Of a stretch of 64,000 bases of DNA, positions 1-64,000 are shown one piece after another. Numbering within the stretch: position 1 is the first letter of the stretch; the number at the start of each line of letters is the position of its first letter. A program made the translations under genes and the position numbers. Source of the DNA: Neelides folsomi (lineage: Eukaryota; Arthropoda; Collembola; Neelipleona; Neelidae); NCBI GenBank assembly GCA_034687125.1, contig JAQGBZ010000104.1:62001-126000 (forward strand), written 5' to 3'. The notes beneath the pieces were generated by a model, which did no database searches, was not told the origin of the DNA, and saw only the letters and a program-made list of their open reading frames with translations.

Positions 1-3000
1 CTTCCTTTTGAAAAATTGGGAATGAATAAGAGGTCGGAGTAATGCCTCCCTGGGCTCCCAATATCTGATACCATGAAAAAAGTCATTTCTCACATGAAAA
101 GGAAACGTTCAGAGGGCCCTTTATGCTCCGTCCCTCACCTACGTCCACCTTACCACCCGGCTTTCCCGGTCTATGTGCTCTCTCAATTACGGTACTTCCC
201 TCTGCACAATCAACACTTTTCAAGACCTCTTGTGACTCCAGAGCAAACAGTTCGCCCATTTGATTCCCCACCTGATCCTCACACAACTAAGGAAATCCCA
301 TCAGACAAACATACACACACACAAAAATACAAGTTTATTCACTCCAACTCCGCTGACGGCGCAATTCCTCATCAAATGTCGAATTCTCTACATCTGTTAA
401 TGTGGCTCATTAAACCCAAACGGCATCTGATTCAGACCACATTAAATTACTTCTTGCTCAACAATCTCCCGCGGGATAAACAGCTTATTAATCGAGTCAG
501 CCGATTTAATGATGACCGAATAAATTCCAAAAGCTGAAGCATTAAATTCCATTTCACACTTTAATAGCTATAAAAGACCATCAAACCCTTTATTAATCTC
601 TTCACCTACATTCGATGCTTATCGCGATTATAATAATGACTCATGGAGAATATTTATAGGAATTGAACCAATTGCAACCCATCAACTTGTATCAAAAAGG
701 AGAATATTTAGATAACCCATGACAAAGAAGATTAATGAACGACAATTATGATATTATTGACTCATGCTTTATTTTTTCCAAAGAGTATTTAAAGATTGGA
801 CTTTGTTCTTGTTGTACGCCTTTAAGCTTATTAACCAAATAAAAGCTCTCCAATATATGAAAATTAGTAAAGGGTTAATTAACCGACTCCAAAATAATCC
901 TGTCTATCGCCGAGAAGAGGACGAGTAATCAACCGTACACAAAACGATATAAGAAGTCATTATCTCGACTAAAAACTTTTCTTCCCCCTATTGTGAAAGC
1001 TCAGTCCGAAAATAAAGCTACTGGAGGCTCCATTATGTCACTCCCTATTCTCCCCGGCTTCCTCACAAGAAAATGGCAAGCTGAGTGAGGAGGAGAATTG
1101 AGGTTGATTGATTGATCGCTCTTTGATAGGTATGCCTGGGTCCCCTCTAACTCTAACTCCTTCCCTTTAATATAATCATATAGCCCCCTTATAATGTACG
1201 ATATTCGTATATAAAGGTTCTATGTTCAAATTTTCAATTACAGTCAGTGTGAGTCGTATCAGTTCCATACGAATGAGATGGAAGCATTAGACATAGTTAG
1301 ACATAGTGCCGAGGAAATGAAAAAAGGATGAATGAGAAGGAGAGAGGTTCCTCAATGTGTTTTGAAAAGACAGAAGGAATGCGGGGTTCTCAAATTGAGA
1401 AAAACTTTTTTTTTCATTTGTTTGCCAAATACAACAATAAAGCCCCGACCACTAAACCAAGGGCCAAATGACGGATGTGTCTCTCATCTTTTATATAATC
1501 CAACATACACTTTCAATAAACTCCGGAATGAGAATAGAATTATAGGGGGAAGTTCCTTCCATGCAGAGTGGAAATGATCCGAGAGAACTGGAAGACCAAA
1601 GGAGTGGAAGTGTAATGAATCAAAATGAAGGAATCAGAAGATGAGACATTCCTTGAAATGACGCCAAGAAACTCATCAATCTACATCGACTGTTGTGAGT
1701 CTCATTGGGGTCTTGGGACTTGTGAGATTCTTCCCTCATCTTCCTCTCCATTCTTTTCCATCATCTTGTCCCAAGTTTGCCCCATCTTACACTAATCTCA
1801 AAAGGCTTCTTCCTTTTTTCCCCCTCCTTTTTGGAATTTTTCAATAGCCATTAAAATCGCATTAACCTCATTCTAATCGCGGAATACAACGAGAATTGTT
1901 TTATATTTAACAACCTTCCCTCTGATTCGAAGCCAATGAGTCCTTTTATCTATCTCTCCTCTTAATACAAATAATAAGAGACCTATCTTTTCCCACCACT
2001 ACCACCACCCTTGAACACCAGTGTCGAACATGAGTTGGTAATACATTGGAAATGGCAATAATGGAATAAATAGATTGAGCTCCTCTGTTGGATCCTCGTA
2101 ATCAATTTTGAGCATCCGTTAGGTAGAGTCCAGACACTTAGTACCTGTAACCTCTCTTCATTCTCATTATCACTTTCTCAATGGATGTTTGCTCCGGTCC
2201 TGAAGAACGAATCAAGAGGCTCCTTGCGAGGTGGGGACGAGTGCGAGGAAAACACTCTCTCGACCCAACTCTCATTATCCACTTGAGTGCTATAAGTCCT
2301 ATCCATTATCACATTAGGTAGTCTTGGTCGAAGGCTCGTAATCACCTAGCACCTTTTATCATAACTAACTACATATAACTAAATGCCCGTTTCTCACTCT
2401 CTCCCTTTGACAATCCATTTGGGCCTAAATATTCAAAATTGGGGAAATGTGGAGTGGTTGAGAGGGAGGCTGCAGTAAAGCCACGACCAGCAGCCCTTTC
2501 AACCCTCCCCATCAGCTGCCTCTGTCCGTCACGATCAAACAAATGTGGATTTCTCAATAATAAAATAGGGCCATTACAATACGGAGAGATTTACCGTAAG
2601 AGAGAGAGAGATTTCCCCTTTCCTCGTATATGGAAACGTTGAAAGGGTTTGAGAAAAAAAGAAGCCGGTTGGATCAACCAGAAATTATTCCTGATTTGGG
2701 GAAAAGGGATTTCCATTATGAAGGAGAGCCTCCATCGTCAGCATGCATAATAAAAGTAGCTGTCATGGTTAATCAAAGATTTTGTCATGCCGGTCGGGAA
2801 ATGGCTATTGGAAATGATGGCAAGCCTTTCCCCTCTTTACCCTATAAAATAAAAAGCACCTTTCCACAAATGAAGGGCACTCCCAGAGAATAGGAGGATA
2901 AAAAATGAAGAAAAAATTGATCAGCGCCCCTTTCATATGCTGAATGTTTCACCAAGCTTGGGCATTGATGGGAGAAAGTTTCGAGAAGCCTCCGCCTCTT

Positions 3001-6000
3001 TGAATATAAAAAAATTAAAAGGAATTGATGAGAAAAAGGGTCCGTTTGTTACCATCATTCACGCCTGGCAATTTTCGCCTTTTTCCAACCAACATCCATT
3101 CTCTCAATCTGAATCTCAATACAGGGAAACAGAGAGGGGCGAGGCATGAATAGAAAATAGGAAAATCCTATCAAAGAATCACAAAAAATCCCTGAATGTG
3201 GAAACTTCCCGGGTGCAGGTGAGGTGAAGGTGATAAGAACCCTAACGAAAGACGAACCAGCTGGATCAAAAATCCTTTTTAACCGATCAAAAAATTCGTC
3301 AATTCTACATTCATCTGCTTAAAAATAAAATCGGTCCTATTGAGAGGGACTGATTCGCCTCGCCTCTAACTTTCATTTTCCCATTATTGAAAAGGAATAA
3401 TAAAAATACGTTGGATTCCCTCAAGAGAGCCGATAAGTGGAAGTTCCTCCCTTCCAGTTTACACACAGGAGCAGATCGAGGTTTTCGGGAGAAACATCAT
3501 TAGCTTTCGAACAGTATGGGATTATGGCTAAGCATAAAAGTGAGAGAAACTCGTTGAGTTTTCGGCTCCTCTGGTTCAAGATTTAAGGAAGCATATGGTT
3601 GGACGTCTCAAGTAACGGGCCAGATGCTTGATATGCTCATTTTCCACCAAAACAACAAAATCCGAAGAGGAAAGGGCCATTTTCGATAGAGCCTTGCATT
3701 AGTGAGTGAATTCCATCTGGGTGGATGTGTGTGGACCCACTTTCCCTCACCAACTCAAGGAGTCAAATTCTTCCCCGTGCCATCCTCTCCAAAGATTCGA
3801 GAGAAACAACCAGACGAAATTACCCAACAGGGAAATTGATGAGAGAGACCCTTTCACACCACCCCCCATATTTATTTCATTCTCCAGCTCAAAATTCAAG
3901 ATGCTTCGACCCTCTTCCACATTATACGTCTTTAGCAGAAATAAACTGAAGGGAGACCTTTTTTCTTAATTCAATAATCCGTTATAATAATAAGTCCCAA
4001 CCATATAAATACCTTTATTCACACTTAAAATTAGCCCTCTGTGAGAATAACTTTATAATGCTTAAAAATGATGGTAAATCGGGATGAATTTTGTGGAATA
4101 GAATTAATGGGGTGGAATTAATTTAAATATGACAAATGTATGAATATTAATAACATTAATAAGGGTCTTAAGTGATAAGTCCATATTTGACCATTTTGTC
4201 TTACTTCTTTGAAGAGGAGGTGAACAATAATATGTACATTATGAAGGGAGTGGGGAAGAGACAGGGGAACAAAGAATAAGATATAGAGGTAGGAGCGAGT
4301 CGAGGACATTTTATAAAGGGAGAGAACCAAGGGCCAAATAATAGGCCGATCACTACAAGTGGAGGGATGGAAAGCGGGGCGTCGTGCTCTTTGATTCTTA
4401 CTAAAGATAAAATGCATCGGAGTCTTAAGGATGATTTTCACATTGAAATTGTTGATCGAGGTCTCCTCCGCTTTCTTCCAAGGACCAACATGGATTTTAT
4501 CAAATACCAGTGGAAGGTACCTTCTTTGGTTCACCATTTACCATTAGCCCCGCTCTATACCCAAGTGGGGATAAGAAGGGCCCTTAAGGCCATCCAAATC
4601 CGTTTCACCAGCCTCGAAGGCTTCCTCTGTTTACGAAAAATGTGAGGGTTGGAAATTAAGAATGTAAAGTCCCATCACGATTCGAATAAATATAAATGGA
4701 TTAGACGGAATAAATGTAAAAAAAATAGATATGGAGGTCAATGTTCAGCTCTTAACTCAAATATGGCAAAGCTGACATGGGAAAGGAGAAATGATGGAGT
4801 GAAGGGTCTTCCTCTCGCGTGAAATCAAAGAGTATGTGGAGAGAGAGTGACCTTTTGGTTTAAAGGATCCATTGAGGATTATGAGTTGGATTTGTCCAAG
4901 TTTGATGGGGACTTGAAGGGCCACCCCCTCCAGCCACCGCCACCGATGGCGACAAAAATAATGATGACGAACCATGTTGAATCGTTATGGTGGAACAAGG
5001 TACTTGGGAGGAGGTGAGGTCCGCATAGGATCCTTCGATTCCTTCAAGGCCTCTTCGATGGACCAAAAAGCCCCCATGCCCCACCTCATCAAATTAAAAA
5101 TCCAGCAAGATATCCATACTGCCCTGACCTACATTATCAAAAATTTTGTTGGAGTAAGGAGGGGCGGACAGGCTGACTGGAAGATCGGGCGAACCCTTGG
5201 GAAGACCCAAGCTAAAAATTGGTAAACAGATTCTCGCCCGCTCACCAACCACGAATCCAAGATGAGAGAAAAAAAGTGATGATGACTGAAGAAGCAATTT
5301 ACCCAATGTCCATCCATCTGGTTCCCCTCCCTCTCCGAGAAAAATAAATCCGACCCATGCCATCCCACTAAATTCTTTTCACATGTCAGCCCAAAGGTCG
5401 ACCGATTGTTCAACTCGGTCGATTAAGGATAATTAATCCAAATACAAATTGGGGCCAATATCATTCACTCACTCGTGGGTTGAAAAAGAACATTGTTTCT
5501 TAAGGTTGAGAAACTATTGGTGAGAACTTGGAATTTCACAATCTTTATGCAGATGACTTTCTATTTTAAGAAAGATTTTCGATGGGGTTTAACAATTTAG
5601 ATTACGCCGGCTGCTCCCTCATAGCCCTGCTCATTATCAGCCAATAAAGACGTTCGAGGTTTTATCTGGCCGACCTCATGTTCTCCTAATGCTTCCGAGC
5701 CCTAATTTCTCTAAATTGAAATTTGAATAGGGCCATCAGCATTCCAATTTTTATTCATCCAATTTTCCACTCCTTGATAATAAATGAGATGGGGATAAAA
5801 AGTGAGAAGTCCCTTGATATCTCTTCGCCACCATCATACTTCTATTCAGCTCAGCATTAATTTGGAATCCAAATAAAAATAAGATCTCACGTCAGCACTC
5901 CACAGTCCCAATCGGGAATTAGCAAGAGCGTGCTAATGAAAGTAAGTGAGAAAAAAATGACTCGGGGGATCTGATATGAACTCTTACGATCTATTTCGAT

Positions 6001-7356
6001 CTGAGATGATAAACGGTATAATACAAGGAAAAAATATTTCTCAATCGAGTATAAAACTAATAAAAAATAATAATATTCCATACAAATAATACCCTACATT
6101 CAACTTCATAACCTTTCATTAAATCCTCCTATTCAAATGCTTATTCATGGTGATGATAACAATGGGTCGGAGAATGGAAGATTCCTTCCTTGTGTGAACT
6201 CTTGTGCAAGAATGTATTTTCCCATTATCCCTCCCATCAAGGATGAAAAATTAATTAAAAGGAATGAAATTGTTTTGAGGTTGAGACAGACAAATAGTTT
6301 GAGGGGATCGTAAAAATGAAGGAAAGGAACATAAGAGAAATGTAAACGGTGAGTCGTAAAAAACATCCGGGAAGATCTCCCTTCACCTGTTCGCTCTTCA
6401 TGATATAAAAATATTTTCATGATATTTTTATGATACCTCTGGGGTACGATTCTCAAATAGGAATTAATACAATGGACCACAACCGTCTTGTATGAGGATT
6501 GGAGAAGGGAAAGCGCTTTCACGTAGCATTTCTCAAGAGCCTCAATCCCACACATAGGAGCCCCTCAAATAAGGTTGAAATAAATCGGAAGGTCCTTTAT
6601 ATCAAAGTCAATTGTAAAAGGATTTTCCAACCAAATAATTAGGGTTTTCCCCTCCATGTTAATCTATCAAGCTTGTCACTCTGCGTTTCATTCTAATATA
6701 AAAGTTGGGTGAATTAAGAAGAAGTCAACTTGGAGTCAGTGGACACTTGGATGGAGGTTTAATAGGAGCAATAAATTCAAATTCATGCGATCCACATGTG
6801 TGTAAATTGAATGAATATTTAGAAACATTCTATTTGAATGTTCATTCCAAGTTGTTCGTGCCAAAGAGCAAGCGAGTCGAATAAAATTGCAATAATAATA
6901 TGTTAGATGAGACATATTAATTTGATCGAAGAAATGTATGGGAGGTCGAGTGTCGAAGAGGGAGAGAAAAAAACAAAATAATAATTTACATTTCATATCA
7001 GAAAGCCTCCTTTTCAACTTTGGCTCAAGTTCTTCATTATTAATCATAATCATATTACCCATCAGAAATGCATTTTATTTATCAACATTTGACTTTACAT
7101 ATGTCCTCATTTAAAGCTTGTGTCCTGATGGATCAAATATCATTTTTTCCACTATTCTTATTTATTTAGCCTACTTCCTTTTGCCTCAGCCGTCGATAAT
7201 TTATTCAACTGTTAGGATGATAAATTAATTTGACTCATCCTATCTCCCTAATCAAATGTCTTAATCGCGGCAATGGCTTTACAATACAACATTGTATACT
7301 ATGTAATGTAATTTATAAAATGAGGAGATTCTATAAGTAAGAAACATTGGACTTAC
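1..7356. other. gene-poor region of mixed composition
   Basis: No reading frame in this stretch has recognisable protein similarity, and no chain of splice-compatible exons could be built on either strand. The longest open frame (73-537, +) is low in information and matches nothing I know. Composition is less AT-rich than the DHX34 region, with many short G/A-rich and C/T-rich runs. That resembles the 20-41 kb and 53-60 kb blocks. It may be intron or regulatory DNA of the minus-strand gene whose possible first coding exon lies at 7357-7392. There is a short CA run near 311-322 and a GA run near 2601-2612. Confidence 0.5.
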
Positions 7357-7392
7357 CAAAGAACCTTCAATATCGCTCTCGTGGTTCTCCAT
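7357..7392 (-). CDS. possible first coding exon of a minus-strand gene that leaves the window on the left
   Basis: On the minus strand an ATG at 7392-7390 opens a 12-codon frame, MENHESDIEGSL, that runs without a stop into a strong donor, GTAAGT, at 7356-7351. The ATG has a purine at -3 and G at +4. The upstream 7393-7770 stretch is markedly GC-richer than its surroundings, as a 5' UTR or promoter would be. The same frame is open back to about 7485, so the exon could start earlier behind the T-rich tract and AG near 7463. No later exon was found between 1 and 7350, so any partner would lie outside the window or be too short to recognise. The product is unknown. The evidence is one splice site plus a start context, so this is a suggestion only. 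Confidence 0.25.
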
Positions 7393-10200
7393 GCTGGTCG
7401 GGTAACAGGGAACCGGGTCTCGGTTTTTGACCCGAATTTTGGAAATGGTATCGGAACGGTCACTCACAAAAAAAAATAATTGCAAGTGAGCCTCGGTGAG
7501 ACTTGTAAGACGGGAGGAAACCAGGGACTGACACTCCGACTGGACTTGTGGTAGCCGACTGAGAGTGAGCGGAGGTGGTCGTGGCTCCCGTTGATCACTC
7601 CTCCTCTCGATGATCCCTTGGCAGTCGGCCCTACAGCACCGCCTTGCTCACATTTAATTCGCCGATGCGGCCCCCGCCAGCCCTCAACCACGCCTGTTCA
7701 GATCCGCCCTTTCATCCCTCTTCACCCCTTCCTGCAAGAGATCCAACGTTTAGTTAACTCATTGCGCATCACAATTAATTAGTTATTATTAAAACTTGAC
7801 CAGAAATAGGGGCTAAGAACCAAAGGGTAAATTAAACAAGAATTAAATCATTCCACGAATTCCCCTTCTTACCAGTTACAAAGTTTTAAAATAAATTGTA
7901 ATTTATAATCCTTTGGCTCAAACTGATGATAAAATGATAACAGAGAGGGTTATTGTTTATATTACTTATTCACATTCTTATATTGAGATAATACTTTATC
8001 AACATGATATATTGTAAGCATTTACTTAATGTTAGTACCTTCTTTCTGTTAAAATAAAGTCTTTGCAATATGTACCAGAAACAGAGGGTTTAAAATCAAA
8101 TTATTGATAAGGATGTTAAATATTTCATTGTGTGATATTAATAAATATAATAAGTAACAGATATAAAAGTATTATAATACAGATACAAAAGTAATACTTA
8201 TATCCTGACATTATTTATAATCGGCAATCGACCATTTGGGGAGATTAAAATTGTACACAATATAATTTAAGTCATAATACAAAATCGTAAAACATAATAT
8301 TATAGGGTAAAATCTACGCAGTTGTGATTTGAATTGGTTAATTAATTTATAATATGTAGAATTGATAAAGTTTAAAAGCGATGATTGAAACAATTGAGGA
8401 GAATCTGAAAAGTTGTTCAGCCTAATTATATTACACATAAAGATAAAACATGTAACAAAACTTGGTTCAGACTTTTAGATTAACAATTCAATTTTCGATA
8501 AATCAAATGATGCAATTTGAATTTTGACAGATAAAATATGGATGTAAAATACTTACATGGAACTTTATTTTAATGGGTTTGAATATTTTAAAGTCTTCGG
8601 TAAGAAAGAATGTTTTTAATATTTTACAAATATTCCGCGATCGCTCGACAATTTTGAGAATGAATCTGAATCTGCGAATCTGCGAATCTGCAAATGAGAA
8701 TCAATGAATTAAATTACAAAATATTAGTTTTATAAATAATATACACATACAAGTACTTGTACCGACAAATACGTCAAAGAGTTACTAACATTCCAATTTT
8801 TAGTTAAAGATGTGAATTTTACCTGGAAAGTGCAAATGTGAAGATTCTGTGGGTGGTGGTCCTTTTCTTTGTAACGTAACGTAAACTTCTTTGACTTTTT
8901 GACAATCAGCAGCAAAAAGTTAAAGTGCTCTGTGCTCTTATAATCTGAAGATTATTTATAAAATTGCAATTCGTAGTTCTCTTTCGAGTCGAAAGGGTTG
9001 TAAAGTCGAAGGCGCCGTGAATCTTTCTAAATAAAACGATCTGATTAGTATTTGAATCTATAGTGTATTCTTATTATATTCCTCGCCGATTCGATTTAGA
9101 CCATATATTACTAATACTATAATGTATGAAAACGTTATAAATTGGATATTTACCTCTTGATTCATCAGGATTTTCTTGCATTAAAAAGTGTAAAAAGAGT
9201 TAGAGATGGAGATGAAAAAGTTAATTAATATTAGACTTTAATCTTCCATCAGATTAAAGTCAATGTCCTTAATTAGATCCTCATTAATTAGTCCAAAATA
9301 TAACTGCCGATCTTCTATTTTTCTGTTAATTCAAGATTGCAAAAATCGTTCAATCCTGTCTCCTTCATATCCATTCATGGCTTCACTTTATAAACTCTAT
9401 GATTTACTATATAGTAGTAGATTAATACATATTATAAGTCAACATAAAAATATGAGTGGTGTATTGTATTTAATATAGTTCATTTTAATGTATGGCCTTC
9501 TTTTGTATCCTCTTGTAACCCTTTTCCTTTTTATCGTTAACTTTTGTATCACGATTCGTGCGTTCTCTCTTTCACTTTCATTCTTGCGCTTGTCAAAGAA
9601 TCTAGCGGAGAAGGAATAAGCATATACACATTCAAACCCAAACGCGCACTTTGCACTTGTCGAATACAAAATATTTCACAAAATCGGCAAAACATTTTAG
9701 TAAAATGATTTTACAATACAATTGCGATTATCCAATTAAAATTATTTCATACATCGTTAATACATAAATATACAAGGAATCCAGATACTTGAATATCGCA
9801 TAAATCAAGAAATTTTATAATTATAATAATTTAGAGCAATCTTGAAATTAGAATCTTTCACAAAAAAGTTAAGTGTCATATAGGTCAATTGTCGATTTAG
9901 TCAATTTATTGTTATTGTAAAAATGATTGTTCATTGTCTGTATTAAACTCTAGATATATGATGTTTCTAAATCTAACTTTAATGTAATAAATATTTAAAT
10001 ATAAACATATTAAAGTTTAGTCAATTACATTAAGTTATTAAACTTGACACTTTTTTGGTAAGTTTGCTCTACTAAATAAATAAGTCGTTTTGTAATTTGA
10101 ATATTCTTATATTTATAAATTCCTTAATATATTTTATAATTAACTATTTTTATTGTCATCATAAGATAAAAAATAATTATGTAATTTGATAAATTAAGAA
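7393..10200. other. intergenic spacer, AT-rich from about 7.8 kb
   Basis: 7393-7770 is GC-rich and could be the 5' end of the candidate minus-strand gene. From about 7780 to the DHX34 start the sequence is strongly AT-rich, with no convincing coding frame on either strand. The DHX34 promoter should lie in the last few hundred bases, but no TATA box at a plausible distance could be singled out against this background. Confidence 0.6.
8662..8691. repeat. short tandem repeat, 8-bp unit
   Basis: Three perfect head-to-tail copies of GAATCTGC are preceded by a partial copy, GAATCT. This is an ordinary small tandem repeat in intergenic DNA; no function is suggested. Confidence 0.85.
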
Positions 10201-13200
10201 ATGTACCGGTCGAGATCCCCGAGAAAACTTAGTTTAGATGACCAGCCTTCAAGTTCAAGACGGAGACATTCACCCGAGTCAAAACATCGTCATTCAAGAG
10301 AAGATCGAGGACATAAAAGACATCACAGAGGCGATGATGATTCACATCATTCTCGATCGAGAAAGCAGATCAAGTCAGAGGATGATTACCAATTTGATGT
10401 CCACGTTTTTAAATCACATTTTGACCGGATGTTCTTTCGTGACTCGGACATCATTTCTAAAGGAAGTCAGCAATATTTAGATTTCTGGAAGTTTTATGAT
10501 AAAATTCAGAGAATACAACGGCAGAAGGAACTCGCTGGGCTAAATGCGTCTTTGGATGATTCTCTTAAAATTCACGATGTAAAAACAATGCTTGTTTCGG
10601 GAGTTGAAGTACCTAAAAAGTATTCAAAGAAATATACTCTTCCATTTTCATTTAAATATTCTAAGGCAGAAGATTATATACTGAAATTATATCCAGGTTT
10701 GGAAATTTTACAATTAATTAATATATTGTTCATTAAGAATATTGTTTAATATTAAAATTTGTTTTAGAGGATCAACTTTATATTAAGAAAAATGTACCCG
10801 AGAAAGTTATTGTCGATTTCTTACAAACCTTACTTTATTTTGTCGATTTTTTACAAAAAGAAAGGTTTTCCAAGTTGAAGAAATTAAGAGAATCCCAAGC
10901 AGCTTTACCTATTGCTCAATACAGGTGTTATTAGTTATTAGTCAAAGTTCAATTTGTAGTTTTTATAATTATTATTGGTAACTTGCAAAATAAGGAGGAT
11001 TGCAAATAATATTTTATAATATAATTTCATGTCTAATTGAATGTTTACTTTAGAGAGGAAATTGTTTCGATTCTTGATAAAACTAATGTTTTAATCATAG
11101 CTGGAGATACAGGTTGTGGCAAATCAACTCAAGTTCCGCAATACTTATTAAGGGCTAAGTATAAGAATATAGGTAAGAAATGAGACTTAATTCTTTCACA
11201 CTTTACGATTAATTTAATATGCAAATAATGGAGGATTTCTTGCATTCAAAGTATAATCTTTTTATTACTTTTATATTACTATAAATGTCAATGTTGGCTT
11301 TGTGCATTAATTGTCAATTGCTCATTTTGATTAGCATGTACTCAGCCTAGAAGAATTGCATGTCTTTCACTCTGCAAACGCGTGGCCGTTGAAACACTTA
11401 ACGAATATGGGAGTGAGGTCGGCTATCAAATTCGTTTTGAAAAGAGAAAAACTCAACATACGAAAATTGTTTTTATTACTGAAGGTCTATTACTGCGACA
11501 AGTAATTATGACATTCATTCAAATATTCCATTCTTTAATAATCTTGTGTTAATGAGACTTAAATTAATTATCATTTCAATCATATTTTACTAAGCGTACA
11601 TATAGGCATTTACTTATTTTCATTCATCCTTAATTGTCATTTGCACTTTGAATATAAAAATATTTAAAATAAAATTAGTTTACCTATTTAATAATTTGCT
11701 AATATTTTAGGTAAGTACTGAAAGTTTACTAACGAACTATGATGTCATCGTACTTGATGAAGTTCATGAACGACATTTACACGGAGATTTTCTTCTTGGA
11801 ATTATGAAATGCCTTCTTTATCAACGAAGTGACATTAAAATCATCCTTATGTCAGCAACCATCAATACCGAATTGTTTCAAAATTACTTCCAAGGACTTG
11901 CTCCAATTATAACAGTAAGATATTACTTAATTTAGAACCATAATTGTAACATATTTATTTTGAATTCATGATAATGTTCTCTGATATCGATGTCCAATGT
12001 GTTTAGGTTCCTGGAAGATTATTCCCCATTAAAATGATGTATCGACCTGTGTCCGTTGAAGAATTAAATACAAGAAGTGGTAAACTGAATCCAACTCCTT
12101 ATGTGAGAATTCTTCAGCTAATCGATGATAAATTTCCAAGTACGAAAACAAGTTCTATAATTTATAAACATGAATTATGTTAAATGTTATAAATATAGAA
12201 TACTTTTAAATTTTAATTATTTTAATGTGAATTAGCCGACGAAAGAGGAGACGTATTGATTTTTTTAAGTGGAATGAACGAAATTACAATGGTTGTTGAA
12301 GCCGCCCAAATCTACGCTGAACAAACCAAGAAATGGATAATTCTTCCACTTCACAGCACTCTTTCTATTGATGACCAAGATAAGGTATTTAAGATCTTTT
12401 GATTTCATCAAAATTCAAAAGATATGTTAATCATTATAGGCTTTTGACTATCCACCTGAAGGAGTTCGCAAATGCATTGTGTCAACAAATATAGCTGAAA
12501 CTTCAATCACGATTGATGGAATTCGATTCGTCGTTGATTCTGGGAAAGTTAAAGAAATGGCTTATGATCCCAACTGTAAAATGCAACGATTAAAGGAATT
12601 TTGGATTAGTAAAGCAAGTGCTGAACAACGTAAAGGTCGAGCAGGAAGAACTGGACCTGGTGTTTGTTACCGCTTGTATTCTGAATCAGAATACGAAGAA
12701 ATGGAGGCTTATTCAACGCCTGAAATTCAAAGAGTTCCTTTAGATTCCCTCTTACTTCAAATGATCTCTATTGGAATTCCCGACTGTAGAAAATTTCCGT
12801 TCATTGAGCCTCCTTTGGCTGAGAGCATTGAGAGCTCAATTTTACGACTCAAAGAACAGGTTGACAAAATATTACAAAAGTTGCATTACATTTAGTGTTA
12901 CAATATATTACAATTTAATTATTTCAATAAATGAATGGGGAATGGAAATATTTAATATTTACTTAATGTATCTTTATTATTTAAATAGGGAGCTCTTACG
13001 GATGAAGAAACTTTAACCCCAATAGGGAAAACTTTGTCTCAACTCCCGGTGGATGTTACAATTGGGAAAATGCTAATAATGGGAACACTGTTCGATCAAA
13101 TTGACGCCGTTCTTTCTCTTGCAGCAGCTCTTAGCGTTCAAAGTCCCTTTACAAGTTATGCTCACCGAGATCCAGACTGCGTCGTATGTTATTAAATCAG

Positions 13201-15917
13201 ATCATTTATAAAATCTTAAAAAAAATTAACTGCAATTTTCATTTACAGGCTTCAAGGAAGTCATTAGATTCGGATCATGGAGATCCACTTACACTTTTAA
13301 ACGCTTATCGAGCTTGGCTTGAAGAAAAATCCGATTTGGACAATCGAACGAAAAAATGGTGCAAAAGAAGGGGATTTGAGGAACAGAGATTTTATGAAAT
13401 GACCAAGCTGCGACAACAGTTTAAATCTCTATTAACAGTAATTAACTCAAAATCTTATCAATTAGCAATTATCCAATAGGATACATGAATTCTACTCGTG
13501 TAAAATATCATACATTAAATATCTAATTAATCTTAGGATTCCAAACTTATTCGTGATTTGAGACAAGCAAACACAATGAGCAGTTCTGAACGTGCAATGC
13601 GACACGGCGAAGTAAAGCAGCTCCGATCACTTAAAAAAGAATTTCATATGCAAGCGCCAAGAAAGAAAAAATTCTTAAAGCTCGAAGAAGGTTATGGAGA
13701 AGACGACGATGATGAAAAAGATGAAGGACAAATTGATATTAAAGATGTGGAATTTCGACTTAGAAATGATTCAACCCAAGTCAAAGTATTTTTAAATAAA
13801 TAGATTATACATTCTTTCTTTACTGCGACGTAATTTGATAATTGATTAGAGTCCTATATTAGATTATATGATAATTTGTCCGTGTGGTTTAATAGGATTT
13901 ACTTAATAAAAGTTCAACCAGTGGATATGAAGATATTTCAATGCTCAAAATAATCCTCAGCAGTGGACTTTACCCTCAAGTTGCCATTGCAGATGATTTT
14001 AACAAATTCAAGGTAATTATATAATAATACAATGTTCTTGGCATTTATAAAAGAACATTGTTGTTATTTAGAGCGATGCGGACCAAATGTATCACACGAG
14101 AGGGAAAGGCTTTACCATTCTTCACCCGATGGGCATATTTGCAAACATACCAGACGTTCTCCGACTCAATGAATCTGACATCATATTGGCACCTCATATG
14201 AAAACGAAACTTCCTGTCTCTTCGCGCCACCAAATATTATGCTACTTGTATGCTCAAAAAATTTGGACTATCTAATTATGTACATTGTGCATTTGCCAAT
14301 AATTTCATTGCACTTTTTTTGTCTTATTATAGAAATTTGCTCGAGACAAATAAGCCTTATTTGATGAATACATTTCGAATGCCTGGAGTTCAAACTTTGT
14401 TTCTATTTGCTCATTCAATCGACACAGATCTCTCCTTTACAAGATTCGTCTTTGACTCTTGGTTAGAAATTGAATTTGCTGATTCGGCTGCTGCGAGGAA
14501 TATTCTCATCACTGCGGCTGAGCTGAGGGATAGTTGGGCCAATCTCCTTTCCCAGAGGCTTTCTCAAGGTTCGGAGTTTTATTAATGATCCTGTCAATGC
14601 TTTTTAATATTAGGACTATTCACAGTTTGTCTATGCTTATGTCTGAAATCAACTGCGAGGAATATTGGAATTGTAATAAAGAACGATGGGTAAACAACCT
14701 TTATGTAATAAAGTACAATTTATTGAACGTATTAGATGGAGAACCGTTGAGTACTTTGGAGCTCCGAAATTCCCGTTCTTTGAGTCGTGGCCTTGTCCAA
14801 TTTCTACGTAGCGAAGCTTTTTACACAATTCGCCGGCTCTTGGCAGCTGACCAAAAAGACCTTTACGATCGTCGAACTCACCTCAACCTACCCGAAGGAG
14901 AGAATCGGCCAGCTCTTGAGACAGGATGGGAATTTTCTCACAATATTTCCAAGGGAGGAATTTTCCTCACATCATATCTCACATATGGATGGTATGAACA
15001 TTTTCCGAATATTATTAAATGTAAACGCTATAAGTAATTGCCTTATTCCATGATTCGAGTTCTTGCCCTTTTGCAAAAAATTATTTTACAACTTTTTCAT
15101 GAAAGTAAATATAATATATAAAACCAATTTAAAAAAACATGTCAAACGCATACTCCTTTCGGTAAAACCTCTGTCATAAAAAGTACTTTATATATTTTAG
15201 TTTCTGATAAGTAATGTTATAAAGTTATAATCTTTATATGGTTGGTACTTATATCATCTATGTATAAGAACAACAAAATAATTTAAATAAACTTTTGAAG
15301 CTTTGCTTATTCGGTAATGCTTTTTAACAACCTTTTATCTTATCTACTATTCACAGTTTATATGGAATTTTCCCTGACCCGGAAGAGTGGGCTTGTCACA
15401 TCTGTGGGAGCGAATTAATGAGCGAACCTTTGGAACTTCTATTCCATCAAATAGAATGCAAAAGGAAAAAGCGAGAGGCTGAAGCACAAGCCGGTATGAA
15501 ACTCTCCATATTCGTTAAAAACAATGCTTTAAAGACCATTGGTTTATCTCAAGGAGTAAAGACCTCACAATTACAAAGATAATAGTTCCCTACACATGAA
15601 ATCCATTTTACTAATTAAATGATACGTATAAAAACAGTATCTTTTATGAACTGCGTTTCATCCAATTATACATCAAATGGTTGAGTTGAATGTGTTTGTA
15701 ATGTTGGGTGAAGAGCGATAGCCTCGATATTTTACTTATAACCTTTTTCATTATAGATGCAGATGTAGGTGAGGAGGAGGATGACCTCAGAAGTCATAAG
15801 CCGTTTGCCAAGCTCTATTTTTGCACTGCATGCGAAAAACAACTTCACCTTACTCCCATTCAAATCCTTAAGCATAAGAAATCCCATGCAGTGGGCGAAT
15901 CTACGCAAGATAGCTAA
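10201..15917 (+). CDS. DHX34: DHX34, DEAH-type RNA helicase of nonsense-mediated decay (17 exons, 1186 residues)
   Basis: Exons: 10201-10696, 10768-10924, 11054-11172, 11335-11501, 11711-11914, 12007-12139, 12236-12384, 12440-12859, 12989-13183, 13249-13437, 13537-13785, 13896-14012, 14072-14247, 14333-14568, 14736-14991, 15357-15493, 15757-15917. All junctions are GT-AG and in phase. The joined protein follows vertebrate DHX34 throughout (human is about 1143 residues). Visible motifs: GDTGCGKST (Walker A, Lys241), DEVH 329-332, SAT 361-363, and [12 protein letters not shown] (motif VI, 538-549), then the helicase-associated and OB-fold region. The C-terminus carries a CHIC pair and a final C2H2-like finger (CTAC, then HKKSH). 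In mammals DHX34 promotes UPF1 phosphorylation in nonsense-mediated decay. The first 60 or so residues are rich in Arg, Ser and His, a feature I do not recall from the human protein. The start is the first ATG and is followed directly by the conserved N-terminal region. Confidence 0.95.
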
Positions 15918-15971
15918 TATAATACGCTTTTGTTACGTCTTTAACTACGTTTTATTTAAATGTTGACGATA

Positions 15972-15977
15972 AATAAA
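15972..15977 (+). terminator. poly(A) signal of DHX34
   Basis: AATAAA lies 55 bases after the DHX34 stop codon, so the 3' UTR would be very short. Confidence 0.65.
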
Positions 15978-16740
15978 TATTTTTATGAACAATGTAACTT
16001 CAATCTTTATCAATTACCTCACCAAACATCTACGCATTCAATATTAATTTGCAAATACTTTTCCTTATAAAGTTATAAAGTATAAAGTCAGTTTAGTCAA
16101 TACAGTTTTATGATATTGTCATTTTTCCTCGCCAATTCCTTTCCATTAACATGTAATTGCTTTATAAAACAAATGCAATCCTCTTCATATCATTAAAATT
16201 TATAAAATTAAACTTCTAATAATACGGATGGCGCAACATGAACCGCAATGACTACATAGTCCATGTGATAACAATTACATGACGTGACTCGACATTTACC
16301 AAACATGGAATTTTCCAGGATTAAATATGTATAACAATAAATTAATAATCTTATGCACGTTCACTATACATTAGATGAATTATTTTCCTTTAAATCATCC
16401 ATTCATTAACATTTTCGTCATTTCGTACTCTTTTTCATATAAGAGCATCAAACAAATTATTTTAAATATTAAAACATCAGGGCTGGAAACATGCATGGAA
16501 ATCTGTCTTGCTCTATACTGTTTAATACAGGCATAATGTTAAAACGTAAGATTTAACAAAATGATCTTTGAGCCTTTGAGTATGAATTATAAAAAGTTAA
16601 TAAATTCTAGGAAATGAGTTGAATTGGCAAACATTAAACGGGGGAGAAGGAGAGATGCATCCATTGATTGCATGTTGTTGAGCAGGGAGCAAATCGTTCT
16701 GTGCAATTTCCTCTATCCACGTACAGAGAATGACTCATAG
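15978..16740. other. AT-rich spacer between DHX34 and the ubiquitin promoter
   Basis: No coding frame, RNA gene or repeat could be supported here. The composition becomes less AT-rich towards the polyubiquitin promoter. Confidence 0.6.
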
Positions 16741-16748
16741 TCCGGTAC

Positions 16749-16756
16749 TTTCTAGA
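16749..16756. promoter_or_regulatory. possible heat-shock element, upstream copy
   Basis: TTCTAGAA is a perfect inverted pair of the TTC/GAA units bound by heat-shock factor, about 210 bases upstream of the polyubiquitin TATA box. A third adjoining unit is not intact. Polyubiquitin genes are widely heat-inducible. Eight bases are weak evidence, but the position fits. Confidence 0.35.
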
Positions 16757-16857
16757 ATCTATGTAACTACCACAACCTTCTTCATTAATTGCTCAAATGG
16801 AAGTTGAATGTAAATTCGGGTTTTCCAATCGCTCAACATCAAATATTCCAGTGACGA

Positions 16858-16870
16858 GAATGTCCTAGAG
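16858..16870. promoter_or_regulatory. possible degenerate heat-shock element, proximal copy
   Basis: GAA-TG-TCC-TA-GAG follows the 5-base spacing of alternating GAA/TTC units, with one mismatch in each of the last two units. It sits about 100 bases upstream of the TATA box. The call rests on spacing and position only. Confidence 0.25.
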
Positions 16871-16968
16871 TCCATTCGGATTCCAAATCGGATGAAAATC
16901 AAGTGAGGAGAGGTTTGGAAAAGAAGGAACTATTTGCGTGAGCGGCATAGCCCTTTCCCTCCGTCCTC

Positions 16969-16974
16969 TATAAA
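16969..16974 (+). promoter_or_regulatory. TATA box of the polyubiquitin gene
   Basis: TATAAA occurs in a locally GC-richer stretch, followed about 180 bases later by a consensus donor (17157) of a 5' UTR intron. Transcription would start near 17000. Confidence 0.7.
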
Positions 16975-17156
16975 GAACTCACGTAGAGGCGTTGGGGTGA
17001 GTCAATCCAAGCTCTACACTCGAACCAACCAGACGTCCCAAGTCTCTCTCGCAACTTAATTCCAATTACGCAAGTTCAATTAACATTTTCGGACTCATTT
17101 CGCAGAGCCCTTGTTACTCTTCATCTAAATAAACATATTTTCACGTTTTAATAAAG

Positions 17157-17441
17157 GTGAGTCTTGGTTTTATCCCTTTTTTGACCCAGATCTCTCTTTC
17201 CTTTGTCTTGGGAGAAGGAGGAAGACGACGCCATTTTGGAAAAGTCCAAGTTGCCATGAAATTTTCTTAATTTAATGGGCCTTTTGTTTATAAATTAATT
17301 AGTTTTCTGGCCTCTCCTCTTCCCAAATTCATACTCATTTTCTACCCCATTTTTCTTCCTTTTCAAAAACTGGAAAAAAGGGTCTTAAAGTAAGTTTGAG
17401 GTCAGCCAGGGTTTAAAGTCATTTCCTTACTTGCAAATTAG
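17157..17441 (+). other. 5' UTR intron of the polyubiquitin gene
   Basis: The donor AAG/GTGAGT and the acceptor TTGCAAATTAG bracket 285 bases. The acceptor lies 17 bases before the ubiquitin ATG, so exon 1 is entirely non-coding. An intron just upstream of the start codon is common in animal polyubiquitin genes such as UBC. Confidence 0.8.
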
Positions 17442-17446
17442 GTTGA

Positions 17447-19873
<2,427 letters not shown>

Positions 19874-20070
19874 ACATCTCATCGTTCTTCGTTTATAACA
19901 ATTCCTCCCCATTCTCATTATTATTCTCTCAATATTTATTTATAGAAAATAATTCCTTCCTTTTCCCTCACTAATTGGTCAAAAATTGTTTCTAAATTCC
20001 TATCGTATGACTTAAATGACTTCCATTGTAACTAAAATAATTTATATCAAGCCCAAATACACTAAGTTTG

Positions 20071-20076
20071 AATAAA
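20071..20076 (+). terminator. poly(A) signal of the polyubiquitin gene
   Basis: AATAAA lies about 200 bases after the stop codon, followed by a T-rich stretch. Confidence 0.75.
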
Positions 20077-20109
20077 GTCTTTTTCAGCATCTAAATAAAA
20101 AAAACTGTG

Positions 20110-23100
20110 TTTTTATTTGAGCCCATTTCTTATCGGATATTGTTTTAGATGAAGGAGAGAAATGGGAAAAGGAGGAAAGGTATCATCCATTTGCTCGACA
20201 GATAAAAACTATGATGAGGGGAAAAAGTGAAAAAAAGAGTAAATGTTCCTTTTTGTTCATTTGCTTGAGAGAAATTAGCTTCCTGGCGGTCGTCCAATTT
20301 CGGATCAGCGGAAGGACGGGTTTTTATATTTTTTTATATTTTCCTATTTTATTTATCTGGTCGGTGGTGGTGTGGAGGGGAAAAGCCCGCGTTTCGGAGA
20401 ACTGCGGCCTGATTACTTTTCGATATCATTTTCGTTTTGTTCCTTTAATAATGGATGTCAGATTCTTCATTGGATTGAGACGGAGAAATGCGAATACATT
20501 ATAATTTGGCGAGGGGGACTCCAGCTGGCAGGAGTCGGAAAGAGTTTCATTAGAAACTTTCCCTTTGTGCCCCTTCTAATGTTTCCTTAATTGGCTCCCC
20601 GTCCTTTGTCATAAAGCTCCGTTTAGAAAATGGGAATTCCTCATTCAAAGACCTTCTTTTCCAACAAAGTACCTTTGAACATGAGTTTCTATTTAATATG
20701 AGCTAGGAGGCAATTTGGATCATAATTAGAAGATCTGCTGGAATCCTTCAACGTTGCTCTCCTATGCATTTACAATGTAATTTAATGTATTTCTTCCCTC
20801 ATCATCGTTGGAATTGGGAGGGGTTGGTGGAAGATGTCAAATACTATTGGAAGAATTCTCCCCATTTCTTCTAAAGTAGCTCAAATTGATTTTTTTCTCT
20901 TTTGTTATTTTAATCATTTTCCTTTCTAGTCAAAATGGAAAAATTCCTATTGTGACATTTGAAATGTATCTTAATTTCTTCTCTTACACTTCACTGATTG
21001 AATACAAAGCTCAAATGTTCAAAAGACCTCTCCATACTTTATAAAATGCTAAAGTTCATGAGAAATAAAATGTAAAAAAATAAAGTTTATTTATTAACTA
21101 GCGGTTAAACTAAAGTTTATTAACACCATACAAAAACAAGATCTTGGAAGTTTAAAAATTGAGACATTACGAGCACATTAAGTAATTTTGATCATGCTCA
21201 TACGTATTTCAAAGAAATATCTGTAATATGGTAAAGGTAGATGTCAAGACAGTGAAAATGTAAACTGGTAGATTGGATTATTAAATTCTATTAACTTTAA
21301 GAGATTTAATCAAAAAAGAAGTTATAACTTTTAAACAGGGCTGATACAAATAATTAAGCAAAGGTGACATATGCTTATAATGCGAGAAAGTAAGGTGTGT
21401 GCTTTCTATTAATGTTTTTCTCCAAAGTCCAAACTTTCTCTTTGATGTAAAATTAATGAGATTGAAAGATTAATAGTCTTGTAATCTTGGAGTATTTATT
21501 CTATCTACACAGAATAATGTATTTATTTCATTGTTATTATTAATTAAACTACTTTAATTAATTATTTCCAAAAAGTTAATTTTTTCTCGATTTATCTTAA
21601 TCACCAACAAAAAATGAATATAAGATCCGACAATGCAACAGGCTTTGAATTTTAAAGTTAACTTTATCTTTCCTAAAAAAATCCTAGAAATGAAAAAGCG
21701 TTCGATCCATTCCATTATAAACTCATTCACCCAAACCGTGAAAGCATAACTGCTCAAAATGACTTCGTTTTCCAGATTAAATCTCAAACTCCAATGTTTT
21801 GTATATGAATATATGGCGAGAGTCGCGGGGCGTCATTGAGCTGAAGAGCTCGTTACATGGAAATGAGACCTAGCCCCTGGAGGCATTGATCCGCGGAAAG
21901 ATAGTGGAGATAAGGAATGAGATTTTTGGGCGAGGATGTAAAATGAATTAGAGGGAGAAAACGGAAGTTTAAAGAAAGTCGTGGGAGAGTGGAAAGTTTT
22001 CAATTTCTCGGGAAAACTTTGAGGGGCTTGTGATGATGATGGTGTCAGAACGGGAGAGTTTTTCTTCTTCCCCCCGAAGTTTCCCTTGTTTAAATGTAAA
22101 GTAAATAAGCTTCATAAACCGTAAAAGAGATACAGGGGCGTCGTCTCGAACAACCATTTTGTGGATGGTCTTAATGATATGCCTCGGCCCTCTTATTATT
22201 ACTATTAATTTGTCAAAGAACCAAAGTGGCGGGAGACTTCCATTTCCATTCTAATTCTCTAACTCCTTTTACCCGGGTGAGCTACAATGAGATTAACGGG
22301 CGTTTGGCCCTTTGAGATCGACCTATGTTGATGGGAACGAGCAGAGTTCCACTTGAGCTTCACCAGGACTAATAAGACCTTTTCCCCGCAAATCTACTTT
22401 TTCTCCCCTCCGCATCTTTCACACGTCTCAAGGGTCGAGTTTAGTAATTCTGGGTGGATTCGAGCGTCTGAGCCGTTAACATCCATGAGATTAGTATTGG
22501 TTCCCCACCGAACCACAGAGACTTTCATCATCCTCATCATCATCATGAAGTGGCTCGAGCTGGAATTTTCATTTCAATTTCGAAAGTCAAATAAAACTAA
22601 GTTTATCCCTTCCGCACCACTCATTGTGAACAATGAAAGGGGATTTCATAATATTTGACTTCTGTGGCAAATTGTAAATGTCAGGTTGGTTGAATAATAA
22701 TTTCCTTTTAAATCCAATTCTTAATCTTTAACAGGAAAACCCTCAAGTTGTTCAAAATTGAATTAATGAAAATTGAGAATTAAAATCTAAATCCAGGTGT
22801 TTGGAGAAAGAAAGAAAAATGAAGAGAATTGAGGGAATTTTTAATTAAAATGGAAAATAAGTCTTTCTTAACAAGTTTATTTTATTAAACTTTTCAAGAT
22901 TGATTAAGTTTGGAGTAATTTATTTATCTTTGAGTTTCTTTCTTTTCTCATTAGACCTCAAATGTGGAGAAGTTTTGTTTAGGTAATAAGATTACTTTCT
23001 ATTTGTCTGCTAAACTTTTTTCCCTCTGGCTTTAAGAGAAGCGATTGTGCAGTTTTGTACACATTTACCATTGTAAACGATGGGAGCGGCGGATTTAGGA

Positions 23101-24480
23101 AAACTCGTTGGTTCTCATCATCATGAAGAAAGAAAACTTTGCCTTATGATTTCTTCCTTTGAAGTTTTTAATAATATTGTTATGCTTCCTCCTTATTCTC
23201 TCATATTCAACATAATTAAATCAAAGTTTTGGGAAAAGTTTCTTTTCATTTGATTAGCTCTCCTTTTCCCATTAGACCCCTTGTATCCGTCCCGACTTTC
23301 TCCCGGTTCCCGGGATGATATGTAAATCGGACCCTTCCGACCAATCTCCCCGACAAAGCAACGAGGAAATGGAAATTTCATTTACGACCAAATTCACCAA
23401 ATTAAAATTCTTTTCCCTTCCTTCAACTTCTCCCATCTTCCTTTCAATGGCTTTAATAAACGAAGATTATATGTAGTTAAAGTACACGACAAGGGAAACT
23501 TATTTCCCATTGTGCGTCTCAATACCCAAACGACTTTTAATGAAAAGATTGTGAAAGTTTCCCAATCAGGTGCATCCAATCGCCCATCTTATTTCATCCC
23601 AACAAAGGGGTCTCATTAATAAACAAATTCCTAAGATCACATCAGCCCTTTCCGAGACAAAAGGGAAGTGTTTTAATAATTACTTTGTTTAGTCAATATC
23701 ACCGGAGCCACTAAACTTCCCTAAAGAGATGAAAAATGGCCGCTCCTCGTTATCTCAAATTAAAATGAATGGAGAAAGTCGAGATTCATTTAGTAAGTGG
23801 AGGCAAAGCGGTTTGGGTGGGAGACATAAAGGGAAACTTGGGAAGAGGAATAATAATTAATAAGAAGAGTTTTTTAACGAGGGCCTAATGAGGAACGCTG
23901 TGGAAGCGGGGAATTAATAACGGGCAAACCAGCCGCAGACAAAGGAAACTCCCTTCTTAGCCCTAATGGAGGAAAGTGGAAAAAGTGGGGATTGTAATTA
24001 AGTTCGTCAGTTCTCATCGGTTAATTTCTCCAGTTGTAAAGGAAGGGCTGAGTGGGAATGGGGGAAGTTGGAGAAAAGGAGTGTTTCTCTTAACGGTAAT
24101 GGTGATGCAGCAGGGGAGGAATTAAAACTCGGTCATAATTAACTGAGTGAGGGGAGGGTGGGGAGGGCCAGGTTTGTCAACAAGGTCCCGTCCCCTCGGT
24201 GAATTGAAGGGCCGAGTGTGGGGAGATTACACGGGCTAAAGAGGGTGGTGGGCGCAGGAGTGATATCAATAGGGAGCCGGGTCGAACATCATCATCTTCT
24301 CGTATCATCATCATTCTGTGGAGGATAATGTATAGGGGAGATTTTTTCCAGGATTGCATATGGAGCGAGATTTGAGTGGAGGGGAGCTCTGGATGTGTGT
24401 GATGTGATGGTGGTTCCTCTCACTTGGCGGCTTTCTATGGGTACTCAAAAATCGATATGATTAACGCTAGTTTAGCATGA
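20110..24480. other. gene-poor region, moderate GC
   Basis: No coding frame with family similarity and no RNA gene was found on either strand. Composition shifts from AT-rich (20.9-21.8 kb) to a more balanced, G/A- and C/T-run-rich sequence. It belongs to the 20-41 kb block around the unknown gene at 30.5-36.2 kb and may hold regulatory DNA for it, which is inference. Confidence 0.5.
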
Positions 24481-24529
24481 TATGGTTCTGCAGGAAGAGT
24501 AAAATGCGTCAGTTGTGAGCGGAGCTCCG

Positions 24530-24695
24530 TTGACGTCGTCTCTCTCCGCTCCCCACAGAAGCCTCCTCAAACACATGTCGGCCTGAAGTGGTGAAGTGGG
24601 AGAACAGGGAGAAGAGACACTTCCTCCTCCACCTCCGCCCAGTCAGCTCCCGGGATCCACCGCCTTCCGCTTGACTCCCGACCTCAAACACCAAC
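24530..24695 (+). other. possible non-coding first exon of the gene at 30.5-36.2 kb
   Basis: A GC-rich stretch, unusual for its surroundings, ends in the consensus donor ACT/GTAAGT (GT at 24696-24697). The next good plus-strand acceptor I could tie to a coding exon is TTTGCTTTCCAG, ending at 30482. The left boundary given here is arbitrary. It contains only short upstream reading frames. The call is weak: it rests on composition and one splice site. Confidence 0.2.
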
Positions 24696-24699
24696 TGTA

Positions 24700-27600
24700 A
24701 GTCCAGTGCGCCTCTCTGGGGAACACGAGACATCTCTCTCTCCCATACAGTCTTATAGAAAGCATCTCTCTCACAGAGATAAGAGTACTCTTACATTAAG
24801 TTATAAGGAACGGTATATAATTTATCGCTGGTCTGCTGACTTTTCCCTTCCATTCCGCGAGCCCACACAATCACAATGGACTTGAATTGAACTCCATTCA
24901 ACTTAAATTGAGTTTCTTTCCACCCTGGCTCGAGACAAGGTTCGGTCGCCTTGTTGGAAGGAAAACAAGGCTTTCTTCTCGTTAGGCCTATTATGAATGA
25001 GCCGAAGCGAGAAAGGATGAAACAAGGAGACCAGATTCCCCCAGGAACCAAACTTTGATTCAAAAGATGGTTCACTCAGAGAAAGCTTATTGAGCCTTCA
25101 ACAAACCCCAATTTGGTTGGGGAAAAACACCAAGTTTTTTAACTCCACCTTCCTAATTTGATTCCCAAGAGAAGTGAAATGGAAAATTGAAGAGTCACAT
25201 CGACCAATTATTTAGCCGGCTCCGAGTTTAATTTGATAAAACCGAAATCAATTTAATTTAACGTCATTGTTCCCCCAAAGCCTCTTCTTCCTCTTTGCTT
25301 TTAACCCAACCTGAGAGGTTTCTCCCACGCCAAGTCATTATCAAGCTGGAGGATAAATTAAGATAGAAAGGAAACGCATAAATTGCCTCATTACCAAATC
25401 ATATCGCTCTGTCTAATCACTTTCAGAGTGTGATAAGGTAGCCGCCACTTTGAGTAACTATTATCTTATTAATTCCTTTTTAAAACGTCATAAATAATTC
25501 AAAAATTGATAACTTTACCACTTTTCTAATATATAAATCGCATAGAAAGTTTCCAATTGTATTTAATCCATAAATACATACAATGAGAGGAAAGAATAAA
25601 AGGAATTGTTTGGGATGGCTTTGAGGGAGGGTCCTTCACAAGTGTTGAAATTCAATCGTAATTCGTTGAAGGAAGAAACGACGCAATTAACTGTTGAGGT
25701 CAGACAATGGAATCCAATCAAAAGGTCTTCTTTAATTAAGCATTGAAGTTTCTTCACTGTGGTTGGGGGTAAAGTAGCTGTTTATTACATCATTCCCCTA
25801 TACACTTTTGGGCCTTGATAATCGAATGAGCCTAAGGCGAGGAAAGAGAAGTTTCTCTCTTAAATCGAATCAAATCAAATCAACCGGAGCGGTCTCAGAT
25901 TTCCACCAAGTGGAAATTAGGACCACATCCAAAATCCAACCTCCTCGGTCATTACAATACACTGGCCGGGTGTTGGTGAAGCTGAGAGATTGGAAGCACA
26001 AGAGCGTGAAATTCCTTCCTTCATCCAGCTCGAGTTTCCGCCGAGTGTGAGGCGTGTGGGACACAATTTGGGATCTTATGATTAATTACACCATTTGGAA
26101 TTGATGGGGAGTTGGCGAGGGGGAATTAACCAGCGTAAGATGATGGGAGCGGAGAAAGGGAAATTAGGGGAGAGAGAAAGAAGAGGAGTTTTTAATCGAT
26201 TGGTCTAATCCTGAGAACTTGTGTGAGTCGGTCGGAAGTTGTGAAGAAGACGACCTCGGAGTTGGGAGAAGATAATAGAAAGGGGATGGCATAAAAGGAA
26301 TCCTTCGAGGGTCGCTCTCTCTGTCATTCTCATTGATTGCTCAAATTAATCATTCCGGCAGCTTTGGCCCCCGCACCGTTTGATCGATTTACCCCTCCCC
26401 CTTATTATGACCATCAATATGAGGCTATTAGGAGGGCGGGAAAGAAAGAGCTTAATTGCACACACCAACAGACACGCTCCCTCATTAAATGATTCACTTA
26501 CAGTTATTACAAGATCTCTTTTCCTCTAATGAATACGCGGAGTGAGTCCAAAGTGGGCTGGGACTCGGCTTGGGGCTCTTGAAAGCGGCGGCGGCTTGAG
26601 TTGAGGAAACCTTGTTTGCATAAAGAGAGGGGAAAGGTTAAATGATAAATGCGGCCCAAGTTTTCGTTAAAACAAATTGTCTTTTGTACTTTGGGCTCCA
26701 AGGCGAGTGAGCAAATAGGAGGAAGGAGATTATTAAAAATGAATGGGGGAGAAACCTCCTGGTATTGAGAGGAGCGGGAGGGCAGGGTGGAAGAATTGAT
26801 TTTTCCATTAATAAGAGGGAGAGGATTACTTTAACCACGGAACTCCTTTGCTCCTCTCTACCTTCCCACTTTCCCTCCTGAATTAATGAAGAGTGTCAAC
26901 AGAAATTATATAAATTGTTAAATAGGTAATTAGTGTTGATTTAATGGGAAATTCATTTTCCCTATTTGTTCTGGAGGTTTGGAGAGAGGCACTTGGGCCC
27001 CCCGGTCCCATCTCCACTTTCCTTTCCTTCTTGTACTAGGAGGCAATTCCACTAAATAAGCATTATCTTCTGAGGAGGTTCATCAAAGCAGACTTCTTTC
27101 CCGCACTTTACGACCTCCCTTCTCAAATGATGATGGTGAAATGGTGATGGTACGATCTTCTCCTTTGTCCCCACCAATATCCCCACAAACTGGAGCAGGT
27201 TTTTACGATCTGAAAGAAATTGGAGGACCAGTGCGAATAATATGGGAGTTTAAAGGACCTCCAACGACATAACCAACCGAGAAAAACCAGATTAGAAAAC
27301 TTTCTCAAGTGATGAAATAAAAGGGATCTTTACAACTAAAATATAGACACCTAGAGGCGAATGGTTTATAAGCCTGTGACAAAGATTGTGGGAGTGAAAG
27401 CCTTTTAAACTCCTTCCTTTATAGCTCCTTATCCTTCGGAGAGTCCGGGCATTCTTCTCCCACTATCTCCCATTATCCGGCTCCTTCTCCCTCATCTGGT
27501 CCACCATGATACTACGAGGTCTCCGCTCCAACTGAATCATTCCAACTCACTTGGCTAAGTACCTTGGTCAACAATAGCTAAGCTCCGCGAGCTTTCCACC

Positions 27601-30480
27601 AAATCGCTCACAATACTCCGTGTGGGGAGGGAGGGTAAACAGTGGAGGGAGGACGAAGAATCTCTCGGTGAGGCATTTCATGCAGGATGAGTTGCGGAGG
27701 AGACTTAATCGCATCAAACAGCGGAGAGAACAGGAGAGATTTAAAGGGAGAGGATGTGTGTGTATGTGCGTGGAGCGCATGAAGCCCTCTGCTAATCCGA
27801 CCGTTATCCACTAATAACAGGGCCCCTGCCAATAATAAAACAATCATGGAAAACAGCCCCGTTCCCCGCGGGGACTTTTCCAGGGAAGGGAGCTGAGGAC
27901 AAAAGGAGGCGGATTGAGCCGTCGCGTCTCTACAGCATGTCAACAGAAAATTGAATTGAAGCGGAGAGGCTGTGGATAAGAGAGGGAATTGAATCCGGAT
28001 GAGCCTTCCATTGCCTCCCCTTGTTTGGAAATGAGGATAAATGGCGACATCCTCTCTAATGTGATTTAATGAAGAAATCTGCATATTGGGACTATAGGCC
28101 TATCCCATCCTGAGGTGGTAATAAGACCCATAGCTGAGCCATAGCTTCCCCGCTCATATGATTGAACTGCGGGAGCCAATTGAGAGATTCATCTGGAAAC
28201 ATGGGACAAATGAATCTCGCCTTTATTCCCATTTCCTCTCCACTCAAGTGCGGACGAGGAGTTAGGGGACAATTACGGGTAAGAGGAGAGCCCCAATTAC
28301 ACCTCCAGAGGAAAAGCGACGTCTTCAAAGCTCCTTCGATAATGTAATAATTTACTTCGTGCACGTCGAGGGAGAGATGGATCCATATCTCCGAGCCCAG
28401 AAATTCCATTTCCGCTCCGAGGGGATTTTTACGGGTGGATGGAACCGCGACTCCATTCCTCATCCCGCAAGCATTGATTTAATCAATTTATCCTCCACGA
28501 ATACATTTACTAAAAGGAAGATCCCAAACCTCAATTCCATTCCTTCCGTAGATGGATATAATAGGGCAGCGATATGAGGGATTCTTCGTAATAAATTTTA
28601 CATTAGCTCCTTCCCATTCCTTCGAGATATTTGAAAAAGTTCCAAAGTGATAGGAAGGTGCCAAATGGAAATTCACGGTTTCTCAACACTCATATTTCAT
28701 ATATGAATTCGGCATTTAATGCTTATGCAATTACTATAAAACTCGGGTTGTTGGAGCATGGTTTGAGCAGGTTTATAAACCATATACGGTGAACACTTGG
28801 AAGGAATATTCAAGGAGTTGTGTGGGAATAATATGGATGGTGGGTTACATGTAGTGGTAAAGGGTTGGTCGGAGCAAAGACGATCCCTAACCATCGGGAA
28901 TAATAAAAAGGAAGGGGTGAGGATGTCGATAAAGAGCATTATGGTAATGTTCTTGTTTTTCCGGACGGCCGGTGATGGGATGACGGCTGAAAGGGAAAAT
29001 GGCTCTAGACCCGGTCCGTGAAAAGCGTGTTTAAAATAAATATCCACAAGTAAGGGTGTTCCAGCTGCTTCATTACACAATGAGGGAGTGTCGAAAAATT
29101 TTTAATTGAAATTTAGGAGGAGGAGACGGCGGCCGACGTGTGGCCGATTACTCCGTTCACTCCCTTTGAGACAATGGGAAATTCGTTCCGCCTGGAGGTC
29201 GTTAATAAATTAAGACTGCCGTCGTCCAACACTCCCATATCGTTCCAGAGCATACTGTTACCCGGGTGTCTTCAGACACTCGATACTTAGGAGTCTTTTA
29301 CTAGTCTTACTACTGGAATTTTGCTATGGAATAATTATGATTTTCCTCCCTTCCTTCCGCCTTCATTTTTCATCTCTTATTTAATCCCTCTGGAGAGATT
29401 TTCAGAGGAGCGGAACGTCACCAGTTTCTTTCTCCCCGTCGAAAAATGGGAATTTATATGGTGATTTTTCATCACAAATTGAAAGTTCTTTTCCATATAG
29501 GCCCAGATCCCGTTTCACTCCGTATTCAACCAGAGCTTCGCTCGAGCTGGGCTGAATGTAAAGTTGTTGGAGAAGAACAGGGCCCCTTAATTTACAATTG
29601 GAGCTTCTGAAATGTGAATGAGGATTTTTCATATTCATACAGTGTGCCTGTCTCCGGCGGAGTTATGAGCACAATATGTACATTTCAACTTTTCTTTTTC
29701 TCCCCGCTTGGATTATTAATGGGGGAAAACCTTATTGTTTTCAAAGCTTTTAGTACCTCATTGGGAAGGACCAAGAAAGTTTGGAGATCTCAAAACGCTT
29801 CTTCCTTTCCACTTCATTACTTCACAATTTACTTATGCATCTTCTCCCGCTTCCATAACTCAGCCAGAGAATTCATTTTTTCTCTCGAGGCTAAATAAAA
29901 GATTAGCCTCTCTTCCCCTCCTGCCCGAGGAATGAGAGTTGGGTTAATCTGGCGGATCGGAAAAAGTGTTAAGCGGGGTCGATTTGTAATTTCACTCTCC
30001 GCCCGCCCATTCCTCTCTTTCTTCCTTCCACCGCCCTCGAAGTTTTTCCTTCGACCTCGCTCCGGTCCACAAATCACAATTGGGCTGGTGATTGAATCTG
30101 GTGCTCAATATCAAATCCACTTACTTTCCTTCCTCACCTTACACATTTCGATACATTGTGATTCGGAAAAGGAAATGGAGTCACCGCCTCGAATTCCATT
30201 TTACCCATTTTTACCATTATGTGATTACTATATTACATGCCATGCACCCTTAAATTTTTTATTTGCATCATTGAACTCGTGGAATTTTCTCAAGAAATTG
30301 AAGGACCATTCAATTATCCAAATGCCAATTATTTAAATTATTGCCAATTATTTAAAAACCAGAAAATTGTTTTCGTTTCAAAGCTTATTGAAAGGAGAGC
30401 AATTTAAAAGGGAAGGAATCAAATTAGCCTCAAAATTTTTTGAGCGTAGTAAAAGGAAATGAAAGGATTTGTTTGCTTTC
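24700..30480. other. gene-poor region upstream of the unknown gene
   Basis: No supported gene on either strand. Composition stays moderate in GC, with many purine and pyrimidine runs. Candidate frames are short and overlap on both strands without codon bias. The stretch may be a long 5' intron or upstream regulatory DNA. Confidence 0.5.
30324..30356. repeat. 14-bp direct repeat
   Basis: GCCAATTATTTAAA occurs at 30324-30337 and again at 30343-30356, separated by five bases. It lies about 125 bases upstream of the acceptor of the first coding exon of the unknown gene. It may be a small local duplication or a pair of binding sites. Confidence 0.6.
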
Positions 30481-30498
30481 CAGAGTCAATAGAAAAAG

Positions 30499-33400
30499 AT
30501 GAGGAGCATGAACGGATCGGGGCCGGGTGGCGGAAACGGCGGCCCCTCCGGTGGCGGAACCGGTCCTTCCATTGGAAACACCGGGTCTTCAGCCGCAACT
30601 CCCATCTCATCCCCTGATCGAACAATGATGGGCCTCGGGCTTGGCCTCGGTCTTGGCGGTTACGGCGGCCCGCCGGCCCTCCCCGTTCCAGAATTCAAAC
30701 ACCACGCAGACTTCCTTTCCCGCCTCCTCGCCGCGACTCCAAGTTACATGAACGAGCTGGGCAATCCACCACCTGGATTTTTCTCCGATTGGCTCCGTCG
30801 GCTCGTGACGAAGCCCGGGGGCGGGATGCCGGGCGGGAACGGGACCCCCCAGCAACGGACATCTCCCCTTGGATTTCCCGGGCAAGAGCGGAATGGGGGG
30901 TCAAGTCCCTCTGGAGTTCCCCCTCCTCTCTCGGAAGGGAACAATGGGAAGCGGAGAAAGCGGGCAAGGTTGAGTGACCATGGGACCACCGGCGGCCAAC
31001 ATCCTCCAGCTCATCTCCATCATCTTGGGGTAACGATCCACGTCTCAATTTATTCCAGTCCCTCCCTTGGGATCCGAAAAGAGAGCCGTATAGCCAAGTG
31101 GGCAATAAAAGGAAGAAGGCTATAGGAAAGAATAAAGGTTATGGGCTGGTATAGGGGATTCCCCCAGTGAGAGTTGGGTTCAGAGGCCATTGAATCGTAA
31201 AGGACCCTCATTACATGCAAGGGAGTACTTGGAGCCCCATCACCGCGCCATCATCAATCCCTTTCCCCCGAACAACTCCCCTCCCCAATCAAACAGAGAA
31301 AAACTGGAGAGGAGGAGCATTATGCATACATAGTTAATTGACAGGAGTCCGTGGAAAGTCGCGAAAGGTTGGGTGGGAAAGATAATGCGAAGCCCGGAGT
31401 TGCCACTCTGCCCGGCACTTTAATTCTTAAAGAGGAGACAAATTGAGCTTTGCGGTTCTCAACTCCTTCCTTTTCAATCAATTAAGGTTAATTCCTCCCA
31501 GCCCTTCTAATCCCATTCCCAGGGAAAGACGGTTATTTACACCGTTTGGCATCGACTCCATTTACTCTCGTAAACCTCCACATCGGAATCCAAATCAATT
31601 TTATGGAAAAGGAGCTTGCCAAACAAGCAGTTATGATACCGGCGAGGGCACCCACTCACCCCAACCACACATAGGAAAAAAGGGAATTAGTATCGATTGT
31701 GTGTGTATTTGTGAATTAGGATTCATGGAGTGGCGGAGGGGAGGGAGATGATTCTCCCGCATCGATCCTCCCTCTCCTGATTATCCCCATTGAAAAGGCA
31801 ATTGACTGCCCTTCCCCCCTCCCAATTATAAATGCGCAGAGCTAAGCGGAAAATGGGGCTTAAGTGGAGCTCGAGCCCTCGAGAGGAGCTCTAATAAGGA
31901 GGTCACCCATTAATGCCCGGAAAAATGCCACTCATCTCTTCCCGAAGAGATAAATGAATCCCCGGGAGAATAAGTAGGATTTTTACATGACTCATAATCC
32001 CTTGTCTATGCTCCCCCATCCACTATTATTATTAAAACCATGAGGACCGTGAGAAAGGGATCTAATGACAATCGCACTCTGATCAATTCTGAATCAATGT
32101 GGAGAGACATTAGAATTATTTTGGGAGGGTTCGTGCGAGGTCCTCGTTACGAGATTATTGCGTGTGAAATGGCCCATTGTCATCCGACAAGGGAAGTCAC
32201 ATTGACGGGCCGCTCCCCTCCACCCATCATGATGGATCGGACCTGAAATATTGATGGCTTGCAAGGAAACCTCACTCAATGAGGAAAGATATTTTATACA
32301 CTCCCGGAGTCCATGAACATGCGGGAATCTTGAGCCAGCATGTCATTAGAATGTCAGTGGTTCCCCTTTTATACTCCGGGTCGAGGGAAATGTTCGAGAG
32401 AGGAGTTGAGGCGTTTGATAATATTCCGCTTTATAAACCATAGTGAGCCATCCTTTAATAATGACCTGAGTAAACCAAGGAGTCGCCTAAATATATTTTA
32501 CACCGTCGCCATTTTCCAACTCCTTTCCACGACATTACCAATATGGGGACATATAAAGTTGGAAAGTGGTGGGAGCTCGTAAGTAGCTCCGGGCTTTATT
32601 ACAATCCGCCCGCCCCTCCGAATAAATTGACTGATTAGTCAGGCTCATTTTCAACGTTACTATTTTATGAGGCGCCTCTTCATTATCACTCATTTATGGA
32701 GACACGGCCTCACACTTCTCTTTCCCATATCTACTTATAATGGCCCTCATTAAATCCATCTCCACTCAAGAATTATTATAAATTTATATGTAGGATATAC
32801 AAATATTAGCACAATGGAGATTACAATTTTTCGATAGAATTTTTTTTATTAAAAATTATAAAAAAAGGATTAATAACTGTTCTAAACCGGTAATATAAGA
32901 AGGATCTTCGGGATAAATGAGATGATGATGTAATGATGGAAAAGATGAAAAGAATGGCAAAATTGAAAAATTAATTCCTTCCTTTCATCTTTACCGCATA
33001 AAAAAGTATGAAATGTATTTATTAATTTCCCCGTGTTGGAACATTATTTGGAAAAGAAGACGTTTCATGGTTCAGTGGATAATTAAAGGAGTTTCCTGTA
33101 ATATAAAGATAATTTCCGCTCAATTCCTTCAACTACGCCGTTGAGCCTTGGGCGTAACTTCGTTTACTTTTAAAGTAACTTATTACATCTACTAAATGTA
33201 AGTAATAGTTATATGGAATAAAATGAGGAATTTAAGTGGATTTCAATCCAAATTTCATCTTTGGCTCTTTCTCTTTCTTAACTCTTCTTAAGATGAGATC
33301 AACTCAATAAAACCAATTTTACAAACTCGTGACGTTGAATGACCCAAATGGGAAATTCCTAAAGAAAAGACTTTTTTTAAACTGCGAAATTAATTTGGTT

Positions 33401-36186
33401 TTTTGAATGATCGAAAATTGAGGAATGTTTTTCTCTCATTGAAGGAAAAAGAATCTAATCAAAAACTACTTAGAATTTTTCCTCTTTGATTCCCATTTCC
33501 CCTCTCTAGACGTTTTCATTAATTTTGAACCTTTTGTTCTTTGGGTTCCTTTATGTACATAACATACCTAATTTAAAAGGAACTTCTCTATAACTCGGTC
33601 TATTAGGAGAACTAAAGGAGAAACCTTGTCATTTATTTTCTCCTCTGCTCAAACCGTCAAACTCACTCGAGGGGATTTAATTTCAATTATGTCGAGGAGA
33701 GAAAGAGAGAATAAGCATAAAGTATAGTTTTTATGAAATTGAAATAAAAAGTAAAAGTTGATAATTGGAAGAGGGGAATTCTTTGTTCAATTATACGACT
33801 TCTTTTTTCTCCAAAAAATATCAAATTAAATCTCCCTTTGAATATTGTACAGTTTCCATGAAATTCGTAAAGGTTTTTTGAGTCTTCCCTTTACCTTTAT
33901 TATTCAAAATAAACTCACAGAGCTACTTACTTACCTTTCATAAACCATCATGTTACATGTCTATCATGCATAGGAATTGAAATACGCAGAAACGCAGAAT
34001 AAATAAATAATTTGACCATTAAATGTCATATACCTAGGCTGTCTTTGTGAGGAAGTATCTGACCGAGTTTATAAGAGGATAGATGCAAAAGAAATTGGAG
34101 CTAATAAGTTGACTTTATGTTTGTAAAGTTGGCGGAAATGGTGAAAGTTGGCGGTCGAGGAATGTTTGCAGGGTTTAAATTCGAAGGTTGATGGAAGTGA
34201 ATGGGAGTTGTTGAGAAGTTTTCCCTTCTCCTTTGGGGAGGAAAAATATGGAAAAAGTCCATTTGATAATTGGGAAGGTTGGGAGGGTGAAGTCAATGGG
34301 TTGACATATATTTAATAGAAAACTTGTCCAATAATGATAGGGGGGATATTTACACTTCCTCCTTTCTCAAAGAGTTAAGTGGAAATAATAGAAGAATTTC
34401 CCAAGAAATCATAAGACCCATCAACTCACTCGAACCCTAAAATCAACAAAGAGGGGAATTGAAGCAGCTAAGTCCTATAGTTCTCCATGTAAGACCGGAC
34501 ATAGTATATACCTATTATATGAATTTATATGGTATAACTCGGGTTAACTCCCCCGCCCACCCGGGTCCGGGTAGCCTGAGATGAAAGGCGAGATTTGATT
34601 AAAAGAACTCTAACAGGTCGAAGGGCTAATCAGAAAAAGGCCTTAATGGAATGAGAATTCCTTCATGGGGAAATGAGAGGAATATTTGTGGAGGAAGGAA
34701 ATATGAAACAAGGCCTTGTTTCCCCCCTCCGATTACACCTAATGGAGATTGAGTTGAGTGATGATAAAGTGCCGATTTCTTTTTTTGGCAGGGAAAGGAC
34801 GGTGAGACTCCAAGGGGTCCGCTCGGCTCGCCGTCTTCGTCCCCGGGTGGGCTGAACCCGTTCGGTGGGACTCATCCTTTCTGGTTCTTCCCGCCCTTCC
34901 TCCCCAGTCCCTACACCCTCAACATGAACATGTCGATGAATATGAATCTCCCCGGAGGAAACTCGTTTCTTCAACAGCAGCAGCCCTCGGTCTCGGAATT
35001 GTTCCGTGGCCATCCTGACAATCTCAACCTCCTGCCGCCGACCCATCACCCCCACAGTCTCCCACACTTCAGTCCCCCGAACCCACTGGAGGGAAATCGA
35101 AAAGCGTCTCCCGCAGCAACCAATTTGAATGACCTATCAAGCAAATTGTACACAACGAAGCATCCGCCGCTCAGCAGCCCTTCCCTTCTCCGCCCCACAG
35201 AGCGGGAGAAGAAGCCGCCGACGAAGGTGGCGAAAGGGTCAAGCAATAAAGGTTCGAGCTTCTCCATCTCCCGCCTCACGTCCCCGTCGCCGACGAGCGG
35301 GGGAGGAATCGTGTCTCCCGTGGGAGCGTCTGGGCGAAAAGGAAACAAGGGGAGAGAGGAGACCGAAGAGGGCAACGGGTCGGAGCCGGGGATCTGCGTT
35401 GATTTACGGGTTTCGGGTCGGATCTGGGAGAGCAGTGGGAGTGGGTCCGGGAGTGGATCTGCTCCACCACCTCGCTCGATCTATAAACCCCTGTCAGCCT
35501 TCCGTGACCCGAGCGACATAAATCTCCTGAGCTCGTCCCGACGGTCCAACTCGAGCACCTCCTCGTCCCCGGCCTCCTCCAGGAGCCGCGAGGTCCCAGA
35601 GGCTCTTGAGCCAATCGAGCCCCCGCCGAGGCGGCGAACGTCCAGCGGCCGCCCGCTCTCAACCCGCTACGTCCTCAAGAACCTCAACGCCATTTACCAG
35701 AGCATTCGCCCGCCCATTAATAACCATTACCCAAGGCCCAAGGACTCCATCAATAATCATTCCTTCTCTGACGAAGAACAGCAGACGACGTCGGAGGACG
35801 AGGAAAAACTGTTTGGCCATTCTGAGTCCCTTGCTCTGGTGGTGCCGAAGCCGAAGACGCCGCTGTTTCACCAAATGGCCCTCCTTGCCAACTCCTCGGC
35901 CGGAAACAACAATAACAATAACAACAATGGGAAGCTGAGGGGCTTTCGTGGGGATGAGCTCGGGAAAGTGAAAGTGGAAAAGGAGGAAGCAAACGAGCGA
36001 GAACCGGAATCCTTCCCGCGGTCCCATCTTTCCCCAGTTCCGGCCGAACCAGCTAAAGATTCCGAGGAAGAGAAAGGCGAGGAGATCCGGGGAGGGGACA
36101 AAATCGGAGGGTCGGGAGGAAATGAAAATGACGAGGATTTCGTCAACGTCCTCTCGGATGAAGCCGAATCAGAGGATTTCTCATAG
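30499..36186 (+). CDS. unrecognised low-complexity nuclear-type protein (2 exons, 641 residues)
   Basis: Exons are 30499-31029 and 34792-36186, separated by a 3762-base phase-0 intron with donor GGG/GTAACG and acceptor TTTTTTTGGCAG. The frame stays open upstream of the ATG at 34924 back to that acceptor, which supports the join. Exon 1 starts after an acceptor at 30482, and an in-frame TAG between that acceptor and the ATG fixes the start at 30499 or 30508. Residues 1-65 are Gly/Ser-rich. An ordered-looking segment follows near 70-105 (ADFLSRLL, FFSDWLRRLV). A basic KRRKRAR at about 154-160 looks like a nuclear signal. The second exon encodes Pro/Ser/Asn-rich sequence, an ordered YVLKNLNAIYQSIRPP near residue 430, an Asn run and an acidic end. 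I see no zinc finger, homeodomain or other named domain. GC-rich codon use contrasts with the 41-53 kb genes. A transcriptional regulator is a guess. Confidence 0.7.
31030..34791 (+). other. long intron of the unknown gene
   Basis: No additional coding exon could be supported inside. In particular there is no zinc-finger cysteine pattern and no homeobox WFQNRR signature in any frame that I could see. An extra phase-0 exon cannot be excluded. The right half (32.8-34.4 kb) is AT-rich; the left half is more balanced. Confidence 0.55.
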
Positions 36187-39100
36187 AGACCCGATCTAAT
36201 CTACTTGTCGTGAGATAAGTCACGAATTTTTATAATCTTTGCCCTTTACGGGGGAGAAGTGTATTTTATGGAAGAGATTCTCCTCCATTACTCTCACGGT
36301 CCACTGGGCTCGAATCCCATCTTCGACCCATCAACCGGAAACTCCATAAATTCCCGGAGCAACTATCTCAAGTTTTCCCCATGTAATGGCTCCACGGTAT
36401 TCCTCGAACCCGCAGGTAAAAGATCCACAAGGAAAATATAAATACATAAATAGGAGAATTATTAATAATTGGAAACTCTTGTGATCGTCCTCTCCCGGCC
36501 CTTGTGCGTCTCTTCCCATGTATTTCAGCTCTCAATCTCGTTGAAGATCTCTAATCCAATTTTACCTTTAGTGTCAACGGAGCGGAGAATTTAGAGAAAT
36601 CTCCCTCTGGGTCAATTTAACGTTGACGTGCAAGCCGTGTGATTTCATTCCAAACTTTCCCCTTCTCCCTCGATCCCAAACTCCATAGATATAAAATTCA
36701 AAAAGTGTGTTGAAGTTCTGGGAACCCGAACCTTACGAATGTGCTCAGAGCTTTACATTTAACTGCGAACTCATAAAGTGTGGTTAGTCATCTCATACAT
36801 ACCATTTAAACCATGTTTATTTAAACTCTACAATACTTATATATTACATAATTGTTAAATGATAATATTTCTAGAAAGAAGATAAAATTAAATAATTAAC
36901 GAGTGTATTTCTATTCACCATTTTTAGTCAGTATTATCTAGAGTATTTAATATGTATTTAAGTAATTGATTGTGAATCATTCTTTTTAACTCTTATTCGA
37001 AATTTATAAAAATTTGCAGAATTGCAAAAAAAATTGTGTACTAATATGAAATACATACCTATATAAAATTAGTAATATTTAAGTAATATTGGATGAAAGT
37101 TGTGAAGTATTGTTAATAAGCTTTCTTAAGACAACTTTGAAGTGACAATGAGGTAAATTAAATACGATAAATAGAGGTTTAATTATCGTACCTTGCCCGG
37201 TTCTGTTAATTGTAAATTCCTTTAAAATAGGAAAATGATATGAAAATGAATAATTAAATGAATGAATGTCAATTGAAATAGTTTCATCTATTTACTATAT
37301 CAAACTATTATCAAGTTTATGATCAAAAACGATTTACAAATTAAACTCATCCAAATCATGATTTATTTTCTATAAATAACATATTATTAATTTATACATT
37401 AAGTTCCGCTTTAAGTAATCTATTCATTTATTCAAAATACTATAATTTGTGATAGATTAAAATTAATGTGTAATATTTTAATGGGTCTTGGAAAGTATCT
37501 ATTAAATCGTGAATATTAATTGAGTCTGTTTTTATTGAAATAGCCTTTGTGCACTTAAACGGGTGGCATTGAGAGCTCATTAAACATGGAATTGATGCTT
37601 GGTTTATTGTCTCTCATAAAATCATGAACGTGTCATCTTTGATCCTAAATAGGTATTTATAATAAACATTAATGTTCTCAAATGCAGTTCATCAAACTTG
37701 TTTTTAATAATTAATTTTGAGTAATTTTAGTAGTAACCATCACCTATCTATGGTATAAGTTTTTATTACTTTGTTTGTTTTTTTATAAAGCTTTAAATAT
37801 TAATATTCAATGAAACTTGTTAAAGAATTTAGTTTTAATAAATAGCCATTTACTTTAGATTTTAATAATCCATTATGGAATTTTTATGAAAGTAACTTAA
37901 GTGGAAATATAAAGTAATTTTGTGTTTATTTACTTTATTTTATTTATCGATATTTTGGATAAAAAAGGTTTAATTAATGAATTGATAGCATGGGGAAAGG
38001 ACATTTATTCCCTACAAGTGCCTTTAAAAGAAAGAGATAAAAACGTGAAGGTAAAATTAATGATCAAAGTGCTTGGAGTGAATTCATCATGGTCTGAAAG
38101 AAAAACTCATTTTATTCCATCAGTTCCTTGATTTCCCTTTAAAAAAGAGAACAAAGGAGGGGAAATAAATGTAAGTTGGATTGATGTGGGGTTCGGGACG
38201 AGGTGGCTCGGATCTCCCGATCTGTCGTATTTCTCCTCCCGAGATCTCCGAATGGAAGAATCAAACATTTCTCTTCCTAAGCAGCTTGTTTGCATAAAAA
38301 TCAATAGGGAGCGAGAGAAAAAAGTGGTGGGGAAGAAAGTGAGGAGAGTTCGTGGTCGGAGCCGAGATTCCGCAAGAAACCTCTCCAAGGCTCTTCGCAA
38401 TCCTTATTACTTCCCTCCCCTCCTCCCTATCTCTTCTTCCCCTCCCTATATAGGTCTCATCTCCACCCTGGCAGAATAAAACATCTCTTTCCCGCTCCAT
38501 TCCCAAACGGAGGTGGGAAGAAGAGACAGCTGGATATTATGAGACACAGGAAGTAATTCCCTTATACAAAACTTCCCTCTGAAGACGAGTAATCCAGAGA
38601 GGACTTGAAGTTGATTTGCAATTTAAATCTTCCACCAGCCCCCTCCTTGAGGGAATTCGAAAAAAGAGAAATTAATTGAATTCTACTTGATTCACTTGAG
38701 CTCCGAATAAGCTCTCTACTCTCCCTGCCTAAACTCATTATGCAAATCCCCTTCCTCACACGACGTTCGGCTCCCTGCTCCAATTTTTATACCTTCGCCA
38801 ATGAATAATTCCCACACGTCTCTCCCCATTACAATATTAGTTAGTTAGCCATTCAGCCCCAAGCCCACCCCGCTCCAGAGAACAAATACAATTAAGGGTT
38901 CTTGCCCATTCATTCCCAACCCTGAATGATAAAAATGAAAGACGATTGAAATATGAATATTCTTTTGGAAAGCACTAATGGAGGAGAAGAAGGATGAAAG
39001 AGAAAATGATTGGTGGAGCCAATTTCTCACGACTGATTGAGTAAGTGTATGAGGGTTAGAAGGAAAAAATAACAAGTTCTAAGCCGAGTCGATTGAGGAT

Positions 39101-41227
39101 AAAAAGAGAGGTAAAAGTGAAGGAGGGAGAGAGAGATCATGAAATGAGTTAATATCCGACCAGTCCGCGGATTTTTCCGTCCGAATAAGCTTTCTCTCTC
39201 TCTCTTTTCTTCCCTCCTATATAAGAGATAAGAAATGTCTGGGAGTAAATTAGGAGCCGCTCTTTACTCAAAAGGACGCTCTCATCTTTCTTCATTCTCA
39301 ACATCGTTGAGTTGGGCGAGAGAGCTGGGGAAAGGAAGGAGACGACAAGTTCCTTCCGCTCCTTTTCTCTCGTATGTGATCGCTCGGGGATTATTCCTTC
39401 CAAGATTAAAATTCCTCCAGGAGGAAGAGAGAGAGAGAGAAATTGAATCACTTTTTTATGCTATCACATTTCAAAGACCCTTCTCACTTCCCATTTTAAT
39501 TTATTCCAAAGGAATCAAAGACAGGATTTTCAATTATGTTCAACAGGAAGCCGTTGGAGTGCTGGGATATCAATTGACTCCCGCTTTAATAAACTATCCC
39601 TATCTGCAATGAAAGCAGCCTGCACCGGGAGAAACCTTTTATGAGAAATTAAATGAGGAGCTTCGGATACACATTCGGATTCTCTTTCAAACTTTTTCCC
39701 AGCCCAGGCACTTGAACATGTAAATGAACCGTTATTCGGAGAGAAGAGGTTCGAAATCCTAAGAGTGATCCTCCTCCTTTGAGCCCTGCTAGTCAATGTT
39801 GAGAACATAGGCCAGGGGATTCCTCGGATTCTTCCCCTATCCCCATTATATTCATTAAGACGTGTTTGAGAGAGAGTGATGAAGAAAGTTTTTAATCCGA
39901 GCTTAAATTCTCAATTTGAATCCGACTCGCCCTACACGTAGAGATACATCGGAGGGGCGTCTTTATTGCCCTCCTTCGGGTAAGAGTGTGAGGAGCTTTG
40001 GGAAGGGGCTTAACTCCCCGAAAGGGATTCCAATAAAATCTCGAGAGGACCGGGCTAAATGGGAAAGGCGGTTGAGGAAAGTAAAAAAGTAAATTGATGC
40101 AAAAGAGCTAGGAGGAATCGAGGTGGAAATAATATTATGTCGAGGCTCAGACTCTAAGTGAAAGTCTACACGACCGACTCATCCCTTTGCTTATTCTTCC
40201 CTTTTTAATGCGTCTTTTTTTTATGGAGCTCCTCAGCTCCCCTCAAAGCCCATCATAATTCGGAAGAGGTAGGAGGATTGTGAATAGAGGGGAAAACTCT
40301 CTCCCAGTTCTTAACACGGAGAAATTACTTTACTCCGTCTCTATCTAATGCTTCCCATTCATTTCCAACATGAGCCCCCAACACAAACCATTGAATTCAC
40401 CTTACACATTTTCTACCATTTAGGATCCACTTCGCATACATTACATTCCCCCTTCACCTAATGTGCCAAAAGAATGGTCTTCAAATGCTTAGCAGGTCCA
40501 TACAGAAGGCAATATAATATTATTATCTTCCATAATATCACTATTTACATGTATTTATATTTCTCTACTGGGAGTGGGGAAATAGTTAATACATAATATT
40601 ATCATATACCTATGTATATGTAATAATAGGGAAAGTTCCATGGCACGTTGTCAGGAGTCAGAGGACGTCTGTTATTCAATCCGTGACGAGCGACGGTTGA
40701 GGAGGATCATGATGGGGAAAGTGAGTGTCTTTGATGGCGGAGGGTTTTAGAGTTTCGTGGCCCATTTGGGCATTCAGCCGCTCTTTTGCTGTCATTCAAG
40801 AGATGAGGGAAGCGGCGGTAAGGAAGGAGGAATACAAAGCGGCCGATTAAGAACACCAACGACACATTCAGGTGAATCCCCTTCTTCCGCGACCATAAAT
40901 AAACCAACTGTTTTTATGGGATCAATTCCTCTGAAAATAAAAGTGGATTCTCAGGCAGAATAACAATTTCCTTCAATCTTATTGATTCGGAGGAGCTGAG
41001 GAGTGAAAGATCCATTTACAGGTTTAAACACCTCTTAATACACTCGAAGGATCCTCTTTTATGTCACCCATTAAATGTTTTTATTCATATCCCCTGCCGT
41101 CATATCTTTCGGTGTAGTTAAAGATCCTAAACGACTCTTTTAGCAATTTAACGACCCTCCTTTGTTATTCCCCTTTATATCACATTTGCAAATGAAGTCG
41201 AAAAAAGTAAATTCAAATTATTGCGAA
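36187..41227. other. gene-poor region with an AT-rich core
   Basis: It begins with the 3' UTR of the unknown gene, whose poly(A) site I could not fix. 36.7-38.0 kb is strongly AT-rich. 38.1-41.1 kb returns to the mixed, run-rich composition seen at 20-30 kb. No protein with family similarity and no RNA gene was recognised on either strand. Confidence 0.5.
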
Positions 41228-41233
41228 TTTATT
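41228..41233 (-). terminator. poly(A) signal of the PHB-depolymerase-like gene
   Basis: On the minus strand AATAAA lies about 52 bases beyond the stop codon. Confidence 0.6.
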
Positions 41234-41284
41234 TAGGAGAGAAGAAAAAAATCAATAAAATGTGGGGACCAAGTTTTCAAATAT

Positions 41285-43117
41285 TCATCCAACAATTCTA
41301 CTCATCATTCTATGAATTGCCATCACTTGACTTCCAGTTTTCGTTGCTGTAAACAAAATTGTCGTAACATGATTAGTAAAACTTTAATTAATTGATTTGT
41401 AATTAATTAATTCACTAATCAAGATTGATAAGTGATAAATATAAGATAAAACTTATCAGGATTTAATTATCCAATACTGTAATCAGTAATTCATTATAAA
41501 TATTCTATCAACTTGTAATTTATCGCAAATTACCATAAATAGCATTATCTGTAAGATAGCCATACCTAAAAATTATTAAAAAAATTAACCAACGAACCAT
41601 TGTTGAGTAATTAATTAAATTACCAATTCCAGCAACATAACAAATTAAACAAGGTGCTTGTTGCTTGTGGAAAAAGAACAATTATGTTGTTTGTTTCAGC
41701 TGCTTCCAAATACCCAGTTTTTGTTGCATAAATCGTAGAGACATCAGACCTTTTTCAATTGTTTAAGTTTCAAGTTTGAAGGTTGAATTGTTAAAGTTAA
41801 AGAAATCCTTCATGATCAAACAAATCCAACCTGCATTGGGAACATCCATGAAGAGCTATATGGAGTTTACACGTAGTTGTCCCGCTTTTGCATCCAGAAG
41901 GAATATAAATGTATCCCGTGTTGTCCATACTTGATGCTACAGGAAGTGTAAAATGGAAGAATTCTCCTTGATCGAATTCGTAAAAATCTCCTGGAAGATT
42001 TCCTGTCGCTGGAGCATTCAAGTTCCCTCCATATAAATGATTGAGCATCTCAAAGGCCCCTTTCTGTGTTCAAAACTTCAAATAACAATTCTCAATTTAT
42101 GAAAAACAGGGCACGTACATAATTGCAATTGTTGATATATTGAGTTCCTGTAGATTTGGCTGAACAAGCTGAACCATAGTCGTCTGTGATCTTTATTAAT
42201 CAAAAAGTGTTTTAATTAAATTATTTTATTTTAACAAAATTGAATGATTTTCCTAACTTGTCCATGCTCTGCAGGATAGTTGAAGACTGTCTTTGGGTGG
42301 ACTCCCAATTTAAGATACATCTCTTCGACATTTTGACCCGATTCTTAAAAATCACAAAGGGAATTACTTAATGATGTTCATAAATATTAATTATTTAACT
42401 CACTAAATTTGACAACAGAATCATTTAGTCCTTGGAAAATGTAAACTCTGTCTCCGTTTAAGTTTGACAAATTGTCAATCACCCCAGCTTTGGAATATAT
42501 ACGAGCTTCATTAAGGAGAAATTCAACATTCGTCAATCCAGGATTTTCCATGCAGATTGCTGTGGCTGGAATAGCGCCACCGTTTCCGCACAAGTATGGA
42601 ACTGCAACATTATTTGATTACAAATTACAATTAGCAGTTTTGTAAATGAGGATTAAGAAGACAATATTTTATCCAAGGGAGAACCTCCTGCAAAGATTCC
42701 AGCCCCTGCTATTTGGCTTGAATGAGCAATGTGAAATTGCATGGCCATTGCAGCCCTGGAAAAGTTTAAGTTTATTGAATCAAATGAAACAAAAAATGGT
42801 CAATAACACTACATCTATAAATGATAATTTTTATTCATATTCTACCCAGAAGAAATTCCAGAGACGGTGATGGAATTTGCGTCAACATTTTGCTTGGCTA
42901 AAATATTAGAACTATTAGTATATAAAATTTATAGATAATGTTATTGTTGTTATTAAGGTATGCTGCATGCTCTGTTTTAACACTTGAATTGTATTAGGTA
43001 AAATTAAAATTAAAAAATTAATTTATTGATTTAAATAGCTTTACTTAATTTAATTCGTTGTGTTTCTGCTCCAAAGACCAACGGAAGTAAAAATATTAAA
43101 GCACAAACTAAATTCAT
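41285..43117 (-). CDS. secreted PHB-depolymerase-like esterase (10 exons, 334 residues)
   Basis: Minus-strand exons: 43117-43045, 42897-42846, 42755-42685, 42601-42404, 42343-42258, 42190-42119, 42063-41831, 41749-41624, 41565-41534, 41346-41285. They total 1005 bases and all phases agree. The protein matches poly(3-hydroxybutyrate) depolymerase-type alpha/beta hydrolases, which cut PHB, a bacterial carbon-storage polyester, and related short-chain polyesters. The N-terminus MNLVCALIFLLPLVFGAET is a clear signal peptide, so the enzyme is probably secreted. Likely catalytic residues are Ser40 in the lipase box GISSG, Asp126 in GLNDSVV and His158 in AEHGQ; their spacing resembles the fungal Penicillium enzyme as I remember it. 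Family blocks NNCNY, LHIALHGCSQ, NNIIVLFPQA and YATKTG follow in order. Nine introns show it is a settled animal gene, not contamination. A gut role in digesting bacteria is inference; activity on another ester is possible. Confidence 0.88.
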
Positions 43118-43898
43118 AATTATGATGTAAAAGTTGTGACGGAGAATGATAGCAAACTATGAATGGTACAATGAAAGTTTTATGAAATATGCTACCGACA
43201 AGATATATGACAAAATATCATGTAATAAACATAATATGATAGATATTATCTTACATGAATTCAGATACAATGTATGCTGTTAGATAATTAATGCTGATAG
43301 ATACAAATTAACTTTTTATCTAAAAAATTGCTTTCTAAATACACATAAATATTCATTAACTTAAATCTTGACATGCAATGCGATTCCAAATATGTAATTA
43401 AATGAATTCTTCTCATTATTCACAAACACTTTATTAATTTATAAGTTTATATAATTTCATCGAAAATACAATAAATTAATTAAACCAACTGACTGACAAT
43501 TGAGATACATTTAATAGTCTTTACACTCACAAATCGATTCTATACAAATGAATAAATCTAAACAAAGTAAGGGATAAATACTGAATATTATATTGATATA
43601 AATAATTAACTGCAAGTTAATGTGAGAAATTCTTTATTTATCGGTTATGATTAGTATTTTAAGAAAAAAACGAAAACATTTTCTAAGAATTTAAAGGTTA
43701 ACATGATATTAATTGGTAGTTTTTTAGTTGACAAGCTACGATATTCACAGAGAGTCAAGAGTATTTTTAAGAGATTACATGAATTAATAAACGATGAGTT
43801 GGAAGAAATTTTTGTTCAGAATATAAGCTGCAAACATTTGATAATCAAGGCTGGATGTCAATATTAAAGAAGAGTTAATTTGAAGGAATGATTGATAT
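43118..43898. other. AT-rich spacer between two minus-strand genes
   Basis: It holds the 3' UTR of GKAP1 and the promoter of the PHB-depolymerase-like gene. A minus-strand AATAAA overlaps the GKAP1 stop codon (43898-43903) and another lies at 43633-43638; the second is the more plausible poly(A) signal. No other feature was seen. Confidence 0.55.
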
Positions 43899-45597
43899 TT
43901 ATTGGCTTGATTCAGTGTTCGTTCTCTTCCTCTTTTGCTGAAACATTATAAATATATTAATTGAGTAACAATTTATTATAAAAGTTATTTTAAGGTAAGA
44001 ATTGCAAATTATCAATGGTAAGAATTTAATTAGGAAATGTCTTACCTGGTCGATCAACTTTCTGTATTCAATAAGCGCAGTGTGAGATTTGGATTTTTCT
44101 TGTTCAAGAAGTTGATGTAGATTCGCAATATCGTCATTCAAATCATTATTCACTTTCCTTAGCTGCGTCACTTCATTTGCTAGCTGAGCCTTTGATTTTG
44201 CTAAAATGCATTAAATTAAAATTAAAATATTAAATAAAAATCGTCATTTTATATCCTTGATTAATATTAAATACTCTCTGATTGATTGAGCAGATCTTTC
44301 AAAACTATGAAGCGCTTCTTCAAAGTCTCATTCTCTTTCTTTAAATTCTCGTTTTCTTCTTCGAGCAATCCAATGCGAGTATCGCGCTCTAAAAGCTCAG
44401 CCTTTGTTTCTTCATAATCAAAGATTTCGACAGGAGTCTTGTTTAAGAACTTGAAATATGAGAATAAAATAGTTAAATATTTATATAATTTTATATGTAC
44501 ATTAAATAATAATTATAAAAAATATGATAATGATAAATAAATTAAGATATAAAGGAAATATGAAATTTTTTATTGCTCACCTTGCTATTTCGATTTTGAA
44601 TCATATTTCTTTCAAGTTCAAACTGTTTTTCCTGCTTAATTTGCAATTGGATATTTGCGAGTGCCTCTTTTGAAGATGAGTACGAATTGTAATCAGTAAA
44701 ATAGTCAGCATTTCCATCACCATTTGTGCTTCCTAAATTGTTCAATGAACTCCCCTGAAAATAAATTACGGCATTGTAAAAATCGCGATTTTTATATAAA
44801 GTAAGATCATAATAAAAGAATATAAATTGCATATGTAATTGTAAGAAATAATTAGGTTATTAATTTATTAATTACTTGAATGACACTAGCATTGAAGTCC
44901 GCTAATGGGATTGGAGCTGCTTTCTTTTTGCTTTTCCCAGTTGTTGCTTGCTGTTTAACACGCCTTTGTTCTTCTTCAAAATCAAGCTTTGATTGAAGTA
45001 GGGCTTGTGCCAACTCAGAATCATAGTTCTTTTCAACAATCTATAATTTAAGAACCCCAATAATTAGCTTGAGTTAGTTTAAACATTAAAGTATAAAAAT
45101 TATAAAATGGATATAAAATTAAATATAATTAAACACATACTTCAGTATCTCGATCTTTCCAAGTCACAAATTGCTGTTCAACGTTCTTTACTTTCTTATT
45201 AGCTTTGCTTATTCCAGGAGGAAGAACAGGATTTGAGTTGTTTCCTCCAAAAGCCATATCTTGTAACTGAAATAAATAAATGAGTCAATATGTTTTTTAC
45301 GTATACGGTATTGGATTCTATACTTAAAAATATATGGGAATAATTACAAAATTACAATTTTGTAAATAATGATGTTAATAAAATAATAGGCATTGTACTT
45401 ACTGTTTGTTTATCTTCTACTGTATTCGGCGATTTTGCTTTTTTCTTTTTATTCTTCGTGGCTGATTTTGATTTATTGTCGCCGCTGCCGTTACCTTCTG
45501 GCTTAGCTTTAGGCTTTTTCTTCCCGATCTCATAAGGATCCGAGGCATCATCGTCCAAAATAGCGAATCTCGATTTAGTAATAGCGGGTTTGGCCAT
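43899..45597 (-). CDS. GKAP1: GKAP1-like, G kinase-anchoring protein 1 (7 exons, 342 residues)
   Basis: Minus-strand exons: 45597-45403, 45266-45141, 45040-44876, 44754-44581, 44449-44275, 44200-44046, 43937-43899. They total 1029 bases with consistent phases. The N-terminus SRFAILDDD followed by a Lys-rich low-complexity stretch, the middle block VTWKDRDTE plus LAQALLQSKLDFEE, and the coiled-coil end closing in KRKRTNTESSQ all match vertebrate GKAP1 in order (mammalian protein about 366 residues). In mammals GKAP1 is a Golgi-associated protein that binds cGMP-dependent protein kinase I and has been linked to insulin signalling. Heptad-rich sequence spans roughly residues 190 to 325. It is divergent from TACO1, whose start lies about 980 bases away, so the two may share a promoter region. 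Confidence 0.85.
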
Positions 45598-46578
45598 TTT
45601 ATCTTCTAATTTAAAATGTTAAATTGATTAAAAAGATGTTAAACTCCCATTAACATATAAAAGCAAAATATTATGTCAAATACCCAATTAATGTAAAGTG
45701 ATTAGACTCTTTGGGTTAAGTGTTAAAGGGCAAGGGATTACACTCGGCAGACGTCTATATCTATAAAACAATCAAAGTTCAAGATTCACAAATTCTTTAA
45801 ATTCATTCAATAAATCCGTTCAATAAAATTAAAATAATATAACATGCATTGCAATATATCAAATACAAATGCTAAAATTTTAGCAATCCGTGAAAGCATT
45901 ATTTCAGAACAAAAGGCTAATTGCGAATATGTAATTATTATACAATATTTTTCGTGTATTTTGTATGAAAGATGGCTCAAACAAGTCTCGGCATACGATA
46001 AACAAAAATAATAAACGTGCATGATAAATATTTATAAAATGCACATTTAATGATATAATTTCATATAATGAATCATTATTTAAATTACAACAAAAATGCT
46101 TTAAATATACGAGAAATGACGAATAATCCATTAGATTAGGGCTAAAGTTATAAAAGAAGCAAAATTCACAATGAAAGTCAATAATTATTAAATAAACATA
46201 GATTACCAATTTCGATCCTTTGAACCCACCACCAAGGAAGGAGATTGAAGATGAAAGACACGAAGTTACCAATTGTGGTAATGACTTGTGACAATCCGGA
46301 AACAAATAAAACTCCAATTAATCAAACGTGCCAAACGAAGAGGAATCCGAAATCCGATTGTTTGTGGAAAACAACGTGGAAGGTGGAAGAAAGGCAAAGG
46401 CCCTAAACATGTGATCTCTCGGCAATACACGTGAAGTGCAAGTCTCCAACTTCAAAGTTTCGAAACCCAAAAGAATTAATTATAAATTAATTCTTTAATT
46501 TCTTATTAAACTTTAGTTAATATTTTGTAATCAGAAATTATAGTTAAAACAAAAACCAGTGTTTACTTTGCTTTTATA
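45598..46578. other. divergent intergenic region between GKAP1 and TACO1
   Basis: It is 981 bases, AT-rich, and lies head to head between the two start codons. It must hold both promoters and 5' UTRs. No TATA box could be singled out and no other gene is supported. Confidence 0.55.
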
Positions 46579-47881
46579 ATGAATGCTCAGAGAATAATTA
46601 ACGCAAGCAGCATCAAAAGAATTTCGACTTTTGGAAGCGTTATTTCAACCCCCGGTCAATTTTGGGCCCCATCTTTAACTTCTTTTCCATTCAGTATTTA
46701 ACTTAAATTATTACTTTATTATTATTAATTGTTGAACAGATAAATGCATACAATTTGAATGAATCATTCATTGATTTGTGTATTAAATCTAATTAAATTG
46801 AATAATAAATAAATGTTTACTTTCAGATATTACAGTACGGCATGCCGGTCACAGTAAATGGCAAAATATAAGACACACGAAAGCTACAAATGACTATGAG
46901 AAGTCGAGGATTAATTCCAAATACAGTCAACTGGTTAAATTTGCAATCAGAGGTATCTAACTTTAAGCATATTCTTATATACAGTAAATCCATAAAATGT
47001 AATATTTGCCTAATAATAAAGCTAACACGTTTTTTTCAGAATATGGAAGTCCTGATCCAAGACTTAATACCTACTTGGCTAGAATTCTTAATCAGGCAAA
47101 AGCAGAAAGAGTTCCTCAAGCTACCTTACAAAAGGCAATGGATCATAAGGTTGATTAACTAATTTATTATAAATCCAAATTTATCTAAAATATTATTTAT
47201 TAAGTTTTAAAAAGGTTTTTGTCTTTATAAAGGGAAAAGAGCTGAAAAGTCAAATAGTTAAGGTCAAAGTTCCTGGAGGTTGTTTTATACTTGTAGAAAC
47301 TGAGTCTGAAAGTGAAAAAACTTCAAAAAATCATATAGTTGCAGTAACAAAAAAATTCGGGTAAGGGACATTGCTTTTATGTTGAATGAGAAAAAAATTG
47401 GACATTAAAATAAAATAAATTATATATATATTTATTTAAAATGAAATATAAATGTTTGTAATAATCTATTCTTTTTTATTCAATTAGAGCTTCATTGGCT
47501 GACGATTCTGTTTTATATCTCTTCACTCATCGGGGAACTATTCTTTGTTCAAAATTAAACGCAAAGCCTGTGACCGAAAATGAGATTGATATCGGAATGG
47601 AACACGCCATTGAAGTAGGAGCAGAAGAAGTCTCCTTCGTTGAAACTGATGATTTTGGCCCTTGTTTGGAATTCACAACCGATGCAAAAGTGACAAAACA
47701 AGTCAGCCATGCTCTTCAAAAACTCGGATATGAAGTCTCATTTAATGAAACGGATTACATCCCCAAAACGCCCGTAGAGTTGTCTCCTGAACATCTTAAA
47801 AGCGCTTTGGGCTTCATTGAAAAAGTCTCTTCGCAGATTGACGTCGTTAGAGTTTATGACAATATTGGAAACAGTTTATAG
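46579..47881 (+). CDS. TACO1: TACO1, mitochondrial YebC-family translational activator (5 exons, 290 residues)
   Basis: Exons: 46579-46693, 46827-46952, 47040-47149, 47233-47360, 47488-47881, totalling 873 bases with consistent phases. The first 38 residues are rich in Ser, Ile and Arg and lack acidic residues, as in a mitochondrial targeting sequence. Then comes the YebC/TACO1 hallmark AGHSKWQNIRHTKATND, followed by the family's domain II/III region and a C-terminal VVRVYDNI, close to VIHVYDNI in human TACO1 (297 residues). In mammals TACO1 is needed for efficient translation of mitochondrial COX1, and recent work on YebC proteins points to relief of ribosome stalling. The first exon is the least certain because it is poorly conserved: the donor TTCA/GTATTT was chosen because it keeps phase and leads directly into the conserved block. 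Confidence 0.92.
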
Positions 47882-47898
47882 AATTTTTAAAGTAAGCA

Positions 47899-47904
47899 AA
47901 TAAA
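47899..47904 (+). terminator. poly(A) signal of TACO1
   Basis: AATAAA lies 18 bases after the stop codon, so the 3' UTR would be very short. Confidence 0.55.
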
Positions 47905-49381
47905 ATTGATTTTTAAATATTTACTCGTCTTTAAATTATTCTAAATCTCATGAATGAATGAAAGAAAAGAATGATGTTAATGCATAGTAATTTATTGCAC
48001 GTTTAATATTGTGGTCTTAAAACTTTTAAGTTATATATTTTACTGAGAGACATCGAGATTATAAAAGAAGTACACTCCTTAATATCTCAAGGTAACACAA
48101 CTGCTGAAGGATTAACTATCTTTACCATTAATTAACCTTCTATTAACTATTTAAAACTCAACAATTTCTGTAGCCTTTGGCTGTAAGTTTAAAAATTACA
48201 AAAATTTATTTTCTGCCATCAGTCTACAAATAATATTTTTCATATTATTTTTTCTGACAATTAATTGGGATCAATTCTAGTCTGGTTTTTTAAAGTATAT
48301 AAAATTCTATTAAAACAATAATTTCATTTGTTCAGCCGGGCTTCAAAATAAATATAAGAATCATTCTATTTAAATAAATTTGATATTCACATTTAAGTGT
48401 AAAGAAAGACCATCATAGTCGCCTACTTTCATGTCTTGTCTGTGTACAATGTACAATTACACAAATTACAAGATGTAAAATATACAAAGAAAGTATTGCA
48501 TTTTTTTGCAAATTTTAATACCTTTGTTAAAATTCTCTTTCCAAATTATAAAGATTTGTTATTGTGATACTTCATCATTACGCGTCTTTATTATTATTAT
48601 TTGATTAAAATTTAGACTGTTATCATCCAATGACCAATATTAATTATATTGTTTAGTCCTTTATAAAATTCAACTACACATTCTTCTCTATAGGATTCTA
48701 TACATCCTTATAAATTATTCAACGTGTACTCTCCGCCTTTTTTATATTATTTGTTTAAGTATTTGTACTTCGGAGCGACGACTAAAACTTTACAGCTCGC
48801 CACTCAATACATTCTTTCAGAATTCCTAACAGGCTAGTAAAAAGCTACAAGACATTCTATTACACTCACATTTTTCTTTAATTTTTACAATCAATATAAT
48901 AATAATTAATAACATAACAAGATTGTTAAAAGTCTTATTACATAAATTGTGTCACTGTCTTTACTTATCATAGGATCTAAAATAATTTATTCTGCTAAAA
49001 CCTCCATTATTACAATATTATTCTAAACATTTACTATAAATATTAATAATGTATAATATTACATTATACACAAGTATCTCTGCATGCTCTTTATATCTGT
49101 ATTTTTAAAATTATTAATTATTTACAATTTTATAAATACTTATTCAAATAATAATTTATTCTTAAACATTTAAAATTGTAAGTATAATAATTTCTCTCAT
49201 GGTGAGACGAGAGAGTTAACATTGAGGAAAATAATTGTTATACCTTTCGTCATCATTTCCATAAGATTCGAAGTTGAGAATAATAAAATAAAAGAGATTG
49301 AATGAGTGAGGGATTTGAAGGAGATTAGAAAAGATCCTCGCGGCTCCTTTTGCACTTTGAAGGGGTGCCGAACGACATTGG
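47905..49381. other. AT-rich convergent intergenic region between TACO1 and MAU2
   Basis: No coding frame is supported. It contains the 3' UTR of MAU2; a minus-strand AATAAA at 49155-49160 lies about 225 bases beyond the MAU2 stop and is a plausible poly(A) signal. Confidence 0.55.
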
Positions 49382-52300
49382 TCAGAGAAGGAGATTGGAA
49401 GAGGAAGGGATGGGAAGGCCGCCTGGATGAAGATGAGGATTCTGTTGGAGGACATGGGGATGGCCGAGTCCCTGCATTTGGTTCATATGGATCTGTTGAC
49501 CCATGTGGGGAAAGACCATTGACCCGTGCGGAGACCCGTGAGGGTTCCCCACATGGAGCCCATGACCATGTGGCCCAAGGTGGGAAAGATGAGAGGCATT
49601 GGAGAGATGAGGAGAATGGGACATGTGTTGGTTGAGAGCAAGATGTTGTCCACTTGGAAGATGTTGACCAAGCACATGTTGTCCACCAGGGACTTGTTGA
49701 ACTCCTGACCCGTGTTGACCCCCAGGGAGATGTTGACCATGAGAAAGATGCGAAGGACCATGATGGCCAACATGAGGTGGAGTGTGCATCAAATGTGCTG
49801 GTGTTGGTGGAAGTGAAGGTAGGTTCGGCATCATCGGCGAGTGTGACTCTTGGCTGTCGTGGGAATTGTGGGCATTGTGGTCCATGTGAATATCCATAGG
49901 CATAGGCATTTGTGGAATTGGATGTGGAGGACCATGAGAGTTCGTTAGATTGGACAAGGAAGGGAAATCTCCGTCTGTCCAGAAAATCAAATTGTGTTCT
50001 TGGAGTTGGGAAGCTGTAAAATGATCCTTGAGAAGAATCTGAGAATAGTTGCAATGCATCTGATAGGCCTCATTTTCACGAGGGAGGTCCTGACAGCCCC
50101 GATAGAGATCTGTTCAAACAATTAAATTAGTCAAGCAATAAAATAAACCGAGTATTAAAATTTGGTCATAATGGAAAACCTTTGAGAATGGCAGAAGCCC
50201 ATAATTGAACATGGACATCTGGGATTTTGGAAGCTAGCTGCATTGCTGGAGTGACCATGTTCATACTCTCCCTACTGTTTCCCAATGATAGGAAAATATG
50301 CCCCAGAAGGACCAGAGAACATGAAGTGAGTCGATTAAGATCTTCTGCGTTCGCCATCTTCAAACTTTCTCTCAGAAATCTCCTATTAATTTGTTATTTC
50401 AATTAGACATGACTATCTTATTGTTGAATTTTATGCAATTTTGGTTAATATTAATTATATAGTCAAATAATTTATTATAAGACGCCTTTAATCATTTAAC
50501 TATTTAATAAAAGTAAAATCATAAAATTCATAAGATACAGTAATTACTTTGCGTCGTTGTATCTTGCTTGAAAGAAAGATTGAAGCCCTTGAACATAATA
50601 GGCTGCAGCACGCAGTGAATGGGAAGCTGATGGCAAAGTTTCTGGATTAATTCGTTCGAGAATGCTATTGAATTCAGTTTCTCTTTTTGTCCTCAAATAC
50701 ACAATGGCCAGATTGAGATGAACAAACGTCCAAAGTTCTCTTTCTTGAGACGACTAAAATAATACATTTAGAAATTAAAATTAATGTGGTTAGATATTCA
50801 GTTTCTCCAACTTATCAATCAACTAGATATTATGTCTTTATAGTTTGATTAAATATTTATCTGATTGAGATTTACTCGAAGAGCGGCAGTAAATTGAACT
50901 TCGGCCGCGTCCATACAATTCATCGACATGGCGTAGAGGCCGAGGAGAGTGTGGATCGGTGCTTTATGCATCGTCAACAACTTTGGATGAGTCTCACATA
51001 GCGCACAAGCTTGTGAAATTTCCTGTAAGCAATGATTAAATAATTTATGGATATCATAATTCACACATTAAGATAAGTAGTTTGTTTGAAATTGAAAGTG
51101 AATTCAATTTATAACAAATATCAAATATTATTTGATTGTTTGAAAGAAATGAACTTACTTGTAAAGCTAAAGCTTTATTGCCCATAACTAATCTACACAT
51201 GATGATTTGTTCAAGTAGGAGAAGTTGAAACGTGCTGAGTATCGGTTGTTGTTCAAGAACTAAAAAATAATTTTGTTTATAATTTATCACGTCATAAACA
51301 AACTGAATTGTCTTACTTTTCAACTTCTCGATTTGTATTAGAGCTTTGTCAGTGTATTTTTGAGCTTTGTCTAAATATCCCCCTTGCATGGAATGCATAG
51401 CAGTGATTAAATAGACCAATACACACAAATGCTCTTTCGGCATCCACATGAACATGTCACCAATATTTTCAGATGATAACTCTGCAAATCAAAGATTTCA
51501 TTGTTAAAAATATAAAAAATTTGCTTTTGCTGTGTCGAAATAAATAAATTGAAATACGATTAATATTATCTTTTAATTTAATTAGATTAATTACCGTCAT
51601 CAGATGGCCAGGTTGGTTGCGTTATCGTTTGAATACTCTGCTGTAATTGTTTTAAACTAGGCTTGACACTTTTTATTTGGCCAGCCATTAGATAGTGACA
51701 AACCTGAGATAAATATTATAAAAATCTATTAACTTCGACTTCAAAAATATTTAAAAAGAAGAATAATAATAAACATTGGTCAATCAATATTATACGATTA
51801 CGATGATATTTCTTAATAAGGAGGAATTATATATTTGTCTTTTTATAATACCTGAAGAACTAGAAAGAAAACTTTTAGATATTCCTTTTGGTGTTGATTT
51901 CCTTGCCATGCTTCAACCAACATACTTGCTTGTTGCAGTAAAGGATGCACTTCTTGAAAGCGTTTTGAGATTAAGAGAAGCTGTCAAAATAAGAGTCGAA
52001 TTAATTTTAACTCACTTGGTTCAAATAAAGATCATTGATCCAAACATTATAAATAAAGACGAAATTTTGAAATAATTACCATTCCTTTACTGAGGAGAAA
52101 TAATACTCTAGTGTAATGAGCCATAGAATACTCTGCATATTCGACACCAAATCCAAGTAAACTGCATGCCGATGAATAATCCTTTTCAGATGCATGGATT
52201 TGCTGTAAGTTAAAAATATTATTCAATGAGCTATCATTTTCATTGGGAATAAATTACTCATTTTTGAAAATAATACTTTTTATATGAATGATCATAATTT

Positions 52301-52842
52301 TGAAAACTTACCGATAATTGAAAAATTAGACGGCTATGCCAGTAAACATTGGTATTGGAAAGTTCAATGGCTTTTCTAAGAATAGGCTTTGATAGTGTGG
52401 ATTGATTAATTTGTTCGTATAAATTACATAAAACACTGGCAGATTCAAATTTTACATCGTCGAAATTTGGGATATTCTGGGAAAGGTGCCACTAAAAAAG
52501 AGAAAAAGATGATTATTAGCTATTCAAACACCTCAAAATAACATTCATTGATTCAAAACAAGTCACAATTTTAAATTTTCCAATCAAATTATAATTAAAA
52601 CATACAGCTTGTTCTAAATGAGTTCTCGTGAGGTCCGTGTTTTTCGTATAAGTGAGGAGGATATTTCCAAGCTGAAGATGCGTTCTCGCTTCGACTCTCG
52701 GCGGAGGCTTAAAATTGAACACTGCCTGAAGACACTGGATGCAGTGTTTGATATTTGGGGGGCTGGATGTTCTAAAATACTCAGCGATGCCAAGGAGGGA
52801 CAAATACCAGGCATCCTGGTTCGAGGTCGAGGCCATCGCCAT
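49382..52842 (-). CDS. MAU2: MAU2/SCC4 cohesin-loading factor with a long His-rich tail (11 exons, 775 residues)
   Basis: Minus-strand exons: 52842-52606, 52491-52312, 52202-52080, 51980-51852, 51703-51595, 51481-51317, 51259-51159, 51022-50876, 50753-50548, 50382-50180, 50109-49382, totalling 2328 bases with consistent phases. Residues 1 to about 580 follow human MAU2 closely (blocks IEYFRTSS-like, [42 protein letters not shown]-like, HNLIFWTDG). They form the tetratricopeptide superhelix that wraps the N-terminus of NIPBL/Nipped-B and loads cohesin on chromatin. Human MAU2 is 613 residues and ends soon after the WTDG block. Here the frame continues for about 194 residues rich in His, Gly, Pro, Gln and Ser, with repeated GGQH and HLS motifs. 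The start is the first ATG after an in-frame stop; a GTG four codons upstream was not used. Confidence 0.95.
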
Positions 52843-55800
52843 CGACCCCTCCACTTATCGGGTAACTGCCACTTGGGACTCACTTCTGTATCATGCCCCA
52901 GGCGGGAGCCAGACATACAGCGGGTCACGGACTCAACTGACCATTTTCTGTCTTCCGTGACTGAAGCTGACGATCCAGCGACCGTCCACAACACCACCTC
53001 CTAAGCCCGATCCTCGGAAGAAACCCGTGAAGGTAAGCTGATTTAATTTCTTAAACCTGGGACGTCCTCTTGGGCCCAATGCCCTCCTCGGGTCTCCGGG
53101 GACTTTGCGGGTTAAATGAGTTGAAAAATGTAAAAAATGAGTACGAATCGTTTCAAACTTTCCTCCGGCCCTTCATGTGTCTATGAGGGCATATCTGGGG
53201 AAGTGTCAAAGGCAGAGAAATCGAATCAAAATAAATAGAGAAAATAGAGTGAGTGGTGGGAGAAGGGGAGTTGGGACGTAGTTGTGGTTCGACCACCGCG
53301 ATGGGGTTGCTGAGGCTCCTGAGGACATCTCTTTGGCATCGCATCGCATCGGAAATGGTTGTACGTGGAGGTGGGTCGGGGACAAGCGACGGCGCCCAAC
53401 CACCACCGATCCAATCCCCAATTACACATGTAGAATCTCATTCTATGAATCTCTATATATGAATCTCTTATCCTTTCCATGTATTGTTATGTGGCCCTCT
53501 GTCGACCCTTTGCCAACAAACAAACCCTCTCACGTGTCCACATCATCATCCACCTTTACCCGTCACCTTCGTCTTTTCGTCGTCCTCGTCGGTCACCCGT
53601 CTTGGACATTCATCCCCGGACAGTGAGGCTTTAAAAGGTCTATCCGCCGGCTTGGGACGTCTTCAAAAGGTAGCGACCGGCTTTGTTAATTTCCGCTGTA
53701 GTTTTTAATTGAAATTGAAAGTTTGTAGTAGCGAGATCAGGAGACTCGGAAGCCTCCAGGCTCATTCAACCTTACACTTTTATTTACAATTGACAACCAT
53801 AGTGTGCTAACTCTTTAAATTTCTGTTATTTTGACTCGTCCACAACCGCATCATTGCTTCAAACCGGTGTTGCATGCAAATAAACCACTCTTTGGTTCAT
53901 CTTTTTCCAACTAACCAACAACCAACAATGATATTGACCATTGACCAGTAACCGGCATATTGATTTAATTGATTTCGCAATATTCTATTGACACGATGAA
54001 ACCAATGAAGGTGAATATTGTTAAATAGCACAATTGACTAGATTGTTTCCTCTTTATCTTTTGAGGTGACAAGTATAATTTTTATGTTAATTTGTTGGAA
54101 TGTTAGTTCATTGTTATTAGATTATAAAATTATAATTAGAATACTATTTAATTGTGAGATCATGAGTCATGAATGTTATCAATAAGCGGAGTAATAATTA
54201 TTATAAAATGTAAAGATGGGGGTTGTGGGAAGAAGGTTATTTTAATGGTCATTAACAGTAGGGGGAACAAAGAAATGGGAGGAATCGGGTGAATTGTATG
54301 GAAGTTTCCTTTATCCCACAAGGACCCTTCTTGGGCTTCGACCACTTCCACATCTCTTGACTGAGGCATGAGGTAGTTATATGTTAGTTGATTGTCTCCC
54401 GTAATTACTCTTCTTATGGGATCGTCGGACAGAAACTTGTCTTTTTTTCTCCCGTTGGCTCTGTTGTAAGTGTGGGGGAGGTGATGGGACCTGTGGGAAA
54501 AATCGATTGAGCCACACAGGATCTTATGTGAAGGGGATCTTGGTCCGGGTGAAGAAGATCCCCCTTGCGCCCTTCAAGTCCGTTCGGAAAGCTGTTCGAG
54601 TGGGGAAGGAATGTAATGAGGATATACCCACCCTAGTCACTCAACAGACTTCTTCTGTATACAGAATACAATCATTTCATTTTGATTTCGCTAAGCTTAG
54701 ACGATGAGCCGAGGAATCCGCCCACTTCCTATCTCCCCCCATCCTCCTCGTTTTTCCTCCATTTTACTTGGCCCTTTTCGGGAATTTACGCTCGGCGGTT
54801 TTCCCGGTATTCCGACACGCCGAGGTGAAGGCCGACTAGGCAAGGACGGTCGTTGCTCCCACTTTCATTCTGTTTGGAAACCCTTGGTCGGACGAGATAG
54901 GTTTTGGATGTGATGGCCACGGCGGTCTTAGGACCCACACGGGAACTGGCATTATGACCACTCATTCATAAGGTCTTGATTTGGGCCGGATGAGCGAGGG
55001 GACTCGCTCTGTGTGATGGGATGAAGCCAGGAGTCGCGAGAGACCGAACCCGCATTTCCTTCCTTCTCCTCCAATTGAGAATGAAAATGAACCCTCTCGT
55101 CCTCTCCAAAACCCTTCACTCAACCTCTCCCTATCCTCAAATTCCGCTTATAATTCTCAAACTCACACTTTCAGACTTTATTAATGTCAATGTGCCAAGC
55201 TGTGGAGCCGAGGAGGCCTGTCTCGGTTAAATGTGCTATCAAAAGACTCACCGATTTAACCCAATCATTCTCTTGTTAATTACTTGATTAGCATCCGGTT
55301 GTCAATTGGATAAACACTTAATTTGAGTCTCCTTCTACAAATCCTATTTATCTTTGTGGTCATTTAGACATGAGCATTTGATGGGCATCTTAGATGGGGA
55401 GTTTAAACTATAATAAGAATAATTAAAAGTGTAGTTGACCGTTGGAGCGAGTAATGATAAAGGGCAATAAGGAGCCAGGGGGAGAAAATGGAAGCTTTGG
55501 AATATTTCGAATCTGATAGAGAGATGGAATAAAGAGAAGCTCGAGTTTGTGTGTAAGAAGGATTTTTATTTCCCTTTACATAATATGCTATTTCTGCTTT
55601 CTACTTTATCGATCCGAAATTCCGAATCTTCAAGTACGGTTTGGGAAATGCTCAAACTCTCAGCCTCCTCCCACTTTCTCCGTCATTATGAGATAATTTG
55701 AAACTTTTAATTAAATTTTTCATTAAATCGAAAACTTTATTCCCACACTGACTCTGCTCATTAAAACCCTCGTCGTTGAAGCGACATGAGACGAAGAGTT

Positions 55801-57540
55801 TGTCAATCTCCTATCAGATTCAAATTAACTATACGAGATCTCCACTCCCAAAACTTCCAATTCCCCATACAAATATATTCCTCCAATTGACCTTTTTCTA
55901 CAAAGGAATAAATGTTCGTTATAGCTATTTATTCTATTTGGAAAAAATAACGAGTTGTGAATTCTCCGAAGTAGCCGATATGGCCATATATTATGGGCTT
56001 AAGTATGCGGAGAAAGGGATGGGTGTCCTGCCCCTTATTCTTTCGACCATTTTCATTTCTTGATAGATTTACCATTTAAGACCCCCATTTTTGTTTAGTT
56101 CTGGAGGATCCATTTTAACACAAGTTTTACTTGGTCCTTTAGTCAAAGATACTGGAAGAGGAGGAATCAAAGAATAGGGTTATAACAAGTTATAAAGGAT
56201 ATAAGGATACCATTCACAGTATATATGATATGGGGAAAATGTATAGGAGCCAGAAGGACCTTATCTCCCCTCTTTTCCTTATTATTAGGCTCTTCTCATT
56301 CCAACTTCCAGAGAGCTCTCTTATGAGAGCACGCATACAATTTTCAATCCCCTTTCTTTACAATTTACGTGAGAATAAGAAAGTATTCCAAGCCCTTTTC
56401 TACCCATTTCTATAAAATAAAGACCGTCTTGGCCAAGTTGTTGAATGTTAGTTAAAATAACGGACAGTTTTTCTTGAAGGACTCAACGCCATTAAATGGG
56501 AATGGAATGACATTAAAACTTTAACTCATTTTTAACCACAACTCCTATGATACAAATGTAATTTGAGTAATTATTGTCATTTAATTTCAACCGAGGATTA
56601 TTGAAAGCTACTTATTTAAAATATCTCATTATTGCGTTATATTATGATTCAATGTTTAATAATCTAATAATGTGGGTAATATAAATACTTAATATATACA
56701 AATTATAAATATCCAGAAGGATTTGTAATCACTCTATTTCTTATCTTCCCCACAACTTGATAAATCTCTTGTCCTGTAGAGTTCAAATTAAGGTCATGCG
56801 ATTGAGAGTTTCACAGGTTCTCTCAACTTATCATCATTTAAACTTCCCTTAACTTAAATTGACTTAAATGAAAGTTCATTTTCATAATGTTGTTTTTTAG
56901 AATATCATAAATATAGTATATTAGTCCATACAAGTTCCAATCCATATAGCTGTATCTACTTTCGGGTCAGATGTTGACCTTAATGTTAGTAATAGAGATT
57001 GTTTGACAGGAGGTGAGAATTTAGGATTTTAGTAAGCTTAACTCAAGAACTCAAGATACACCTAGACTAGTAATTTTATATTGTGAAGCCTTGTGTAATC
57101 GAGAAGGAGGATCTTGAAGTCTATGTATAAAGTGGTTTAAGGTGAGGAGGAAAAAAGACCTTGTTCTTTTGCTACCATCCATTTAATTCATCCACCTTTA
57201 CTTACATAATAGTTTAATAGGCACAATAATAGTTAAATAAAAATATTTATGCACATAAAAAATAAATATTTCTATTGGCGGCTAGCATAATGTAATGGAC
57301 ATTAAAAGCATTGTCTTTGTATACAAGGTAGATGATGGGAGAAAATAATTATAATTGAAGCATTATTTCCTATTCCAATGTCCAATCTACCTGTATGTAT
57401 TAATTATGTTTTTGAGGGAAGGGGACTGTGTGGGGTGTCAAGGGTCGGTTGACACAAGGGGGTGATGGGCAGATGATTAGAGGGAGAGGTGGCTCCATTT
57501 TCCCCCGTCGGCAGGGAGCTCTGTAGCCAATCCTACACGG
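52843..57540. other. gene-poor region between MAU2 and p66
   Basis: The first few hundred bases must contain the MAU2 promoter and are GC-richer. Frames at 53253-53708 and 54507-54913 are open but lack codon bias, family similarity or splice context. Composition resembles the 20-41 kb block. No RNA gene or repeat was recognised. Confidence 0.5.
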
Positions 57541-57630
57541 AGTGAGAATAATTAATTATTGCAGGGGTTCGAGTCTCTTCCCTCTCCTCTGTCTGAGAAC
57601 TTCACGGGTTCTTTCCTACTTTCGTTGTAA

Positions 57631-58013
57631 ATGTTGTGGTGTCGTGGGCTGCCTGAGTTCGTTCAGCAGCTCACTTCCCTCATTTTCATTGGGGGACCAA
57701 AGGGAAGACGCCAAGAGCCATTGACTCGCCATATTGAGCATCTCTCCTCTATTCGTAGCCTCTCCGCCTCCGCCTGTCCATCACCCGCCGAGGCCCGGGC
57801 CCTCCCGGACACCGGAACAACCCGCCAAGGTGATTGCCCGCCCTCTCAAACCCTCCCCTCCCCATCTCCTCCCAGTGTGCCCCGCCAGCCACAAGATCCC
57901 ACATCCTTCTCTCGGGCTTTTCGGGGTCGTGGGAATCAATATCGGTCCCTGGCTCCATTTCCTTGCGTTTGCACAAACACTTCTAGGCATAGTCAATCCT
58001 ACTTACTCTCACA
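57631..58013 (+). other. GC-rich, exon-like block, possibly a 5' exon of p66 or of an unknown gene
   Basis: The block is clearly GC-richer than its flanks and ends in a good donor, ACAAG/GTACGC (GT at 58014-58015). An acceptor-like CTATTCGTAG ends at 57757. Between these, two plus-strand frames are open at once, one Pro-rich with a hydrophobic end (FGVVGINIG, WLHFLAFAQTLLGIV) and one Ser/Pro/Arg-rich. Neither matches a family I know. Since p66 begins after an acceptor at 60076, this could be its non-coding first exon and promoter. It could also be a coding exon of something else. Confidence 0.25.
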
Positions 58014-58015
58014 AG

Positions 58016-60076
58016 GTACGCTTCATCTCCAGCCTCGCACAGACACATTTTTCTTGTCCTCTCCGAAAGGGCAATTAGACTCTCCGGTACGGGAGAAGGA
58101 AAAGACGGCGAGTGGGGACTCTTTCGACTCCCGCCAATATCCCCGATCTGACCCTCACATTAGTTTATCCCTTTTGGTCAAAATGAGTTGGGGTCATTAA
58201 TTAAGGAAATTAATTTTCATTATTTGGGAATTTCCGGAAGTTGGAGTGTTTGGTTTATTAAGTGAACGAGATGATCTCGAATTGAGGAATAGTGACGTGT
58301 TTCTGGGAAGAAGGTGGAGGTTCGAGACGTGAAGTGGAAAGAGAGAAATGTAATTAGAGATTCTTCATCATTCCTTCCCTACCTGGCCTGCCATTTTGTG
58401 ATTTGCGCTTCATTTTTTCTCTCTCTCTCCCTCTCCTCCTTCATCCACTTTGAGAATATTTCTGATTACACTCTGTGTGCGGAGAAATGACCCTGAACTG
58501 TGTCTCTTTCTGTTCCCATTTGTCTCCCATTGTGAAATTCCTATTTGTGTATCTCCCATCATTATAAAACTTCATTTTGTTAAACCGGATTAAAAATTTA
58601 AGAATGGGATCCTCGATTTGGAATCATTAAAAAAGCCCTTGTCAACTTGTTTTGTCAACGTGAATTGTGTCCAAAGGTTCGCTCTCGTTTTGTATAGTTT
58701 GGTTTTTTCAAACATTTATTAAAAGTTCTTTGGTTGAAGGGAATGGAAATTTGGGCTCTGCTTACGTGGAGTTCTTTTATTGTTTAAATAAGTGAGAATA
58801 TATCTTATAATGTATAAAGTGAAGGAGTGTCGTTAAATAATTTGATCATGCTCTCCTTCCTAATCAATATCTTGACATTTTATAGCCTCTCTCTGCTCTT
58901 TCTCTCTCCTTCTATTATTCACTCTGTTGACTCTCCCGAGAAGCCTTCATATCAATCCCATTCCACATTTACCCTTTTATTATATTTATAAAAATATATT
59001 AACACATACTCTTAAAAGTCAGTTATAAATATTTATAAATACGACTCCTTGTAAATGGATTTGACTAATGGAGAACAATGGCGCCGATAAGCCGTAAATT
59101 TAATCTATTATTTATATTTTTCATTGGACCATTATTAGGTTTCTTGAAATAATCCAATTGTTTATAAATTCAAGTTAACAAGACATTCAAGTATTGAATT
59201 AGCATTAAATTTAGGGAGTTAATATGTGTTGGTGTAAAAATATCATTTAATGTGAGTGGTGAAGGAGGAGGGTCGACGGGGAGCTTGGGAGTCAGTGACG
59301 CCTGTAGGGCTCATTTCATTCGATTGGGGAGAATGTGAGTAATTGTGAGATTTCGAGCCGCTTCCTCTCCTCATTAAATGTGTCTCCTTCTCCACCTAGA
59401 TTGCCATTTTGCTTTTTTCTCACGCGCATTCTGTGACACAAGGCGGAGTCTTAGTTCTTAATCCCTAACGAGCAGCTTCGAATCATCACAGAGAGACCCC
59501 CGGAGTCAGATATATACTTATATAGTGTATATATATATATATAAATATACATATCAACTCCTGTCCAAATCGGATCTCCATATTATTTCATCGATCCACC
59601 CCGATTCAGCTCCCCCAGTTTACCAATTGCAATGCTCAGGATTTTTCATTATGAATTCTCTCCTTTAACATTTTTATATTTGGGTTTGTGGTGACATTGG
59701 ATTGAAGGTTCGATTTACCAGTTGAGCGTTTTATAATAATGTTACTACATAATGTTATTATTTATTTTGAGTTATTGTGTGGTATCAATAAGATTGTGTG
59801 ATATTCATCTTTTACTTTTTTTATTTAGTCGAATGGTTTTTTTATATTTTAAAAATTTTTGACATTTTTGGTCAATTTTGGATAGTTACTTTTTGGGTTT
59901 TTACTTTCCACTTCATTTTGTCCTTTGTAAATTAAAGTGAACCTTGGTGGAACTTTGCGTGCAAATAATGTTTAAATTGAATAATTAAAGAGGTTTTTAT
60001 ATAAGGAAATGGTTAATTTTAATTTTTATTAAATTCCATTTTTATATTTTAATCCAAATTATCTTTTTTATTACAG
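58016..60076. other. intron or upstream region of p66
   Basis: No coding frame is supported. A TA-dinucleotide run lies at about 59528-59542. The last 400 bases before the p66 acceptor are T-rich. Confidence 0.5.
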
Positions 60077-60107
60077 AAAGGAGGAGGCGCCAGTGAGTGA
60101 GAGAAGG

Positions 60108-64000
<3,893 letters not shown>

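Follow-up and report, generated by a model that had tools for sequence, protein, structure and literature searches.

The window gene and its surroundings

The window, by which we mean the whole 64,000-base stretch of Neelides folsomi DNA analysed here, contains at 43117-41285 on the minus strand a gene of ten exons which, when rebuilt exon by exon, encodes a protein of 334 residues. Its nine introns are all of the GT-AG type and measure 55-187 bases each; the phase is continuous across the exons, the number of internal stops is 0, and GC3 is 0.32. The exons, as given by the rebuild and, where catalytic or oxyanion residues are named, by an alignment to the fungal depolymerase chain PDB 2d80, are the following:

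43045..43117, minus strand: exon 1, start codon and signal-peptide-like leader (residues 1-24), donor GTAAAG
42846..42897, minus strand: exon 2, predicted nucleophile Ser40 of GISSG at 42853-42851
42685..42755, minus strand: exon 3
42404..42601, minus strand: exon 4, predicted catalytic Asp126 at 42422-42420
42258..42343, minus strand: exon 5, predicted catalytic His158 at 42266-42264
42119..42190, minus strand: exon 6
41831..42063, minus strand: exon 7, oxyanion HGC motif, Cys258 at 41844-41842
41624..41749, minus strand: exon 8, CWNW block
41534..41565, minus strand: exon 9
41285..41346, minus strand: exon 10, with the stop codon

The exon borders were reproduced by a purpose-written spliced aligner, which amounts to a consistency check only, since the same protein served as input; independent support for the model comes from a paralogue on contig C316, which repeats the positions and phases of all nine introns. 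The N-terminal hydrophobic leader was judged by eye from the translation. The original prediction had described ten in-phase exons without a break, together with a leader, a GISSG box, Asp126 and His158, and all of these were recovered.

The same window holds a polyubiquitin gene (18282-19873, with several head-to-tail repeats), a TACO1-like gene, a cohesin loading factor and a helicase, the last matched just under the cut-off; Rfam and tRNA scans of the 64,000 bases found nothing. Elsewhere in the assembly, contig C742 is, with 15,157 bases, about as long as a complete mitochondrial genome and carries COX1 by Pfam match, flanked by ND2- and COX2-like reading frames recognized by eye. A COX1 tree of 30 rows places C742 within Collembola (100/100 against three insect rows) and in none of the springtail orders. 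The first match to this COX1 is unnamed (93%) and the closest named one among the matches listed reaches 82%; within the best 120, springtails or more broadly labelled clusters fill ranks 2 to 37 (79-82%), after which come beetles and other insects at 79% or less, interspersed with a few springtails.

A predicted single-domain type 2 depolymerase

The assignment to the PHB-depolymerase family, originally proposed from the letters of the sequence, withstood closer inspection. NF050059 (e_dPHAscl_type2), an NCBIfam model of the hypoth_equivalog kind for type 2 extracellular short-chain-length PHA depolymerases, matches the window protein over its full length at 313.1 bits against a cut-off of 280, and the best protein match has an E value of 7e-101. 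The gathering score of Pfam PF10503 (Esterase_PHB) was missed by the window protein (19.3 bits against 23), perhaps because that model is better suited to type 1 enzymes, in which the elements come in a different order. Chain 2d80, the PHB depolymerase of Penicillium (Talaromyces) funiculosum, matches residues 27-325 (E 9e-38) and brings Ser40, Asp126, His158 and Cys258 into register with its Ser39, Asp121, His155 and Cys250, the key residues of the fungal enzyme being named in PMC5445757; for all four, the index within the 2d80 chain plus 20 gives the published residue number. The nucleophile is, by this alignment, the first serine of GISSG, Ser40, since the S39A mutant chain 2d81 aligns there as GLASG. 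In the type 2 order, as described in PMC2666664, the triad is followed by an oxyanion residue on its C-terminal side, and the same paper reports a hydrophobic x1 in the Gx1Sx2G box of every type 2 enzyme of the PHA depolymerase database. The window protein has this order, with a lipase-box Ser-Asp-His triad and the oxyanion Cys C-terminal to it, and its x1 is the hydrophobic Ile39.

The window protein ends with the catalytic domain, a separate linker and substrate-binding domain being absent. It shows a full-length, above-cut-off likeness to the bacterial extracellular enzymes of NF050059 (for example, those of Variovorax, Massilia and Photobacterium), but these usually carry a separate substrate-binding domain, and some of the bacterial-type matches among those listed have FN3 domains. 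Although usual in type 2 enzymes, the linker and substrate-binding domain are not required, and the fungal chain 2d80 (318 residues, aligned over 6-306) also seems to consist of a single domain, with the same order of type 2 elements; the fungal gene nevertheless belongs to a different setting from the window gene, which is animal, intron-rich and part of a multigene family. Folsomia P0016 and four unnamed matches possess a chitin-binding CBM14 domain (PF01607), whereas the window protein does not; the CBM14-bearing depolymerases are P0013, P0015, P0016, P0018 and P0029, and in P0016 the domain looks C-terminal. The AlphaFold model of the close homologue P0001, which is 51% identical to the window protein and 29-30% identical to the P. 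funiculosum enzyme, has a pLDDT of 95.3, and its top PDB matches are 2d81 and 2d80 (TM 0.84-0.90).

A family of at least 11 genes

When the genome (75.1 Mb in 840 contigs) was searched with the window protein, 31 exon matches were obtained on nine contigs; a search with PF10503 found nothing. Spliced models yielded ten paralogues, namely one each on C316, C20, C259, C710, C578 and C234 and two each on C287 and C448, so that the genome holds at least 11 family members on nine contigs, the window gene included. Queries with one member each of groups b and c, introduced below, added no further loci in this genome, and the locus counts are lower bounds. The paralogue models are uncertain in their first exons, the model of the second C448 copy (C448b) starts with spurious mini-exons, and that of the first C287 copy (C287a), with 16 exons, may be over-split. 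The two C287 copies keep the triad and are neighbours on the same strand, in a stretch of about 4.5 kb, and the two C448 copies, both of group b, are in divergent orientation.

Four intron positions are common to all 11 models and two more to 10 of the 11. In our alignment, C234 is the one model without the fifth shared position, and the sixth is confined to 10 models because the C578 model, whose contig ends about 210 bases beyond it, lacks the last exon. The sharing of intron positions across the models points to descent of all 11 genes, by duplication, from one intron-bearing gene. Between the window gene and its C316 paralogue dN/dS is 0.18, at a dS (1.7) that is near saturation.

A springtail branch without the triad

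Six of the 11 genes (C448a, C448b, C20, C259, C710 and C578), which we call group b, form one clade in a tree of 113 rows. Five of them, used as queries, yielded 33 proteins, among which the strong named matches are all from springtails, namely Allacma, of the order Symphypleona, and Orchesella and Folsomia, of the order Entomobryomorpha; the named sequences from outside the springtails, those of a brittle star and a Nitrospirae bacterium, match much more weakly and have retained the triad. Residues were counted in 27 group b sequences, the six own models and P0241-P0261. P0262 (Asp replaced by N and His by N, Ser region unmatched) and the fragments P0263, P0267 and P0270-P0272 stand outside the counts, P0264 and P0273 were taken as group c, and P0265, P0266, P0268 and P0269, all with Ser, Asp and His, are listed apart. 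The nucleophile Ser is kept in 27/27, whereas the triad Asp is replaced by N, S or G and the His by L, Q, N, T, Y or F, each in every counted sequence (27/27). In 24 of the 27, Thr takes the place of the second Trp of CWDW, and a new His occurs in 26 of the 27 at the position of window-protein residue 269; among the counted sequences, no Asp or Glu has newly become almost invariant in group b alone.

Group b and the window gene share introns, the Ser elbow and, judging from a model, the fold: the predicted structure of the Allacma protein P0241 has a pLDDT of 91.9 and resembles 2d81 with TM 0.80-0.85. NF050059 matches all five group b proteins scanned (best E 4e-63), although the cut-off is not reached (213.5 against 280 bits, the score of one member). 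Among the six own copies, pairwise dN/dS is 0.06-0.19 (13 of the 15 pairs were computable), the least saturated pair, C259 and C710, having a dN/dS of 0.116 at a dS of 0.77. Some group b proteins are called 'Poly(3-hydroxyalkanoate) depolymerase C' or 'Carboxylic ester hydrolase' in public records, and that of Orchesella cincta, P0250, is recorded as 'Long-chain fatty acid transport protein 6', probably a misnomer.

Group c comprises C234, Folsomia P0264 and Allacma P0273, in which Asp and His are kept (the Ser region of P0264 is unaligned). Because group c retains these residues and C234 and P0264 share a branch with group b (100/100 in a tree of 76 rows), a single loss of Asp and His on the group b stem appears to be the simplest history. 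Group b would then be either a conserved family of pseudoenzymes or an enzyme with a relocated base, for which the His at the residue-269 position is the sole candidate seen. Quite probably, springtails possess a family under purifying selection that has kept the nucleophile elbow without the Asp and His, is made up of pseudoenzymes or of enzymes rewired around the new His, and dates back at least to the split between Symphypleona and Entomobryomorpha. Its genes would have duplicated further inside individual lineages, as with the six copies of this genome, which form a single clade. As pseudoenzymes, these proteins might, for instance, bind polyester granules or the surfaces of bacteria, or regulate the active enzymes.

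Relatives in other organisms and the origin of the family

Named homologues of the window protein, among the best 120 of 239 matches, come from springtails, Bradysia, Daphnia, shrimp, molluscs, annelids, echinoderms and bdelloid rotifers, and then from bacteria. Springtail, mollusc, crustacean, annelid and echinoderm proteins named 'poly(3-hydroxybutyrate) depolymerase-like' belong to the same family, keep the triad and are, among the matches listed, 41-56% identical to the window protein. Related sequences, placed by the original prediction in scattered invertebrates, occur in many of these animals and several already bear the name, and the window gene, taken as an isolated case, is for that reason ordinary. 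Asp and His are invariant in 124/124 counted relatives (four own models and P0001-P0120, the best 120 of 239; the Ser region is missing in 4 of the 124). Some homologues run uninterrupted along unnamed contigs of about 1.1-1.4 kb, which resemble transcripts and suggest expression of relatives. Work on PHA depolymerases in marine invertebrates exists; a literature search covering few subscription papers and no bioRxiv preprints turned up no publication in which springtails or other animals encode such enzymes, and none describing the triad-less branch.

In GTDB genomes, the 80 bacterial loci kept are 35-43% identical to the window protein. The 113-row tree, whose rows were chosen by hand and include 28 of these 80 loci, sets bacterial and fungal rows against the animals across one branch (SH-aLRT 99), but in a careful tree of 76 of the same rows this split has a support of only 79/97, so that it is probable rather than certain. 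In the latter tree, annelid, rotifer and echinoderm rows adjoin the bacteria without resolution and the basal animal branches are poorly supported. The window gene pairs there with C316 (100/99), inside a clade of 15 rows (100/97) that includes springtail and Bradysia sequences and six unnamed rows; it lies among animals rather than next to a potential donor from bacteria or fungi, and its animal neighbours, far from being ordinary animal esterases, are themselves type 2 PHB-depolymerase-like. A single springtail-wide clade of the active genes with groups b and c is absent from the best tree, in which groups b and c sit on a long branch, but it is not rejected by the AU test (p 0.29), so that the place where these two groups attach to the animal tree is tentative.

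The Bradysia coprophila sequences P0004 and P0012 nest among springtail sequences in both trees, joining Orchesella P0005 and the unnamed P0003 at 98/83 in the 76-row tree, and a constraint holding seven springtail genes together without Bradysia was marginally rejected (AU p 0.046). Gene transfer between springtails and gnats is possible from this placement; for another gene, transfers of this kind have been suggested (PMC13389597), and Bradysia is among the closest matches reported for a springtail enzyme regarded as an acquisition (PMC9460274).

As to the ultimate source, the family could go back to one old transfer from bacteria into an early animal, with many later losses, and not to a gene inherited from before the animals. 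The separation of animals from bacteria and the fungus in the 113-row tree and the patchy spread among the named animal matches listed speak for such a transfer, as against an unrooted tree that gives no direction and the lack of any named sponge, cnidarian or protist among the best 120 of 239 matches; we regard it as possible, at somewhat less than an even chance. It concerns origin alone and is compatible with the function proposed below.

Proposed function and its implications

The window gene carries the predicted parts for ester hydrolysis, the triad and the oxyanion residues. The explanation that we favour, with a probability of about 0.62, is that it encodes a springtail single-domain type 2 short-chain-length PHA depolymerase that digests microbial PHA and belongs to an old intron-bearing family with a triad-less branch. 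The protein would be secreted into the springtail gut, where Ser40-His158-Asp126 would cleave the ester bonds of poly(3-hydroxybutyrate), with the chains lying in a hydrophobic cleft like that of the Penicillium enzyme, and the polyester stored by bacteria of the soil and gut would thereby become available to the springtail. Duplication of the ancestral gene would have produced the 11 genes, one old branch having lost Asp and His and been kept for another role.

Enzymes of the PHB-depolymerase fold may act on other esters, and the chief competing view is that the protein is an animal esterase of this fold whose real substrate is a lipid, a plant or fungal polyester or a small ester, the PHB name having been inherited by annotation. 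This would agree with the identity of about 30% or less between P0001 and the proven fungal enzyme and with the clear diversification of the springtail family, but the protein passes a hypoth_equivalog model and matches a solved PHB depolymerase over its full length, with no other esterase at a comparable score, and we hold another substrate to be unlikely, albeit a serious contender. Far less probable is that the gene reached this springtail recently by horizontal transfer, with a bacterium or fungus as donor. The family is known best from those organisms, and foreign genes are many in springtail genomes (809 reported in Folsomia in PMC5490193), yet the gene has nine introns, four of them common to all ten paralogues, close homologues exist in molluscs, crustaceans and echinoderms, and a tree joining the window-gene clade with bacteria apart from the remaining rows was rejected (AU p 0.002). 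The rejection of that grouping argues for an old animal gene family, and the long residence in this genome inferred in the original prediction agrees with it and with the introns shared among paralogues. Contamination or an assembly artefact, which the fragmentation into 840 contigs might invite, has a negligible probability in view of the spliceosomal introns, the animal-type neighbours (polyubiquitin, TACO1 and the cohesin loading factor) and the paralogues on eight other contigs.

On its own, the window gene is of modest interest, the part worth following being the springtail expansion with its conserved triad-less branch. The depolymerase reading suggests that soil animals can break down, with enzymes of their own, one of the main carbon stores of bacteria as well as a class of bioplastics, and the presence of active-looking and triad-less branches in one genome constitutes a natural experiment on a polyester hydrolase changing its role.
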